Shown here: positions 1-64,000 of the stretch, in pieces
Position numbering within the stretch: the stretch's first letter is position 1
Layout: each line of letters begins with the position of its first letter
Assembly (NCBI GenBank): GCA_029242745.1
Contig: JAQWTI010000039.1
Location: 1-64,000, forward strand
DNA from: Acidimicrobiales bacterium
GTDB taxonomy: Bacteria; Actinomycetota; Acidimicrobiia; Acidimicrobiales; MedAcidi-G1
Length of the DNA stretch: 64,000 nucleotides
Direction: 5' to 3'
The notes under the pieces: model-generated
What the model was told of the DNA's origin: nothing
Database searches by the model: none
The model's input: the letters and a program-made list of their open reading frames with translations, nothing else
Position numbers and translations under genes: made by a program

Positions 1-17
1 TCCCCCTCCCTCCGCCA
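1..17 (+). tRNA. 3' end of a tRNA, probably tRNA-Ser (cut by window edge)
   Basis: The first 17 bases parse exactly as a tRNA tail: one T-loop base, five C of the T-stem, a seven-base acceptor strand TCCCTCC, discriminator G and an encoded CCA. The acceptor strand and discriminator are identical to those of the complete tRNA-Ser(GGA) at 37888-37977, so a serine tRNA is the best guess. The anticodon lies outside the window. The rest of the stretch to base 49 shows nothing else clear. pheA converges on it. Confidence 0.55.
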
Positions 18-49
18 CTCAACCTCATCAAGGACACACCGGTTTTTTC

Positions 50-1018
50 TCAGGAACGGATTCGTCCACGTAAGTCGCTCAACCACTCGTCGGCTGACCG
101 TGATGCCGCAGAGGCTTCAGTTCGAACTTTGTCGACGTTCTGCCCAACTGCTGGGTATGAACCTAGAAATTTCACGTTGCCGTGCTTCATGTGGAGATTG
201 CGGAGACAGTCAACTACCAACTCGTCAGCTAGATGGCCTTCGAAGTCGATTAAAAAGCAGTAGTCGCCGAGACCTTGCTTAGTAGGGCGCGACTCGAGGC
301 GCGTCAGATTAATTGACCGAGCAGCAAACTCCTGGAGGATTCCCAGTAGCGATCCTGGACGATCAGCTCGCTGGAACACAACCACTGAGGTTTTGTCATG
401 ACCGGTGGGTTCTGGGATGCCTTCAGCAGCCACCAGAACGAAGCGTGTCTGGTTCTCAGGGTGGTCCTCAATATGGTCAGCCAGTATCTCAAGCCCGTAG
501 GCCTCGGCAGCCCGGGCCGGGGCTATGGCCGCTGAATGAATGTCTGGAGATGCTGCCAACAGGCGGGCAGCATCTGCCGTCGAGTTAGTGGTCTGTACTT
601 CAGCATTGGGGAGATGCTGGGCAAGCCAACTGCGGCACTGCGCAATGGCATGCGGGTACGAACAAACTCGTTTCACATTGGCCAGTTCCGTACCAGGGGC
701 CACCATAAGGTTCAGTTGGATGGAGATCACGACCTCGCGCTGGATCAGTAGGTCCACCTCGAAGGCCAGAGTGTCCTGGGTAATGTTGACACTGCCCTCA
801 ATGGAGTTTTCGATTGCTGCAAATCCAAGATCAGCCTCGGCAGCAACCACCTGTCGGAAAACGTCGGGGATAGATGGAGCTAGACGCAGGTCGAGTTCCA
901 GAAGATCGTTCTGGGTATACAACGCCTGCTCGGTGAAAGTTCCCGTCGGGCCGAGGTAGGCGAGTGTTGACGGCTCCGAGGGTGTGAGATTGGCCACAGG
1001 AAGGGAGGATAGTGACAT
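50..1018 (-). CDS. pheA: Prephenate dehydratase
   Basis: Converts prephenate to phenylpyruvate in phenylalanine synthesis, in the cytoplasm. The N-terminal two-lobed catalytic domain starts at YLGPTGTFTEQAL and holds the catalytic TRF triplet near residue 190. A C-terminal ACT domain follows (KTSVVVF, then DRPGSL and LESRPTK), the usual site of feedback control by phenylalanine. At about 322 residues it is the monofunctional bacterial form, with no chorismate mutase domain. The ATG at 1018 overlaps the larB start codon on the other strand; a GTG at 997 would free a little space and is the alternative start. Family call is secure; only the start is uncertain. Confidence 0.95.
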   Translation of the reverse strand: MSLSSLPVANLTPSEPSTLAYLGPTGTFTEQALYTQNDLLELDLRLAPSIPDVFRQVVAAEADLGFAAIENSIEGSVNITQDTLAFEVDLLIQREVVISIQLNLMVAPGTELANVKRVCSYPHAIAQCRSWLAQHLPNAEVQTTNSTADAARLLAASPDIHSAAIAPARAAEAYGLEILADHIEDHPENQTRFVLVAAEGIPEPTGHDKTSVVVFQRADRPGSLLGILQEFAARSINLTRLESRPTKQGLGDYCFLIDFEGHLADELVVDCLRNLHMKHGNVKFLGSYPAVGQNVDKVRTEASAASRSADEWLSDLRGRIRS

Positions 1019-1802
1019 GGACGCCAATGCCTTGCATGAGTTGTTAGACGAAGTGGCGTCAGGGGCGTTGTCGCCGGACGATGCAGTACGCCATCTAAGT
1101 CGTCTTCCGTTCGCTGATATCGGCGTTGCCCGTATCGATCACCACCGTTCCCTGCGTCAGGGCCTACCTGAGGCGGTTTACGCCCCCGGCAAGTCTGTTG
1201 GTGATGTGGTCACAGTGCTCACTGAGCTGTTGGACTATGGAACCGGGCCAGTGGTGTTGTCCCGGGCTGATAGCCAACAGGTGAGTGCTGCTCTTGAAGT
1301 GGACTCCTCCGGGATGGTGCTGGGACATACCGTGGTATGGCGGCGGGCTGACGACCGTGACGAAAGAGTGCTCGTGGTAACCGCAGGGACGGCTGATGCT
1401 CCAGTAGCCGACGAGTGTGCAGCGGTGCTATGGGCACATGGTCTAGATGCAGGACGACTCTCTGATGTCGGTGTATCAGGAATTCACCGTTTGCTAGCTG
1501 ACGTAGATCGCATCCACGAGGCAGATGCCGTAGTTGTGGTGGCTGGGATGGAGGGAGCGTTAGCCAGTGTGGTCGGTGGCCTCACCGACGCCCCAGTAGT
1601 GGCGGTACCGACCAGCGTGGGCTATGGGTCGTCGCTTGAAGGTGTCACAGCGCTGCTCGGGATGCTGGCTTCGTGTGCCTCCGGGCTAACGGTGGTCGGA
1701 ATCGACAACGGATTTGGAGCTGGGTGTGCTGTGCTTCGTTCCCTAAGGCCCGTTGCGCAACGACTGAGACTTGATACCTCCATGAAGGGAGATCGCTCAT
1801 GA
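1017..1802 (+). CDS. larB: LarB, pyridinium-3,5-biscarboxylic acid mononucleotide synthase
   Basis: LarB carboxylates and hydrolyses nicotinic acid adenine dinucleotide, the first step in building the nickel-pincer nucleotide cofactor of lactate racemase and related enzymes. The 261-residue product has the family N-terminus (DIGVARIDHHRSLRQGLPE, then YAPGKS) and a PurE-like C-terminal domain with GTADAPVADE, VAGMEGALASVVGGL and VPTSVGYG. ATG 1017 is chosen over an upstream ATG at 984 because GGGAGG sits 8-9 bases before it. The gene overlaps larC by four bases (ATGA), so the pair is translationally coupled. larE and a larA-type racemase are not in the window. Confidence 0.93.
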   Translation: MDANALHELLDEVASGALSPDDAVRHLSRLPFADIGVARIDHHRSLRQGLPEAVYAPGKSVGDVVTVLTELLDYGTGPVVLSRADSQQVSAALEVDSSGMVLGHTVVWRRADDRDERVLVVTAGTADAPVADECAAVLWAHGLDAGRLSDVGVSGIHRLLADVDRIHEADAVVVVAGMEGALASVVGGLTDAPVVAVPTSVGYGSSLEGVTALLGMLASCASGLTVVGIDNGFGAGCAVLRSLRPVAQRLRLDTSMKGDRS

Positions 1803-3016
1803 CCAGAGTGGCCTGGTTTCAACCGTTTTCGGGGATCGCCGGTGATATGGCCCTAGGCGCGTTGTTGGACGCAGGCGCCAACGTGGACGAGGTCCGAACT
1901 CTTCTTGGCCGTTTACCAGCATCGGGCTGGCACCTGACCGCTGACCCAACAATGCGAGGAGGGATTGCTGCGATTGACGTCCGGGTAGTTGCGCAGGAAT
2001 CGGTGGCAGACACGCATAGCCACCGTAGGGCAGAAGACATTCTGGCCATGGTGGATACTGCGTGCTTCCCTGATCGAATGGCCCGGAGAGCCCGTAGCAC
2101 CTTCGAGGCACTGGCCCGAGTTGAAGGCCATATCCATGGAATCCCACCGGCCGATGTCCACTTCCACGAGGTAGGGGGGATTGACAGCATTGTCGATGTT
2201 GTTGGTACTTGTGCAGCCCTTGAAGTGCTCGATGTTGACGAGGTGCGGTCCTCCAGTGTTGCCATTGGAAGTGGCACCGTGGAATCAGCTCACGGAACCC
2301 TTCCTGTTCCTGCCCCAGCAACCATTGCTTTGCTGACTGGCGCTCCCACACACGGGACCGATACGCCCTTTGAACTCACCACCCCAACCGGCGCAGCGCT
2401 CCTAGCCAGCATGGTTGGTAACTGGGGGCCGATGCCTGCATTGGTTGTCGAGGGCACCGGATACGGGGCAGGTGATCGTGACCTCGATGGAAGACCCAAC
2501 GTCACCCAGGTGGTGGTGGGAACGCTCTGTGAAACGTCCGTGGGTGGCAGCGCTGGTCAGGGATTCGATCTAGGTACTGGTGAGCCGATGCTGGTGCTCG
2601 AGGCCAACGTCGATGATGTAACCGGCGAAGTTCTCGCCTACGCCTTGGCCCAGTGTCTAAATGCCGGTGCACGTGACGCATGGGTCACTCCCATCGTGAT
2701 GAAGAAGGGACGGCCGGCCCATGCAGTGAGTGCTCTCTGCAACTCGTCTGACCTAGGCGCTGTCGCTGCCGTGCTGACAGCCGAGACGGGGTCCTTTGGG
2801 GTACGGGCCCACCCAGTTGAGCGATGGGCCGCAGAACGGACCACGGATGAAGTGCTGGTCGATGGGCATTCAGTCGCTGTCAAGGTGACAGAGGGTCGCG
2901 CTAAGGCTGAATATGACGACGTGGCGCGGGTGGCTGCGGCCACTGGGCTGCCTCTGCGCGAGGTGCTAGCGCGTGCTGAGGCGGCTTGGCGGGCCGCCGA
3001 AGCGAGTCGTGGTTAA
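1799..3016 (+). CDS. larC: LarC, nickel insertion protein for the pincer cofactor
   Basis: LarC inserts nickel into pyridinium-3,5-bisthiocarboxylic acid mononucleotide in a CTP-dependent reaction, the last step of the pincer cofactor pathway. The N-terminal signature FSGIAGDM is intact, followed by HFHEVGGIDSIVDVVG and TPTGAALL, with a C-terminal ferredoxin-like region (NVDDVTGE, MKKGRP). At 405 residues it is one continuous frame, unlike Lactiplantibacillus plantarum, where the two parts are joined by a programmed frameshift. Its start overlaps the larB stop. The final cofactor user is not visible here. Confidence 0.93.
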   Translation: MTRVAWFQPFSGIAGDMALGALLDAGANVDEVRTLLGRLPASGWHLTADPTMRGGIAAIDVRVVAQESVADTHSHRRAEDILAMVDTACFPDRMARRARSTFEALARVEGHIHGIPPADVHFHEVGGIDSIVDVVGTCAALEVLDVDEVRSSSVAIGSGTVESAHGTLPVPAPATIALLTGAPTHGTDTPFELTTPTGAALLASMVGNWGPMPALVVEGTGYGAGDRDLDGRPNVTQVVVGTLCETSVGGSAGQGFDLGTGEPMLVLEANVDDVTGEVLAYALAQCLNAGARDAWVTPIVMKKGRPAHAVSALCNSSDLGAVAAVLTAETGSFGVRAHPVERWAAERTTDEVLVDGHSVAVKVTEGRAKAEYDDVARVAAATGLPLREVLARAEAAWRAAEASRG

Positions 3017-3039
3017 CACTTCTCGTACCCTTGACTGTC

Positions 3040-3756
3040 ATGACCGACGACCGCCTTTATTTCCGACAGCTACTTTCTGGAAGAGACTTCGCCACTGACG
3101 ACCAGATGGCCCAACAGATGGCTAATTTCGTCTACCTCATCGGTGACCGGGTCACCGGTGAGGCGGTGATTGTCGATCCGGCCTACGACGTGGACGGCAT
3201 CCTCGATGTTTTGGAGGCTGACGGCATGCGATGCACCGGTGCGCTGGCCACCCACTACCACCCGGATCATGTGGGTGGCTCAATGATGGGCTATGACATC
3301 ATCGGCGCTGCCGATTTGCTTGAACGCACCTCGGTACCGGTCCACGCCCAGCACGAGGAAGCCAAGTTCATCTCTGAAGTAACCGGCTTGGGCGACGGTG
3401 AGATAGTTGGACATAACAGTGGCGACGTGGTCGCAGTCGGAGCCGTTGACATCGAACTAATCCACACACCTGGTCACACCCCGGGTAGTCAGTGCTTTTT
3501 AGTGGATGGAAGACTGGTAGCGGGCGACACGTTATTTCTTGAGGGTTGCGGTCGGACTGACTTGCCCGGGGGTGACTCCGCAGCGCTGTACGACAGTCTC
3601 CACAACCGCTTGGCCAAGGTGCCTGATGAGGCCGTCTTGTACCCGGGTCACCTTTATTCACCTCAGTCTTCTGCGCCCATGGGCGATACTCGGCGTGACA
3701 ACTTTGTATTTACGCCTCGCTCAGAGGAGCAGTGGTTGACCATGTTCAGCCGTTGA
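3040..3756 (+). CDS. MBL-fold hydrolase, glyoxalase II-like
   Basis: A metallo-beta-lactamase-fold protein of 238 residues related to hydroxyacylglutathione hydrolases and persulfide dioxygenases. The metal motif THYHPDHVGG near residue 69 is intact, with later ligands in HTPGHTPG, VAGDTLF and YPGH, as in glyoxalase II. The substrate cannot be told from sequence; a thioester hydrolase or persulfide dioxygenase are both possible. ATG 3040 is chosen because the extra 18 residues from 2986 run into the larC 3' end and do not resemble the family. It lies 23 bases after larC on the same strand, so it may be co-transcribed. Confidence 0.85.
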   Translation: MTDDRLYFRQLLSGRDFATDDQMAQQMANFVYLIGDRVTGEAVIVDPAYDVDGILDVLEADGMRCTGALATHYHPDHVGGSMMGYDIIGAADLLERTSVPVHAQHEEAKFISEVTGLGDGEIVGHNSGDVVAVGAVDIELIHTPGHTPGSQCFLVDGRLVAGDTLFLEGCGRTDLPGGDSAALYDSLHNRLAKVPDEAVLYPGHLYSPQSSAPMGDTRRDNFVFTPRSEEQWLTMFSR

Positions 3757-3802
3757 GTTGAATTGTTCTTCAACTAGGTACACAACCAGAAACGAGACAC
3801 CC

Positions 3803-4807
3803 GTGTTCCGTGCATTACGGATGGACAAGCCTGACGGAGAGTTCCACTTGGATTTTGTGGAACTCGAGGACGGCGAACTACCACCAGTTGGTGATGCCGA
3901 TAACCCTGAGGTGGTTGTCGATGTCGAGTATTCAACTGTCAATTACAAAGATGCTCTTGCAATTACGGATTCGTCTCCCATCATTCGGTCCTGGCCGATG
4001 GTCCCGGGCATTGATCTGGCCGGCACGGTTGCTTCTAGTAGCGATCCCAATGTGCCGGTGGGTCAGCGTGTGGTGGTTAACGGCTGGGGGGTTGGTGAGG
4101 ATTCCTGGGGGGGCTTGGCTCAGCGCGCCCGGGTCCGTGGTGCATGGACCGTGCCACTGCCCGATGGTATGTCGACGGCCGAGGCCATGGCTGTTGGCAC
4201 CGCCGGGTACACGTCAATCCTCTGTGTTTTGGCCCTTGAGGACCACCAGGTGACTCCGGACAGCGGGCCAGTACTGGTTACTGGGGCAGCAGGTGGTGTG
4301 GGCAGTGTGGCAGTGGCTCTTCTGGCTGGTCTTGGTTATGAGGTACATGCCTCGACGGGCCGCATGGAAGAGTCTGATTATTTGACTGCTTTGGGTGCCA
4401 CCTCGATCGTTGAGCGGTCTGAACTGGACGAGCCGGGGAGTCGGCCTCTGGCTCGGACCCGTTGGGCTGGGGCGGTCGATGCAGTGGGCAGCCACACACT
4501 GGCCAATGTGCTGGCCCAGGTGCAACCTGAGGGTTGCGTGGCCGCCTGTGGGTTAGCCCAAGGTATGGACCTCATGACGACTGTGGCACCCTTCATCCTT
4601 CGAGGTGTGACTCTGCGGGGTGTGCACTCGGTCTTTGTGCCACAAGCCCGGAGACTTGAGGCTTGGCGCCGGCTCGATAAGGATCTTGATCGCCGCCTCC
4701 TCGCATCGATGACAACCAAGGTTGGCTTGGATCAAGTGCCAGTCATTGCCGATGAGGTGCTAGCTGGACAGGTCCGCGGACGGTGTGTCGTCGACGTACA
4801 CGCCTGA
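3803..4807 (+). CDS. acuI: Acrylyl-CoA reductase-like MDR enzyme (AcuI/YhdH family)
   Basis: A 334-residue zinc-independent medium-chain dehydrogenase/reductase. The family reduces acrylyl-CoA to propionyl-CoA with NADPH, a detoxifying step in DMSP and 3-hydroxypropionate metabolism. Family marks are VNYKDALAIT, VPGIDLAGTV, NGWGVGE followed by WGGLAQRARV, and the nucleotide-binding TGAAGGVGSVAV. No structural zinc cysteines are seen. GTG 3803 is taken as start because residues before VFRALRM do not look like the family; the Shine-Dalgarno is weak. No DMSP lyase or demethylase was recognised nearby, so the physiological substrate is inferred only from family resemblance. Confidence 0.8.
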   Translation: MFRALRMDKPDGEFHLDFVELEDGELPPVGDADNPEVVVDVEYSTVNYKDALAITDSSPIIRSWPMVPGIDLAGTVASSSDPNVPVGQRVVVNGWGVGEDSWGGLAQRARVRGAWTVPLPDGMSTAEAMAVGTAGYTSILCVLALEDHQVTPDSGPVLVTGAAGGVGSVAVALLAGLGYEVHASTGRMEESDYLTALGATSIVERSELDEPGSRPLARTRWAGAVDAVGSHTLANVLAQVQPEGCVAACGLAQGMDLMTTVAPFILRGVTLRGVHSVFVPQARRLEAWRRLDKDLDRRLLASMTTKVGLDQVPVIADEVLAGQVRGRCVVDVHA

Positions 4808-4840
4808 CCTAGCCAGCTCCAGATAGGAAGACGACTGACG

Positions 4841-5911
4841 GTGCGCCTTGGCTTGGGAATCGATGTCTGGGGATCGTCCAGAGTTCAGTTGCCTTTGAGG
4901 CGGATCTTGTTGGCTGAGCAGTTGGGCTTTGACTCAGTGTGGACCGCTGAGATCTATGGGGCCGATGCTGTTACCCCGCTCGCATTCTTGGCAGCCCACA
5001 CCCGGTATTTACGTCTCGGATCAGCTGTAGCTCAGGTTCCGGCCCGCCCCCCGACGATGGCGGCAATGCAGTTCGGGACGCTGGAGGGGCTGGCCCCCGG
5101 ACGGGTGGTGTGCGGCCTTGGCCTGTCTGGCCCGCAGGTGGCTGAGGGTTGGTATGGCCAGCCGTGGGGGCAACCCAACCAGCGGCTTCGGGACTACGTG
5201 GCGATCGTCCGGCAGGTGTTCCGAAGGGAGGGGCCGGTCGCCCACGACGGATCAGAGTTGGTACTTCCCTACACCGGGCCGGGATCGGTCGGGGCTGGTC
5301 GGCCGTTGAAGTCGATCCTGCACATGAACCCCGACCTACCCATATTCCTGGCCACCGGTGGGCCAGCCAACGTACGGCTGACCGCTGAGGTGGCCGATGG
5401 ATGGCTGCCGCTGGGGTACACCCCGGGAAGTGCCCACCTCTACGCGGCCGACCTGGCTGAGGGCCTGCACCGAGGTGGTCGCTCGATGGCGGACCTGGAG
5501 GTACAGGTGGCGGTGACCGTCAGGCTCACTGATGACGTGGGCGCGGTGTTCGACGCGGCCCGCCCGGGTGTAGCGATAAGGGTCGGTGGCTACGGGCCGT
5601 CCTCACACAACTTCCATCGGGACGCCATGTCACGGCGGGGATTCGGTGAGGCGGCCGACCGGATAACCGAACTGTTCGCTGCAGGCCGTCGAGACGAGGC
5701 CGCTGCCGCAGTACCGGATGACTACCTCGACGACGGGGCCTTGGTCGGTTCCCGGCAACGCATAACTGAGAGGTTTGAGCAGTGGCGATCGACTCTGGCG
5801 ACTGGTCTCACGGTGCGGCCAACCTCGATCGAGGAGATGGAGCTGGTGGTCGAGCTGGCGGGCTGTGAGCCACGACCTGATGTGGAGGTTCCACCGGGTC
5901 CGGCGTTCTGA
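4841..5911 (+). CDS. LLM-class (F420-type) oxidoreductase
   Basis: A 356-residue luciferase-like TIM-barrel oxidoreductase of the kind that uses coenzyme F420 in actinobacteria. Marks are the N-terminus LGLGIDVWG, LGFDSVWTAE, RLGSAVAQVPARPP, GRVVCGLGLSGPQVAEGW and the F420-type loop FLATGGPANVRLTAEVADGW. The group resembles methylene-tetrahydromethanopterin reductase in fold, but most members act on other substrates, which cannot be named here. The GTG start fits the family N-terminus. It follows acuI after 33 bases on the same strand. Confidence 0.88.
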   Translation: MRLGLGIDVWGSSRVQLPLRRILLAEQLGFDSVWTAEIYGADAVTPLAFLAAHTRYLRLGSAVAQVPARPPTMAAMQFGTLEGLAPGRVVCGLGLSGPQVAEGWYGQPWGQPNQRLRDYVAIVRQVFRREGPVAHDGSELVLPYTGPGSVGAGRPLKSILHMNPDLPIFLATGGPANVRLTAEVADGWLPLGYTPGSAHLYAADLAEGLHRGGRSMADLEVQVAVTVRLTDDVGAVFDAARPGVAIRVGGYGPSSHNFHRDAMSRRGFGEAADRITELFAAGRRDEAAAAVPDDYLDDGALVGSRQRITERFEQWRSTLATGLTVRPTSIEEMELVVELAGCEPRPDVEVPPGPAF

Positions 5912-5935
5912 TCAGGACGGAACTACGTGTGGGCC

Positions 5936-5955
5936 GGACACAACCGCAGGTGTCC
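5936..5955. terminator. Hairpin between converging LLM gene and tRNA-Leu
   Basis: GGACAC and GTGTCC form a perfect 6-bp stem around an 8-base loop, in the gap between two converging genes. No strong T-run follows on either strand, so a bidirectional terminator is likely but unproven. Confidence 0.4.
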
Positions 5956-5962
5956 CAAACAG

Positions 5963-6049
<87 letters not shown>

Positions 6050-6172
6050 GAGTCGTGTCTGGAAGGCTAACGGGAGCAATGATGACCTCGCTGTGCTCAA
6101 CCGAGGCATCAACCATCAGTACCATTGCATGTCTTAAGCGTAAGGAGTCTCGCAGGTGGTGTTTGATAGGTG

Positions 6173-7327
6173 ATGATGGCCCGCCGTTCCCGACGCCGCT
6201 CGACCGAACTGGAGGCCAGTTCGGCCACCCACGTTGGTCACCTCCGTGATGTCAACCAAGATGATCTAGCTGTAACTGATCATTTGTTTGTGGTAGCTGA
6301 CGGGATGGGTGGCCATCGTGGTGGTGAGGTGGCCTCGACGTTGGCCACCTCGGTCGTGGTTGAGGACTTTGATGGCACCGACCGGGCAGCGTTGGTCCAT
6401 GCGGTCCGCCAGGCGAACCGGGCGGTTCTTGAACGGGCAGCTGCTGATACGGATTTATCGGGGATGGGTACCACCCTCTGCGCCCTGGCTGTGGTCGATG
6501 GCCCAGGTGGTCAAGGTGGGCCTGAGGCTTTAGCGGTGGTCAATATTGGCGACAGCCGGGTATATCGGCTTGATGCAGGAGGTCTAATTCAGGTAAGCGA
6601 CGATCACAGCCTGGTGGCTGATCTTGTGCGGGCCGGCGAATTGTCTGCTGAGGAGGCTGCCGTTCATCCACAACGAAACATCCTCACCCGAGCGCTTGGT
6701 ATTGAGGTTGATCCAACCATCGATAGTTGGGAGGTCTCTCCGGCCCGGGGAGACCGTTTTCTCCTTTGCAGCGATGGGCTGTTCAACGAACTGGGAGATA
6801 TGCGCATAGCCGAGTTGTTGGGCGATGGTTCGGTTCACGAGGCAGCCAGCCGACTGGTGGCCGAGGCACTGGACGAAGGAGGGCACGACAACGTCAGCGT
6901 TTTGGTTGTTGAGGTAGTCAATGGTCCTGAGTTGCCGTCTGGAGGACGACCACCTATCTCGGTGGTTCGATCGGAGCGAGCTACGGGACCAGTGAGGTCC
7001 CAAGCGGTGGACCTTGATGAAAGAACTACTCTGCGCACCTCTGTCGGTGTGGTGAGCGCCATCGTTTTGGCCGCAGTGCTGGTGTTTTCTTTGTACGCCC
7101 GCCAAGGATTGTTCATCGGCCATGACCAGGGTGATGTAGCCGTATTTCGCGGCCGTCCATCTGGGATTCTTTGGTTTGATCCAGTGTTTGTGGAAGGCGG
7201 CGACCTCCGAGTTGCACTTCTTGATGATTCAACCCGGGCGGCTGTCCTGGAGACGATCCCGGTGGGCACCCTCGACGAAGCCCGACGTCTGATCGAGGGA
7301 TTCCGGGCGCACTTGAGAGATCGATGA
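6173..7327 (+). CDS. PP2C-family Ser/Thr protein phosphatase with a transmembrane segment (PstP-like)
   Basis: A metal-dependent protein phosphatase that would reverse phosphorylation by the neighbouring PASTA kinase. The PP2C core carries DVNQDDL, VADGMGGHRGGE, NIGDSRVYR, DDHSLV, LLCSDGLFNEL and GGHDNVSVLVV, so the metal-binding aspartates are present. A single hydrophobic segment near residues 287-305 precedes about 80 residues outside the membrane, as in mycobacterial PstP. Start may be GTG 6170, ATG 6173 or ATG 6176; the difference is one or two residues. The kinase gene begins 52 bases downstream. FHA, RodA and PbpA genes that sit here in mycobacteria are missing. Confidence 0.92.
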   Translation: MMARRSRRRSTELEASSATHVGHLRDVNQDDLAVTDHLFVVADGMGGHRGGEVASTLATSVVVEDFDGTDRAALVHAVRQANRAVLERAAADTDLSGMGTTLCALAVVDGPGGQGGPEALAVVNIGDSRVYRLDAGGLIQVSDDHSLVADLVRAGELSAEEAAVHPQRNILTRALGIEVDPTIDSWEVSPARGDRFLLCSDGLFNELGDMRIAELLGDGSVHEAASRLVAEALDEGGHDNVSVLVVEVVNGPELPSGGRPPISVVRSERATGPVRSQAVDLDERTTLRTSVGVVSAIVLAAVLVFSLYARQGLFIGHDQGDVAVFRGRPSGILWFDPVFVEGGDLRVALLDDSTRAAVLETIPVGTLDEARRLIEGFRAHLRDR

Positions 7328-7379
7328 CTATCCACGGGCGACAGCCCGCACAAACCGGCCTCCTGTAGAATCAGGCGTC

Positions 7380-9281
7380 GTGTCAGCACAGGGACCCACT
7401 GTCTTCAACGGGCGGTACGAACTCCACCGGCAGATAGCCCGGGGAGGTATGGCCGACGTCTATTTGGCGCGTGACCTGCTCTTGGATAGGCCAGTGGCCG
7501 TCAAGGTGTTGTTTGATGAGTTCTCACGGGACCCTGACTTCGTTGAGCGGTTTCGTCGAGAGGCTCAGGCAGCAGCAAACCTGAACCACCCCAACGTGGT
7601 GAGCGTGTTCGACTGGGGAGAGGAGCAGGGCACGTACTTCATAGTCATGGAGTACGTCGATGGACGCAGCCTTGCTGAGATTCTTCGGGCTGACGGACCG
7701 ATGCCCGCCGACCGGGCTGCTGAGGTGGCCGCTGATATCGCCGCAGCGTTGGCTTTCGCCCATCGCAATGGCCTGGTACACCGTGACGTAAAGCCCGGCA
7801 ACGTGCTGGTAAGCCCCACCGGCCACGTAAAGGTGGCTGACTTTGGCATCGCCACGGCGCTGGTGGGAGCCCGAAATGACCTCACTCAGTCCGGTTCGGT
7901 TATGGGCACAGCCACGTACTTTTCGCCGGAGCAGGCTCAGGGGCGACCGGTCGATCCGCGAAGTGATCTCTATTCGCTTGGTGTCGTGCTCTACGAGATG
8001 ATCCTAGGGAGGCCACCATTCACTGGTGAAACACCTATGGCAATTGCCTACCGACACATTGAAGACAGCCCACTCTCGTTGCGGTCGGCTGGCGCTGCGG
8101 TGGCTGAGTCACTGGAGGCCATAACACTGAAGTTGCTGGCCAAGAACCCGGTAAACCGTTACCCCACTGCCGAGGATCTGCGAAGTGACCTCAAGCGTTA
8201 CAGAGATGGGGCTCACGACCTTCGAGCTACCTCGTCAAATGCCGTACCGTCACCGGCCAGCCCAATCGCGCCGGCGCCATCGCCATCAGGAGGCTTTGGG
8301 TCGGCCACCCGTCACCGACGTGATGACGGAATACGACGGACCGCAATGTTCACTGTGGTGCTGGTTGGATTGCTGGTGGCCTTTGGCTTTTTGGTGTTGG
8401 AGTTTTTTGACACCCTTGGGATGGGTGGTGGCGACGAGCCAACCCAAGTAGGCATCGAGATGGTCGAGGTCCCCACGCTGATTGGTCGACCTTTAGACGA
8501 GGCCCGTTCCACTCTGCGCGACGCCCGTCTCAGCCTCCAGACAGATTATGAGGCCAACTCAGATTTTCAGGAGAACACGGTTTTCAACCAAGAACCGCCG
8601 GCTGGGACAAAGGTTGAACCGGCCGAGACAGTGCGTGTATGGGTGAGCAAGGGCACCGGGCCGATGAGGCTCCTCGACGTCAAAGGAGACCAGACAGTTG
8701 ATGCCGTTCGTGATCTTGAGGCAATGGGTCTCAAGGTGGAGACGGTGGGTCAGGAACACCCCGTGGTGCCGTCCGGTCAGGTAGTCGACCAGTCGCCTGA
8801 TCCGGGCACGGAAATCACATCGAATGCTCGTGTGATCCTATTTGTTTCGACCGGTCCGGCCCTTGAAGAGGTGCCTGATCTATCGAACCGACCAGTTCTG
8901 GATGCCATGAACATTGTGTCCCGCCTCGGTTGGCAAACCAGCACCTTTGAGGAGAAGAGCCGGACGGTGCCCGAAGGACAGGTAGTCCGTACCGAGCCGC
9001 CTGCCCGTAGTGAGATGGCACCCGGGGGCACGGTGGTCATAGTGGTTTCGTCAGGTCTACCATCAGCACCTGTCCCGGATGTTGGATCTATGCGCCAGGT
9101 TGAAGCAGAGGCCGCACTGACTGAGGCAGACCTAGTAGTCAATGTGCGTCGTGAGTCCCTACCCGCCTACAGCCCTAACGACGGCCGGGTGATTAGCCAG
9201 AGTCCACCACCCGGTGGTGAGGTCGACCTAGGAACTCAAGTGACGATTGTGATAGGCCAAGCCGAGGATCCGAGCGGCTAA
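7380..9281 (+). CDS. pknB: PASTA-domain Ser/Thr kinase (PknB-like)
   Basis: A membrane receptor kinase that senses peptidoglycan and controls growth and division. The kinase domain covers residues 12-270, with glycine loop GGMADVYLA, VAVKVL lysine, catalytic HRDVKPGN and DFG, and activation segment ending GTATYFSPEQ. A Pro/Ala-rich linker leads to one membrane helix near 322-342. Four PASTA repeats follow from about residue 361 to the end, each starting with a VP- or LLD-type strand. The 633-residue length and four repeats match actinobacterial PknB. The GTG start directly precedes the conserved NGRYEL. The gene ends eight bases from pabA, which points back at it. Confidence 0.95.
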   Translation: MSAQGPTVFNGRYELHRQIARGGMADVYLARDLLLDRPVAVKVLFDEFSRDPDFVERFRREAQAAANLNHPNVVSVFDWGEEQGTYFIVMEYVDGRSLAEILRADGPMPADRAAEVAADIAAALAFAHRNGLVHRDVKPGNVLVSPTGHVKVADFGIATALVGARNDLTQSGSVMGTATYFSPEQAQGRPVDPRSDLYSLGVVLYEMILGRPPFTGETPMAIAYRHIEDSPLSLRSAGAAVAESLEAITLKLLAKNPVNRYPTAEDLRSDLKRYRDGAHDLRATSSNAVPSPASPIAPAPSPSGGFGSATRHRRDDGIRRTAMFTVVLVGLLVAFGFLVLEFFDTLGMGGGDEPTQVGIEMVEVPTLIGRPLDEARSTLRDARLSLQTDYEANSDFQENTVFNQEPPAGTKVEPAETVRVWVSKGTGPMRLLDVKGDQTVDAVRDLEAMGLKVETVGQEHPVVPSGQVVDQSPDPGTEITSNARVILFVSTGPALEEVPDLSNRPVLDAMNIVSRLGWQTSTFEEKSRTVPEGQVVRTEPPARSEMAPGGTVVIVVSSGLPSAPVPDVGSMRQVEAEAALTEADLVVNVRRESLPAYSPNDGRVISQSPPPGGEVDLGTQVTIVIGQAEDPSG

Positions 9282-9289
9282 TCAGCGGG

Positions 9290-9868
9290 TCAGACAACCC
9301 GGCGAAGGAAATTGGCTATCAGGTCGTGCCCGTTAGTTGTCAGAATTGATTCAGGGTGGAACTGCACGCCTTCTACATCAAAATCTTGGTGACGTAGACC
9401 CATGATGAGACCATCTTCGCTGGTTGCAGTGATCTCCAGCTCGTCGGGTAGGGAGTCTCGGTCGACGATCAGCGAGTGGTAGCGAGTGGCCTCTAGTGGA
9501 TTGGGTAGCCCAGCAAATACGCCGACTCCCTCATGGTGCACCATTGACGTTTTACCGTGCATAACGGCCGGTGCCCGGACTACCGATCCACCCCAGGCAG
9601 CACCAATGGTTTGGTGCCCCAGACAAACTCCAAGCAGGGGAATCCGGCCAGCAGCCCAGCGGATGACAGCAGTAGATATGCCAGCGTCCTCCGGTCGCCC
9701 AGGGCCAGGGCTGATTAGTACGGCGTCAGGAGCAAGGGCCTCCACTTCAGCAACCGATAGGGCATCGTGGCGGTAGACCATGGGATCGGCCCCCAGCTCT
9801 CCTAGATATTGGACGAGGTTGTAGACGAACGAGTCATAATTATCGATAACTAGCACGCGTGCGTTCAC
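9290..9868 (-). CDS. pabA: Glutamine amidotransferase subunit of anthranilate/aminodeoxychorismate synthase
   Basis: Supplies ammonia from glutamine to chorismate for folate or tryptophan synthesis. The 192-residue class I amidotransferase shows [13 protein letters not shown] at the N-terminus, SPGPGRP, the nucleophile motif LGVCLGHQ and the His-Glu pair in VQFHPES. PabA and TrpG cannot be separated by sequence alone, and one protein often serves both partners. In mycobacteria the same gene lies between crgA and pknB, as here. It is convergent with the kinase gene and divergent from crgA. Confidence 0.92.
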
Positions 9869-9943
9869 CGTTGTAACGCTAGCTCAACGATTCTCAAGCC
9901 CCTTTGGTGCGGCACCACCGCTGTAAGTCGTATCCTCTCAGAC

Positions 9944-10282
9944 ATGTCGAGAAGTGAGAACGTCGATCATCCACTAGATGACTCCACGGAGGGTGATCCC
10001 GCCCCGTCTCGTCCTCGTCCCGTCAAGAAGCGTGTTCAGGGTGGACGGGTTACGCCAAAAGGCACACAGGGTGGTGCACCAGCAGACCGATCTATGTCGG
10101 CTGGGCACGGGCCATCGCCAATGTGGATGACAGTGCTGCTGTTCGGACTGCTGGGTCTGGGTATCCTGATTATCTTTTTCAATTACGTAGGTTGGATGCC
10201 TGGCGGAACCAGCAATGGATTTCTGCTTCTGGGTCTCGGCTCGATTCTTGGTGGGATCGTTACGGCCACCCAGTATCACTAA
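9944..10282 (+). CDS. crgA: Cell division protein CrgA
   Basis: A 112-residue integral membrane protein. CrgA is an actinobacterial divisome protein that interacts with FtsZ and other division proteins. A basic, disordered N-terminus (KKRVQGGRV) precedes two membrane helices, roughly 64-84 (MWMTVLLFGLLGLGILIIFF) and 92-108. The family pattern SPxWM, a short loop with W, G and N, and a closing TxxQY/WR-like end is recognisable. Its place beside pabA and the PASTA kinase supports the call. Start ATG gives the family length. Confidence 0.88.
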   Translation: MSRSENVDHPLDDSTEGDPAPSRPRPVKKRVQGGRVTPKGTQGGAPADRSMSAGHGPSPMWMTVLLFGLLGLGILIIFFNYVGWMPGGTSNGFLLLGLGSILGGIVTATQYH

Positions 10283-10292
10283 CGATCTGCAT

Positions 10293-10309
10293 CCACCTCG
10301 TCCAGGTGG
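10293..10309 (+). terminator. Hairpin downstream of crgA
   Basis: CCACCT and AGGTGG form a perfect 6-bp stem with a 5-base loop eleven bases after the crgA stop. The following bases (CAGTTTGAATT) are only weakly T-rich, so Rho-independent termination is possible but not certain. Confidence 0.4.
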
Positions 10310-10333
10310 CAGTTTGAATTACGTGTTTGTAAT

Positions 10334-10366
10334 TTACCCACAGTTATTTCCCCATGTTGTGGAAAA
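10334..10366. promoter_or_regulatory. Two DnaA-box-like 9-mers in an AT-rich gap
   Basis: TTACCCACA (10334-10342) and, on the other strand, TTTTCCACA (10358-10366) each differ from TTATCCACA at one position. They lie 15 bases apart in opposite orientation in the gap between crgA and the next gene. Two sites may be chance or a minor DnaA-binding locus. Confidence 0.3.
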
Positions 10367-10411
10367 CCATTTATGAGCAGGCAAGACGCGCGAATTTAAG
10401 AAATGGAAGCG

Positions 10412-10663
10412 TCATTCCTCGACAATCTGTAGTTCCATTTCGTCCATGCAGTGACGGGGTGGTTCAGGGGCCTCTGTGGTAGCCGCTGTCATCCGAACTT
10501 CGGTGCCGCAGAGGCTGCACCGATATTGGAGTTTTACTTTTCGTAACTCGCCGGCTGGTGGTGGCTCGGGAATCGGGGTGGCCAGCATCCGGAGTACGGC
10601 GAGACCCAAGCGGAGCATCACCATGGCTATCGCTACAGCCACGATGATTTTGAACAGGAGCAT
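10412..10663 (-). CDS. Small membrane-anchored zinc-ribbon-like protein
   Basis: An 83-residue protein I do not recognise by name. It has one N-terminal membrane helix (about residues 3-28), a proline-rich linker, then a possible zinc site made of CSLCG near residue 50 and a later Cys in PRHCMDE. With only three cysteines plus a histidine, metal binding is plausible, not shown. The acidic tail ends EMELQIVEE. It is divergent from the DoxX gene, with 97 bases between starts. Confidence 0.65.
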   Translation of the reverse strand: MLLFKIIVAVAIAMVMLRLGLAVLRMLATPIPEPPPAGELRKVKLQYRCSLCGTEVRMTAATTEAPEPPRHCMDEMELQIVEE

Positions 10664-10760
10664 GCAGCCAGCCTAGAAGAAGTCTGGAAACTGAGTGGGG
10701 TGCTGTTCCCCGGTAGTGTCAGCGCCGATCGAGAAGCGATTATCGGACTGGAGAAATTCC

Positions 10761-11282
10761 ATGGAGATAAGTACAGACGTCAACTTGGCACTACTGATCT
10801 TGCGGGTGGTGCTAGGCCTGACTCTTGCTGCGCACGGCTTGAACAAGTTCACTGGCGGCGGGAAGATCCCGGGTACCGGACGGTGGTTTGACAGTATCGG
10901 GATGCGCTCAGGGCGAGTCAATGCCTATCTGGCGGCGTCGACCGAGCTGGGGGCGGGAGTGTTGATGGCTATCGGGCTGCTTCATTCGCTGGCTGCAGCG
11001 GGGGTGATTGGTGTAATGACGGTGGCTGCATGGACGTCTCACCGCACCAACGGGTTCTTCATTATCAAGGAGGGCTGGGAGTACGTCTTCGTCCTGTCTG
11101 TGGTCGCTCTGGTGTCGGCCACTTTGGGCCCCGGTGACTGGTCAGTGGACGCGGGACTGGGTATTGCAACTGACCTTGATGGGATGGTTGGCTTCTGGAT
11201 TGCTCTGCTGGGAGGCGTGGGTGGAGGCATCGGTCAGATGGTGACCTTCTATCGCCCCTCTTCGGTGGCGCCGGGCGATTGA
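10761..11282 (+). CDS. DoxX-family membrane protein
   Basis: A 173-residue protein with four predicted membrane helices. It begins LALLILRVVLGLTLAAHGLNKF, the typical DoxX opening, and continues with STELGAGVLMAIGL and a third helix after HRTNGFFIIKEGWEY. DoxX proteins are linked to quinone or redox functions in some species, but most members have no known role. ATG 10761 is chosen over 10695 because the extra residues do not fit the family and GGAGAA lies just before it. The next gene starts 12 bases downstream, suggesting one transcript. Confidence 0.85.
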   Translation: MEISTDVNLALLILRVVLGLTLAAHGLNKFTGGGKIPGTGRWFDSIGMRSGRVNAYLAASTELGAGVLMAIGLLHSLAAAGVIGVMTVAAWTSHRTNGFFIIKEGWEYVFVLSVVALVSATLGPGDWSVDAGLGIATDLDGMVGFWIALLGGVGGGIGQMVTFYRPSSVAPGD

Positions 11283-11294
11283 GACGCCTCTGCT

Positions 11295-12323
11295 GTGCGG
11301 GTGGTGTTGAGTGAGGACCATCGGGCCCAGTTCCCTGACGGAGAGCTGTTCGACGGGACACTCGTGCGGCCCTTCGAATGCCCCGAGCGTTGGGACCACG
11401 TGGTCGCAGCGTTGGATGCTGCCGGTTTAGACGACCGGACAGCGCCCGATCTGGTCGACCTCGACCGAGTCCAGCGGGTCCACAACCCGGCCTATGTGGA
11501 GTTTCTGGCCGACTTCTGGGAAGAGTGGACGGCCAGTGGACGGACTGGCGACGCCATTGCAAGCATGTTCCCACTGCGCGGTTTGCGCCAAGACCGGATC
11601 CCTACCGACCTTAAGGGAAGGCTTGGGTACTTTGCTCTGGCAGCCGAGACGGCCATCACCGCCGGCACTTGGCGGGCGGCGTCGGTCTCAGCTGCCATCG
11701 CCCAGACGACTCAGCGCCTGGTGGCTGGTGGCGAACCGGTGGCTTTCGGGTTGTGTCGTCCACCCGGTCATCACGCCTCAACCGACCAATTCGGGGGCTA
11801 TTGCTTTTTGAATAACGCGGCCATTGCGGCCGATGGCTTTTTAGCGGACGGTGCTGAGCGGGTAGCCGTACTGGACGTGGACTTCCACCACGGCAATGGG
11901 ACCCAGTCGATCTTCTGGGAACGGTCTGATGTATTATTCGCCTCGCTCCACGGGCACCCCGAGAATGCTTTTCCTTATTTCCTTGGATACGCCGATGAGG
12001 TGGGGACTGGCCCGGGTGAAGGTTTTACCCACAACTATCCGATGCGTCCCGGTACGGCGTTTGACGAGTGGTGCGCGGCACTCGACAACGCGTGTGGGCA
12101 GATCGCCGATCATCGACCCGATGCCCTGGTGGTATCGCTCGGGGTGGATGCCTTCGAGAACGATCCCATTAGTTTCTTTAGTCTGACCAGTGACGACTTC
12201 ACGAAAGTTGGCCGCCGAATTGGGGCGCTGGAGATTCCGACGGCGTACGTGATGGAGGGTGGCTATGCGGTAGCCGAAATCGGTACCAACACTGTCAACG
12301 TTCTCACTGGGCATAATTGCTGA
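11295..12323 (+). CDS. Histone-deacetylase-family protein (acetylpolyamine amidohydrolase type)
   Basis: A zinc-dependent deacetylase of 342 residues in the arginase/HDAC fold. Catalytic marks are RPPGHHA (paired histidines), GGYCFLNNAAIAA, the zinc Asp and His in LDVDFHHGNGTQ, and the second Asp in SLGVDAFENDP; the closing MEGGYAV is also typical. Bacterial relatives remove acetyl groups from polyamines or other small amines; protein deacetylation is possible. The GTG start at 11295 puts VVLSEDH at the N-terminus, as in the family. Confidence 0.9.
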   Translation: MRVVLSEDHRAQFPDGELFDGTLVRPFECPERWDHVVAALDAAGLDDRTAPDLVDLDRVQRVHNPAYVEFLADFWEEWTASGRTGDAIASMFPLRGLRQDRIPTDLKGRLGYFALAAETAITAGTWRAASVSAAIAQTTQRLVAGGEPVAFGLCRPPGHHASTDQFGGYCFLNNAAIAADGFLADGAERVAVLDVDFHHGNGTQSIFWERSDVLFASLHGHPENAFPYFLGYADEVGTGPGEGFTHNYPMRPGTAFDEWCAALDNACGQIADHRPDALVVSLGVDAFENDPISFFSLTSDDFTKVGRRIGALEIPTAYVMEGGYAVAEIGTNTVNVLTGHNC

Positions 12324-12331
12324 CTTCTGAT

Positions 12332-12349
12332 CTGACATTGGGTTGTCAG
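12332..12349. terminator. Hairpin between converging deacetylase and YjbR genes
   Basis: CTGACA and TGTCAG form a perfect 6-bp stem around TTGGGT, nine bases after the deacetylase stop and 16 bases before the end of the opposing gene. It is a likely bidirectional terminator; the T-run is weak. Confidence 0.4.
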
Positions 12350-12364
12350 GCCGGTATTCCTCTC

Positions 12365-12748
12365 TCAGGGGCCATTCCGTTCGGCGAGTTGGCCTTTGGT
12401 GGCGACCAGTTTCCATGCGTCCTCGACCATTGCTCCCACCTCGTCCCAGTCGAGGTCGACATCGAGGTTTAGGCCAACCCATCCCTTGGCTCCCACGTAG
12501 GGTGGGATGAAGAACCGGTCCGGTTCTTGGTCGACGAGTTCGGTCTGCACCCCAGCTGCTGCCTTGAACCACAGGGTGGGGCGGTCATCGTCCTGGCGGT
12601 GGTGCAGGTTGCAAAAGGCTGTGCGCTTCACCACTGCAAAGGTAGGCATGCCATGGTTGATCCGCTCCTCCACACCGGGCAGAGCCAAGCAAGCGGCCCG
12701 TAGTCCATCCAGTAGCGATTGGTCCAGCGTTTCGCGTTCTGAGGTCAT
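12365..12748 (-). CDS. MmcQ/YjbR-family protein
   Basis: A 127-residue protein of the MmcQ/YjbR (DUF419) family, small cytoplasmic proteins with a DNA-binding-like or CyaY-like fold and no agreed function. Recognisable parts are CLALPGVEER, HGMPTFAVVKRTAFCNLH, LWFKAA, DRFFIPPYVGAKGWVGLNLD and the C-terminal helix with VEDAWKLVA. ATG 12748 is chosen because the longer frame upstream runs through the tRNA-Ala gene. It is convergent with the deacetylase gene. Confidence 0.88.
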   Translation of the reverse strand: MTSERETLDQSLLDGLRAACLALPGVEERINHGMPTFAVVKRTAFCNLHHRQDDDRPTLWFKAAAGVQTELVDQEPDRFFIPPYVGAKGWVGLNLDVDLDWDEVGAMVEDAWKLVATKGQLAERNGP

Positions 12749-12773
12749 TGGGTTGCCAACACACGACGATCCA

Positions 12774-12850
12774 TGGTGGAGCTGATGGGAATCGAACCCA
12801 CGACCCCCTGCTTGCAAAGCAGGTGCTCTAGCCAACTGAGCTACAGCCCC
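12774..12850 (-). tRNA. tRNA-Ala (anticodon TGC)
   Basis: A 77-base minus-strand tRNA with acceptor GGGGCTG pairing CAGCTCC (one G-U), discriminator A and encoded CCA. D-arm GTAGCTCAGTTGGCTAGAGC, anticodon stem-loop CCTGCTTTGCAAGCAGG with TGC (plus-strand gca at 12814-12816) and T-arm CGTGGGTTCGATTCCCA are complete. The 264 bases up to the methyltransferase gene hold no gene I can support. Confidence 0.97.
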
Positions 12851-13114
12851 GGAGACGGTACGAACCGCAGCAAAATGTGTGCGGACCGACAGTCGGTACA
12901 CCGCAGGATATCCAGATACACCGTAGTCGGAGGGGTCAGCCAGATTAGCAACGGTGAAGGTCTGGGTTGCTTGTCGGTGGTGAACCATTTTCCGATAGGT
13001 CTCACTGGAAGTGAAGGTGCTCTGATGTGGGCATGCTTGCCGGCAGTCCACATCCGATGACGACCCTGACGGGTCAGTCCAACGGACGGTCTCTATGACT
13101 TTCGGATTCATCGG

Positions 13115-14170
13115 ATGATTAAGTATTTGGGTTCAAAGCGGCGTCTTGTCCCGGTGTTGGACGCCCTTTGTTCCGCGTCAGGCGCTGCCACTGCTCTCGA
13201 CTTGTTTACGGGGACGACGCGGGTAGCCCAGACCTTCAAGCACCGCGGGTTGAAGGTTACGGCAGTTGATTCGGCTCGCTATGCGGAGCTGTTCGCCCTG
13301 TGCTACGTAACCATCGATGCTCAAGAAATCGACCCTGATGAGTTGGCCACGGCACTGGCTTATCTTGATGCCCTCCCAGGTGAGGAGGGCTACGTCACTG
13401 AGGTCTTTTGTCGGCAGGCACGGTTCTTTCGGCCGGAAAACGGCTGTCGGATTGATGCCATTCGAAAGTCATTGGATGCGGATTTTGCCAGTTCACCACT
13501 GTTCCCGGTTCTGCTAACCAGCCTCATAGAGGCTGCTGACCGGGTGGACTCAACTACTGGCCAACAGATGGCCTATCTCAAGCAGTGGGCACCGCGAGCC
13601 CAGCGAGACCTAGAGTTGAGGCGACCAGAACTGCTAAGTGGCACGGGTCGGGCGATTCGTGGTGATGCGCTGGCCCTGGTCCGCGAGGGATCGTTGGGGT
13701 CATTTGATCTTGCCTATATAGATCCGCCGTACAACCGACATAGGTATACGGCCAACTATCACGTGTGGGAGACCCTCGTGGCCTGGGACACTCCTGAGTA
13801 TTACGGGGTGGCCTGCAAGCGGACTGAGGTGCGCGACGGTCCTGTCAACGTGTTCAATCGGAAGGCAACGATGCCTGGCGCCTTAGCCGAGGTAGTAGCC
13901 GGGGTCGATGCTGATGTAGTGGTGCTTTCCTACAACGACGAGTCCTGGCTAAACCGCGATGAGCTGGAATCCCTCTGTCGGGTGCGGGGCGAAGTTCAGG
14001 TAATGGTCTTTGAGCAGGATCGTTACGTGGGTGCCCGCATTGGTATTCACGGACCGGATGGGACCCGTGTTGGTGATGTATCACATACCCGGAACCGGGA
14101 ATATGTGGTGCTGGCAGGTGACGGCGCACGTATAAGTCGTATGACCGCTGCCGTGGGTGGCTCAGTCTGA
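13115..14170 (+). CDS. D12-class DNA adenine-N6 methyltransferase, orphan
   Basis: Transfers methyl from SAM to adenine N6 in a short DNA site. Order of motifs is that of alpha-type (Dam-like) enzymes: N-terminal motif X-like MIKYLGSKRRL, SAM motif DLFTGTTRVAQ near residue 28, and catalytic motif IV IDPPYNRHRY near residue 206. At 351 residues it is longer than Dam, leaving room for a target-recognition region between the motifs. No restriction endonuclease gene lies beside it, so it may be a solitary regulator or a modification remnant. The neighbour on one side is tRNA-Ala. The target site cannot be read from sequence. Confidence 0.88.
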   Translation: MIKYLGSKRRLVPVLDALCSASGAATALDLFTGTTRVAQTFKHRGLKVTAVDSARYAELFALCYVTIDAQEIDPDELATALAYLDALPGEEGYVTEVFCRQARFFRPENGCRIDAIRKSLDADFASSPLFPVLLTSLIEAADRVDSTTGQQMAYLKQWAPRAQRDLELRRPELLSGTGRAIRGDALALVREGSLGSFDLAYIDPPYNRHRYTANYHVWETLVAWDTPEYYGVACKRTEVRDGPVNVFNRKATMPGALAEVVAGVDADVVVLSYNDESWLNRDELESLCRVRGEVQVMVFEQDRYVGARIGIHGPDGTRVGDVSHTRNREYVVLAGDGARISRMTAAVGGSV

Positions 14171-14173
14171 TTG

Positions 14174-14995
14174 TCAGGCTGCCATAGGTCGACCAAAGGG
14201 GAGCTCGGACTGCCAACTAGCGAGAAACGCTTCTGCCCGTTCACAGGCTCCAAGGACTGGGCCGTCGTCATGGTCTACCACTGCGGTGACGATGGTTGCT
14301 ATTGCGTCGCGGGCATCGGTGGCGTTGTCCAGCAGGGTTCCAGCGGTTGTCACAAAGTCGGGTAGGGCTAACACCCCGTTGCGGTGACAGTGGGCGACAG
14401 CCTTTGTAGTCAGCGGTAGGGGTCCAATGGGCACAACAGCCCGAACCCGCAGCATGTCAGCGGCTCCGTGGTCAATGGCACCTACCTTAAATCCAATGAA
14501 TAACAGGTCGGCCTCGGTTGTCAGTGGCTGTTCCGTAACGGTGACGGTTAGGCCTCGTGCGGCGAGTTCTTCGAGTAGTTCTGGTCCACCTGAACTGTCC
14601 ACTACTGCGGTCTTGGCGTCTGGGCAGGCGGCGAGCCCAGCGGCGACTGCGCCAGCGGCCAGCAGCGCTGGATTGTGGATTTGCTCGATAGCACCCAGCG
14701 AGCCTGCGTCAACTCCTTTAGCGGCGATTAGTCGGTAGCCACCATCCCAATCGGCGACCTCAGAGGCGAACGCCGATACGGCCGTGTCACGGTCGTCGAC
14801 GGTTGCGCTGATGCCAGCCGAGATACCCGTTTCACGGCGCTCCAGAAGAGCCAGAGCGTAGGTACTCGAGCGGGCCAGTTCTTTTGCTCCACCTTGGAGA
14901 ATCTTCGGTGCACATCGCACTACACCGTGGCCGGGGGCATCGGCCAGGTCGATGGCCACGAAGGCATTGGTGGAGCTCAACTTACGTATATGCAT
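14174..14995 (-). CDS. Degenerate Glu/Leu dehydrogenase-like protein
   Basis: A 273-residue protein resembling amino-acid dehydrogenases of the Glu/Leu/Phe/Val type but clearly altered. The N-terminal half echoes the substrate domain (GVVRCAPKILQGG, then SAGISA where the GGGK-type loop would be) and lacks the usual catalytic lysines. The C-terminal half looks like the Rossmann domain: HNPALLAAGAVAAGL, DAKTAVVDSSGG, and VLALPDFVTTAGTLLDN, matching the family PDxxxNAGG segment. It follows xseB by four bases, so it is in the xseA-xseB transcript. Catalysis is doubtful; a binding or regulatory role is possible. The family match is my reading by eye. Confidence 0.6.
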   Translation of the reverse strand: MHIRKLSSTNAFVAIDLADAPGHGVVRCAPKILQGGAKELARSSTYALALLERRETGISAGISATVDDRDTAVSAFASEVADWDGGYRLIAAKGVDAGSLGAIEQIHNPALLAAGAVAAGLAACPDAKTAVVDSSGGPELLEELAARGLTVTVTEQPLTTEADLLFIGFKVGAIDHGAADMLRVRAVVPIGPLPLTTKAVAHCHRNGVLALPDFVTTAGTLLDNATDARDAIATIVTAVVDHDDGPVLGACERAEAFLASWQSELPFGRPMAA

Positions 14996-14999
14996 CGGT

Positions 15000-15245
15000 T
15001 CAACTCTTGTCAGTCTTGGGTTCGGTTTCAAGTGACGCCACTATCTGAGTGACACGAAAGCGGGCGTCATCGAGGCGCGATCGGCAGTGGTGGATCAAGA
15101 CGTTGGCCCGACGGACTCTTTCAGCCAGTACGTCTACGTCAGTGGCATCAGACTCCAACGCAGCCAAGATCTCTTGGATCTCATCTAGGGCCAGTGCGTA
15201 ACTGGGAAGGTCCTCATCCTTTGCTGAAGTTGCGTCGTTACTCAT
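15000..15245 (-). CDS. xseB: Exodeoxyribonuclease VII small subunit
   Basis: Small subunit of the single-strand-specific exonuclease that degrades DNA from both ends. The 81-residue protein has the short coiled helical core typical of XseB (YALALDEIQEILAALE, then RVRRANVLIHHCRSRLDDAR). The start overlaps the xseA stop by four bases, so the two are coupled as usual. A run of acidic residues near the N-terminus (KDEDLPS) is common in the family. Confidence 0.93.
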   Translation of the reverse strand: MSNDATSAKDEDLPSYALALDEIQEILAALESDATDVDVLAERVRRANVLIHHCRSRLDDARFRVTQIVASLETEPKTDKS

Positions 15246-16510
15246 TGGAGACCTCCATTTCCATCGGATCCATTGATAACCATGTCATGGGCGGACACAG
15301 ATTCGACGGTACTCGCCACTTCGCCGCCGGCAAGCGTTGTGATGAGCTTGGCACCAACTGCCACGTCGGCTGCAGACCGGATGAGAGTACCGTCCTCTTG
15401 TCGGGTGATAGACCAGCCGCGCGCCAGAATCTCTGCCGGATCGAGGGCACGAAGGCGAGCCGCCAGGGCGTCGAGTCGGTCGTCTTGTTGGGTAAAGCGG
15501 GCGGCAGCTGATCGCGTAGTTCGGGCGGTGAGGTCCCGGAGCAGATCACCGGCTCGTTCCATAGCGGTCCTGGCCCGGGTTGTTATTGCAACCCCCAGGG
15601 CGTCGACGTTGTCGGAATATGAACGAACCTGATCTACGAGAGCGGCGGCGCAAGCGGTTGGCGTTTTAAAGGAAGTGTGAGCCACTTCGTCGGCCACGGA
15701 CCGGTCGATCTCGTGTCCAATGCCAGTTACTACAGGGGTCCCCAGCGTGGCGATAGTTCGGGCCAGGACTTCAGCATCGAAAGCGGCAAGATCAACGGCT
15801 GAACCACCGCCGCGCACTACGGCCACGACGTCGGGTTTGTGAGACGCCACCATCAGTATGGATTCAGCGAGGTCGATGGCAGCGCCGTCGCCTTGCACGC
15901 GTGAGTCGCGTTCCAGCACCACAAAAGGCATCTGACTACGCAGTAGTTCATCAGTGAAGTCGGCGTGGGCGGCCGAGCCGACGCTGGTTACCAAGCCGAT
16001 AGATAGCGGTGGGACCGGAACCAGGAGTGCCCGGTTGGCCCGGAGAAGCCCTTCGTCTAAAAGTGCTTGAAGTAAACGTTCACGCTCGGCAGCAAGCTGG
16101 CCAAGCGTGAACGACGGGTCGGCACCGTTCATGATCAGCTGGAGCCTGCCATTAGGAGTGTAGAACTCAAGGCGGGCCCGGATACGAAGCAGCAGGTCGT
16201 TTGCCAGTTTCAAGCCGCCAGCACTGGCCAGCGTGCGTTCCACACTGGCCCGCGATCCCTTGAAGAGAGCCACGCTGAACTTTGCTCCGACGGCCCGGCC
16301 GGGTAGATCCGATGGCTCAACGAGGTCGAAGTAGGCGTGTCCAGACTGCGCATCATGGAAGCCGGAGACTTGGCCCTCAACCCACAGATCTTCCGGAAAG
16401 GTTTTGTTCAACCCTTCTTTCACCAGTGTGGCTAGATCGCCGACGCTCAGAATCTGTCGTTCATCTTCTATGAGGTCGTCCGCTGCTAAGCGGTCGGTTG
16501 GGCCGGTCAC
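15242..16510 (-). CDS. xseA: Exodeoxyribonuclease VII large subunit
   Basis: Catalytic subunit of exonuclease VII. The 422-residue product has the N-terminal OB-fold (LSVGDLATLVKEGL, LWVEGQVSGF, HAYFDLVE) and the catalytic region with RGGGSAVDLAAFD and VVTGIGHEIDRSVADEVAH, followed by a long helical C-terminus (MERAGDLLRDLTART). It heads a three-gene unit with xseB and the dehydrogenase-like gene. The 274 bases upstream to 16784 contain no gene I can support. Confidence 0.95.
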   Translation of the reverse strand: MTGPTDRLAADDLIEDERQILSVGDLATLVKEGLNKTFPEDLWVEGQVSGFHDAQSGHAYFDLVEPSDLPGRAVGAKFSVALFKGSRASVERTLASAGGLKLANDLLLRIRARLEFYTPNGRLQLIMNGADPSFTLGQLAAERERLLQALLDEGLLRANRALLVPVPPLSIGLVTSVGSAAHADFTDELLRSQMPFVVLERDSRVQGDGAAIDLAESILMVASHKPDVVAVVRGGGSAVDLAAFDAEVLARTIATLGTPVVTGIGHEIDRSVADEVAHTSFKTPTACAAALVDQVRSYSDNVDALGVAITTRARTAMERAGDLLRDLTARTTRSAAARFTQQDDRLDALAARLRALDPAEILARGWSITRQEDGTLIRSAADVAVGAKLITTLAGGEVASTVESVSAHDMVINGSDGNGGLQ

Positions 16511-16784
16511 ATGCTGAACCTAGCCCCGAGTTGTTCGGGTGGTGCCAGCGCCGTTAGAGATCCCTAATTGCAGGTCCTGTGACATTCCAAAGCGTCAGAA
16601 TTGCCGTTCACCGGTTGTTGCAGAAGCAGTAGAGCAATTTGCAGAGGCCGCCGAGACCACAGACTTTGATATCCGGTCGCGTTGTCATGCGGGGGGAAGG
16701 ACTCCGATGTTTGCTAGTGATACATCGTGGCTGAGATCTGGGGTTGGACATCCTGTTGGATGGCCGAAGTTCCAGAATTGTCAA

Positions 16785-19232
16785 CTAGAGACGGACCCGC
16801 TCGCTGTCCGGGTCGTAGAACGGTCGGAATGATGCACTTGCAGGGACCCGTGTGCCGTTCACCTCGACCTCGAAGGTTCCTTCGATGACTTGAGCCCGAG
16901 GGGTGTCAGGCTCACACGGAACGTACCCCATGCCGAGAGCCCCGCCCACGGTATGGCCATACATGCCCGAAGTGATCCGAGATACGAGTACGCCGTCGCG
17001 GTACACGGGTTCATCGTGGTACAGCAGTGGTTCTGGGTCGTTGAGGAAAAATTGCACGAGTCGACGGTTCACCCCGGCAGCGCGCTGGGCTACCAGTGCT
17101 TCGCAGCCGATGAAGCCACCGGGTTTATCGAAGGCCACCCCCCACGAAAGCCCGGCGTGGAGGGGGGTGTCTTCCTCTGCGATGTCATCGCCCCAATGGC
17201 GGTACGCCTTTTCCATTCGTAGCGAATTCATGGCGTGGTAGCCCGCCGGCGTCAAGCCACGTGGGCTACCAGATTCCCACAGCGCGTCAAAGGCCCCGAG
17301 AGCGAATTCGGTTGGCACGTAAAGTTCCCATCCAAGTTCGCCCATGTAGGTTCGACGGACAGCAATTGAACGGGCGTAACCCAAGTCGATTTCTTGAAGG
17401 GTGCCAAACGGGAACGCCTCGTTGGAGAGATCGGCGTCGGTCAGCGGCGACACGATGTCGCGTGCCCCTGGCCCAAACACCCCCAGCACTGCCCATCCTG
17501 AGGTCACGTCCGTGACCGTCACGCGGGCTCCATCGGGGGTATGGCGGGCGATCCAGTCCGCATCCTTCACCTGAGTGGAAAATGCGGTAACGACCAGGAA
17601 ACGGTGCTCGTCGAGACGATTGACGGTCAGGTCTGCTTCGATGCCGCCACGGTCGTTCAGCCACGTGGTGTAAACCGACGTACCAGGTTCAACGTTTATC
17701 TCAGCCGATGAGATTCGATTGAGCACGGTGCAGGCGTCGGTTCCTTGGACGAGGAGTTTGGCCAGAGAGGTTTGGTCGAACAACGCCGTACCTTCGCGAC
17801 ATGCCCTGTGCTCGGCGGCCGAGTACTGAAACCAGTTTTGGCGGCGGTAACTGTACTCGTAGACCGGTTCAGCATCCGCAGGTGCGTACCAGTTAGGCCG
17901 TTCCCAGCCGCTGTTTTCGCCGTGACAAGCCCCGAGAGCGGTCAAGCGATCATGGAACGGTGAGTGGCGCACCCCTCGGGCTGTCTCAACCTGGCGGAAC
18001 GGCCAGTGTGGGGCATACAGCAGGCCAAGCGCCTCAATGGAACGGTCATGGAGATAGCGACGGTTTGTTTGGAATGGTTGCATGCGTCGCACGTCAACGT
18101 CCCATAGGTCCATGGGGGGACGGCCGTGGACCATCCATTCGGCTAGCACCTTGCCGGCGCCTCCAGCTGATTGCATGCCGATCGAGTTAAACCCAGTGGC
18201 GACCCAGTGGTTACGCAGCTCCGGTGTCTCGCCGAGGAGATAGCGGTCGTCGGGGGTAAAGGACTCGGGGCCGTTGAAGAACAGGCGAATTCCCACATCG
18301 TCCAAGACGGGAAGGCGGTTACAAGCCGCAGCCCACACCGGAGCCAGATGTTCCCAGTCCTCGTCTAGCTGCATGAAAGGACGATCAGTGGGGATGCCTT
18401 CCATGCCGAATGGTTTAGCTACCGGTTCGAAGGCGCCGACCATTAGGCGGCCGGCTTCCTCCTTGACGTAGATGCAGTTGTCGGTATCACGCAGCACCGG
18501 CAGTCCTGAGGGTAAGTCGGGGATGGGTTCAGTCACCAGGTAGAAGTGTTCGCACGCATGAAGGGGGATGTTGACCCCAACATCGCGCCCCAGCTGGTGC
18601 GACCACATGCCGGCGGCGGTAACTACATGCTCAGCGTCGATGGGGCCCTGGTCGGTGTCAACGCCAGTCGCTCTGCCTTCAGAGTTTCGGATTCGCTCGA
18701 CCGACACGCCTTCAATGATCCGGGCACCCCGCTTCTTGGCCACGTTGGCCATAGCCATGGTGGTATCAACTGGTGAGGCCTGGCCGTCGCCAGGTAGCCA
18801 GACTCCGCCCACGAGGCCTTCAGGATTTAGCAGGGGGTACCGGGCGCAGAGTTCGTCGGCCCCAATTACGTTGACATCTACGTTAAAGGCGTTGGCCATG
18901 CCCGCACCTCGCACTAGTTCCTCCATGCGGTCCTCGTTGTCGGCCACGCTCAGTGAGCCGACCTTCTTGAAGCCGGTCGCATATCCCAGATCTCGCTCAA
19001 GCGACTCGTACAACTCAGCCGAGTAGGCGGCCAGCCGGGTCATATTTTGGGTCGCCCGGAGGCAGCCGACTAGGCCAGCGGCATGCCAAGTAGTCCCGCT
19101 GGTCAGTGTGTGGCGCTCAAGCAGGACCACGTCATCCCAGCCCAGCTCGGTGAGGTGGTAGGCGATACTGGCGCCAACGATGCCGCCGCCGATAATCACT
19201 ACCTGGGCCCGTTCAGGTATTTGATTGGCCAT
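16785..19232 (-). CDS. Dimethylglycine/sarcosine dehydrogenase-like flavoprotein with GcvT domain
   Basis: An 815-residue fusion. Residues 1-390 form a DAO-type FAD oxidoreductase: dinucleotide motif VVIIGGGIVGASIAYHLTE, then LLERHTLTSGTTWHAAGLVG, the segment that carries the flavin-linking histidine in dimethylglycine and sarcosine dehydrogenases. A middle linker region precedes a GcvT-like, folate-binding half from about residue 430 (YRRQNWFQYSAAEHRACREG, FDQTSLAKLLVQG) and a C-terminal barrel. Family members demethylate N-methylated glycines, passing the one-carbon unit to tetrahydrofolate. The exact substrate is not set by sequence. It is divergent from the aminotransferase gene. Confidence 0.88.
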   Translation of the reverse strand: MANQIPERAQVVIIGGGIVGASIAYHLTELGWDDVVLLERHTLTSGTTWHAAGLVGCLRATQNMTRLAAYSAELYESLERDLGYATGFKKVGSLSVADNEDRMEELVRGAGMANAFNVDVNVIGADELCARYPLLNPEGLVGGVWLPGDGQASPVDTTMAMANVAKKRGARIIEGVSVERIRNSEGRATGVDTDQGPIDAEHVVTAAGMWSHQLGRDVGVNIPLHACEHFYLVTEPIPDLPSGLPVLRDTDNCIYVKEEAGRLMVGAFEPVAKPFGMEGIPTDRPFMQLDEDWEHLAPVWAAACNRLPVLDDVGIRLFFNGPESFTPDDRYLLGETPELRNHWVATGFNSIGMQSAGGAGKVLAEWMVHGRPPMDLWDVDVRRMQPFQTNRRYLHDRSIEALGLLYAPHWPFRQVETARGVRHSPFHDRLTALGACHGENSGWERPNWYAPADAEPVYEYSYRRQNWFQYSAAEHRACREGTALFDQTSLAKLLVQGTDACTVLNRISSAEINVEPGTSVYTTWLNDRGGIEADLTVNRLDEHRFLVVTAFSTQVKDADWIARHTPDGARVTVTDVTSGWAVLGVFGPGARDIVSPLTDADLSNEAFPFGTLQEIDLGYARSIAVRRTYMGELGWELYVPTEFALGAFDALWESGSPRGLTPAGYHAMNSLRMEKAYRHWGDDIAEEDTPLHAGLSWGVAFDKPGGFIGCEALVAQRAAGVNRRLVQFFLNDPEPLLYHDEPVYRDGVLVSRITSGMYGHTVGGALGMGYVPCEPDTPRAQVIEGTFEVEVNGTRVPASASFRPFYDPDSERVRL

Positions 19233-19346
19233 GTGGGGTGCTCCGAAATTGTTAGGCGTGACAGTGGGCCAGCCCTGCAGGTCGGTTATTTGGTCGAAGT
19301 CTTGCTGTTATAGGACTTAGTGATTAAGTTACGGACTCTAACGAGA

Positions 19347-19360
19347 GTGACACTAGTCAC
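19347..19360. promoter_or_regulatory. Inverted repeat between divergent flavoprotein and aminotransferase genes
   Basis: GTGAC-ACTA-GTCAC, a perfect 5-bp inverted repeat, lies 51 bases before the aminotransferase start and 115 bases before the flavoprotein start. It could be an operator for one or both promoters. No regulator gene is next to it, and short repeats like this can be chance. Confidence 0.35.
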
Positions 19361-19410
19361 CTTTAGACCGGCCTGTGCAGTGTATGACAGGACCCCCGTG
19401 GGGAGGATCC

Positions 19411-20781
19411 ATGAGTACCTACCGTGAACTGGCCCAGAAGCACCTGGTCCCCCACTTCACCTCTAAGACGGCGTGGAAGAACGGTGCTCTACCCGTGATC
19501 GAACGTGGCGAGGGCTGCTATCTCTACGACACCGAAGGCGTTGAGTATCTTGACGGGCTCGCTGGGCTGTTCTGCGTGAATATCGGTCACGGTCGCCCTG
19601 ACCTTTCTGCGGCAGCGGCCAAACAGATGGACAAGCTAGCTTTCTCGCCCAACTGGGGCTTTGCGCATCCACCGGCCATTGAGGCTGCAGCGATGATTGC
19701 CGGCTTTGCTCCTGGTGACTTGAATGAGACGTTTTTCGTGAGTTCTGGATCCGAGGCTGTGGAGTCAGCCATCAAGTTCGCTCGTAACTACCATTTGGCC
19801 CGTGGTGACGAGGGTCGCTACAAGGTGATCTCCCGTAACTGGTCCTACCACGGCACGACCTTGGGAGCGCTTTCAGTCACTGGCATCCCTAAGTTCCGCG
19901 AGCCATACCTTCCAGCCCTTTGGGACGGCACGCGCCACGTGCCTAATACGCGCCAGTGCACCTCACCGTTGGGAACTCCAGCTGCTGAACTGAATTGTGT
20001 GAAGGCCATTGAGGACATGATCCTGATCGAGGGACCCGAGACGGTCAGCATGGTCATTGCCGAGCCCATCCAAAACGGTGGTGGTGCTTTGGTGCCACCT
20101 GATGGTTACTGGCGAGAACTCCGTCAGATCTGTGACCGGCATGGCGTTCTGCTAGTAGCAGATGAGGTGATCTGTTCGTTTGGCCGCTTCGGCTATTGGT
20201 TCGCCAGTGAGCGCATGGGCGTGGTACCGGACATGATTACCTTCGCCAAGGGTGTGACGTCGGCGTACCAGCCTCTTGGAGGTTTGGTCATCCGTAGTCC
20301 GCTCGTGGATGAGGTGTTCAACTCGCCTATGGGATCTTTCATGCACGGTTCGACTTTCGGTGGGCATCCTGTGGCTACCGCGGTGGCTGTAGCCAACATG
20401 TCGGCTATGCGTGACGAGGGCATCATGCAGCAGGTGCTGGACAACGAGGGCTACTTCATCGAGCAACTACGCGCCATGGGTGACGTACACCGGTCGGTTC
20501 GTGGGGCCCGGGGTTCCGGTTACTTCTACGCCGTAGAATTTTGTGCTGACTCAAATGATGATCGAGATCTCAGCCCGACCCAGATCGCTGGTCTGCAGGG
20601 CGGTTCACTTGGAGGTTTTGTCCGTGAGGAGCGAATGACGGTGCGACCCGACGACCGGGGTTACACCGGTCTGGCCATCTCACCACCATTGATCGCCGAC
20701 CGGACGATCATTGATGACTTGGTGGCACGAGTTGACCGGGTCGCTACTCGGGTCGACACCTGGCTAGGTGATAATGGCTAG
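19411..20781 (+). CDS. Class III PLP-dependent aminotransferase (omega-amino acid:pyruvate type)
   Basis: A 456-residue fold-type I transaminase moving an amino group from a terminal amine to a keto acid such as pyruvate. Marks are YLYDTEGVEYLDGLAGLFC, SSGSEAVESAIKFAR, the SYHG loop, VIAEPIQNGGG, the PLP-phosphate Asp in LVADEVICSFGRFG and the Schiff-base lysine in ITFAKGVTSAYQPLGG. Relatives act on beta-alanine, taurine, putrescine or GABA, and sequence by eye cannot choose. ATG 19411 has GGGGAGG six bases upstream and is preferred to 19375. The Pta-like gene follows. Confidence 0.9.
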   Translation: MSTYRELAQKHLVPHFTSKTAWKNGALPVIERGEGCYLYDTEGVEYLDGLAGLFCVNIGHGRPDLSAAAAKQMDKLAFSPNWGFAHPPAIEAAAMIAGFAPGDLNETFFVSSGSEAVESAIKFARNYHLARGDEGRYKVISRNWSYHGTTLGALSVTGIPKFREPYLPALWDGTRHVPNTRQCTSPLGTPAAELNCVKAIEDMILIEGPETVSMVIAEPIQNGGGALVPPDGYWRELRQICDRHGVLLVADEVICSFGRFGYWFASERMGVVPDMITFAKGVTSAYQPLGGLVIRSPLVDEVFNSPMGSFMHGSTFGGHPVATAVAVANMSAMRDEGIMQQVLDNEGYFIEQLRAMGDVHRSVRGARGSGYFYAVEFCADSNDDRDLSPTQIAGLQGGSLGGFVREERMTVRPDDRGYTGLAISPPLIADRTIIDDLVARVDRVATRVDTWLGDNG

Positions 20782-20989
20782 ACCAGCACCGGCCTCATCT
20801 AGAAAAGTTGTTAAGTGACCAAGTCGGCACCAAAGGGGATGAGGTACATGAGGAATCTGTCAGTTGCGGGCTTGGGCGTAGTTGGTGATCTACCCGCGCG
20901 TGTTCGGTCCAGGGTCTTGTGGGATTTCCGGAGTGGTGTCTTATTCCTTGGCGCGGCAACAGTTAGGCCTGTCTCATGATTCGAGCCTC

Positions 20990-21892
20990 GTGAGCGCCGA
21001 TGTTCCAATAGTCGTCGCCAGTTGGTATGAGCGGGCAGCAGCAGATCCAGCCCGTGTCGTCTTGGCGGATCTGGGTGATCCAAGAGCTGATTTCGCGGCG
21101 ATTCAGTTAGTAGATGAAGGCCTTGTCCAGCCGGTCCATCCGGTCGTAGATCGTGATGACTCCCAGCAGGCCGAGACGATCGTCTTTGCCGAAGGTGCTG
21201 GGTTGAACGTGAACGACCCGGTCGTGGCAGCAACAATTCTTGTCCGCTCGGGTGCCGCTGATGCCGCAGTGGCCGGCGCTACGCGTGCCTCAGCCGATGT
21301 GCTCAGGATTGGTCTCCGTGTGCTTGGTGTAGCACCCACTGCGAACGTGGTCTCCAGTTGCTTCTTGATGTTGCTGGCTGATGGCCGGCCGGTGGCCTAC
21401 GGCGACTGCGCGGTGGTACCCGATCCTGATGTAGCCCAGTTGGCATCTATCGCCGCAGCGACTGCCGATACATATGCGTTCCTCGTAGGGGTGTCCCCGC
21501 GCGTGGCCATGCTTTCGTTCTCAACCAAGGGCAGCAGTGAGCATCCTCGGGTGGACAAGGTTCGGTCGGCCACCGCCCGGCTGTCTGAGAGTCGTCCGGA
21601 CCTATTGGTCGATGGTGAACTTCAGTTTGATGCGGCGCTTGTGCCAGCAGTGGCAGCGGCAAAAGCGCCGGGATCAGGCGTGGCTGGTGCGGCTGACGTA
21701 TTCATATTTCCTGACCTTGATAGCGGCAACATTGCCTACAAGGTGACCGAGCGCCTTGGGGGTGCTCGGGCCTACGGACCGCTTCTTCAGGGCCTCAATG
21801 GGATTCTACATGACCTATCTCGGGGCTGTTCGGCAGCCGACATTGTCGATGTGGCTGTAATCGCTGGACTTCAGGCGCGCGCCCGCCCGTGA
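20990..21892 (+). CDS. Phosphate acetyl/butyryltransferase-like protein
   Basis: About 300 residues of the PTA/PTB fold, which exchanges acyl groups between CoA and phosphate. Visible family pieces are RVVLADLGDPRAD, NDPVVAATILVRSGAADAAV, GVAPTANVVSSCFLM, MLSFSTKGSSEHPRVDKV, LVDGELQFDAALVP, FIFPDLDSGNIAYKVTERLG and a final GP-LLQGLNGILHDLSRGCS. Length fits stand-alone Pta catalytic domains. The start is uncertain: GTG 20990 gives the family N-terminus, while 20882 would add 36 odd residues; neither has a good Shine-Dalgarno. It may turn acetyl phosphate into acetyl-CoA for the neighbouring pathway. Confidence 0.78.
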   Translation: MSADVPIVVASWYERAAADPARVVLADLGDPRADFAAIQLVDEGLVQPVHPVVDRDDSQQAETIVFAEGAGLNVNDPVVAATILVRSGAADAAVAGATRASADVLRIGLRVLGVAPTANVVSSCFLMLLADGRPVAYGDCAVVPDPDVAQLASIAAATADTYAFLVGVSPRVAMLSFSTKGSSEHPRVDKVRSATARLSESRPDLLVDGELQFDAALVPAVAAAKAPGSGVAGAADVFIFPDLDSGNIAYKVTERLGGARAYGPLLQGLNGILHDLSRGCSAADIVDVAVIAGLQARARP

Positions 21893-21916
21893 TCGACGAG
21901 AGTTGAGGAGTTGACG

Positions 21917-22714
21917 ATGCCGCTGTCAGCTGTCCTCTTGGTCCTGGTTTCAGCGGTCCTCCATGCCGCTTGGAACGCCCGCCTACATCGGTGCGGTGAT
22001 CCCGAGGTGGTCATCGTTCTGGCCTATTTCTATGTAGGTATCGCACTGCTGCCTGCGGCGATAGTTGATCCGCCAGGTGAGGTGCTGGGCTGGCTACTGG
22101 CCTCTTCACTGGCCCAGGGCTTGTATATGGGTCTGCTTGGATCGGCCTATCGGGTAGGCAGCCTTGGAGTCGCGTACCCGATCGCTAGGGGAACCGCTCC
22201 GCTACTGGTTGGTCTTGGTGGTTGGCTGCTACTTGATGAGACTCCGTCTTTGGCCACTGCTGTTGGTCTAGCTGTTCTAGTCGTGGGCCTTCTTTCTTTG
22301 GCAGGCTTGGGGGCGCAACGTCAAGAGTTGCGTGCCGTGGTGCTAGCTGCAGTGACTGGACTGTGCACAGTGACGTATTCCTTGATCGACGCCCGCTCGG
22401 TCGATCTGACGGGAGCCATGGGTTATCTGTCGGTAATCATGGTGTTCAGCTCACTTGGCGTGCTGGTAGTGCGGCGCCCGGGCCTAATCCGAATCCGACC
22501 GATGTTGGGCCATGCCGCATTAGTCGGGCTGGGCCAGGGTGGGGCTTACGGCCTCGTTCTGTTGGCGTTTCAGCAAGCTCAGGCTGGCCAAGTCGCCGGC
22601 CTGCGTCAGGTATCGGTAGTCCTCGGCGTGCTGATAGCTCGCGAGTCGCTAGGCCCAAGGGCACTGTGGGGCGCCGTGCTGGTCACAGTGGGTGCGGGAT
22701 TGGTCATTTGGTGA
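21917..22714 (+). CDS. EamA/DMT-family transporter
   Basis: A 265-residue inner-membrane protein with about ten hydrophobic helices in two EamA halves. It opens LSAVLLVLVSAVLHAAWNARL and ends with the second half's last helix LWGAVLVTVGAGLVIW; the inner repeat boundary is near residue 135. DMT proteins carry small metabolites, often as exporters. ATG 21917 has GAGGAG six bases before it and is preferred to the TTG at 21911. It lies 24 bases after the Pta-like gene and may move a product or substrate of that pathway. Confidence 0.85.
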   Translation: MPLSAVLLVLVSAVLHAAWNARLHRCGDPEVVIVLAYFYVGIALLPAAIVDPPGEVLGWLLASSLAQGLYMGLLGSAYRVGSLGVAYPIARGTAPLLVGLGGWLLLDETPSLATAVGLAVLVVGLLSLAGLGAQRQELRAVVLAAVTGLCTVTYSLIDARSVDLTGAMGYLSVIMVFSSLGVLVVRRPGLIRIRPMLGHAALVGLGQGGAYGLVLLAFQQAQAGQVAGLRQVSVVLGVLIARESLGPRALWGAVLVTVGAGLVIW

Positions 22715-22728
22715 GCTGGCACCCGGGG

Positions 22729-22762
22729 GTTATCTATAACAAAGACGTGAGAGTCTATAACA
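22729..22762. promoter_or_regulatory. Palindrome and repeated half-site before TetR gene
   Basis: GTTAT-CT-ATAAC (22729-22740) is a 12-base palindrome. Its right half, TCTATAACA (22733-22741), recurs at 22754-22762, exactly 21 bases or two helix turns on. The second copy ends 13 bases before the TetR start codon. Spacing and place suit an autoregulatory operator; TATAAC could also serve as a -10 element. Confidence 0.5.
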
Positions 22763-22775
22763 GTAGTATCAAGGC

Positions 22776-23351
22776 ATGAGTCGCCGAACGTTGGACACCA
22801 ACCAGGTTGTGGAGTCAGCCGCTGCGTTGGCTGATGCCGAAGGTTTGGCCGCTGTCACCCTGACACGAGTGGCGGAGCGGCTTGGGGTCCGTCAACCTGC
22901 GCTGTACCGGCACGTTGAGAGCTACGACGCCCTTATTCGGGCACTTGGACTTCGGGGCCGGGAAATCTTGGCAAACCGCCTTAGCGATACCGCCGTCGGA
23001 CTGGCTGGACACGACGCAGTTCGGGCGATGGGTCGGGCCTGGAGGAAAATGGTTCAGGACCATCCCGGCCTCTACGCAGCCACTGATCGTTACCCGTGCG
23101 CTGGTGATAGCGAGTTGGAAGAAGCTGTCGAGCGGGTAGTTCAAGTTTTGAGTCAGGCGTTATCGGCCTATGGGCTGGACGACGATGACCGGGTGCACGC
23201 CGCCCGGTCAATGCGCAGTGCCTTTCACGGGTTCGCCCACCTCGAGTCGGGAGACGGCCACCCCCACCCTGTAGATCTTGACGATAGTTTCGACCGATTA
23301 GTCGATCTGCTCTGTGCCGGTATCCATCAAATGGTTCAGGCTGACGCCTGA
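22776..23351 (+). CDS. TetR-family transcriptional regulator
   Basis: A 191-residue regulator. The N-terminal helix-turn-helix shows VVESAAALADAEGLAAVTL, RVAERLGVRQPALYRHVESYDALI, the standard TetR DNA-binding core. The C-terminal domain carries AMGRAWRKMVQDHPGLYAAT and RSAFHGFAHLE, which fits the WHG-type (TetR_C_33-like) ligand domain. The gene follows the exporter and precedes the FeS/NrfD gene, so either could be its target. Repeated palindromic half-sites lie just upstream. Confidence 0.9.
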   Translation: MSRRTLDTNQVVESAAALADAEGLAAVTLTRVAERLGVRQPALYRHVESYDALIRALGLRGREILANRLSDTAVGLAGHDAVRAMGRAWRKMVQDHPGLYAATDRYPCAGDSELEEAVERVVQVLSQALSAYGLDDDDRVHAARSMRSAFHGFAHLESGDGHPHPVDLDDSFDRLVDLLCAGIHQMVQADA

Positions 23352-23407
23352 CCTCGGCCGTTACACGCCACGCCCACCAACTGAGACTGCCCAAGGAATA
23401 ATTAACT

Positions 23408-24955
23408 GTGACCCGACTCGGATTCGTTCTGGACTCCGGCAGTTGTATCGGTTGCCATGCCTGCACCGTTGCCTGTAAGAGTGAGCACGACGTACCCCTA
23501 GGGGTCAATCGAACTTGGCTCAAGTATGTAGAGACGGGGACTCATCCCGATACGGACCGGCTCTTCTCGGTCATGCGATGCAACCACTGCGATGACGCCC
23601 CTTGTATGACCATCTGCCCAACATCCGCCCTTTATAGGGCCGACAACGGTGTTGTGGACTTTCAGGATGACGACTGTATTGGCTGCAAGGCATGCATGAA
23701 TGCCTGTCCGTACGACGCGATCTATCTCAATCCAGAGACAAATACTGCGCACAAGTGCAACTTTTGCAACCACCGCATTGAGGACGGCCTTGAGCCCTCT
23801 TGCGTAGTGGTATGTCCAACTCAGGCCATTCGGGTAGGTGACCTCGATGATCCGAACAGCGAGATCAGCCGTCTCGAGTCTGAGGGAGGCTTAGTGCGCT
23901 CACCTGAGCAGAACACCCGACCCAAGGTCTTCTATACGGGTGCCACGGCGTCGTCGCTCGACCCACTGGCATCGGCCATCTCTAACGATGGATTGATTTG
24001 GGCCGACACAACGTCAAGCCATTCGACACCTTCTCAGGCTGCTCTTGCTGTGGCACCTGACCGGGAGGACGGCCTGGCTATGGCCCGCACCACCTACACA
24101 ACCCAGCACGAGCCGGTATGGGGATCGATGGTGTCGGGCTATCTAGTTACCAAGGCCATTGCAGCCGGCGTGATGTTGGTGGCGTCGTTGCTAGTGGTGC
24201 TCGGCCATGGCGATCTCCGCTCAGTGGTTGGTGTGGCCCCACCGGTGGTGGCTGGGATCTTCCTAATGGTTACTGGAGTCCTTCTGGTCGCAGACCTCAA
24301 GCAGCCGAAGCGATTTTGGTATCTGCTAAGTAGGGGTAACTCGAAGTCATGGCTGGTCAAGGGGGCGTGGGTGCTGGGCGCCTTCGCTGCCTGCCTGGTT
24401 GCTTGGTGGGTGATTGGTCTGGCTGGTGCCGGTAACGCGCTGTTGTTACTTGTTGGACCAACGGCCGTGCTGGCACTTGGCACTGCTGGTTACACGGCCT
24501 TTCTGTTCGGCCAGTGTGAGGGTCGAGATCTATGGCAAGAGTCACTGCTGTTGCCCCTGCTGCTGGCTCAGGCTTTGATGGCTGGGGGGGCAACCTGGTC
24601 GTTGCTTGATCAGTTTCTCGAGGTTCCGTCGCATGGTTCGGTTAAATGGGTTTTCCTTTTTGGTCTACTAGCCAATGCTGTGCTGGTTGGCCTCGAGGTG
24701 CGGGGCAGACACACCCGGCATGTAACCATGGCGATTGCCGACATGCGCTATGGCTCCCAGAAAAAGCGTTGGCGTGAATGGCTTTTCTGTACAGCCTTCT
24801 CTCTGCTGTTCTTAGGGCTTGACATTGTGTTCGGTGAACTTGTGTTCGACTGGACCGGCCCTGTCCAGCCGATTGTCCCCTTAGCCGCTCTCTACGGACT
24901 ATTCGCCTACGAGGATGCCTATGTACGAGCCGGCCAGTCGGTTCCCCTTTCGTAG
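23408..24955 (+). CDS. Fused four-cluster ferredoxin and NrfD/DmsC-type membrane anchor
   Basis: A 515-residue fusion of an electron-transfer subunit and a quinone-reactive anchor. Residues 1-170 bind four [4Fe-4S] clusters: CIGCHACTVACKSEHD, CNHCDDAPCMTICP, CIGCKACMNACPYDAI and CNFCNHRI with CVVVCP. From about residue 240 an NrfD-like part has eight hydrophobic helices and the signature DLKQPKRFWYLLSRGNSKSW. In most complexes these are two proteins. GTG 23408 has AAGGAA upstream. The molybdoenzyme gene follows after 30 bases, so the two proteins should form one membrane complex exchanging electrons with the quinone pool. Confidence 0.92.
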   Translation: MTRLGFVLDSGSCIGCHACTVACKSEHDVPLGVNRTWLKYVETGTHPDTDRLFSVMRCNHCDDAPCMTICPTSALYRADNGVVDFQDDDCIGCKACMNACPYDAIYLNPETNTAHKCNFCNHRIEDGLEPSCVVVCPTQAIRVGDLDDPNSEISRLESEGGLVRSPEQNTRPKVFYTGATASSLDPLASAISNDGLIWADTTSSHSTPSQAALAVAPDREDGLAMARTTYTTQHEPVWGSMVSGYLVTKAIAAGVMLVASLLVVLGHGDLRSVVGVAPPVVAGIFLMVTGVLLVADLKQPKRFWYLLSRGNSKSWLVKGAWVLGAFAACLVAWWVIGLAGAGNALLLLVGPTAVLALGTAGYTAFLFGQCEGRDLWQESLLLPLLLAQALMAGGATWSLLDQFLEVPSHGSVKWVFLFGLLANAVLVGLEVRGRHTRHVTMAIADMRYGSQKKRWREWLFCTAFSLLFLGLDIVFGELVFDWTGPVQPIVPLAALYGLFAYEDAYVRAGQSVPLS

Positions 24956-24985
24956 GTGCCGTCTCAGAGACATAATCCGGAGACC

Positions 24986-27802
24986 ATGATGACCGACCAA
25001 CTTTCTGCCTACCCACCCGAGGAGACTTGGGACCATGTCGAGTCGCTCGATCCGGCAGCCTGGCCGACGAAGGTACGGCGTGCACATCGCTTAGTACCCA
25101 CCACCTGTTTCAACTGTGAGGCGAACTGCGGTCTCTTGGCCTGGGTCGACAAGGACACTGGGAAGATCACCAAATTCGAAGGCAATCCGGTGCACCCGGC
25201 TAGCCGCGGCCGGAACTGCGCTAAGGGTCCAGCCACTATCAACCAGGTCGATGACCCCGAGCGGATCCTCCACCCCATGAAACGCGTGGGTGACCGGGGA
25301 GAAGGACTCTGGGAAGCCATTCCCTGGGAACAGGCGCTCGATGAGATCGGCACCAGAATCAGGACAGCCTTCCTCGAAGAGCGTCACCACGAGGTGATGT
25401 ATCACGTGGGTCGTATGGGCGACGACAGCTACATGGAGCGGGTACTTCATAGTTGGGGCATCGACGGCCACAACAGTCACACGAACATCTGCTCTAGTGG
25501 CGCGCGGGTGGGCTACGCCTCGTGGATGGGGTTCGATAGACCTTCAGCAGACTTCGCCAACGCCGAGGTCATCTTTCTTATCTCGTCGCACCTCGAAGCA
25601 GGGCACTATTTCAATCCACACGCCCAGCGGATCATGGAAGGGCAGAAGAACGGCGCCAAGGTTGTGTGTATTGACCCCCGGCTATCCAACACTGCGGCTA
25701 AAGCTGACCATTGGCTGTCCCCATGGCCGGGTACTGAGGCGTTTCTGTTGTTGGCTATTGCCCGTCAGTTGCTGGTGGAGGAGACCTGGGACGCTGCTTT
25801 CTTCGAACGCTGGGTGAACTGGGAAACCTTCTTGCGTGAAACTCGTCCCGACCTCGAGACCACTTTCGCCAACGTGCGTAATGCGCTCCTGGACCACTAT
25901 GGGGAATACACCCTGGCCGAGGCAGCCCGGGTGTGTGACCTAGACGAGGCGCAGATCCTTGAAGTGGCCCGTTTGGTGGGTAGTGGTTTAGGAAAGTTTG
26001 CTTCGCACACCTGGCGGGCTGCGTCAGCAGGTAATGAGGGAGGGTGGATGGTCGCTCGGTGCCTGCAGTTCTTGAACGTGCTGACCGGTTCCGTGGGTAC
26101 CAAGGGAGGAACCAACGCCAACGGGTGGAATAAGTTCATCCCGGTTACACCTATTCACCCAGAGCCCCAAGCTCGGTGGAATGAAATGCAGTGGCCGATT
26201 GAGTACCCGCTTAGCCACCATGAACTATCTATCCTCTTACCCCACTTCCTTAAAGCTGGGCGGGGACGTATTGACACCTATTTCACTCGCGTCTACAACC
26301 CTCTGTGGACCAATCCCGATGGGTTCACGTGGATGGAAGTGCTACGCGATCCTGAGTTGATCGGCTGCCACGTGGCGCTGACCCCGACTTGGAACGAGTC
26401 AGCGTGGTTCGCCGACTTTGTCCTGCCCATGGGTGTTGCGTCTGAGCGCCACGACGTTGCGAGCTATGAGACCCACAACAGCCGGTGGATCGGCTTTCGC
26501 CAACCAGTTGCTCGCCGCCATCGAGAACTCGATGGCGAGACCTTTGAGCGTACCTACGAGACAAATCCGGGGGAAGTCTGGGAAGAGCAGGAGTTCTGGA
26601 TTGATTTGTCGTGGCGCATTGACCCTGACGGGTCGCTTGGTATTCGTCAGCAGTTTGAGAGTCTAGAAAAGCCGGGCACCCCCCTCAGTCTCGACGAGTA
26701 CTACACGATGTTGTTCGAGGGTTCGGTTCCTGGTCTACCTGAGGCAGCGGCCGCCGAGGGGGTGACTCCTTTGGAGTACATGCGTCGGAAAGGTTCATTT
26801 ACCCTCCCGGGCGATCAGGCCCAGGTCTATGAACGGGAGGTGCCTGAAGAAGATCTGGTTGGCGCAGTGCGTGACACTGATGGGGTGTGGCGTCGCCCCG
26901 GGACTGCTGGTATGCACGACTCGCTTAAAGAAATCTCTGGCCACATGCCATTTATCGGTGACGGGTCGCCGGCCGTCGACATCGAAGGGAAGGCGAGGTT
27001 CGGGTTTCCGACACCGTCCAAGAAGTTGGAGTTTTTCTCGGAGACGATTCGAGATTGGGGTTGGCCTGAGTATTCAATGCCGACGTTCATTCGGAGTCAG
27101 GTCCATTGGGAAGATCTGGACATGACGGCTGGCGAGCGTATTCTCGTGCCGACATTCCGAATCCCAACACTTATTCACACTCGGTCGGCAAATAGTCAGT
27201 GGCTAAATGAAATCAGCCACCGGCACCCACTGTGGCTGCACCCATCAGATGCCGAGCAACTTGGTATCGATGAGAACGGCCTAGTCCGAATCACTACACA
27301 GATCGGTCATTTCGTGATCCAGGCATGGCGAACTGAGGGCATACGCCCCGGAGTGGTAGCGGCCAGTCACCACATGGGACGTTGGCGCCTAGAGGACAAT
27401 GCCGCCCGATCCTGGGGGACGGGTAAGGCGTCCATCGAACGTGATCAAGACGACCGATGGCGACTACGCCGAGAGCAGGGGGCAGAAGCTTACGAGAGCG
27501 ATGAGCCCGATACTGGTCTGATCTGGTGGACCGACACGGGCGTGCACCAGAATCTGACTTTTCCAGTGCAGCCTGATCCGGTTAGCGGTATGCACTGCTG
27601 GTTGCAACGGGTAACAGTTGGTCCCGCAGAATCAGGGGATTCTTATGGCGACGTGGTGGTCGACACGACTGCTTCCCACCGCATATTCCAGGAGTGGCTA
27701 TCCAAGACCCGACCTGGCCCTGGGCCTGAAAATCTTCGGCGTCCGTTGTGGATGGCTCGCCCAGTCAAGCCTCAAGCCACCGCATATCACTACGACGACT
27801 AG
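24986..27802 (+). CDS. DMSO-reductase-superfamily molybdopterin oxidoreductase, cytoplasmic type
   Basis: The catalytic subunit, 938 residues. An N-terminal [4Fe-4S] site is formed by CFNCEANC (Cys 41, 44, 48) and Cys 78 in RGRNCAKG. HTNICSSGARVGY holds Cys 169, a candidate molybdenum ligand as in polysulfide reductase, SoeA and formate dehydrogenase types. The middle carries pterin-binding stretches (CIDPRLSNTAAKAD, LTGSVGTKGGTNANG) and the C-terminal domain ends near HQNLTFPVQPDPVSG. No Tat signal is seen, so it should face the cytoplasm, unlike PsrA or DmsA. Length and this topology resemble SoeA, the cytoplasmic sulfite dehydrogenase, but substrate is not established. ATG 24986 has GGAG upstream. 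Confidence 0.88.
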   Translation: MMTDQLSAYPPEETWDHVESLDPAAWPTKVRRAHRLVPTTCFNCEANCGLLAWVDKDTGKITKFEGNPVHPASRGRNCAKGPATINQVDDPERILHPMKRVGDRGEGLWEAIPWEQALDEIGTRIRTAFLEERHHEVMYHVGRMGDDSYMERVLHSWGIDGHNSHTNICSSGARVGYASWMGFDRPSADFANAEVIFLISSHLEAGHYFNPHAQRIMEGQKNGAKVVCIDPRLSNTAAKADHWLSPWPGTEAFLLLAIARQLLVEETWDAAFFERWVNWETFLRETRPDLETTFANVRNALLDHYGEYTLAEAARVCDLDEAQILEVARLVGSGLGKFASHTWRAASAGNEGGWMVARCLQFLNVLTGSVGTKGGTNANGWNKFIPVTPIHPEPQARWNEMQWPIEYPLSHHELSILLPHFLKAGRGRIDTYFTRVYNPLWTNPDGFTWMEVLRDPELIGCHVALTPTWNESAWFADFVLPMGVASERHDVASYETHNSRWIGFRQPVARRHRELDGETFERTYETNPGEVWEEQEFWIDLSWRIDPDGSLGIRQQFESLEKPGTPLSLDEYYTMLFEGSVPGLPEAAAAEGVTPLEYMRRKGSFTLPGDQAQVYEREVPEEDLVGAVRDTDGVWRRPGTAGMHDSLKEISGHMPFIGDGSPAVDIEGKARFGFPTPSKKLEFFSETIRDWGWPEYSMPTFIRSQVHWEDLDMTAGERILVPTFRIPTLIHTRSANSQWLNEISHRHPLWLHPSDAEQLGIDENGLVRITTQIGHFVIQAWRTEGIRPGVVAASHHMGRWRLEDNAARSWGTGKASIERDQDDRWRLRREQGAEAYESDEPDTGLIWWTDTGVHQNLTFPVQPDPVSGMHCWLQRVTVGPAESGDSYGDVVVDTTASHRIFQEWLSKTRPGPGPENLRRPLWMARPVKPQATAYHYDD

Positions 27803-27823
27803 TGACGGCGAGAAGAGTCGGAC

Positions 27824-28519
27824 CTAGAGGTAAGCGTTAGCTGAGAGGTCGGCGGGAACAACTGAGGCAACTACAGCCCTCAGCGTGGCATCGAACAGGG
27901 TGGGTAGGTCAGCCGACTCGGATAGAGCCGTGAGGGTGGAAGGGTCGAGATCGTTGGCCTCGGCGCCACCTAGGACAGATGTTCGGCGAAGTGAAGATGG
28001 TGCCAGGTCGTCGATAAGGACGGCCACGATGAATCCACCGACACAGGCAGTGATGGCACGCATAGCATCACGGGCTGCCGTACCGACTACCGCCGCTTCC
28101 TGAAGTTCTCTGGCCATCGCCAGTTCCAACTGGCGAGCATGTAGCGATGAGGCACCGTGGGCGGCTGCCAGGCGAGTGACTTCGCGGTGGTCGATAGCAC
28201 TGCTCCAGATCATCCGAGCGACCGCCAGGATTCGTTCACGAGCTGTAGTTCCCTCTATCGGCATTTGGGCTAGACGTTCTCCGTGGCGGGTTACTAGTGC
28301 GGTAATTAGGTCGCTTCGGTTGCCGACATGCCAGTAAATCGACGTAGTGGCCACTCCAAGCTCAGCAGCCAGGCTGCGCATGGTGAGGGCATCAGAACCT
28401 TTGGACTCCACTAGGGCGATCGCTTGGTCGAGGATCTCATCGGCATCTAGGCCTGCCCGACGGCCCGGACCATGACTGACCACCACTTCTGCAGATGCTA
28501 ATTCTTGGCTTGTCCTCAT
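27824..28519 (-). CDS. TetR-family transcriptional regulator
   Basis: A 231-residue TetR protein with a slightly long N-terminus before the DNA-binding domain (ILDQAIALVESKGSDALTM, SLAAELGVATTSIYWHVGNRSDLI). The C-terminal ligand domain has RILAVARMIWSSAIDHREVTRL. It is divergent from the first amidohydrolase gene, with 124 bases between starts and a palindrome in that gap, which suggests it represses that operon. It converges on the molybdoenzyme gene. Confidence 0.9.
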   Translation of the reverse strand: MRTSQELASAEVVVSHGPGRRAGLDADEILDQAIALVESKGSDALTMRSLAAELGVATTSIYWHVGNRSDLITALVTRHGERLAQMPIEGTTARERILAVARMIWSSAIDHREVTRLAAAHGASSLHARQLELAMARELQEAAVVGTAARDAMRAITACVGGFIVAVLIDDLAPSSLRRTSVLGGAEANDLDPSTLTALSESADLPTLFDATLRAVVASVVPADLSANAYL

Positions 28520-28570
28520 GCGATCCCCGCTTAGTCCGGGTTGCTACCAGGCGACTCTTCTGCAACAGTG

Positions 28571-28586
28571 TACAAGAATTCATGTA
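28571..28586. promoter_or_regulatory. 16-bp near-palindrome between TetR and amidohydrolase genes
   Basis: TACAAGAATTCATGTA is an inverted repeat centred on GAATTC with one mismatched pair. It sits in the divergent gap, 58 bases before the amidohydrolase start and 52 from the TetR start. Size and place suit a TetR operator controlling both directions. Confidence 0.5.
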
Positions 28587-28643
28587 ACGCTGTCCAAGAC
28601 GGATACCGTCTGATTGCGTAGTTGGAACCCGAGGGGGAACACG

Positions 28644-29924
28644 ATGGAACGGGAAGTAAGCACCGGAGACGAGCCTTATATCGTCGTCTCTTCGGATACC
28701 CATGCCGGCTTGCAGTGTGAGGAATACCGGCCTTATCTCGAGTCATCACTGCATGAGGAGTTTGATGCTTATGTTGCTGAGCGCCACCAGCACCGGCAGA
28801 TCGCTGAGGAACTCAATGCAGATTTCATTGCGGAATGGGAAGGTGAGAATGAGTGGGGCCTTCGGGGTGCTTACGACCCTGATGTGCGTGATCCGGTGTT
28901 GGACGCCGACGGTGTAGCTGGGGAAATTATTTTTGCTGATGGAGATGCGGTCACAGGGCAGGAGTCTCCACCTTTTGGTGCCGGACTAGCTGCTGGGCAG
29001 ATAACCGACGCCCGGCAGGCCTTTGGAGGTGCTAGAGCGCATAACCGTTGGTTGGAGGAGTTCTGCGCCACCAACCCGGTCCGTCGGGCTGGTGTGGCTC
29101 TCATCCCCGTTGTTCACGATGTTGATGAGGCTGTCAAAGAAGTCGAGTCGCTGGCTGGTAAGCCCGGGATCAAAGGTGTGATGGTGCCCACGATGTGGCA
29201 CGGTCACCCACCTTACGGATCAGACCACTACGACCGTTTTTGGGCCGCATGTGCCGACGCTGGGCTCGTTGTTCATACGCATTCAGGTGAGGCCGACTTC
29301 GAGGCTTACAACGACAACGTGGCCATGTACATAGCTGAGGTCCCATTCTGGACTCATCGCATTCTCTGGCAGTTGCTTTTTTCAGGCAAGTTCGACAAGT
29401 TTCCGGATCTTCGTTATGCCGTGGTGGAGTGTGGATCGTTTTGGATTGGTGACCTGCTTTGGAAGGCCGATGTGAACTTTGGTGCCAGCTTCAAGGTCAA
29501 AAAGATGGGGTCGCGCATGAAGGGCCTAATTTCCCGGCTTCCATCGGAGTACTTCGGGACCAACGTTTTTATTGGGGCCTCGACCATGTCCAAGGAAGAG
29601 ATCCGTCGTCGGCATGTCAATGGCCTTGATGCCCTCATGTGGGGAACGGACTATCCCCACCCAGAAGGTTCTTGGCCCCATACCCGGGAACGCCTTGAGA
29701 ACGACTTTCAAGATGCCTCCATTGAGGACACCCGTCGGCTGCTTGGCCTCAACGCGGTGGATTGCTATGGCCTAGATGAGGTGGGTCTGAGATCCGTCGC
29801 TGACCGGATTGGCCCCACGCCCCAACAACTTGGCCAGTCGCGTGACCTGCGGACGTCGGCTGATGCGGTGCGGAAGGCCCGGTGGTGGCTCGATGAGTAC
29901 GGCTGTCAGATGCAGTACGCCTGA
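28644..29924 (+). CDS. Amidohydrolase-related TIM-barrel protein (first of tandem pair)
   Basis: A 426-residue metal-dependent hydrolase or decarboxylase of the COG2159 group. The N-terminal metal motif appears as VVSSDTHAG (Asp-x-His in place of His-x-His). Later parts are VMVPTMWHG, VVHTHSGEA with a metal-type histidine, and the closing catalytic Asp in LMWGTDYPHPEGSWPHT. Relatives act on aromatic acids and other carboxylated rings, but no substrate can be assigned. ATG 28644 has GAGGGGG upstream. It heads a run of three plus-strand genes with the second amidohydrolase and an SDR. Confidence 0.88.
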   Translation: MEREVSTGDEPYIVVSSDTHAGLQCEEYRPYLESSLHEEFDAYVAERHQHRQIAEELNADFIAEWEGENEWGLRGAYDPDVRDPVLDADGVAGEIIFADGDAVTGQESPPFGAGLAAGQITDARQAFGGARAHNRWLEEFCATNPVRRAGVALIPVVHDVDEAVKEVESLAGKPGIKGVMVPTMWHGHPPYGSDHYDRFWAACADAGLVVHTHSGEADFEAYNDNVAMYIAEVPFWTHRILWQLLFSGKFDKFPDLRYAVVECGSFWIGDLLWKADVNFGASFKVKKMGSRMKGLISRLPSEYFGTNVFIGASTMSKEEIRRRHVNGLDALMWGTDYPHPEGSWPHTRERLENDFQDASIEDTRRLLGLNAVDCYGLDEVGLRSVADRIGPTPQQLGQSRDLRTSADAVRKARWWLDEYGCQMQYA

Positions 29925-29957
29925 ATTAGTTTGACGCTGCGAGAGGGAGAGCAGATC

Positions 29958-31262
29958 ATGAGTGAGCATCACATCGTTATTTCAGCGGACACCCATTGCG
30001 GTGCTGGCCTCTGGGATTACAAGGATTATTTGGAAACGAAGTATCACGATGACTTTGACGTGTGGGCACGTGGCATCGAGGAAGGTGAGCGGCGGACTGC
30101 TGAGGCGTTTAAGGGAGCTGAGCGCTCACCATTGAATGTCGGCGTCGACGGGGATCCCGCCATCGACGGTAACCGTAACTATGACTCCGATCGCCGGTTG
30201 CGTGAACAAGAGGCCGATGGTGTGGTGGCTGCTGTTTTGTTTCCTAATACTCAACCTCCGTTTGCACCGACGGCCGCCAGCCAGTTTGAAGCTCCTGCTT
30301 ATGACGACGATGTGGGTCACCGTTGGGCGGGACTACGCGCTCATAATCGGTGGCTTCTGGATTTCGTGTCCGAGGCACCGGAACGTCGAGCAGGTATAGC
30401 CCAGATATTCCTGGGCGATATTGAGGGGTCAGTTGCTGAGATTGAGTGGGCGGCTGCCAATGGCCTGCGAGGAGGGGTACTGGTGCCCGGGACCCCTCCA
30501 GATTCTCCGTTTGAACCCTTGTATGCCGCAGCCTATGAGCCGATATGGGCGGCGGCCGAGGCCTGTGACATGCCACTCAACCACCACTCTGGTGGGGCAA
30601 CACCCAGCTTCGGAAACCACTTTCCAGCCTCACTGGCCATGTTCATGTTGGAAGTTACCTGGTGGAGTCAGAGGGCTTTGTGGCATCTGATGTTCTCTGG
30701 CGTATTCGAACGGCACCCCGATTTGCAGTGGGTTAACACCGAGACTGGGACGGCTTGGGTGCCTGAGACCCTACAGAAGTTGGATTCTTTCTATGACCGA
30801 ATGAAGTATTCAAAGTACGGCTCAGAGGCCATATTTGGCGGTGCAGCAGTTGCCGGTATGTCGCTCACTCCTTCGGAATACTGGCAGCGCCAGTGTCATG
30901 TGGGCGCCAGTTTCTTACGTCCAATAGAGGCGGAGGTGGTGCACCAAATTGGGACTGACAAGGTTATGTGGGGGTCGGACTACCCACATATTGAGGGCTC
31001 ACATCCTCACACGGACGAGCATCTGCGGCTGACTTTTGGTGAGATGACAGAAGACGAGGCCACGAAGATACTGACCACCAACACTGCAAAGATCTACAAG
31101 TTTGATCTGGCGGCGTTACAGGAGTTGGCGGACCAGCACTGCCCGACTAAGGCACGCGTGGCTTCGGGGATCGACTACGCCGATATTCCAGAGACAGCCA
31201 AAGGCTGTCCGGGTATGGCGCCTCAGAACCAGATTCAGTCGGTCCCGGCTGGGGCTGCCTGA
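29958..31262 (+). CDS. Amidohydrolase-related TIM-barrel protein (second of tandem pair)
   Basis: A 434-residue paralogue of the preceding protein. It keeps the same marks: VISADTHCGAGLWDYKDYL at the N-terminus, LNHHSGGATPSFGNHF and VMWGSDYPHIEGSHPHTDEHL near the end. Similar length and layout suggest an old duplication, perhaps giving a heteromeric enzyme or two steps of one pathway. ATG 29958 has GAGAGGGAG upstream. Its stop TGA overlaps the ATG of the SDR gene by one base, so expression is coupled. Confidence 0.88.
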   Translation: MSEHHIVISADTHCGAGLWDYKDYLETKYHDDFDVWARGIEEGERRTAEAFKGAERSPLNVGVDGDPAIDGNRNYDSDRRLREQEADGVVAAVLFPNTQPPFAPTAASQFEAPAYDDDVGHRWAGLRAHNRWLLDFVSEAPERRAGIAQIFLGDIEGSVAEIEWAAANGLRGGVLVPGTPPDSPFEPLYAAAYEPIWAAAEACDMPLNHHSGGATPSFGNHFPASLAMFMLEVTWWSQRALWHLMFSGVFERHPDLQWVNTETGTAWVPETLQKLDSFYDRMKYSKYGSEAIFGGAAVAGMSLTPSEYWQRQCHVGASFLRPIEAEVVHQIGTDKVMWGSDYPHIEGSHPHTDEHLRLTFGEMTEDEATKILTTNTAKIYKFDLAALQELADQHCPTKARVASGIDYADIPETAKGCPGMAPQNQIQSVPAGAA

Positions 31263-32170
31263 TGTCTGAGACTCCACTGCTCGCACCGTTGGAGGTTGCC
31301 GGATCAGTTGCTGTGGTTACCGGGGGAGCCAGTGGTATTGGCCGTGGCATTGTTCAGGCGCTGCTAGAGGCTGACGCCACCGTTGTGGTGGCTGACGTCG
31401 AGCAGGCTGTGCTGGACACCACACTGGCCACGCTGGCGTCGAGCCACCCGGGACGTATTGATGGGGTGCTCACCGATGTGACTGACGATGCGTCTACCGA
31501 CGCTTTGGCTGACTATGTCTATGCGACCTATGGCTGCTGCAACCTGCTGTTCAACAACGCTGGTGTGGGTTCCGGTGGTGGCGGTCGCATGTGGACGCAC
31601 GAGCCCAACGACTGGCGGTGGTGCTACTCCGTGAACGTCTTTGGTGTCGCCAATGGTGTCATGTCCTTTGTGGGACGGATGCTCGAGTCTGGTCAGCCAG
31701 GCCAAGTAGTGAACACCTCTTCAGGAGATGGTGGCTTTGCGCCCGTTCCGAATGCAGCGGTGTATGCCTCGTCCAAGGCGGCTGTCAGCTGTCTGACTGA
31801 GGGCCTGGCCCATCAGTTGGCTGAGGATTCTGATTTGGTAGGTGCCTCGGTCTTCTACCCGTCAGGCGGATTGATGGACACTGGTTTGTTCACCTCGTAC
31901 CGCAATCGCCCAGCAGAATTGGAACGAGTCCGAGGTGGTACAGGTCGGAGATCTATGACCTTCGAGCAGATGAAAGCTCTGCTGGAGAAGTCGGGTCGTA
32001 ACGTGAAGGTCGCCGATCTAAACGAGATGGGTCGATGGGTGGTAGATCGTGCAGCTCACCGGCAGTACGTCATAGGTCGTGATCTGGACGACACCATTGA
32101 TTTGCTACATCGGAGGGCTGACGCTATTGATCGGCTGGAACTTCCTCCCCACCACCAGATGGGTTTATAG
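31262..32170 (+). CDS. Short-chain dehydrogenase/reductase
   Basis: A 302-residue classical SDR. It shows the cofactor motif VTGGASGIGRG, then VVADVEQ (acidic residue favouring NAD), the NNAG motif in LLFNNAGVG, catalytic Ser in NTSSGDGGFA and the YASSK Tyr-Lys pair. The C-terminal extension after residue 200 is longer than usual. It is coupled to the second amidohydrolase by overlap, so it likely oxidises or reduces an alcohol/ketone in the same pathway. Confidence 0.9.
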   Translation: MSETPLLAPLEVAGSVAVVTGGASGIGRGIVQALLEADATVVVADVEQAVLDTTLATLASSHPGRIDGVLTDVTDDASTDALADYVYATYGCCNLLFNNAGVGSGGGGRMWTHEPNDWRWCYSVNVFGVANGVMSFVGRMLESGQPGQVVNTSSGDGGFAPVPNAAVYASSKAAVSCLTEGLAHQLAEDSDLVGASVFYPSGGLMDTGLFTSYRNRPAELERVRGGTGRRSMTFEQMKALLEKSGRNVKVADLNEMGRWVVDRAAHRQYVIGRDLDDTIDLLHRRADAIDRLELPPHHQMGL

Positions 32171-32208
32171 ACCGGGTCTACGGTGTGGGCTCGAGCTAGG
32201 CGGGTTTC

Positions 32209-33051
32209 CTAACTGGCATTGGAACCTTTGAGAGGAGATGTCAGACCCTCGTCGTTTGCCGGTCGGTTTCGTGACAGGAACGCCCCACCGTCAGCCAAGA
32301 TGAACTGTCCTGTGATGCATCGGGCTAGGTCACTAGTCAAGAACACGGCTAGACGAGCCAATTCGTCATCCTCGACCATTGTGCGCAACGGAGTGGAGGC
32401 CACCAGAGCAGCTATCCGGTCCTCGGTGAATGCAGCGGCGACAGTCTCAGTCAGTGTGGTACCGGGAGCCATGGCATTAACCCGGATTCCGTCGGGCCCT
32501 AATTCGACGGCCATGGTGGACACCAGATGGTTGATGGCTGCCTTGGCCGCGGCGTAGACGGCGTTATACGGCGCTGGTCTCGTGGTTTCACCAGACGTTA
32601 CGAACAGAATCGAACCACCGATGCCTGAAGCTTGCATGGATTCAGCTTCAGCCCGGGCGCAGAGAGCGGCCAGCACCAAGTTCTGGTCGATAATGTCGCG
32701 CCAGTCATCTCCCCGGTTGGCTACGAAAGGCTGAGGGCGACGACCTGGTGGAAGCATCCCGACGTTGTTGACGGCCAAGTCGAGGCCACCTAGGTGTTCG
32801 ACGGTAGTAGCAACTAGCGCATCGATAGCTTCGTCATCTCGGCAGTCAGCGGCCACAGCCACGGCACGGCCACATCGATCCGGATTGGTGTTGATCTCGG
32901 ATGCAATGGCTTCAGCCCGCTCCAAGATCAGGTCATTGACGACTACAGACGCACCAGCTTGGGCAAGCCAGTGGGCAATCTTTCGGCCAATCCCGGCACC
33001 GGCACCGGTGACCAGCGCTCGGCGACCCGTGTGGTCGATCTGGATTGCCAT
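32209..33051 (-). CDS. Short-chain dehydrogenase/reductase, third gene of the UGSC unit
   Basis: A 280-residue SDR with VTGAGAGIGRKIA, NDLILERA, AVNNVGML (variant of NNAG), FVTSGETT, Tyr-Lys pair in YAAAKAAINHL and the closing TGQFILADGGAFL. The start codon is three bases after the stop of the UGSC gene, and AGGGGG lies nine bases upstream, so it belongs to the UGSC transcript. It converges on the other SDR gene. Its substrate is unknown; the context suggests a redox step tied to the UGSC protein. Confidence 0.9.
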   Translation of the reverse strand: MAIQIDHTGRRALVTGAGAGIGRKIAHWLAQAGASVVVNDLILERAEAIASEINTNPDRCGRAVAVAADCRDDEAIDALVATTVEHLGGLDLAVNNVGMLPPGRRPQPFVANRGDDWRDIIDQNLVLAALCARAEAESMQASGIGGSILFVTSGETTRPAPYNAVYAAAKAAINHLVSTMAVELGPDGIRVNAMAPGTTLTETVAAAFTEDRIAALVASTPLRTMVEDDELARLAVFLTSDLARCITGQFILADGGAFLSRNRPANDEGLTSPLKGSNAS

Positions 33052-33054
33052 TAC

Positions 33055-33600
33055 TTAATGCCCCCTAGTAGCGGTACCGGTAAGGAGAGCCAGTACCTGA
33101 TCGACGACCTCGTCGGCTCGAACTCGGATCTCGTCAGGGTCGACACCCCCAATCGGGTGAGAGACCCTGACGATCCGGAGATCTGCAAGCCTGAGATCGC
33201 GCGCTGTCTGATTTGCCAACGTGGACATAGCTTCGGTGGCCACCAACACCGTTGGCCGGCCGGCTATCTCAAGTTTTACAGAGTCGTGGACACTCCACGA
33301 TGTACAGCTACCTCAATCAGCGGTGCCAGTAAGAATCAAGTCAACCTGTTCGGCCAATAGACCCAAGACCTGGTCTTCGCATGGGAGGGCAGCGTTTTTG
33401 GTATCAGTACGCACCACGATGGCGCCCGTGCGTTCAACGAGCCGATTGGCTAATCGGTGCAGCAACACATCAGCATTGGGCTTGCGATTATCGAGGATCC
33501 CGATACGAGAACCTGCCAGAACGGGTAGCGCGGGGGCTAGTTCAGGGGCTGATCGGTCAGGGTCTTGGGCGACGGCTCCGTCAGGGCGGTAGATCAGCAT
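33055..33600 (-). CDS. UGSC-family selenoprotein, in-frame TGA read as selenocysteine at residue 96
   Basis: Read through one TGA, this frame gives 181 residues from ATG 33600 to TAA 33055. Without readthrough it would be called as two pieces (33600-33313 and an internal GTG at 33249). Residues before the TGA are LILTGTAD; those after are GSCTSWSVHDSVKLEIAG, so the centre reads D-U-G-S-C, the signature of the UGSC family, whose members carry Sec, Cys or Thr at the first place. No other stop interrupts the frame. The N-terminal part (IGILDNRKPNADVLLHRLA) and the end (RIVRVSHPIGGVDPDEI) also look like the family. A SECIS-like hairpin follows the TGA. The start overlaps the stop of the partner gene. 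Function of the family is unknown; a U-x-x-C redox pair is likely. selA, selB and tRNA-Sec are outside the window. Confidence 0.87.
33284..33300 (-). promoter_or_regulatory. Bacterial SECIS-like hairpin after the UGSC TGA
   Basis: On the minus strand TCGTGGA-GTG-TCCACGA is a perfect 7-bp stem with a 3-base loop. It begins 12 bases after the TGA, so the loop is reached after 19 bases, and the first loop base is G. These match the usual bacterial SECIS rules (loop 16-37 bases from UGA, short loop with G in its first two positions). ACA before and TGT after could extend the stem past a bulge. Confidence 0.8.
33313..33315 (-). other. Predicted selenocysteine codon (TGA)
   Basis: Minus-strand TGA, codon 96 of the UGSC gene, flanked by GAT before and GGT AGC TGT after. 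The reading frame is open on both sides with family-like sequence, and the hairpin at 33284-33300 follows. It would be a plain stop only if the gene is broken or the organism lacks selenocysteine insertion. Confidence 0.82.
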
Positions 33601-34670
33601 GAAACCTGCTGGTCCACTGCAACGGTCACGCTCCGGGTCATGCCCCAACTTGGGATTACTGAGCTGTGCTTACCGGGTCCACCCACCACGAGGACCCGAA
33701 TATTTTTTTGGTCCCCAGTCATGGGTGCCAGTTCGTCATCACGTAGGCAGTTCATCCACGGAGGCCAGGCTCGCAGGGAGAATGCCTCCTTTAACTCAGC
33801 GGCTGGAAGACGAGCCTTCTGAAAGAGGTAAGAGGCTACGTCGTGGCGTGACCAGCCGGCCTCGGCACATGTTGCAGCGTGCTCTGGGCACAGGGCCACG
33901 AGGTATTCGCCCTGGCTGATACAGGCATTGTTCTGAGCCGTGGTAGCCATGGCTGAGGCAACCTTGTTGAGAATCTGGGACGGATTGTCCGACTCCATGT
34001 CGTGAACGTTGTGGGGGGCCTCACCGCAGTAGATAGTCACCGAAGATGGAGCGTTTACGCCAACTGTGGTCGGGTAGGTGGGCCACGGGGAGGCATCCAT
34101 GTTCTCGGCTATGCAGAATCCGTATTTGGCTGGGCCGCCTTGGGTTGAAGCGTCACCGGCACCAATCGTGGCGCCAGCCACATGGAGCAGGACCAACCTG
34201 AGGGCCCGGCCTGTAGTGGCATTGGCCCTGTTGCCAGGACCGAAGGCACCGAGGCCTCCGTTGTAGCCACCTGTGCGGGCGATTTCACCGTGGACAATCA
34301 AAAGGGGAGCCACGCAGTGGGTAGTGGCATTAATTCCTCGCAAGTTCACTTCTGGCCTGGCTAGAGCTCGAACGGCAGCAACTAGAACCGGGAAATGAAC
34401 GGGGAGGCAGCCTGCCATCACAGCATTAACTGCCAGGATTTGCCGGCTGACTTCACCGAAGCGGGGAGGAAGGATGCTGATGATTTCATCGGGGTCCAGG
34501 CTTGGACCGTCGGGTTCATTCAGGCCCGACAGCATCGCCTTAACCCTTTCCGGAGTGGGTGCCACCAGTGGGAGTCCGTCACCCCAGCCGCGATCAGCCA
34601 TCTCGGCCACGAGGTCACCGTTAGCAGGGAATTCGATGAGAGGGCCATCTGAATGTGTGTCTACAGTCAT
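33594..34670 (-). CDS. Conserved partner protein of the UGSC gene
   Basis: A 358-residue protein of no named function that I associate with UGSC genes, sometimes as the N-terminal part of a longer UGSC protein; that link is from memory. Conserved-looking stretches are VAEMADRGWGDGLPLVAPTP near the N-terminus, ILAVNAVMAGCLPVHFPVLV, GAFGPGNRANATTGRALRL, YGFCIAENMDASPWPTYP and a late VLVVGGPGKHSSVI. No signal peptide or membrane helix is seen. ATG 34670 follows the palindrome-rich gap; the frame further upstream overlaps the divergent TetR gene. The last codons overlap the UGSC start (ATGCTGA), so the pair is translationally coupled. Confidence 0.8.
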   Translation of the reverse strand: MTVDTHSDGPLIEFPANGDLVAEMADRGWGDGLPLVAPTPERVKAMLSGLNEPDGPSLDPDEIISILPPRFGEVSRQILAVNAVMAGCLPVHFPVLVAAVRALARPEVNLRGINATTHCVAPLLIVHGEIARTGGYNGGLGAFGPGNRANATTGRALRLVLLHVAGATIGAGDASTQGGPAKYGFCIAENMDASPWPTYPTTVGVNAPSSVTIYCGEAPHNVHDMESDNPSQILNKVASAMATTAQNNACISQGEYLVALCPEHAATCAEAGWSRHDVASYLFQKARLPAAELKEAFSLRAWPPWMNCLRDDELAPMTGDQKNIRVLVVGGPGKHSSVIPSWGMTRSVTVAVDQQVSC

Positions 34671-34702
34671 CAGACTCCAGTCTGACTCATGTTGACTGAG
34701 AC
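34670..34702. promoter_or_regulatory. Overlapping palindromes between UGSC unit and TetR gene
   Basis: TCAGACT-CC-AGTCTGA (34670-34685) is a perfect 7-bp inverted repeat that touches the start codon of the UGSC partner gene. Overlapping it, GTCTGACTCA-TGT-TGACTGAGAC (34680-34702) matches 8 of 10 pairs. They fill most of the 58-base divergent gap and suit a TetR operator that blocks both promoters. Confidence 0.55.
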
Positions 34703-34728
34703 AGCAAGGCCAGCTTGAATCACTGGTC

Positions 34729-35295
34729 ATGGCAGCAAGACGAGGGGTGACGAGGAAGCAGTTGGCGGACGCCGCTCTTGCAGTTCTCGATGCTGAGAAC
34801 CGGATAGAAGCCGTCAAGCTCGGAGCTGTGGCCAAGCGGCTGGGTATTCGCAGCCAGTCGTTATACGCCCACGTTGAAGGTGTTGCAGGATTACGTCGAT
34901 TGCTGGCTCTTTGGACTCTCGAAGAGTTGACTCAGGTTGTCATGGGCGCGGCCGTTGGTCGCTCGGGGCGCGATGCTGTTGAGGCGATCCTGAGGGCCAA
35001 CCTGGCGTTTGCTATCAAACACCCTGGACGGTTTGAAGCCTCACTCCATCCACCAGGAAATGATCTCGAACTCGCCATTGCAGTAGAGCGGGCAGGGCAG
35101 CCTCTCCAAAGCGTGCTCACCTCTCTCGGCTTGGATGCTGAACAACGAATTCACTGGATCCGATTGCAATTGTCTCTGATTGTTGGCTTTACCGCTCTCG
35201 TCCAGAATGGTCGACTCACCCTTGCGCCGGATCCCCTAACCACCGTGGATCATGTGGTTGCCACGCTTCTGGACCGACTGGAGCGTTGTTCATAG
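34729..35295 (+). CDS. TetR-family transcriptional regulator of the UGSC unit
   Basis: A 188-residue TetR protein. The DNA-binding part reads TRKQLADAALAVLDAENRIEAVKL, then AVAKRLGIRSQSLYAHVEGVAGL; the C-terminal part has ANLAFAIKHPGRFEASLH as in WHG-type ligand domains. It is divergent from the UGSC partner gene with 58 bases between starts, and palindromes lie between, so control of the UGSC-SDR unit and itself is likely. The inducer is unknown. Confidence 0.88.
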   Translation: MAARRGVTRKQLADAALAVLDAENRIEAVKLGAVAKRLGIRSQSLYAHVEGVAGLRRLLALWTLEELTQVVMGAAVGRSGRDAVEAILRANLAFAIKHPGRFEASLHPPGNDLELAIAVERAGQPLQSVLTSLGLDAEQRIHWIRLQLSLIVGFTALVQNGRLTLAPDPLTTVDHVVATLLDRLERCS

Positions 35296-35424
35296 CTCAC
35301 AAAGACTTGGTACTCCCGCTGTCAGAGCAGTTTGGTCCGTTAGCAAGATCAGTGGGCAGATCTTCGCCGGGCCATGACGGTGATCCCCTGCTGCGCCTAA
35401 CGTTTGCCTAAGGGAGGAAATGAC

Positions 35425-36960
35425 GTGGATTCAGGAACCTGGCGATTTTGGAATATGACACTGCGGTCCTGGTTCAGGGGGCTTGGTGTCTTCTTGGTTG
35501 TGCTCGTTGTGGCAGCAGCCTGTGGTGGGAAAGAACCAGCAGCTACATCAACAGAGCAGCCAGCGTCGGCCACGACTGCTCCCATCTCAACAACTGGTCC
35601 GACAACCACGTCGACCCCAGACAAACCATTGGCTGCGCCAACCACCACGGCTGCACCGACCACCACGGCTGCGCCGACCACCACGGCCACACCCACAGAT
35701 CAGCAGTCCGACGATGTTCCGGCCGAGACGACTACCAGCATGGCTCCCACCACGACCGAGCCACCAGTCGTACTCACTGACTCTTTCCGGGGGGTAACTG
35801 CTGAAACAATCAAGTTGGGGTTTACCTCGATTGACTTCCAGAAGTTCACAGAGACCTACGGAATCTCCCTGCCGTATGCGAACTATGACGACATAGTTGA
35901 TGCCTATGTAGCGCATATCAATGGGACGGGGGGCATCTATGGGCGGATGATTGAACTAGTCCATAGCCATTTCCAGCCGGTTGGCCCCCTCACAGCGGAG
36001 GCAAGCTGCGTCGAGTTGGCTGAGGACCACCAGGTGTTTGCCGTTCTGAACGGCTTTGCCGGCCCGGGGGCTGAAAGTGTGAACCTTTGTTTTCCAGGCA
36101 CCTACGACACAATCCTGATCGGTGGAAAGCCGACACCTGAGCAACTTGCACAATCCTCGGCACCTTGGATTTCCTATGACATCAGCCTCGGCAGGCGGGG
36201 TCGAGCTTTTGTGAACCTTCTCCGAGAGACCGGGCGCCTCGATGACCTTGGACCCGTCATGCTCTATGGCGCCAACGTTGAGTACGAACCGGTCATGGCC
36301 GATACTAAGGCTGCGTTGCTTGAGTCGGGTCTTGAGGTACCACTCAGTATCGCAAACCCAAATACGGGTGACGAAATGGCCACCGTTGCTTTCCTCGAGG
36401 TCCTTCTAGAGCGAGCGCGATCAGAGTCTGTATCCACAGTTTTTATTATTGGTGAAGCTGAATATGCAATGACTTACTTGTTCGGCTTGGGGAACGAGTT
36501 CACTGTCCTGATCTTGAACGGGGACTCCACTAACAGTTGGATGGATAGCCCACCTCAAGGGATCGAGAGTGCTGGTCAGGTGCTAACCAACCTGTCCTTT
36601 GAATCATCTGAGGATCCAAATACAGCTGAGTGCATGTCGATTGTTGAGCCAGCCCTAGGTGTTGAGGTTCTTTCCCCAAATCTCCTCGAGCCAGGTTCTA
36701 CGAACTATTGGGCTGGCTCCATGGATGTATGCCAGTCGTTCGAGCTTTTCCGTTATGTCGCCACGGCAGCTGGCGTTGACCTCACGAACGATTCGTTCCG
36801 GGCAGCGGCTGAAGCCATTGGAACATTTTCGATCACCGGCCAGCCGTTTAATTCAATTGGTCCCGACAAGGCTGACGCTCGTGATGCTCTCGCCCTAGCT
36901 GAGTGGGACCGTGAAAATGCAGTCTGGATTGCGCTTTCTGACCCGATCAACATCCGCTGA
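35425..36960 (+). CDS. ABC-type substrate-binding lipoprotein (periplasmic binding protein type 1)
   Basis: A 511-residue exported lipoprotein. The signal ends in the lipobox VVAAAC with Cys 33. A Thr/Ala/Pro-rich tether of about 80 residues follows, with repeated APTTTAAPTTTA units. The rest resembles branched-chain amino-acid-type binding proteins: IKLGFTSIDF, YVAHINGTGGIYGRMIELV, ASCVELAEDHQVFAVLNGF. Proteins of this fold bind amino acids, amides or other small ligands. No permease or ATPase genes adjoin it, so it may be an orphan receptor. GTG 35425 is chosen for AAGGGAGG eight bases before it. Confidence 0.87.
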   Translation: MDSGTWRFWNMTLRSWFRGLGVFLVVLVVAAACGGKEPAATSTEQPASATTAPISTTGPTTTSTPDKPLAAPTTTAAPTTTAAPTTTATPTDQQSDDVPAETTTSMAPTTTEPPVVLTDSFRGVTAETIKLGFTSIDFQKFTETYGISLPYANYDDIVDAYVAHINGTGGIYGRMIELVHSHFQPVGPLTAEASCVELAEDHQVFAVLNGFAGPGAESVNLCFPGTYDTILIGGKPTPEQLAQSSAPWISYDISLGRRGRAFVNLLRETGRLDDLGPVMLYGANVEYEPVMADTKAALLESGLEVPLSIANPNTGDEMATVAFLEVLLERARSESVSTVFIIGEAEYAMTYLFGLGNEFTVLILNGDSTNSWMDSPPQGIESAGQVLTNLSFESSEDPNTAECMSIVEPALGVEVLSPNLLEPGSTNYWAGSMDVCQSFELFRYVATAAGVDLTNDSFRAAAEAIGTFSITGQPFNSIGPDKADARDALALAEWDRENAVWIALSDPINIR

Positions 36961-36985
36961 TTTGAGCGTTAAACACTAGATCTTG

Positions 36986-37005
36986 AACGTTCTCGTGAGA
37001 GCGTT
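36986..37005 (+). terminator. Hairpin after the binding-protein gene
   Basis: AACGTTCTC and GAGAGCGTT pair over nine positions (one G-U) with almost no loop, 25 bases after the stop. There is no T-run, so it could be a terminator or an mRNA-stabilising hairpin. It also lies downstream of the convergent tRNA-Ser. Confidence 0.4.
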
Positions 37006-37040
37006 TCACAGATAATCGGGAGATTTGGACAACTTGTAAA

Positions 37041-37130
37041 TGGCGGAAGGTGTGGGATTCGAACCCACGGTGACCCGGAGGCCACAACGGCTTTCGAGGC
37101 CGCCCCATTCGTCCGCTCTGGCAACCTTCC
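37041..37130 (-). tRNA. tRNA-Ser (anticodon CGA)
   Basis: A 90-base minus-strand class II tRNA: acceptor GGAAGG with CCTTCC, discriminator G and encoded CCA. The anticodon stem CGGC/GCCG holds loop CTCGAAA with CGA (plus-strand tcg at 37094-37096). A long variable arm and T-arm GTGGGTTCGAATCCCAC follow. Serine identity fits both anticodon and variable arm. Confidence 0.97.
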
Positions 37131-37200
37131 ATCGACGAGGGTACTGAGGTGCTCTCAACCGACCAACCGGTGACGCACACTCGATAGTGGAAGAAGCGGC

Positions 37201-37674
37201 CTAGCGCCGGTTGGCAAAGAAGTTGACTAGGAGTGCCGAACATTCTTCGGCTCGCACACCGGTAGTGATTGGGTACTCGTGGTTGAGACGAGGGTCGGCG
37301 GAGAGGTTGTAGAGACTGCCTAGGGCACCGGCGTCATTATTGGCCGTGCCCCACACAACGTGGCCCATCCGGGCCGCCCAAGCCGCTCCAGCGCACATCG
37401 GACACGGTTCGAGGGTCACCAATAACGTGGCATCAGAGAGACGCCATGAACCAACAACGGCTGCAGCGTCTCGAATCGCCAGCACCTCGGCATGGGCCGT
37501 TGGATCCCCGGTGGCCTCACGTTCATTGTGGCGTCTGGCTACTACTAGACCCTCCACTACCACGACAGCACCTACTGGCACCTCACCATCGATAGATGCA
37601 GTCTCGGCTTCAAGTAGCGCAAGGCCCATCCACTCGTGCAACCGGTTGTCAGTGTCGGCTACTTCGCTGATCAT
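37201..37674 (-). CDS. tadA: tRNA-specific adenosine deaminase
   Basis: Converts adenosine 34 of tRNA-Arg(ACG) to inosine, an essential step. The 157-residue cytidine-deaminase-fold protein has the zinc motifs TAHAEVLAI (His and catalytic Glu) and EPCPMCAGA (two Cys), with GEVPVGAVVV before them. Length and motif spacing match TadA. It lies between two serine tRNA genes, on the same strand as tRNA-Ser(CGA). Confidence 0.94.
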   Translation of the reverse strand: MISEVADTDNRLHEWMGLALLEAETASIDGEVPVGAVVVVEGLVVARRHNEREATGDPTAHAEVLAIRDAAAVVGSWRLSDATLLVTLEPCPMCAGAAWAARMGHVVWGTANNDAGALGSLYNLSADPRLNHEYPITTGVRAEECSALLVNFFANRR

Positions 37675-37705
37675 GGCTTGAAGACAGGCCCCATTTCGAG
37701 TTGCG

Positions 37706-37835
37706 CCGTTCTCGAGCGTGGCGGCCAGGTGATCTGCGGCACTTTAAGATTTCCGCTGAGAGCTGCTGCCTTCCGGCCCTGACTCGATTCACGGGTCCTA
37801 ATCGCACAGGACCCGACCGCCACACTCCAGAACGG
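37706..37835 (-). ncRNA. ffs: Signal recognition particle RNA (4.5S/SRP RNA)
   Basis: The minus strand carries the SRP domain IV core GTCAGGGCCGGAAGGCAGCAG, with a GGAA tetraloop at plus 37771-37774 and the conserved internal loops. Around it CCGTGA/TCAGCGG and GAG/CTC pair. Further out, GTTCTGGAGTGTGGCGG pairs with CCGCCACGCTCGAGAAC with one mismatch and one G-U, closing a long rod and suggesting a transcript of about 130 bases; exact ends are estimates. A perfect 8-bp hairpin in the 5' arm (CGGGTCCT/AGGACCCG) is unexpected. The neighbours are tadA, tRNA-Ser(GGA) and dnaX. Confidence 0.85.
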
Positions 37836-37887
37836 GTCTCTGGGAACGATACCCTTAGCGCCCGGGTTCTGGCCACGGCCGGGTCCC

Positions 37888-37977
37888 GGAGGGATGCGAG
37901 AGCGGACGATTCGGCACGCCTGGAACGCGTGTGTGGCTTCACGGTCACCGTGGGTTCGAATCCCACTCCCTCCGCCA
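37888..37977 (+). tRNA. tRNA-Ser (anticodon GGA)
   Basis: A 90-base class II tRNA: acceptor GGAGGGA with TCCCTCC, discriminator G and encoded CCA. Anticodon stem CACGC/GCGTG holds loop CTGGAAC with GGA at 37922-37924; variable arm and T-arm GTGGGTTCGAATCCCAC follow. It ends 68 bases before dnaX. Confidence 0.97.
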
Positions 37978-38045
37978 ATTGTTTGATTTTCGGACAAGGC
38001 CATCTACCTGAGGTCGTTGTCCGCCCTCGGATGTAAGGTCGCCGT

Positions 38046-39914
<1,869 letters not shown>

Positions 39915-39935
39915 CTGGGCGGAGGCGAGAAAAAG

Positions 39936-40538
39936 GTGTACGCAGATGCTGTCCAAGTGGTGATAGATGAGTTGGGTCGCTTGCCGGGCGTCGGGCCTAA
40001 GTCGGCACAACGCCTTGCCTTCCACTTGATGAAACTGTCGGTTGAGGACACAAGCAGGCTGACAGAAGCGATTAACGAGATGAAAGCCCGGGTTCGGTTC
40101 TGCGACCGTTGTTTTAATCTCGCTGAGGCTGAGTGGTGTTCAGTGTGTTTCGATGATCGCCGGGACGGATCGATCCTCTGTGTGGTTGAGGATCCTCGGG
40201 ACATCGTGGCGGTGGAACGCACTGGCGAGTTCGGTGGGCGCTACCACGTTTTGGGGGGCGCCATCAGTCCCATTGAGGGAATTGGACCTGACCAACTGCG
40301 TATACGAGAACTTTTGGCTCGCCTAGAACCTGAAGGGGTGGACGAGGTGATTTTGGCTACCAACCCCAATATTGAAGGGGAAGCCACGGCCATGTACCTG
40401 GCCAGGCTGTTGGGTCCGCTGGGTCTGACCGTGACAAAGATTGCGAGTGGCTTGCCGGTTGGGGGAGATTTAGAGTACGCCGATGAACTTACGCTCGGGC
40501 GGGCGTTAGAGGGTCGCCGTCAGTTAGATGGAGGCTAA
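39936..40538 (+). CDS. recR: Recombination protein RecR
   Basis: Acts with RecF and RecO to load RecA at gaps. The 200-residue protein has the N-terminal helix-hairpin-helix region [17 protein letters not shown], a zinc finger CDRCFNLAE...CSVC, the Toprim domain ([38 protein letters not shown]) and the closing [24 protein letters not shown] 39936 gives the family N-terminus, MYADAVQ. It is downstream of dnaX on one transcript. Confidence 0.96.
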
Positions 40539-40878
40539 TCCGATGCCCTGTGGACACTTGGTGGATGACCGGTCGAGGTCTGGGGTTTCATAGTGGAAAC
40601 GCCCCCCGGGGCTTTCGCCGAACCGAGGGGTCGTTTCCGAGTTGGGAGGAGGGGTGGTCCCCAACTATTGCATTTATATTACAACATTGACGAGATCGTT
40701 ACAAGTTATGTGGAGATTTCCCTTAATTTGTCACAAATATCACGGATTAGACGTGCTTTAGTGTTACGGCAAACTAGATATTTATCCACAGGTATATCCA
40801 CAGCATTGTTATTTTGGTTGTGGACAAACTGCTGTGGACTGTCCAAACGAGCTAGACAAACTGTCTAGGAGGCCTCCG
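40539..40878. promoter_or_regulatory. AT-rich gap with DnaA-box-like sites
   Basis: No gene is seen in these 340 bases. The first part has hairpin-forming sequence (GGAAACG with CGTTTCC, GTTGGG with CCCCAAC), possibly the recR terminator. From 40670 it becomes AT-rich, unlike its surroundings. DnaA-box-like 9-mers are TTATCCACA (40782-40790, perfect), ATATCCACA (40794-40802), TTGTCCACA on the minus strand (40819-40827, perfect for the actinobacterial form), CAGTCCACA minus (40833-40841) and GTGTCCACA minus (40549-40557). This could be a replication origin, a DnaA-titrating site or a DnaA-controlled promoter. Confidence 0.55.
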
Positions 40879-41304
40879 ATGCTGCTGACGCAGATTGATC
40901 ACATTGCCATCGCTGTTCACGACCTTGAAGCGGCTATCGACTACTACCGGCGCGCCTTTGGAGCTGAAGTACACCACCGGGAAGTAGTCGAGCGCGACGG
41001 TGTGGACGAGGCTCTTTTGAAGATCGGAGAGTCGTATCTGCAGTTGACCACTGGAACCCGCGCCGATTCAGCTATCACCACCTTTCTCGAGAGGCGGGGC
41101 GAAGGAATCCATCACGTGGGTTATCGGGTAGATGATTGCGCTACAGCCCTGGCTTCCATTGTGGCCGCCGGTGGTCGAGCCATTGACACTGAACCGCGTC
41201 CTGGTTCTCGCGGCACGACGGTAGCTTTCGTCCATCCCAAGGGTTCGTTTGGCACTCTCATTGAGTTGGTCCAAGAACGACTGCCAGAACAGGAACGGGA
41301 ATGA
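40879..41304 (+). CDS. mce: Methylmalonyl-CoA epimerase
   Basis: Interconverts the (S) and (R) forms of methylmalonyl-CoA so that propionyl-CoA can enter the TCA cycle. The 141-residue vicinal-oxygen-chelate protein has QIDHIAIAVHDLEAAIDYY (metal His), GEGIHHVGYRVDD (second His), FVHPKGSFGTLIELVQ with the closing Glu. ATG 40879 has AGGAGG five bases upstream and discards 15 odd residues. It overlaps the exonuclease gene (ATGA). The carboxylase beta subunit 1.6 kb on supports the pathway. Confidence 0.9.
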   Translation: MLLTQIDHIAIAVHDLEAAIDYYRRAFGAEVHHREVVERDGVDEALLKIGESYLQLTTGTRADSAITTFLERRGEGIHHVGYRVDDCATALASIVAAGGRAIDTEPRPGSRGTTVAFVHPKGSFGTLIELVQERLPEQERE

Positions 41305-42203
41305 CCATTTCCGGCCGTATTCCGGTTGTACACCTCGTCGATGGAACCTATGAACTGTTCCGTCATCACTTTGCGGTTCCATCGCACCTAACAGCCGAGG
41401 GTATTGAGGTAGCGGCCACCCGTGGCGTGCTCAGTTCAATGCTCAGATTGCTGGCTGACGGCGCCACGCACGTAGGCGTGGCAACCGACCGAGTGGTTGA
41501 GTCGTTTCGAAATGATTTATTCGATGGTTACAAGACCGGTGAAGGTACCCCTCCCGAGTTGTTCGCTCAGTTTCCTCTACTCGAGGCAGTATTGGAGGCG
41601 GCCGGCTTCACAGTGTTCGCCATGGTTGCTCATGAGGCGGATGACGCCATGGGAGCAGCGGCAGTACGTGCTGCTGCTGATCCCCGAGTTGATGCCGTCC
41701 ATGTGTGTACTCCTGATAAGGATCTAGCACAAGTTGTCGATGACGTGTCTGGTATCGCCCAAGTAGATCGGCGTCGGGAGATTGTTTACGACCGAGCGGG
41801 CGTGGTCGACAAGTTTGGGGTCGAACCGGAGTCAATCCCTGATTGGCTGGCTCTAGTGGGCGATGCTGCCGATGGCATCCCAGGTTTGCCCGGTTGGGGT
41901 GCCAAGTCCTCGGCCATTGTGCTGGCTCGGTACGGGCACCTTGAGGCGATTCCATCTGACGCAACCGACTGGGATGTTGCTGTGCGTAGCGCTGCCAAAC
42001 TCGCTGGCACGTTGGCCGAGCGTCGACAAGACGTTGAGCTGTACCGAAACCTTGCGACCCTGGACTTAGATGCACCGGTCATGGCCGATGTGGAAGATCT
42101 TCGATGGACTGGACCGGCAGATCACTTGGAAGCAGTTTGCGCTCATATAGACGCTCCACAGGTTGCGGATCGGGCTCGTCGCTTGGCTGAAGATCGGGCC
42201 TAA
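41301..42203 (+). CDS. Stand-alone 5'-3' exonuclease/flap endonuclease
   Basis: A 300-residue protein like the N-terminal 5' nuclease domain of DNA polymerase I, without a polymerase part. It has VHLVDGTYELFRHHF, a VATDR...FRNDLFDGYKTGEGTPP stretch, the acidic cluster HEADDAMGAAAV, CTPDKDLAQ and the helix-hairpin-helix GDAADGIPGLPGWGAKS. It would remove RNA primers or flaps. The start overlaps the epimerase stop by four bases, a coupling without obvious functional logic. Confidence 0.9.
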   Translation: MTISGRIPVVHLVDGTYELFRHHFAVPSHLTAEGIEVAATRGVLSSMLRLLADGATHVGVATDRVVESFRNDLFDGYKTGEGTPPELFAQFPLLEAVLEAAGFTVFAMVAHEADDAMGAAAVRAAADPRVDAVHVCTPDKDLAQVVDDVSGIAQVDRRREIVYDRAGVVDKFGVEPESIPDWLALVGDAADGIPGLPGWGAKSSAIVLARYGHLEAIPSDATDWDVAVRSAAKLAGTLAERRQDVELYRNLATLDLDAPVMADVEDLRWTGPADHLEAVCAHIDAPQVADRARRLAEDRA

Positions 42204-42227
42204 CTCCCTAGGTCGGTTTTAAGCAAG

Positions 42228-42821
42228 TCAAGTGCGGTCGAGTAGGGCGATCACCTCAGCCACCGTTTCCACCCGGCTGACAATTGATCGGTTGTCAGAT
42301 TTTACGAACCCTTGGGCCACTGTCGTATCTAAGAACATCTCAAGGTGAGACCAGAAGCCGGGCGACCCGGGTGCACCGCCATCAAGAAGGGCTACCGGCT
42401 TAGGTTTGCTATGCAGGTCCAGTTGGGTCCAAGTAGCTGCTTCGAACAACTCATCGAGAGTGCCATAACCACCCGGGAGGGCACAGAACGCGTCAGAACG
42501 GTTGTACATGATGCGCTTTCGGGCGTGCATGTCGGTCACTTCGATATGTTCGCTGAGGTTTTGGTGGGGCACCTCGTGGCTGAATAGCCGAGACGGGATG
42601 ACACCGATCACGTGGCCTCCAGCAGCTAATACCGCGTCAGCCACTGCACCCATTACTCCTATCCCTGCTCCGCCGTAGACCAAGTTGACCCCGGCATCGG
42701 CTAGGGCTTCGCCCAATTCGTTAGCAAGTAGAAGAACTGAACTGTCATTGCCAGCTCGAGATCCGCAAAAGACACCAAGGCTCTTTGTGCTGGGCTCCAA
42801 GGACCCCTCGTGTTCGAGCAT
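42228..42821 (-). CDS. LOG-family protein (TIGR00730-type phosphoribohydrolase)
   Basis: A 197-residue Rossmann-like protein. The LOG family cleaves nucleoside monophosphates, releasing bases such as cytokinins in plants and some actinobacteria. Motifs are LGVFCGSRAGND, NLVYGGAGIGVMGAVADA, and the catalytic pair in MHARKRIMYNRSDAF and LPGGYGTLDELFE. ATG 42821 is preferred because the longer frame would overlap the divergent carboxylase gene. Older annotations call these lysine decarboxylases, which is wrong for this motif. Confidence 0.9.
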   Translation of the reverse strand: MLEHEGSLEPSTKSLGVFCGSRAGNDSSVLLLANELGEALADAGVNLVYGGAGIGVMGAVADAVLAAGGHVIGVIPSRLFSHEVPHQNLSEHIEVTDMHARKRIMYNRSDAFCALPGGYGTLDELFEAATWTQLDLHSKPKPVALLDGGAPGSPGFWSHLEMFLDTTVAQGFVKSDNRSIVSRVETVAEVIALLDRT

Positions 42822-42882
42822 TACAGGACCGTACCGGTTGCCATGAGTTGAAGCGGTTGCATTAGATAGCCTGTGGCCCATC

Positions 42883-44439
42883 ATGGCCGATCGTAAGATG
42901 ACCGAACGTCTCGATGACCTAAACGAGCGTCGCGAGGCGGCGACACACGCCGGTTCCGACCGGGCTGTCAAACGTCAGCATGAGAAGGGAAAGATGCTGG
43001 CCCGTGAACGGATTGATTACCTGCTCGATCCGGGGTCCTTCCACGAACTTGACATGCTGGCTCGGCATCGGGCTCATGAAAGTGGTGTTGAGGAGCGCCC
43101 CTACACCGATGGTGTGGTAACAGGGTGGGGCACTATTGATGGGCGGAAGGTCTTTCTTTTCTCCCAAGACTTCACCGTGTTCGGTGGGGCCCTTGGTGAG
43201 GTGTTCGCTGAGAAGATTCACAAGGTGATGGATTTGGCACTCAGCGTTGGTGCTCCGATGATTGGGCTAAACGATGGAGCCGGAGCTCGCATCCAAGAAG
43301 GTGTGGTTGGCCTCGATGGCTACGGCGGAATCTTCTGGAGAAATGTTCAGGCCTCTGGGGTGATTCCGCAGATAAGTGTCATTCTTGGACCCTGTGCCGG
43401 GGGTGCTGTTTACAGTCCCGCTATGACCGACTTCATTTTCATGGTCCGGGAGAAGTCGCACATGTTCATCACCGGCCCGGACGTTGTCAAGACAGTGACC
43501 GGTGAGGAGGTGACACTTGAAGAACTTGGAGGTGCTGGAAGCCATTCAACCAAGTCAGGTGTAGCCACCTTTGTGTGTGAGAACGAGCAAGAGGTTCTCG
43601 ACGAAGTCAAGGTGTTGCTTGCTCAGCTCCCGTCAAACAACCTGGAAAATGCCCCAGTCGCCGAGAGTGATGACCCCGCTGACCGTCGCTGCGTCGAACT
43701 GAACAATCTCATGCCAGATAGTTCAAATATTCCCTACGACATGCGGATTGTCATCGAGACTGTGCTCGATGACAATGACTTCCTCGAGTACCACGCCGCC
43801 TGGGCAGGGAATATTGTTTGTGGCTTCGGGAGACTTGACGGTTGCAGCGTCGGTGTGGTCGCTAACCAGCCCATGCACTTCGCTGGGGTGCTCGACATTG
43901 AGGCATCAGAGAAGGCAGCCCGGTTCGTCCGGACGTGCGATGCCTTTAACATCCCGATTATTACCTTCGTAGACGTACCTGGCTTCCTGCCCGGTGTCGA
44001 CCAGGAATACGGTGGGATCATTCGCCACGGGGCCAAGTTGCTATACGCCTACTGTGAGGCCACCGTCCCGCGAATACAGGTAATTACCCGTAAGGCCTAC
44101 GGTGGGGCTTATGTGGTGATGGATTCCAAGTCAGTTGGTTCCGATCTGTCGCTGGCCTGGCCGACTGCCGAGTTGGCTGTAATGGGCCCACAGGGTGCAG
44201 TCGAAGTTGTCCACCGTCGAGAACTCCAAGATGCCACCGATCCAGACTCTCGACGAGCCGAATTGGTCAACGAGTACACAGAGAAGTTTGCCAACCCGTA
44301 TGTGGCGGCTGAGCGGGGCTATGTCGATGATGTGATTGACCCGGCCGATACCCGGGTCAAGTTGGTGGCGGGCCTCCGGATGCTGGCGACAAAGAAGGAA
44401 GATCTCCCTCGCCGCAAGCACGGAAACGTTCCCCTCTAG
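42883..44439 (+). CDS. pccB: Acyl-CoA (propionyl-CoA) carboxylase beta subunit
   Basis: Carboxyltransferase subunit, 518 residues, that moves carboxyl from biotin to an acyl-CoA. It shows [34 protein letters not shown], the oxyanion [10 protein letters not shown] and [12 protein letters not shown] in the N-domain, and [29 protein letters not shown] and [12 protein letters not shown] in the C-domain. Actinobacterial members act on acetyl- or propionyl-CoA; the epimerase nearby favours propionyl-CoA. The epsilon subunit gene follows. A biotinylated alpha subunit is not in the window. Confidence 0.94.
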
Positions 44440-44464
44440 GGCCTCGGGCAAAAGGAATCGGGCC

Positions 44465-44659
44465 ATGAAGTCTGAAAAGTCGGGTATCAGTGTCACCGCA
44501 GAGGGTGCAACGGCGCAGGAACTGGCGGCCATCCTTGCGGCGGTTGAGGCCCTGTGGCCGAAGCCTGGAAGCGAAGCGCGTACACCTGCTAGTCCAGGCG
44601 CCTGGCGGTTCTCGGGTCGGTGGTGGTCCGCTGGCGACCTGCCGATTCGGCGCTGGTAG
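44465..44659 (+). CDS. Acyl-CoA carboxylase epsilon subunit
   Basis: A 64-residue protein, 25 bases after the beta subunit. The short helical core ATAQELAAILAAVEALW and the tail with Trp residues (SPGAWRFSGRWW) match the small epsilon subunits that, in actinobacteria, stimulate the alpha-beta carboxylase complex. The family is short and weakly conserved, so position carries much of the evidence. Confidence 0.82.
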   Translation: MKSEKSGISVTAEGATAQELAAILAAVEALWPKPGSEARTPASPGAWRFSGRWWSAGDLPIRRW

Positions 44660-44680
44660 GACGGGCTTGTATAACCAGTT

Positions 44681-45385
44681 TCAGCTTGGCTCACTCAGCC
44701 AGTCAGGGCCAGCCATAGTTACCAGATCTCTGAGCCTGTTGAGATATTCCTTGCGCGAGATCTCGGAGGCCCCCAGACGGGTCAGGTGCGGTGTGCACCA
44801 CTGAACATCGACTAGGCATTGGGTTTCTGTACAGCCGTCTGTCCAATTGGCCATAAATCCAACGAGAGCGTGCAGAGCTACTTTCGAGGCATCAGTCCGG
44901 TGGTGGAACATCGATTCTCCAGCGAATAAGCCACCGATGGCTACTCCGTAGAGGCCGCCAGCCAAGCCGTCCTCATCCCACGCTTCGAATGAGTGGGCCC
45001 AACCAAGTTGGTGTAACTCCCTGTAAGCGCTGGTCATGCTTTCGTCAATCCAGCCGTGTTTACGGGAGGGATCAGCGCAAGCGACCATCACATCGGTGAA
45101 GGCGGTATTAATCCTGATCTCATACCGGTGTAACGAGCGCTTAAGCGACCGTGACAACCTCAGGTTGTCAATCTCAAGAACTCCACGCGGGTTGGGTGAC
45201 CACCAGGCCATCGGTCCACCCGATTCGACAGGCATCGGGAATAGTCCAGACCTGTAGGCGGCCAGCAGCGTGCCCGGGTTTATATCTGCACCCACACCGA
45301 CGATCCCGTGAGCGTTGGCCGTTTCGGCTTGAGGGAACACCCAACTACTAGGTGGAGGTTCGACTGGTCGATGCGCCCTAAGCAT
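44681..45385 (-). CDS. aat: Leucyl/phenylalanyl-tRNA--protein transferase
   Basis: Adds Leu or Phe to N-terminal Arg or Lys, marking proteins for ClpS-ClpAP. The 234-residue protein has GVGADINPGTLLAAYRSGLFPM, WWSPNPRGVLE, WIDESMTSAYRELHQLGWAHSFE, GGLYGVAIGGLFAGESMFH and DVQWCTPHLTRLGASEISR, all typical. The length is that of the family. It converges on the carboxylase epsilon gene. Confidence 0.94.
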   Translation of the reverse strand: MLRAHRPVEPPPSSWVFPQAETANAHGIVGVGADINPGTLLAAYRSGLFPMPVESGGPMAWWSPNPRGVLEIDNLRLSRSLKRSLHRYEIRINTAFTDVMVACADPSRKHGWIDESMTSAYRELHQLGWAHSFEAWDEDGLAGGLYGVAIGGLFAGESMFHHRTDASKVALHALVGFMANWTDGCTETQCLVDVQWCTPHLTRLGASEISRKEYLNRLRDLVTMAGPDWLSEPS

Positions 45386-45411
45386 GGTTGGTGTACATGT
45401 TTTTGCGCTGG

Positions 45412-46227
45412 TTAGTCGACTTCGATGGTCACGGACCGGACGAAAACGTCCCGACTAGGGCCGCCGCCGTACTGTGAACTCTCATCCACCACGTAGAGCC
45501 CCATCATTGACTGCAGAACTTCAATGCCGTCTTCGTCTGCACGACCGAAAACGATGTAGGAGCCGTTGGCGTCCAGCAGCGCGGTCTGAGGACCAGCAGC
45601 GAAGAAGAATTGAGCGCCAGAGCTATCCGGCCCCGATGAACGTGCCATAACCAAGTCACCCTGTTGGTAGGCAAATGGGCCAAGGATTTGACCTGACGCG
45701 GTGGATAAAAACTGTCCACCCTCGTCAGGGATGTTGTAGCCGGGGCCCTGATCCGACCAGTCGTTGGTGTTTGGCGCACCACCCTGGATGATGTCAATCG
45801 AAGGGTCGAACCGAAACAGCATGGTGGTGTCGTAGTAGCCGTACCGGGACAGCACCACAAAGTTGTTTACCGTCTCAGGGGTACGGGCTTTGTCCAGGGC
45901 GACGCGGATCTTGCCTTCCGTGGTGTCGAAAACCGCTGTGTAGTTGACGCCAGGTTCCAAGCACCAGGTGGGACGGCTGTTGAAGGCCAGCCGTGGGGCA
46001 TCGGACTTGTCGGGTGCCGGACATTTTTCGGGGCTTGGCAGGGTCGGCGTGGCTGCTTGGTTGGAATTTGAGCCGGCAGTTCCCACCACGACGAAGGCCA
46101 AACTCCCCACCATCATCAGGGCTATCAAGCCTGCGACCACCCGGACGATGGTTCGGCGACTGCCCTGATTGGCAGATCTACTCCTGACTGGTCGTTGCTG
46201 TTTGGGGCGTTGAGACTTGTAGGCCAT
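45412..46227 (-). CDS. Membrane-anchored cyclophilin-type peptidyl-prolyl isomerase
   Basis: A 271-residue protein with a basic N-terminus and one signal-anchor helix (about residues 31-50), placing the rest outside the membrane. After a linker with CPAPDK, the cyclophilin domain reads DTTEGKIRVALDK, TVNNFVVLSRYGYYD, MLFRFDPSIDIIQGGAP and DLVMARSSGPDSSGAQFFF; the arginine in FRF and the SSGAQFFF strand match the active site, with a V/F variation. It likely folds exported proteins. It lies 26 bases from aat on the same strand. Confidence 0.88.
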   Translation of the reverse strand: MAYKSQRPKQQRPVRSRSANQGSRRTIVRVVAGLIALMMVGSLAFVVVGTAGSNSNQAATPTLPSPEKCPAPDKSDAPRLAFNSRPTWCLEPGVNYTAVFDTTEGKIRVALDKARTPETVNNFVVLSRYGYYDTTMLFRFDPSIDIIQGGAPNTNDWSDQGPGYNIPDEGGQFLSTASGQILGPFAYQQGDLVMARSSGPDSSGAQFFFAAGPQTALLDANGSYIVFGRADEDGIEVLQSMMGLYVVDESSQYGGGPSRDVFVRSVTIEVD

Positions 46228-46330
46228 GGGTCGGCACCTTACCGAATGACGTTGTGCACCGATCCCACAACTTGGGTCTCGTGTAATCCTGCATCAGTCA
46301 CTGTGTGGGCCGCCGCTAGCGTGGACCTCT

Positions 46331-47548
46331 GTGGCACTAGTAGTCCAAAAGTTCGGAGGTACCTCAGTCGCTGATGCGGAACGCATGCGCGAGGTAGCCC
46401 ATCACGTATCGCGTACCGTGCGGCGCGGCGATCAGGTGGTGCTCGTGGTCTCTGCGATGGGCAAGGAGACCGACGAACTGCTTCGATTGGCCGGCGAGGT
46501 CTCGGTGGTTCACCCTGGCCGCGAGATGGACATGTTGATCACAGCAGGTGAGCGCAAGGCCATGGCCCTGGTTTGTATGGCGTTGCATCACATTGGCATC
46601 GACTCGGAATCGTTCACTGGGAGTCAAGCCGGCTTTCTTACCGACAACAATCATCAGAACGCCAAAATCCTCGACGTCCGACCCAGTCGGGTCCAGGCGT
46701 CCCTGGATGCGGGACGAGTCCCGGTGATCGGTGGATCTCAGGGAGTATCTATTGATAATGACGTGACCTTTTTGGGTCGGGGTGGTTCTGACACCACGGC
46801 AGTGGCCATTGCCCACGCTCTAAGTGCTGACACGTGTGAGTTGTATACCGATGTGACTGGGGTGTTCACCACTGATCCTCGGGTAGTGCCGACGGCCCGG
46901 CGTATGCACAATGTCTCGTTTGATGAATTGCTGGAGATGACGGCTACCGGATGTCCGAAGCCGGCGATGCGATCAGTTGAATATGCGCGCACCCACGGAG
47001 TGCGTCTCCACGTCCGTTCTGCCTTCACTTGGCAGGAGGGAACTTGGGTCGATGAGGAGGTATCTAATATGGAACAGGCCATCGTTTCGGCGGTCACCCA
47101 CGATATGGCTGAGGCCAAGATGACGTTGGCGGGTGTGCCTGATCGGCCTGGGGTAGCCGCAAAGGTGTTTCGCGCACTGGCTGACCTAGAGGTCAACGTG
47201 GACATGATTGTTCAGAATGTTTCAACTCAAGGTGTTACCGACATCTCTTTTACCGTGCCGCATAACGATCTGCCCCGGGCAATGGAGCACACACAGCTTC
47301 TGGCTGATGAGCTAGGTGCTGGTGGAGTGACCGCCGACGACTCGATCGCTCGAGTAAGTGTGATCGGTGCTGGAATGCGGTCCAATCCGGGAGTGGCCGC
47401 CACCATGTTCGAAACTCTTGCGAACTGTGGGGTGAATATCCAGATGATTTCAACTTCAGCCATCCGGGTGAGCTGCGTTGTCGACGGGGACGAGGTGGAG
47501 AACGCAGTGAGGGCTTTGCACGATGTGTTTGGCCTAGCTGAGGACTGA
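46331..47548 (+). CDS. lysC: Aspartate kinase
   Basis: First step of the aspartate family (Lys, Thr, Met, diaminopimelate). The 405-residue protein has VVQKFGGTSVADAERM, VVSAMGKETDELL, GRGGSDTTAVAIA and YTDVTGVFTTDPR in the kinase half, and two ACT domains (VPDRPGVAAKVF; RSNPGVAATMFETL) for feedback control. GTG 46331 gives the family N-terminus. asd lies 2 kb downstream on the same strand, past two lipoprotein genes, not next to it as in most actinobacteria. Confidence 0.96.
   Translation: MALVVQKFGGTSVADAERMREVAHHVSRTVRRGDQVVLVVSAMGKETDELLRLAGEVSVVHPGREMDMLITAGERKAMALVCMALHHIGIDSESFTGSQAGFLTDNNHQNAKILDVRPSRVQASLDAGRVPVIGGSQGVSIDNDVTFLGRGGSDTTAVAIAHALSADTCELYTDVTGVFTTDPRVVPTARRMHNVSFDELLEMTATGCPKPAMRSVEYARTHGVRLHVRSAFTWQEGTWVDEEVSNMEQAIVSAVTHDMAEAKMTLAGVPDRPGVAAKVFRALADLEVNVDMIVQNVSTQGVTDISFTVPHNDLPRAMEHTQLLADELGAGGVTADDSIARVSVIGAGMRSNPGVAATMFETLANCGVNIQMISTSAIRVSCVVDGDEVENAVRALHDVFGLAED
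47054..47548 (+). CDS. Internal start for aspartate kinase beta subunit
   Basis: Inside lysC, GAGGAGG (47054-47060) precedes an in-frame ATG at 47069 by eight bases. This would yield a 159-residue protein starting MEQAIVSAVTHDMAEAK and made of the two ACT domains. Corynebacterium and Bacillus express such beta subunits from the same place, giving an alpha2-beta2 enzyme. The site and spacing are seen here; use of the start is inferred. Confidence 0.6.
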   Translation, partial: EEVSNMEQAIVSAVTHDMAEAKMTLAGVPDRPGVAAKVFRALADLEVNVDMIVQNVSTQGVTDISFTVPHNDLPRAMEHTQLLADELGAGGVTADDSIARVSVIGAGMRSNPGVAATMFETLANCGVNIQMISTSAIRVSCVVDGDEVENAVRALHDVFGLAED

Positions 47549-47626
47549 GACCTGCTTTCCTACCCACGTTGCCCTGTAGGCGGCCACCTCTCCCGGTATA
47601 CAGAGGATTCTGAAGGTGTTCCAATA

Positions 47627-48705
47627 ATGACATTTCCAAGACCGCTGCTACTCGGTCTATTCCTAGGAGCGTTACTGGTTCTAGCAGCCTGTGGTTCTGT
47701 GAGTACTGGAGCAGAACTCGCTACGGCAGCAGATACCGACCCTGTTGAGACCACGATATTTGAAGTGACGGTCACCACCGTTACGCCTGACAATGCCCGG
47801 AGCGGCTTTGTGTCTGATGTAGTGACCGCAAACCCGCTTCTCGATGGTTTGAATGAGGATGATCTGGGTTGCGTAGCCGACCACCTGTTGGACGACATGG
47901 ATCCAGCCGAAGTCGTGGCCTTGACACGTAACGGCCCCCGACCAGACCAGGCGGAGTCGGCTGTCTTCGCCCTCCGCGATTGTGATCTGGTGCTCTACGT
48001 GGTGGCCCTAGGTATTGGTGCGGCCCTCACCGACCATCCAGAAGCGTTGCCTGTTGACCCCGTATGTCTACTTGAGGGTCTGACTGACGATGATTTGGTC
48101 CCCTATCTACGCGCACGTTTCGAGACCGGTGCTGTGGACTTGGACGACGACGAAGCAATGGATCTGTTGATGGAAACACCAATGTTGGCTAACGCCATCC
48201 GATGTTCGACCGAGGCAGAGCTCTATGTGTACGACGATGCTCCCGCTCTGTGCGCTGGGTTGGCTGATCGCCTCGGCGATCTGACCGCGTTCCTAATGAA
48301 AATGGAGATCACCGCTGGCGGCGAGCCTGACCTATTCGCGATGGAGGGTGTATTTCAGATCACCAACCAGATATTTTCCTGGTTGACCGATCAGGTCCCT
48401 GCTGGGTTGCGAGATGACGCCGTGTTGGTGCGAGACACGACAGGCCGGATCAATTCTCTGATGGTTGAGGCCCTTGTCAATTTCTCAGACAACGTAGATC
48501 ACACCCCAGGCGACCGAGAGCAGAACGCCAGCAACGACGGTCTGATGGTGGCTTTTCTTGGCGTAATGGCGCAGATCACTGTTGAGTTGGAAGCCGACAT
48601 CGATGAGGTGGTGGCTGCATCGGCGCGTCTGGAGGACTGGACGGTCACTCAGTGCGGTGAGTCATCGTCGATGCTTTTTGATTTGCTCGCCGGGGTGGGG
48701 GCCTG

Positions 48706-48706
<1 letters not shown>
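47627..48706 (+). CDS. Predicted lipoprotein of unknown function
   Basis: A 359-residue protein with signal peptide and lipobox VLAAC (Cys 22). The rest is acidic and mostly helical; repeated DDL-type segments (LNEDDLGCVADHLLDDMD, LTDDDLVPYLRARFE) and several cysteines (CVADH, LRDCDL, PVCLLEG, AIRCST, ALCAG, VTQCGE) suggest disulfides outside the cell. I do not recognise a family. Its stop overlaps the ATG of the next lipoprotein by one base, so they are coupled. Confidence 0.82.
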
Positions 48707-50546
<1,840 letters not shown>

Positions 50547-50588
50547 TCTTGATCGCGGGGTGAAGTCCTACAGCCAGTGGTTATGTGG

Positions 50589-50840
50589 TCAGGGCGGGTT
50601 AGTTGTGTAGCGGGCTACCGCCTCTTCGAGAGATAGGCCCAGTTGATTGGCCAAACTTGCTAACCAGGCCAAGACGTCGCCTAGTTCGTGGAGTTGCTGG
50701 TCCGACGTGCCCTTACGGGTGGCCTGGGCCAGCTCACCAAGCTCCTCGCACAACCAGGCCACAGTGGCTGGAATCCCTCGGGCACGGTCAACATCTCCGT
50801 AGAGGTCTTCCATGAGTGACTGCACTTCAGCAAGTTCCAT
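50589..50840 (-). CDS. MazG-like nucleotide pyrophosphohydrolase
   Basis: An 83-residue all-helical protein of the MazG/dUTPase-like superfamily. The metal motif LCEELGELAQA (ExxE) and a second acidic pair in HELGDVLAWLASLANQLG fit a single MazG domain. Such small forms hydrolyse non-canonical or excess NTPs. The frame allows a GTG start at 50861 adding seven residues; neither start has a clear Shine-Dalgarno. Confidence 0.82.
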   Translation of the reverse strand: MELAEVQSLMEDLYGDVDRARGIPATVAWLCEELGELAQATRKGTSDQQLHELGDVLAWLASLANQLGLSLEEAVARYTTNPP

Positions 50841-50893
50841 GAGGTGGACGGTATCGGTCACCGTTTAGGTCTGGAGGCATCCACCCATCGCGC

Positions 50894-51259
50894 GTGTGTT
50901 CGATCCACACTCACTGTGTGTTCTCAAACAGTTCGCTTCCTGACGGCCCAGCCGATAATGGTCTGATCTCTGATTTTCAGGCCACACAGGTCCTCCGGGC
51001 ACTGGACGCTCTCGACGAGTTGGAGGCAGCAGCCGTCAAGTTGGTACGAGCTGAGTTGGCGGCTGGGCCAGCGCTCGACGGACTAATCGCTGACCCACTG
51101 ACTGAGGGGACTCGTCTAGATCTGTTGTGCCTAGTTGACACAATGGCTGTCGACGTTCTGGGCGTGTTCGGCCGAGGTGAAATGTTGCAACGTCTTGTTG
51201 GTGAGGCACCTCCAGGTGGAGCGCGCGACGCGTTGGCTGAGCACCTGTCAGGTTCCTGA
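50894..51259 (+). CDS. Hypothetical small helical protein
   Basis: Up to 121 residues with no family I recognise. From about residue 28 it is strongly helical and Leu/Ala-rich (ATQVLRALDALDELEAAAVKLVRAEL, split by no cysteine), ending ARDALAEHLSGS. It fills the gap between two opposing genes and its codon use looks like that of its neighbours. The GTG start is uncertain and the first 20 residues may not be translated. Confidence 0.5.
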   Translation: MCSIHTHCVFSNSSLPDGPADNGLISDFQATQVLRALDALDELEAAAVKLVRAELAAGPALDGLIADPLTEGTRLDLLCLVDTMAVDVLGVFGRGEMLQRLVGEAPPGGARDALAEHLSGS

Positions 51260-51269
51260 CTTCAAGTAT

Positions 51270-51779
51270 TCAGGTCACAATCGGTGGGATAGGTCGGGCC
51301 AACCCTTCTACCGATTCGGCGTAGGGAAGAGCGAGTAACCCGGCAGGTGGCAACAGCAACTTTCGGTCACGTGACCCACCACCGACTACTACTCGGCTAC
51401 GAGCCATCACAGCGGTATCAATCCAGATGGGAATATTGCAGCCGGCGGGCAGACCGAACGGCGTAACGCCACCGATCTGCATACCGGTAATTCTCGTTGT
51501 CTCGTCAGCACTAGCGAACGAAGCCTTGCGGGTGCCTAGCCGACGGCGGACTGTTCCATTGACGTCGAGCCGTTGGGTTGCCAGAACCAGGCATAGGGCA
51601 ACAGGGGCTACTTCACCGTCGCGTGCCTTTCCAGCAACGAGGATGGCGTTGGCTGAGTCAGAGAGATCAATGTCATAGGCGGCACAAAAGGCGGCGGTAT
51701 CAGCCAAGGCCGGGTCACATGCCATTACCTCGTACTCAATGTCGAGGGTCAGCAATTGTTCGAGGAAAGAGTCGGTCAT
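51270..51779 (-). CDS. YbaK/EbsC-type aminoacyl-tRNA deacylase
   Basis: A 169-residue protein of the YbaK/ProX fold, which clears mischarged tRNAs such as Cys- or Ala-tRNA-Pro. Marks are ANAILVAGKARDGEVAPVALCLV, a DVNGTVRRRLGTRKASFAS segment with the catalytic-type lysine, GMQIGGVTPFGLP and PIWIDTAVM. It starts inside the stop of the transporter gene (ATGA), so both are on one transcript. Confidence 0.88.
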   Translation of the reverse strand: MTDSFLEQLLTLDIEYEVMACDPALADTAAFCAAYDIDLSDSANAILVAGKARDGEVAPVALCLVLATQRLDVNGTVRRRLGTRKASFASADETTRITGMQIGGVTPFGLPAGCNIPIWIDTAVMARSRVVVGGGSRDRKLLLPPAGLLALPYAESVEGLARPIPPIVT

Positions 51780-52693
51780 AACTGCCTTGGTGGCTCAGGA
51801 TCGACCTCACGAGCCGGGCCAGTTAAGCCGTAGAAAACTGACGCCACTACAACAGCACCACCGATAAATGTCAACGTGGCTGGCACTTCGTCAAACCACA
51901 GCCATACCCCGAGTGACGCTGCGACCGTCTCCACCGGTGTAAATAGGCTCACCTCTGCTGGAGGGGCATAGCGGGTCGCAGTCGACATGCATAATCGCGC
52001 AATAGGTCCGAACAGCCCCCCCATGGCCAGAGTGGCCAACAGGGCTTGATTGGTCACTAGGGATATATCGGCAGGTATGGCAGTCATCAAGCAAGTGCAG
52101 GTGGCAGTGATTGCAACAATCAGGGTGCGAGGCAGGTCTCGGTACCTACGCCAGATCACCAGATTTGTGGCAAACACCATGATTGCCAGCAGGGCCACCA
52201 GGTCACCAGCGACCTGGCTGCCAGCCATGGAGCCTCCGACAATTATCACTATGCCGATAACTGTCAGACCGATGGCTCGCCAGGTCCGAGCCGAGGTGTG
52301 CTCATGGAGGGCGAACCTTGCTAGCACGGCAGCGAAGATAGGGCCGGAAGCGATGATGGCCACCACGTTGGAGGCTGCAGTGAGAGTTACCGCAGTTAGA
52401 AACGATGTAGTGCCAATTGCGCCCAGAATGCCAGTAATCATTAGGGGTTGGCGCCAGCGGACTATCTGTGGGCCAATTTCTCGTCCAAGAGACCGGACAG
52501 CCACACTCCAAGTCACAGGCGAGGAAAAGAGTCCGACCATGAAGGCGATTGTCCAGCCGTCTATGTCGGAGTCTTCTTCGGCTACCCGAATCAGCAGAGA
52601 ATCGGTTGAGACCACAAGCATCCCGGTGAAGGCCAGGAGCAGACCTAGACGTCGCCCAGATTGCGGGATCCGAGCGGCGAGGTTCAGGGCCAT
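51776..52693 (-). CDS. EamA/DMT-family transporter
   Basis: A 305-residue membrane protein with ten helices in two EamA halves. It starts LGLLLAFTGMLVVSTDSLLIRVAEE and shows the inner repeat break near residue 150. The final part holds FTPVETVAASLGVWLWFDEVP, the usual second-half helix 3-4. Substrate unknown; many relatives export amino acids or nucleobases. It is followed on the same strand by the YbaK-type gene. Confidence 0.86.
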   Translation of the reverse strand: MALNLAARIPQSGRRLGLLLAFTGMLVVSTDSLLIRVAEEDSDIDGWTIAFMVGLFSSPVTWSVAVRSLGREIGPQIVRWRQPLMITGILGAIGTTSFLTAVTLTAASNVVAIIASGPIFAAVLARFALHEHTSARTWRAIGLTVIGIVIIVGGSMAGSQVAGDLVALLAIMVFATNLVIWRRYRDLPRTLIVAITATCTCLMTAIPADISLVTNQALLATLAMGGLFGPIARLCMSTATRYAPPAEVSLFTPVETVAASLGVWLWFDEVPATLTFIGGAVVVASVFYGLTGPAREVDPEPPRQL

Positions 52694-52796
52694 TACTGGA
52701 CGCTAGCGGCGGCCTAGTGCTGGTCCGATTTTCTCAGCACCGGTTCTCAACTCCGGTTCTCAGCGTTGGACTTTTTAGATGGCAGAATAAGAGTCA

Positions 52797-54296
52797 ATGC
52801 GACAACCAAACGTTCTGCTGGTAACACTTGACCAGTGGCGCGGCGACTGCTTATCAGTGGCACGCCATCCGTCAGTATCCACCCCAAATCTAGATCGCCT
52901 GGCTGCTGATGGTGTCCGATTTGCGTCTCACTTTGCCCAAACTGCACCCTGCGGGCCTAGTAGGGCCAGCCTCCTCACCGGTACATATCAGCATGTGCAC
53001 CGGTCTGTCCTGAATGGAACCCCACTAGATAATCGTTTCACCAACGTGGCCCTTGAAGCACGGAGCGCTGGCTACGATCCGGTCCTATTCGGCCATACCG
53101 ACACTACGGTCGACCCTCGGACTGTGCCTGCAGCCGATCCACGGCTTGAGACTTATGAAGGAGCCCTACCTGGGTTTCGGGTCGGGCTCCATCTCCCAGA
53201 GCATCGTGAGTCGTGGTATCGGTGGTTGGAGTCACGGGGGCACGATGTGTCCGACCGCAAACGGTTTCTTCGACCGCGTGATGACGTACCAGTTCCCGAT
53301 GGCAGGGGGGCATCGTGGCCACCAGCACCCTTTGACGCTGACGAGACCGAAACAGCTTTTCTAGTCGGTGAGGTAATCGATGAGATTGGCCGCCTAGAAG
53401 TTTCAGGGGATCCATGGTTTATCCACGCCTCCATTTACCGTCCCCACCCCCCGTTCACCGTGCCGGCGCCTTGGCACGATCTGGTAGATCCGGCCACAGT
53501 CCCTCAACCAATTGTGGATGACGCCGGTAGGCACGCGTTTCTGGATGCTGCTCGATCGATGGGGGTATATCGACCACCTGTCGCTGAATTGGATGTTCGG
53601 CAGGTACGTGCCACCTATTACGGAATGATGGGCGAGGTTGATGCTCAGGTCGGTCGGTTACTTGGAGCCTTGGACGACTTTGGGGCCACTGACGACACGG
53701 TGGTGCTGGTTACCTCAGACCACGGTGAGATGCTTGGGGACCACAGCCTTATGTCTAAATTGGGTTTCTACGATGAGGCGTTTCACATTCCTCTGATTAT
53801 CCGGGCTCCTGGTTTCCTCGGTGAGAAGGTCGCCGGACGGGTAGTAGATGGTTTTACTGAAAACGTTGATGTGATGCCTACGTTGTTGGACCTGATCGGG
53901 TCCCAGGTGCCCCGGCAGTGTCAAGGACAGTCGTTGAGGCCTTTTCTTGATGGTTCGGTTGGCGAGGGCGCTGTCCCGGATAACTGGCGTGCAGCGGTGC
54001 ACTGGGAGTTTGACTTTCGGGCGTGGGCTGGTTCCGAATCGTTGAGAGGGGTGCCCGGCCACCTTTGCAATCTTGCGGTGCATCGCGATCACCAAGGAAA
54101 GTACGTCCATTTCGCTGGGTTGCCGAATCTGTTCTTCGATTTAGTCAACGATCCGAATGAGCAGGATCTCTACACCGACCACCTGCAGATGTCTAGGTAC
54201 GCAGCAGCCCTACTGGACTGGCGTATGGCTACCGATGAGCAGGACCTCTCAGATCACCTCGCTGTGCCCGGTGGGATGATCGTCCTTGGCGGTTGA
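52797..54296 (+). CDS. Sulfatase/phosphonate-monoester-hydrolase-type enzyme (FGly family)
   Basis: A 499-residue alkaline-phosphatase-superfamily hydrolase. The N-terminus NVLLVTLDQWRGDC gives metal ligands Asp 12 and Gln 13. Cys 52 in PCGPSRASLLTG is the CxPSR site that formylglycine-generating enzyme turns into formylglycine. VTSDHGEMLGDHSL supplies Asp 308 and His 309. The Asp-Gln pair in place of Asp-Asp recalls bacterial phosphonate monoester hydrolases, which also cleave phosphodiesters and sulfates. No signal peptide is seen, so it acts in the cytoplasm. No formylglycine-generating enzyme gene is in the window. Confidence 0.88.
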   Translation: MRQPNVLLVTLDQWRGDCLSVARHPSVSTPNLDRLAADGVRFASHFAQTAPCGPSRASLLTGTYQHVHRSVLNGTPLDNRFTNVALEARSAGYDPVLFGHTDTTVDPRTVPAADPRLETYEGALPGFRVGLHLPEHRESWYRWLESRGHDVSDRKRFLRPRDDVPVPDGRGASWPPAPFDADETETAFLVGEVIDEIGRLEVSGDPWFIHASIYRPHPPFTVPAPWHDLVDPATVPQPIVDDAGRHAFLDAARSMGVYRPPVAELDVRQVRATYYGMMGEVDAQVGRLLGALDDFGATDDTVVLVTSDHGEMLGDHSLMSKLGFYDEAFHIPLIIRAPGFLGEKVAGRVVDGFTENVDVMPTLLDLIGSQVPRQCQGQSLRPFLDGSVGEGAVPDNWRAAVHWEFDFRAWAGSESLRGVPGHLCNLAVHRDHQGKYVHFAGLPNLFFDLVNDPNEQDLYTDHLQMSRYAAALLDWRMATDEQDLSDHLAVPGGMIVLGG

Positions 54297-54456
54297 CCAA
54301 ACGCCATATCGGGCACGCTGAGGTGCAGACTCAAACCAGTATCACCGATTGGTTTCCTCGTGTCCCAAAGTGGTGAGAGGCCTTGTGCTGCTCGGAGGCC
54401 AGTGAGATACCTTGGGTTTCTGGGCCTAATTGCAGATTGGATCGGAGAATGGGCTG

Positions 54457-55131
54457 ATGGACAATGGCGACATCGACCTGGTAGACGCCTACGCCGTCGA
54501 GACCCCCGACGACAATCGGGACCTTTACGCCCGCTGGGCCAAGACCTACGAGTCGGGTTTCATCACAGATAATGCCTACAGGTACCACATTGGGGTAGCC
54601 GGCGCGTTCCTCGCTGCGGCGACAGTGGACGACGGCCCCGTGATGGATGTGGGTTGTGGCACCGGCTTAGTGGGGGAGGCGCTTCGAGCTGATACCCGTT
54701 GCCCAGAATTGCTTAGCGGCCTTGATTTGTCGCCGGAGATGATCGAAAAGGCGCGGTCCAAGCGCACACCTGGCGGGGAAGCTGTCTACTCCGACATCTA
54801 CCTCGCTGACCTGACCGGCTTGCTTCCAATTGCGGACAATGTCTATGGAGGTATCACCAGTTGTGGAACGTTCACCCATGGACACGTCGGGCCTGATGCT
54901 CTCGATGAGCTGTACCGCATTGCCCGCCCCGGGGCGCTATTCGCTGTTGGGATTAACCCCGACCATTTCATCGCCCACGGTTTTGCAGAACGGTTTGACA
55001 AAGATGTCGCCGCAGGAAAGATCACAAAACCGACCATTAACCGGGTTCCCACTTATGGAGCGGGTCCTAACGTGGAACAGCGGTCTCCGGTAGTTGTATT
55101 CCGTCTAAGCACGAGTTTCTTGACTGATTGA
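54457..55131 (+). CDS. SAM-dependent class I methyltransferase
   Basis: A 224-residue methyltransferase. SAM motif I is VMDVGCGTGLVGEAL near residue 66, followed by GLDLSPEMIEKAR (motif II acidic residue) and GGITSCGTFTHGHVG. The layout resembles Williams-Beuren-type small-molecule methyltransferases. The substrate is unknown. ATG 54457 is chosen over 54430 because GGAG lies upstream and the first nine residues add nothing conserved. It stands alone between the FGly hydrolase and metB. Confidence 0.86.
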   Translation: MDNGDIDLVDAYAVETPDDNRDLYARWAKTYESGFITDNAYRYHIGVAGAFLAAATVDDGPVMDVGCGTGLVGEALRADTRCPELLSGLDLSPEMIEKARSKRTPGGEAVYSDIYLADLTGLLPIADNVYGGITSCGTFTHGHVGPDALDELYRIARPGALFAVGINPDHFIAHGFAERFDKDVAAGKITKPTINRVPTYGAGPNVEQRSPVVVFRLSTSFLTD

Positions 55132-55152
55132 GTCGAGGGCCGACAGGATCGG

Positions 55153-56334
55153 TCAAGCGGTAGCCAGTGCTCGATCTAGATCAGCCAGGAGGTCTTCAAT
55201 GGATTCGATTCCTACGGAGATCCGGATCAGGTCGTCAGGTACCTCAAGAGCCGAACCGGCCACAGATGCATGGGTCATTACCCCTGGATGTTCGATAAGT
55301 GATTCGACGGCCCCCAACGACTCTGCGAGGGTGAACACCTCAGTGCTGACAGCAACTTTCTCGGCAGCCTCTCGACCTCCGGTCAGTTGGAACGACACCA
55401 TCCCCCCAAAATTGCGCATCTGTCGAACTGCTACCTCGTGTCCAGGGTGGTCCTCCAACCCGGGATAGAGGACTCGGTCAACCCGGGGGTGGTTTACCAA
55501 GGCTTCCACTACGGCGGCGGTATTGGCACAGTGACGGTCCATCCTCACGGCAAGGGTTTTTAGACCTCGCAGGACCAGATAGCAGTCAAACGGTCCAGGA
55601 ACAGCCCCTACCGCGTTTTGGACAAAACCAAGGTGCTCAGCAATTCGGTCGTCGGATGTCGCCACAAAACCACCGACCACATCGCTATGTCCACCAAGGT
55701 ATTTGGTGGCTGAATGAACGACGGCGTTAGCCCCAAGGGAAATTGGCTGTTGGAGGTAAGGAGTTGCGAAGGTGTTATCAACTACCACTGTGCCCCCGAG
55801 ATCATGGGTGATTGCGACAATGCGTTCGATATCGAGAACCGTAAGTAGTGGGTTGGTGGGAGTTTCCAACCAGACCATGCGTGTTTCTGGCGTCCATGCT
55901 GTCCGAATGGTTTCAGGCTCAGTCAGGTCGATAGCTGTGTGATGGACACCGGCTGCCCCATGGATTTGGGAGATAAGGCGGAATGTCCCACCGTAGGCAT
56001 CGTCACCAAGGAGAATTCTCTCTCCAGGACCCAGAAGACGCAGGAGAGCATCTTCAGCCGCGAGGCCACTAGCGAAGGCGAAGCCACTCTGCGCGCCCTC
56101 AAGGCTGGCTAGACATTCTTCGTAAGCATGTCGGGTCGGGTTTCCAGTTCGGGCGTATTCGTAGCCGAACTTTGGTTGCCCAACGGCGTCTTGAGCAAAG
56201 GTGGTTGAAAGAGCTATTGGAGTCACCACTCCACCGGTTCGGGGGTCATGCGGTTGGCCAGCGCGGATGGCCCGCGTTTCGAAGCCGTAGTCGTCCAGGT
56301 TTTCGAAGCCCGATAGTAAGGGGTCACCACCCAT
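55153..56334 (-). CDS. metB: Cystathionine gamma-synthase/gamma-lyase
   Basis: A PLP enzyme of the Cys/Met metabolism family, 393 residues. It has TRAIRAGQPHDPRTGGVV, YEYARTGNPTRHAYEECLA (PLP-phosphate Tyr and Arg), FASGLAA, VWLETPTNP, DNTFATPYLQQP and the Schiff-base lysine in HSATKYLGGHSDV. Gamma-synthase and gamma-lyase activities are not separable by eye; next to a cystathionine beta-synthase, the lyase direction (reverse transsulfuration) is likely. It follows that gene by 16 bases. An upstream TTG with AAAGGA before it is an alternative start. Confidence 0.9.
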   Translation of the reverse strand: MGGDPLLSGFENLDDYGFETRAIRAGQPHDPRTGGVVTPIALSTTFAQDAVGQPKFGYEYARTGNPTRHAYEECLASLEGAQSGFAFASGLAAEDALLRLLGPGERILLGDDAYGGTFRLISQIHGAAGVHHTAIDLTEPETIRTAWTPETRMVWLETPTNPLLTVLDIERIVAITHDLGGTVVVDNTFATPYLQQPISLGANAVVHSATKYLGGHSDVVGGFVATSDDRIAEHLGFVQNAVGAVPGPFDCYLVLRGLKTLAVRMDRHCANTAAVVEALVNHPRVDRVLYPGLEDHPGHEVAVRQMRNFGGMVSFQLTGGREAAEKVAVSTEVFTLAESLGAVESLIEHPGVMTHASVAGSALEVPDDLIRISVGIESIEDLLADLDRALATA

Positions 56335-56350
56335 GGCGTGTCCAGACAAC

Positions 56351-57742
56351 TCAGTTCCTTTCACCGGCACCCGGCGACAGGAAACTCAGAAGGTCTGTCC
56401 GGGACAAGATCGTGCAAGGGCGACCACCGTCGATAACGAGTAGTGCTGGTGCGTGTTCCAAAAGCTCTGCGGCTCGGTCGATGGGTTCACCGACACCGAT
56501 AGTTGGTAGAGGTTCTTGGACCACGTCGTCGATTGGTGTGTCCAAGACCTGGTCGGATTGGTAGGTCTGCGTCATTAGCCACAGTTCAGAAACTGAGCCA
56601 GTTACCTCGGCAGCGGATAACGGCATTTCTCCTGTTGCCACCGCAATCTGTGAAACACCGTACTTACGCATGATTCGGGCGGCTTCGCGCACAGTGTTCT
56701 CGGGGTTTACGTAGATCAACTCGGGTATGTCGTCGCTGCGGCTAGCCAGGAGGTCTGCGATGACTGTTCCTTTTGCATGGTGGAAACCCATGGTGGCCAT
56801 CCAGCCTTCGTCAAACACCTTGCTCAGGTAGCCGCGTCCTGAGTCCGGAACCAGTGCAACCACTAAGTTCTCGGAAGTTAGTCCCTGAGCTACCTGAAGG
56901 GCGGCGGCGATAGCTGTTCCCCCGGACCCGCCGATTAGCAGGCCCTCTTTTTGGGTCACTTGGTGGGCCATAGCAAATGACTCGGCATCACTCACCGGGA
57001 TAGTCATATCCACCATGTCAGGATGGTACGTGCCGGGCCAAAAATCTTCCCCAACTCCTTCGACTAGGTAGGGGCGCCCTGACCCACCTGAGTAGACCGA
57101 TCCTTCTGGATCACCGACCACGATGGTCACGTTTGGGTTCTGTTCCTTGAGGTATCGGCCAACTCCACTCACTGTTCCCCCAGTGCCGGCACCGGCGACA
57201 AAGTGAGTGATGCGACCGTCTGTTTGCGCCCAGATTTCTGGCCCAGTTGTCTCGTAGTGAGACTGGGGGTTGGTCGGATTGTGGTACTGGTTTGGCTGAA
57301 AGGCACCGGGCGTCTCCTCCATGAGCCGTTTGGCTGTGGAGTAGTAGGAGAGTGGATCATCTGGAAGGACAGCTCCGGGGCAAACCACCACCTCGGCCCC
57401 GTACGCACGAAGTAAGGAGACCTTCTCGGGACTGACTTTGTCGGTCATCACGAACACGCACCGGTAGCCCCGTTGGTTGGCAACGATGGCAAGCCCCACT
57501 CCGGTATTTCCAGACGTCGGTTCAATGATCGTCCCGCCAGGTTCGAGTAGGCCGTCTCGCTCGGCGGCGTCGATCATGGCTAGAGCCGGGCGGTCCTTGA
57601 TGCTTCCACCTGGATTGGTGGTTTCGAGTTTGATGACGACCGGACAGGGGAGGTCAACTCCGAGCCGCGCAAGGCGGACCATTGGAGTTCCGCCGATCAG
57701 GTCAAGGACAGAATCAGCAATATCGAGGTCAGAGATGTCCAT
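56351..57742 (-). CDS. cbs: Cystathionine beta-synthase with C-terminal CBS domain pair
   Basis: Condenses serine and homocysteine to cystathionine. The 463-residue protein has the PLP fold with Schiff-base lysine in NPGGSIKDRPAL, PTSGNTGVGLA, the phosphate-binding GAGTGGTVSGVGRYL and IGGSGGTA. Two CBS motifs follow from about residue 340 (NTVREAARIMRKYGVSQIAV and a second ending RPCTILSRTDLLSFL), as in mycobacterial Cbs, where they may bind SAM or adenylates. ATG 57742 gives the family start. metB follows, making a transsulfuration pair. Confidence 0.93.
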   Translation of the reverse strand: MDISDLDIADSVLDLIGGTPMVRLARLGVDLPCPVVIKLETTNPGGSIKDRPALAMIDAAERDGLLEPGGTIIEPTSGNTGVGLAIVANQRGYRCVFVMTDKVSPEKVSLLRAYGAEVVVCPGAVLPDDPLSYYSTAKRLMEETPGAFQPNQYHNPTNPQSHYETTGPEIWAQTDGRITHFVAGAGTGGTVSGVGRYLKEQNPNVTIVVGDPEGSVYSGGSGRPYLVEGVGEDFWPGTYHPDMVDMTIPVSDAESFAMAHQVTQKEGLLIGGSGGTAIAAALQVAQGLTSENLVVALVPDSGRGYLSKVFDEGWMATMGFHHAKGTVIADLLASRSDDIPELIYVNPENTVREAARIMRKYGVSQIAVATGEMPLSAAEVTGSVSELWLMTQTYQSDQVLDTPIDDVVQEPLPTIGVGEPIDRAAELLEHAPALLVIDGGRPCTILSRTDLLSFLSPGAGERN

Positions 57743-57783
57743 CGGCCGTGGTTTCGAGGTCGAGTTTGGGAGTGGAGGTCTTG

Positions 57784-57975
57784 TCAGACGGCGCAGGACA
57801 TGTCGGCACCGCAGCAAAGTGGGGACTTGATCTTCCCGTGCCCGGTTGGGCACTCGGAGATCTGGACAGTTGACCCGTCATCCTTTATCAAGGCAGCGTC
57901 GACGAGAGGCTTGTCGCAGGCGCCACAGGTGGCGTTGACGGACATACCGCATGATGTGCAGGCGTAGGTAGCCAT
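57784..57975 (-). CDS. Small cysteine-rich zinc-ribbon-like protein
   Basis: A 63-residue protein with CTSCG and CGAC near the N-terminus and ECPTGHG, LCCGADMSC near the C-terminus: nine cysteines and one histidine in total. It could bind one or two zinc ions or act as a rubredoxin-like or metallothionein-like protein; I do not know a named family. It lies 41 bases upstream of cbs on the same strand, so the two may be co-expressed. AGGAG (revcomp of the bases at 57986-57990) precedes its start. Confidence 0.75.
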   Translation of the reverse strand: MATYACTSCGMSVNATCGACDKPLVDAALIKDDGSTVQISECPTGHGKIKSPLCCGADMSCAV

Positions 57976-58180
57976 GGTGTTTCTCCTAGGTATCTAGTTG
58001 ACACGATCTAAGTATGTGTCCAGTCAATCACCGCAAAATGTGTTTGGTGTCCCACAGCCCGTCGTAGCCATGGAGCATGCAAGCTAGGCCTGCTGCACGG
58101 CGTGCCACATGTGTGGTCTAAATGCTAGGAACGAAGTAGTTCACCTGCCGTACAACCTCACGACCCAAGGGAGACCACCG

Positions 58181-59926
58181 GTGGCAAACCATCCTGTTCC
58201 AGCCAGTTTTGGTGCCGACGAGGCGGTTGTGGCTACCGGTCTCCATGGCCAGAGGGCGCATCGTCGGCAATTTGAACACCTAGACCGACTTGAGCGCCGC
58301 CTCCACGTAGTGACTGATGGTGTGTGGTGTCTGGTTGGCAACGGTCTTTCCAACCAGACCTTTGTAGAGGGTCCTTCGGGTCTAGTTGTTGTGGATACAG
58401 GTGAGTCGGTCGAGGAGATGACGGCTGCCTTGAGAGAGGTTCGGGCTTACACCTCAGCACCAACGGTTGCAGTGGTCTATACCCACTTTCACTACTGCAA
58501 CGGAACTCAAGCCGTTTTTGATGAAGCAGGTGGGCCGGTGCCTGTCTGGTCGCATGAGAGGGTCGAAGCCAACCTGCGCTCCCGCTCGACCGAGTTGGCG
58601 CCGACGGCTGGTCGGGGTCTTATCCAACAGTTCTCGATGTTGCTGCCTGACGATGGTCCTGATGGGCGGACCCAGGTTGGGTTAGGCCTTGAGTATCGCC
58701 GAGCTGAGCATGCTCCGTTCACTCATGGCTTCGTTCCCCCATCTGAGAAGGTGTCAGTGCCGATGACCACTACTTTGGCCGGGCTGAAGGTGGAGTTGGT
58801 GCCAGCGCCGTCAGACGCTGACGACAACTTGAACGTGTTCTTCCCAGACCTGGATCTATGCATCAATAATCTTGCTTGGCCGGCACTTTTCAATATCTTC
58901 CCTATTAGAGGTGAGCCTTACCGGGACCCCCAAGTGCTACTGGCTGGCTTGGATGGGATTCTTGAAGTGTCACCGGAGCACCTAGTTTGTGCTCACGGAC
59001 CACCACTGAGTGGTCGTGCCGCAGTGGTGAAGGCAGTCACGACTGCACGCGATGCTATTCAGTTTTTGTGGGATCAGACGGTTCGCGGCGTCAATCGGGG
59101 TCTAACACACGGTGAGCTAGTCGAGTTTGTCCAGTTGCCGGAGAGTTTCGAGGACTCCTACTTCACCCAGCAGAACTATGGCCTAGTTGAGCACCATGTC
59201 CGTCAGATCCATAACGGTTTGGTGGGGTGGTTTGACGGGTTTGAGGCCTCGTTATTTCCCTTGCCAACTGCGGAGCGTTGCCGCCGCCTCATCGAAGGTT
59301 TTGGGGGCAGGGATGTGGTGGCTTCGCATGCGTTAGAGGCTCGGGACAGTGACGATCTTCGCTGGGCGCTTGAGTTGGCCACCTGGCCTGTCCGCTCTGA
59401 CGGAGGGACCGATGTCGAACGCGAACTCCTCGCTTCGATTTTACGGTCCATTGGTCAGCGCACCACGTCAGCCAACGTGCGTGGCTGGTGCCTGACTCGT
59501 GCTCGAGAGTTAGAGGGTCTAGCCGATGTGGATCGGTACCGTACCCACCGTTTTGGTCGGGGGCAGGTCCTGGCGTTGGACCCGGCCGACACTATTGCTG
59601 GACTCCGGGTCCTGGTTGAACCGGAACGTGCCAAGAGCCTTGACGAGCACCTCAGATGGCGTATCACTGGAGGAGACGAGGAAGTTGTCTGTGGGCTCCA
59701 GATCCGTAACCAGGTGGCGGTACCCACCGACGGATCTGGGGCTGAAATTGAACTTTCCCTCGGGCGCGCGGTTTTGGCTGACGTGCTGTCCGGTCGCCGC
59801 AGCGTCCACGAAGCACTTGCCGATGGTTCAGCGACGCTTGAGGGTGATTCTGAGCGGGTAATGAGGGTTCTGTCCTGCTTTGAAGTGCCAACCCTGTGGG
59901 AGTCAAAGGGTACAAACCATTCGTAA
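58181..59926 (+). CDS. Alkylsulfatase-like MBL-fold protein with altered metal motif
   Basis: About 581 residues laid out like SdsA1/BDS1 alkylsulfatases: N-terminal QRAHRRQFEHL, an MBL domain from residue 50, the alkylsulfatase dimerisation domain (LSGRAAVVKAVTTARDAIQFLWDQTVRGVNRGLTH region) and an SCP2-like C-terminal domain. The canonical HxHxDH is replaced: the strand reads YTHFHYCNGTQAV, keeping two His but losing Asp-His. Later parts read LVPAPSDADDNLNVFFPD and CAHGPPLSGR, also changed. Zinc binding and sulfatase activity are therefore doubtful. GTG 58181 follows AAGGGAG; ATG 58109 is the alternative. Confidence 0.82.
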   Translation: MANHPVPASFGADEAVVATGLHGQRAHRRQFEHLDRLERRLHVVTDGVWCLVGNGLSNQTFVEGPSGLVVVDTGESVEEMTAALREVRAYTSAPTVAVVYTHFHYCNGTQAVFDEAGGPVPVWSHERVEANLRSRSTELAPTAGRGLIQQFSMLLPDDGPDGRTQVGLGLEYRRAEHAPFTHGFVPPSEKVSVPMTTTLAGLKVELVPAPSDADDNLNVFFPDLDLCINNLAWPALFNIFPIRGEPYRDPQVLLAGLDGILEVSPEHLVCAHGPPLSGRAAVVKAVTTARDAIQFLWDQTVRGVNRGLTHGELVEFVQLPESFEDSYFTQQNYGLVEHHVRQIHNGLVGWFDGFEASLFPLPTAERCRRLIEGFGGRDVVASHALEARDSDDLRWALELATWPVRSDGGTDVERELLASILRSIGQRTTSANVRGWCLTRARELEGLADVDRYRTHRFGRGQVLALDPADTIAGLRVLVEPERAKSLDEHLRWRITGGDEEVVCGLQIRNQVAVPTDGSGAEIELSLGRAVLADVLSGRRSVHEALADGSATLEGDSERVMRVLSCFEVPTLWESKGTNHS

Positions 59927-60061
59927 TCCCGTTGAAGCAGTGATCAGCTTGCACTGCTCGGTCGCGTGTTTCAACACAATGTCGTATGCACCTAATTGCT
60001 GGGCCTCATCGGGAACCGTTAACACTCCTTTGCGTACATGGTGAGGCCACTACTACGCCTC

Positions 60062-61119
60062 TCAGGTTCCGGGTTGATCTGGAGCCTGTGTTTTCGTGAC
60101 CAAGACGATCAGCTCGTCGGTGTCGGTGGTGTCGTCGCCGTCGTCTGCGGGGTCGAGGTCCATGATGGTCGGGTTGGTCCAACCACCGACGACGATGTCG
60201 CCGACGTTGTCGACGACCACGGCCAGGCCCTGCGTGCCGGCGTCTCCACCCCACGAGTGGGACCACTCGGTCGTGCCGTTCGCGTTGAGCTTGACGAAGA
60301 AGGTTTTTCCATGCTGGTTGGCGCTGTGGATATCGACCTGATCGTCTAGGCCGGCGGCGACCTCAGCGGCCTCGGCGTCCAGGTCTAGGTCCAGGTCCAC
60401 GCCGTTCTTGCGGAGTACTCCGGTTACGTAGGCGCTGCCGTCAGCGTCGACGTCGATGCTGTAGCCGTCGCTGGAAGCGCCGGCGGAGGTGGCGTTGACC
60501 GTCCGAAGCCACTCGCCGGAACCGTCAGCGCTGAACTTGACCACGAAGGCGTTGTTCAGGTTGTTGGCGTTCACGGTGGAGGTCACGGCGTAGAGAGGGT
60601 CGGTGCCGGAAACCTGCACGCTCTGGCGGAAGAAGCCGGTGGCGTACACGCTGCCGTCGGCGGCGGCGACGCAGCTGAGGATCGAACCGTTGGGCGTGTC
60701 AACGGTGGCGTGCCACACGTGGTTGCCGTCCGAATCCAACTTGACGACCACGCCGGGCTGGTTATTGCCACCCGGGTTGACCGGGGTCTCGAGGGTGTGG
60801 TGCGGGTCGAGGTCGGTAGCACCACGGAAATGGCCGCAGGAGTAGATGCTGCCGTCACCGTCAACGTCGACGTCATACACGTTGCCCCACGAACCGCCGC
60901 GGAGAACGATCGCACAGCGTCGTCTTCGTTGGACCACGCCTGGGCGGCAGGCGCCAACGCTGTGGTTCCTGCCACGACGATGATCGCTGTCACGGCGATC
61001 ATCTTGGTGGTCAGTGAGCGCATCGGTGCTGACAATCGTCCAGTCGCAGCAGCGAAAATACTGGTCAGGCTTTGAAAACGCCCGTTTGATGTGTTGGTCT
61101 GGCTCTCGGTGCCTTTCAT
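60062..61119 (-). pseudogene. Exported SBBP/beta-propeller-like repeat protein, frameshifted
   Basis: Two overlapping frames make one protein. The N-terminal frame gives a signal peptide, MRSLTTKMIAVTAIIVVAGT then APAAQAWSNEDDAV, from ATG 61119 or 61023. Near 60895-60915 the sense passes to another frame that reads RGGSWGNVYDVDVDGDGSIY and runs to a stop at 60062. That frame holds about four repeats with a D-G-x-x-Y pattern (VDADGSAYVTG, VDNVGDIVVGG) and Asp-rich DLDLDLDAE, like SBBP or propeller blades. A one- or two-base change explains it: a real mutation or an assembly error. Codon use is more GAC/GTC-rich than that of the neighbours, which may point to transfer. Confidence 0.75.
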
Positions 61120-61345
61120 GTCTATGAAGGTACGAACGAGGCCCTTTCCGGTATTCAGACCGTTTGTGTGTCCGTGACCCCCACACATGAGGGGTTGCCC
61201 CTAAACGTCGGGAGGCGGCCCCACCGCCGTCAGCTTGTCGTTGTTGGGGATCAACACGCCTTTGGACCGGCCAACCGGGTACTCGGCCCGACTCATGACC
61301 TTCTCTTAGACTGGACTCCTGATTAGCTAAGACAGGGAGTCGTCC

Positions 61346-61777
61346 GTGAGGCACTACATAGAGGCTTGGAAGCGCTACGCGGACTTCAAGGGACGGTCAT
61401 CGCGCTCTGCCTACTGGTGGCCCTTTTTTGTAACCCCGATCGTCTTGATCATCCTCGGTGGTATTTCTGCCAGTGTGTTTGGAACTGCAACAGATGAGAC
61501 AGGTCCCCTGGAGTCGATCTACACGCTTGCTTGGCTATGCCCCGGCATCGCCCTTGGGATCAGGCGTTTACACGACATTGGCCATAGTGGATGGTGGTTA
61601 CTGATCGCTTTAACCGGCGTTGGAGCCATCGTGCTCCTCTTCTGGGCCTGCCGCTCTGGTGATACTGAGGCAAATGCTTGGGGTCCGCCATCTGGTGGCT
61701 CATTGTCGGATACAGGCAAACCACGATCTTGGCCTCCGGACTACGGCGCTCCTGCTGGAGATAGTCCTATCTCCTAG
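61346..61777 (+). CDS. DUF805 membrane protein
   Basis: A 143-residue protein of the DUF805 family, of unknown function. It opens YIEAWKRYADFKGRSSRSAYWW, the family signature, with three to four hydrophobic helices and the conserved RRLHDIGHSGWWLL. The Pro/Gly-rich tail after residue 110 is probably cytoplasmic and disordered. GTG 61346 has AGGGAG nine bases before it. It is divergent from the frameshifted repeat gene with 226 bases between. Confidence 0.9.
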   Translation: MRHYIEAWKRYADFKGRSSRSAYWWPFFVTPIVLIILGGISASVFGTATDETGPLESIYTLAWLCPGIALGIRRLHDIGHSGWWLLIALTGVGAIVLLFWACRSGDTEANAWGPPSGGSLSDTGKPRSWPPDYGAPAGDSPIS

Positions 61778-61889
61778 GACTATGCCCAAACGGGGCCCAA
61801 CAAAAAAGCTGATCTGGCCGCCCAGGCCAAGGCCATGAAAGGATCCCTGACAGCGAAGCCGTGCGAGCAACGCCAGAGGGAGAGAACTA

Positions 61890-62456
61890 ATGACCGACGT
61901 GACCGCCCCACGGGCTTCGTTTACCGATATGGCCGAGTCCACTAGCGATGACTGGGCGATCATCATGGGCCAACGCATCGAGTTGGAGCAGAGCCTTCCC
62001 GATCGGGTTATCGAACAGTTTGATCATCTTCGGAACGACTACGGCGGATTCCCAGTCGACCGCCTTGATCACAGTGTGCAGACTGCCACTCGAGCTGAAC
62101 GAGAGGGTCGGGACGATGAGTACGTCCTATGTGCTCTGCTCCACGACATTGGTGATCCACTAACCCCCTACAACCATCCTGATGTGGCAGCAGCGATCCT
62201 CAAACCGTTTGTGTCTGAGGCCAATCGCTGGATGGTCGAACATCATGGGATCTTCCAGGGTTACTACTTCTGGCATCACCTGGGAATGGACCGTGATGTG
62301 AGGGAGCGCTTCGCAGGCCATGAGCACTATGACCACTGCGCAACGTTCTGCTCCGAGTACGACGCACCGGCATTCGACCCCGGTTACGACTCAAACCCGT
62401 TTGAGCATTACCTACCACTGATTCGTGAGGTCTTCGGCACGAATCCCTGGCGCTGA
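61890..62456 (+). CDS. HD-domain protein resembling PhnZ/MIOX-type oxygenases
   Basis: A 188-residue HD protein. The metal site reads LDHSVQTATRAEREG, LLHDIGDPLTPYNH, then EHHGIFQGYY and HEHYDHCATF, giving enough His/Asp for two metals. The segment from Y-G-G-F to L-D-H keeps the spacing of PhnZ, where a Tyr ten residues before the His binds near the iron, but the PhnZ Glu three residues after that Tyr is Phe here. PhnZ oxidises 2-amino-1-hydroxyethylphosphonate. So either a related di-iron oxygenase or a plain HD phosphohydrolase is possible. ATG 61890 has AGGGAGAG upstream. Confidence 0.78.
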   Translation: MTDVTAPRASFTDMAESTSDDWAIIMGQRIELEQSLPDRVIEQFDHLRNDYGGFPVDRLDHSVQTATRAEREGRDDEYVLCALLHDIGDPLTPYNHPDVAAAILKPFVSEANRWMVEHHGIFQGYYFWHHLGMDRDVRERFAGHEHYDHCATFCSEYDAPAFDPGYDSNPFEHYLPLIREVFGTNPWR

Positions 62457-62562
62457 AACTCTTCAAGATCCACCGGGTCGATGAGTGTTGGAGAGCTTCT
62501 GTGGCCTGCATTCAACGAGGGCCTGACACCTGGGTCCGAAGGATGGCTAGCATCAGCGCCGC

Positions 62563-63129
62563 ATGATCCTCTCTGACCGCACCCTCCGCGCCGAGATCGC
62601 AGCAGGCCGCATCGTTGTCGAGCCGTTCGACGACACCTGCGTGCAGCCGTCCTCGATTGACCTCCATCTGGACTACCGGTTTCTTGTATTCCGCAATCAC
62701 ACCATGGGTCATATCGATGTTAAAAAGGATCTCACCGAACTCACCGAACAGGTAGAAGCCGGCGAGGAAAATCCTTTTATTCTCCACCCCGGTGAATTCG
62801 TGCTTGGTTCGACATCGGAGCGGGTGGCGGTTCCCGATGACCTAGTTGCGCGCCTCGAGGGGAAGTCCAGCCTTGGCAGACTGGGCCTGCTTATTCACTC
62901 GACGGCCGGCTATGTCGACGCTGGGTGGGATGGACAACTTACTCTTGAGTTGTCCAACGTGGCTAGTTTGCCCATCACCCTTTACCCGGGGATGAAGATC
63001 GGTCAGATTTCATTTGTCCAGATGACCACGGCAGCTGACCGACCTTACGGTTCGAGAGAACTCGGATCAAAGTACCGGGGCCAGCAGGGGCCAAGGCCGA
63101 GTCGCTACTGGGAGAACTTCGACAAGTGA
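62563..63129 (+). CDS. dcd: dCTP deaminase
   Basis: Deaminates dCTP; in actinobacteria the trimeric enzyme often also hydrolyses dUTP to dUMP. The 188-residue protein has QPSSIDLHLDYRFLVF, LEGKSSLGRLGLLIHSTAG with the catalytic-type Ser-Arg segment, VDAGWDGQLTLELSN (catalytic Glu) and YPGMKIGQISFVQM. Length and motifs are standard. No Shine-Dalgarno is seen before ATG 62563. It lies 106 bases after the HD-domain gene. Confidence 0.95.
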   Translation: MILSDRTLRAEIAAGRIVVEPFDDTCVQPSSIDLHLDYRFLVFRNHTMGHIDVKKDLTELTEQVEAGEENPFILHPGEFVLGSTSERVAVPDDLVARLEGKSSLGRLGLLIHSTAGYVDAGWDGQLTLELSNVASLPITLYPGMKIGQISFVQMTTAADRPYGSRELGSKYRGQQGPRPSRYWENFDK

Positions 63130-63193
63130 TCTGGTGTGCAAAGCGTTATTCCCTGACCCCAGTTGTTGCCTTTGACGTTGAGTGGGCCAGCGA

Positions 63194-64000
63194 TCAGGTG
63201 CCGGCTTCGAGCGCTTCAAGCAGGTGGAGGGCAATGTCGCCTACCTTCACCTCGGACTCATCAACACCTTCGCCTTTGACCCCGTCGTCGATCATGATGT
63301 AGCAGAATGGGCAGGCTGTGGCGATGCGTCCCGCTCCGGTAGCTAACAATTCCTGAGAGCGTTCGACGTTGATGTTCTTGCCGATGTTTTCTTCCATCCA
63401 CATCCGCCCGCCGCCTGCACCGCAGCACATGCCGTTGGTCCCCTGCCGTTCGGCTTCCACCAAGTCGATTCCGGCCAGGCTGCCGATGACGTTACGGGGC
63501 GCCGAGTAAACGTCATTGTGACGACCCAGGTAGCAAGAATCGTGGTACACGACCCGCTCATCGAGTCGGGCATTGCTCATATCGAGTTTTCCTTCTGCGA
63601 TCAACCACTCCAAGAGTTGGCTGTGGTGGACCACCTCATAGTGCCCACCCATCTGGGGGTACTCGTTGGCCAGCGTGTTAAAGCAGTGTGGACACTGGGT
63701 CACGATCTTTTTGACTCCCATGCCATCTAGCGTTTCGATATTCTGTGTTGCCAGCATCTGGAAGATGTATTCGTTGCCCGAACGACGTGCTGGGTCACCG
63801 GTACACATCTCTGATGGGCCCAGAATTGAGAATGACACACCGGCCCGCTGCATCAGTTTGGCCATAGCGCGAGAGACTTTTTTGTTCTTGTCGTCGAACG
63901 ACCCGGCGCAACCCACCCAGTAGAGGTACTCGGCTTCGAACGGGTCACCACCGTCGAGTACCTCAATTCCTTCTATGTCGCCTACCCAGTCAGCCCGTTC
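63194..64000 (-). CDS. CCG-domain iron-sulfur protein, heterodisulfide-reductase-like (5' end beyond window)
   Basis: At least 268 residues, open at the window edge. Two cysteine-rich (CCG) domains are seen: one with YWVGCAGSFD and VTQCPHCFNTLANEYP, the second with VVYHDSCYLGRHND, GMCCGAGGGRMWME and ATACPFCYIMIDDGV. Such domains bind a non-cubane [4Fe-4S] cluster in HdrB and appear in electron-transfer proteins joined to a ferredoxin domain and an NrfD/DsrM-type membrane part, likely upstream. Partner and donor cannot be told here. It converges on dcd. Confidence 0.88.
   Translation of the reverse strand, partial: ERADWVGDIEGIEVLDGGDPFEAEYLYWVGCAGSFDDKNKKVSRAMAKLMQRAGVSFSILGPSEMCTGDPARRSGNEYIFQMLATQNIETLDGMGVKKIVTQCPHCFNTLANEYPQMGGHYEVVHHSQLLEWLIAEGKLDMSNARLDERVVYHDSCYLGRHNDVYSAPRNVIGSLAGIDLVEAERQGTNGMCCGAGGGRMWMEENIGKNINVERSQELLATGAGRIATACPFCYIMIDDGVKGEGVDESEVKVGDIALHLLEALEAGT

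Follow-up and report, generated by a model that had tools for sequence, protein, structure and literature searches.

A UGSC selenoprotein and its conserved partner: a probable thioredoxin-linked reductase and remote relative of the glycine and proline reductases

The locus and its reading frame

The window analysed here, a stretch of 64,000 nucleotides from the genome of an Acidimicrobiales bacterium, holds near its middle a group of minus-strand genes next to a divergent regulator. Its features are the following.

33055..33600, minus strand: predicted UGSC selenoprotein gene, 181 residues with selenocysteine (Sec) at position 96, based on family models, homologue alignment and an AF2 model
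33313..33315, minus strand: in-frame TGA, read as Sec96, the first residue of U-G-S-C; every aligned homologue has U or C there, and the codon aligns with the Sec codon of GrdB/PrdB
33284..33300, minus strand: bacterial SECIS hairpin, nucleotides +13 to +29 after the UGA (UCGUGGA-GUG-UCCACGA)
33594..34670, minus strand: partner gene, here called P, about 358 residues from an ATG at 34670 in a frame open to 34835; overlaps the UGSC start by 7 nucleotides
32209..33051, minus strand: short-chain dehydrogenase (SDR), separated from UGSC by 3 nucleotides (TAA-GTA-ATG) and apparently the third gene of an operon
34729..35295, plus strand: divergent TetR-type regulator (PF13305, E=2e-12)

The divergent regulator is likely to control the operon. 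Elsewhere in the window, two tandem amidohydrolases of the PF04909 family lie near the cassette (28614-31262), and related genes are also found near it in relatives (L116 and L117); a molybdopterin oxidoreductase adjoins an Fe-S/NrfD protein at 23408-27802.

From its ATG to codon 181 (33600..33058, minus strand) the UGSC frame is interrupted only by the TGA at 33315-33313, as a sequence-only reading of this DNA had described, and it closes with a TAA at 33057-33055. The codons that follow the TGA, GGT AGC TGT, specify Gly-Ser-Cys. When read through, the protein matches PF24696 over residues 14-174 (E=2.9e-45; 154.9 bits for a cut-off of 25) and NF041046 (UGSC_fam) with 138.9 bits, above the curated cut-off of 125. 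Both sides of the UGA align in 29 homologues of 27-68% identity, which carry Cys at the UGA site in three loci (L026, L028 and L040) and U in all others, so that the two flanks do form one protein, as that reading had proposed. By these matches the frame is far beyond chance. Invariant in the alignment are K40, K68, D95, C/U96, G97, C99, S103, D106, E111, G114, P116, H148 and P149.

Taken alone, the gene is a further member of the already known UGSC family, whose curated cut-offs it passes and with which it shares the U-G-S-C motif and the exchange of Sec for Cys. What differs is that the library entries and the literature searched describe this family without a function, whereas a partner, a link to thioredoxin and a fold are proposed here. 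The family had been presented as known mainly from marine metagenomes, and this has to be corrected, as the GOS study found it to be more abundant in non-marine samples (PMC2398784). The same genome has two more UGSC genes, on contigs C33 and C50, in which UGA likewise stands at the motif position. A Cys-form UGSC protein carrying a C-terminal NifU-like domain (PF01106, E=5e-7) is encoded at L097:9950-10759.

Decoding of UGA as selenocysteine

We consider it almost certain, from the combined genomic evidence, that the organism uses its own SelA, SelB, SelD and tRNA-Sec to decode the UGA of codon 96 as Sec, with the help of the downstream hairpin, and we infer that selenium is in fact inserted at this position. 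The genome (2.44 Mb, 94.7% complete) encodes all four components that the sequence-only reading had proposed to look for: a tRNA-Sec with anticodon UCA, adjacent selA and selB genes on contig C46, and on contig C11 a selD gene which has an in-frame TGA of its own. With these and the homologues aligned across the TGA, neither of the two outcomes that this reading had named as its refutation was found. Among 395 genomes of the class, taken to be Acidimicrobiia because two of its loci agree exactly in protein with named Acidimicrobiia/Actinomycetota contigs, UGSC was found in 139, and among the matches listed selA accompanies 97 of the 102 genomes with a UGA-form UGSC, as against one of the seven with Cys forms only (Fisher p=1.5e-6, the related genomes not being independent). 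Five UGA-form genomes gave no strong selA match; three of them are 56-79% complete and two about 96%. In one genome (G364, locus L105), 96% complete and with no selA match, a UGA-type UGSC gene stands without an adjoining partner gene.

The hairpin was judged by covariation of its base pairs rather than by general hairpin energy, because energies separate the two forms weakly (-12.5 kcal/mol for Sec, -11.6 for Cys). Its six inner pairs are formed in all 67 distinct UGSC Sec sites, the pair +18/+24 being C-G in 54 of them and G-C in 13. Among the first 50 sites this switch accompanies an amino-acid change, TGG (Trp) occurring with GTC (Val) and TGC, GGC, GCC or AGC with GTG, CTG or TTG, both without exception. 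The Ser codon of the loop is AGT in 67 of 67 Sec sites and in none of the 16 Cys forms that bear Ser there, and the five inner pairs are kept by only 27% of Cys forms. Since synonymous codons are constrained in this way, the protein sequence alone does not explain the hairpin.

That the UGA might be a genuine stop, in a pseudogene, through a sequencing error or between two separate peptides, would fit the behaviour of routine gene calling, which ends there: the list of open reading frames contains 33313-33648, terminated by the UGA. A stop is nevertheless very improbable, in view of a protein conserved on both sides of the codon, of UGA-type genes in 102 sampled genomes (97 with selA among the matches listed) and of a SECIS constraint that reaches synonymous codons. 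An altered code in which UGA specifies another amino acid, for which we found no supporting point, is the least probable reading of all, P ending in UGA within the same operon, the tRNA-Sec having a UCA anticodon and the residue that replaces Sec in homologues being Cys. Decoding as Sec, which had first been suggested from the letters only, is now upheld by family models, Sec/Cys exchange, a covarying SECIS element, a complete Sec machinery and the co-occurrence of selA.

A fixed partner in probably catabolic neighbourhoods

P lies immediately upstream of UGSC in the window. Searches of Pfam, NCBIfam and the PDB returned no match to it or to its profile. Two candidate identities were set aside: cyclic amide hydrolases (AtzD/TrzD, PF09663) formed the top Foldseek group, weak at E 4.5e-3, and reached 0.08% in profile comparison, and GrdE reached 0.09%.

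A P homologue adjoins UGSC, in either gene order, in all 48 Cys-type loci, a set gathered by the Cys-form pattern only and which carries no information on the frequency of Sec; these loci span Actinomycetota, Pseudomonadota, Myxococcota, Binatota, Bacillota and haloarchaea. A P homologue also adjoins the gene in nearly all Sec loci, the exceptions being one contig edge, one locus without P and two loci with a short gap. Because the Sec and Cys states on the UGSC tree require at least six changes, the pairing has been kept across repeated exchange of the two residues. This conservation supports the view that P and UGSC work as a pair, and they may well do so as a physical complex. The GOS study has a fusion of UGSC with Unknown_1 (PMC2398784), and Unknown_1 may be equivalent to P.

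In 18 loci of the set an SDR homologue is found no further than 4 kb away. The wider neighbours comprise amidohydrolases, SDRs, CoA-transferases, acyl-CoA enzymes, transporters and regulators of the LysR, GntR, IclR and TetR types, under names that are our own labels unless backed by a Pfam scan. It is this company that points to a role of the pair in dispensable catabolic pathways.

Thioredoxin and a predicted second selenocysteine

Genes of thioredoxin or its reductase adjoin the pair in several lineages. A Nocardioidaceae genome (L097) has an operon that runs from thioredoxin reductase through thioredoxin and P to UGSC; Nonomuraea sediminis (L086) has thioredoxin, P and UGSC in this order; and in a Mycobacteriaceae genome (L072) a fusion of thioredoxin reductase with thioredoxin stands beside UGSC and P. 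The association goes as far as fusion in one large clade, where an N-terminal thioredoxin-like CxxC domain (profile E=1.9e-6 with PDB thioredoxins) is joined to P and followed by a PG-C-GS motif. The cassette of the window is without a thioredoxin domain of its own.

In the taxonomic family of the window's organism the Cys of this PG-C-GS motif is replaced by an in-frame UGA, on contig C33 of the same genome and in nearly all relatives carrying the fusion, four genomes of one genus having Cys instead. On C33 the fused gene (L100:6295-7758, motif RPG-U-GS) is directly upstream of the second UGSC gene and makes up with it a predicted two-Sec cassette. The UGA is followed by a hairpin of its own, with loop CGGGC (CGGTC in two cases) and a compensatory change from C-G to T-A at +18/+28, which is largely lost in Cys forms. 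A selenoprotein with PG-U-GS was not found in the family libraries or the literature searched, though it may have been reported elsewhere.

Fold and relation to GrdB and PrdB

The GOS study supposed a thioredoxin-like fold for UGSC (PMC2398784). The AF2 model obtained here (pLDDT 92.1, pTM 0.88) has alternating strands and helices in a Rossmann-like sheet; Sec96 and Cys99 lie where the helix after the third strand starts, Sec96 at its N-terminus. A direct sequence search of the PDB with UGSC gave no match; the structures nearest to the model have folds of the Rossmann, flavodoxin and receiver kinds, and no function follows from so widespread an arrangement alone. The best matches include no thioredoxin, an absence from a list that is no proof.

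It is in profile comparison that a relationship emerges. hhalign places UGSC on a PrdB-like set with 89% (E=2.2e-6) and on GrdB with 78% (E=1.7e-5), Sec on Sec in both, in an alignment that includes the G-I-P-T stretch after Sec; an unrelated control gave 0.06% and E 0.77, and a larger UGSC alignment repeats the match. The match covers only about 80-90 residues. PF07355, the GrdB model, does not recognise UGSC (hmmscan at E 0.001, with PF24696 as the sole match), and the PF07355 match ends just short of the Sec motif. The profile comparison supports homology of UGSC with the Sec-bearing C-terminal part of GrdB and PrdB.

The likeness to GrdB, a subunit of glycine, betaine and sarcosine reductases, extends to Sec, which closes the same strand and is followed by a helix and G-I-P-T, and would extend to thioredoxin as the source of electrons; UGSC differs in its 181 residues, compared with about 435, in the lack of the N-terminal part and in a partner other than GrdE. 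To PrdB of D-proline reductase it is similar as a single small chain with a UxxC pair, and it differs in that P is unlike the GrdE family, which PrdA resembles, and in that no PrdC was seen.

Discussion

We propose that P and UGSC probably constitute a two-subunit, thioredoxin-linked reductase, a distant relative of glycine and proline reductases. For D-proline reductase it has been proposed that PrdA holds the substrate while the Sec of PrdB attacks it, and that this Sec then leaves as a selenide-sulphide, which the electron donor reduces; glycine reductase receives its electrons through thioredoxin reductase and thioredoxin (PMC3091704). On this model, UGSC would take the part of the Sec subunit and P that of the substrate subunit, with thioredoxin as the donor. 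In the P-UGSC pair, similarly, P would bind the substrate, and the Sec96 selenolate would attack it or accept its oxidising equivalent; Cys99 would then resolve the selenium into a selenenyl-sulphide, to be re-reduced by thioredoxin, whether encoded by a separate gene or provided by the thioredoxin-like domain fused to P. In relatives with the fusion, the PG-[U/C]-GS motif could act as a further relay site. This chemistry need not be of the GrdE/PrdA type, because P has no profile similarity to the pyruvoyl subunits (0.09%). The whole explanation, from Sec decoding and the GrdB/PrdB-related subunit to the pairing with P and a catabolic reductase fed by thioredoxin, is in our opinion moderately well founded.

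Two other functions have to be weighed, and we hold each of them, to the same degree, to be unlikely. UGSC might be a general thiol-disulphide oxidoreductase or peroxidase of thioredoxin-like fold, as the GOS study supposed, and the UxxC motif would be in keeping with this, as would the peroxidase activity reported for GrdB (cited in PMC3091704); yet the confident model is Rossmann-like, with flavodoxin- and receiver-like proteins as the closest solved folds, the profile similarity goes to GrdB and PrdB, and a fixed partner in regulated catabolic neighbourhoods is atypical of a general redox protein. The pair might, on the other hand, be a true reductase of the glycine or D-proline type, with a pyruvoyl group on P and UGSC cleaving the C-N bond of an amino acid. 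The relation of UGSC to GrdB and PrdB, the thioredoxin link known from glycine reductase (PMC3091704) and a two-gene layout resembling the GrdE-GrdB pair of the same genome would speak for it, but P shows no relation to GrdE in profile comparison, the Cys in the ATTHC stretch of the window's P is not conserved, the neighbours include no amino-acid fermentation genes, and the pair also occurs in haloarchaea, sphingomonads and streptomycetes.

Compared with these, our own reading of a thioredoxin-fed catabolic reductase can be taken one step further, in a more speculative vein: P-UGSC may represent an undescribed class of two-subunit selenoenzymes performing reductive cleavage outside amino-acid fermentation, and the thioredoxin-fused P with PG-U-GS a second, unrecognised selenoprotein family. 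What sets this case apart from the known family is the P-UGSC pair, together with the link to GrdB/PrdB and the second Sec, and the partner gene, the relation to GrdB/PrdB and the thioredoxin link go past what had been claimed for this DNA. UGSC becomes assayable once it has a constant partner, a source of electrons and relatives whose mechanism is understood. The selenoproteomes of these bacteria are undercounted, because the partner gene, too, is truncated by routine annotation at its UGA.

The genome of the window's organism also carries a GrdE-GrdB pair (C24:64960-67387; L145, L168), with a UGA in the U-G-T-G motif of GrdB, and a small PrdB-like match to PF07355 on the window's own contig, about 86 kb away (C27:120147-120587), a further fragment of this kind being found on C44.
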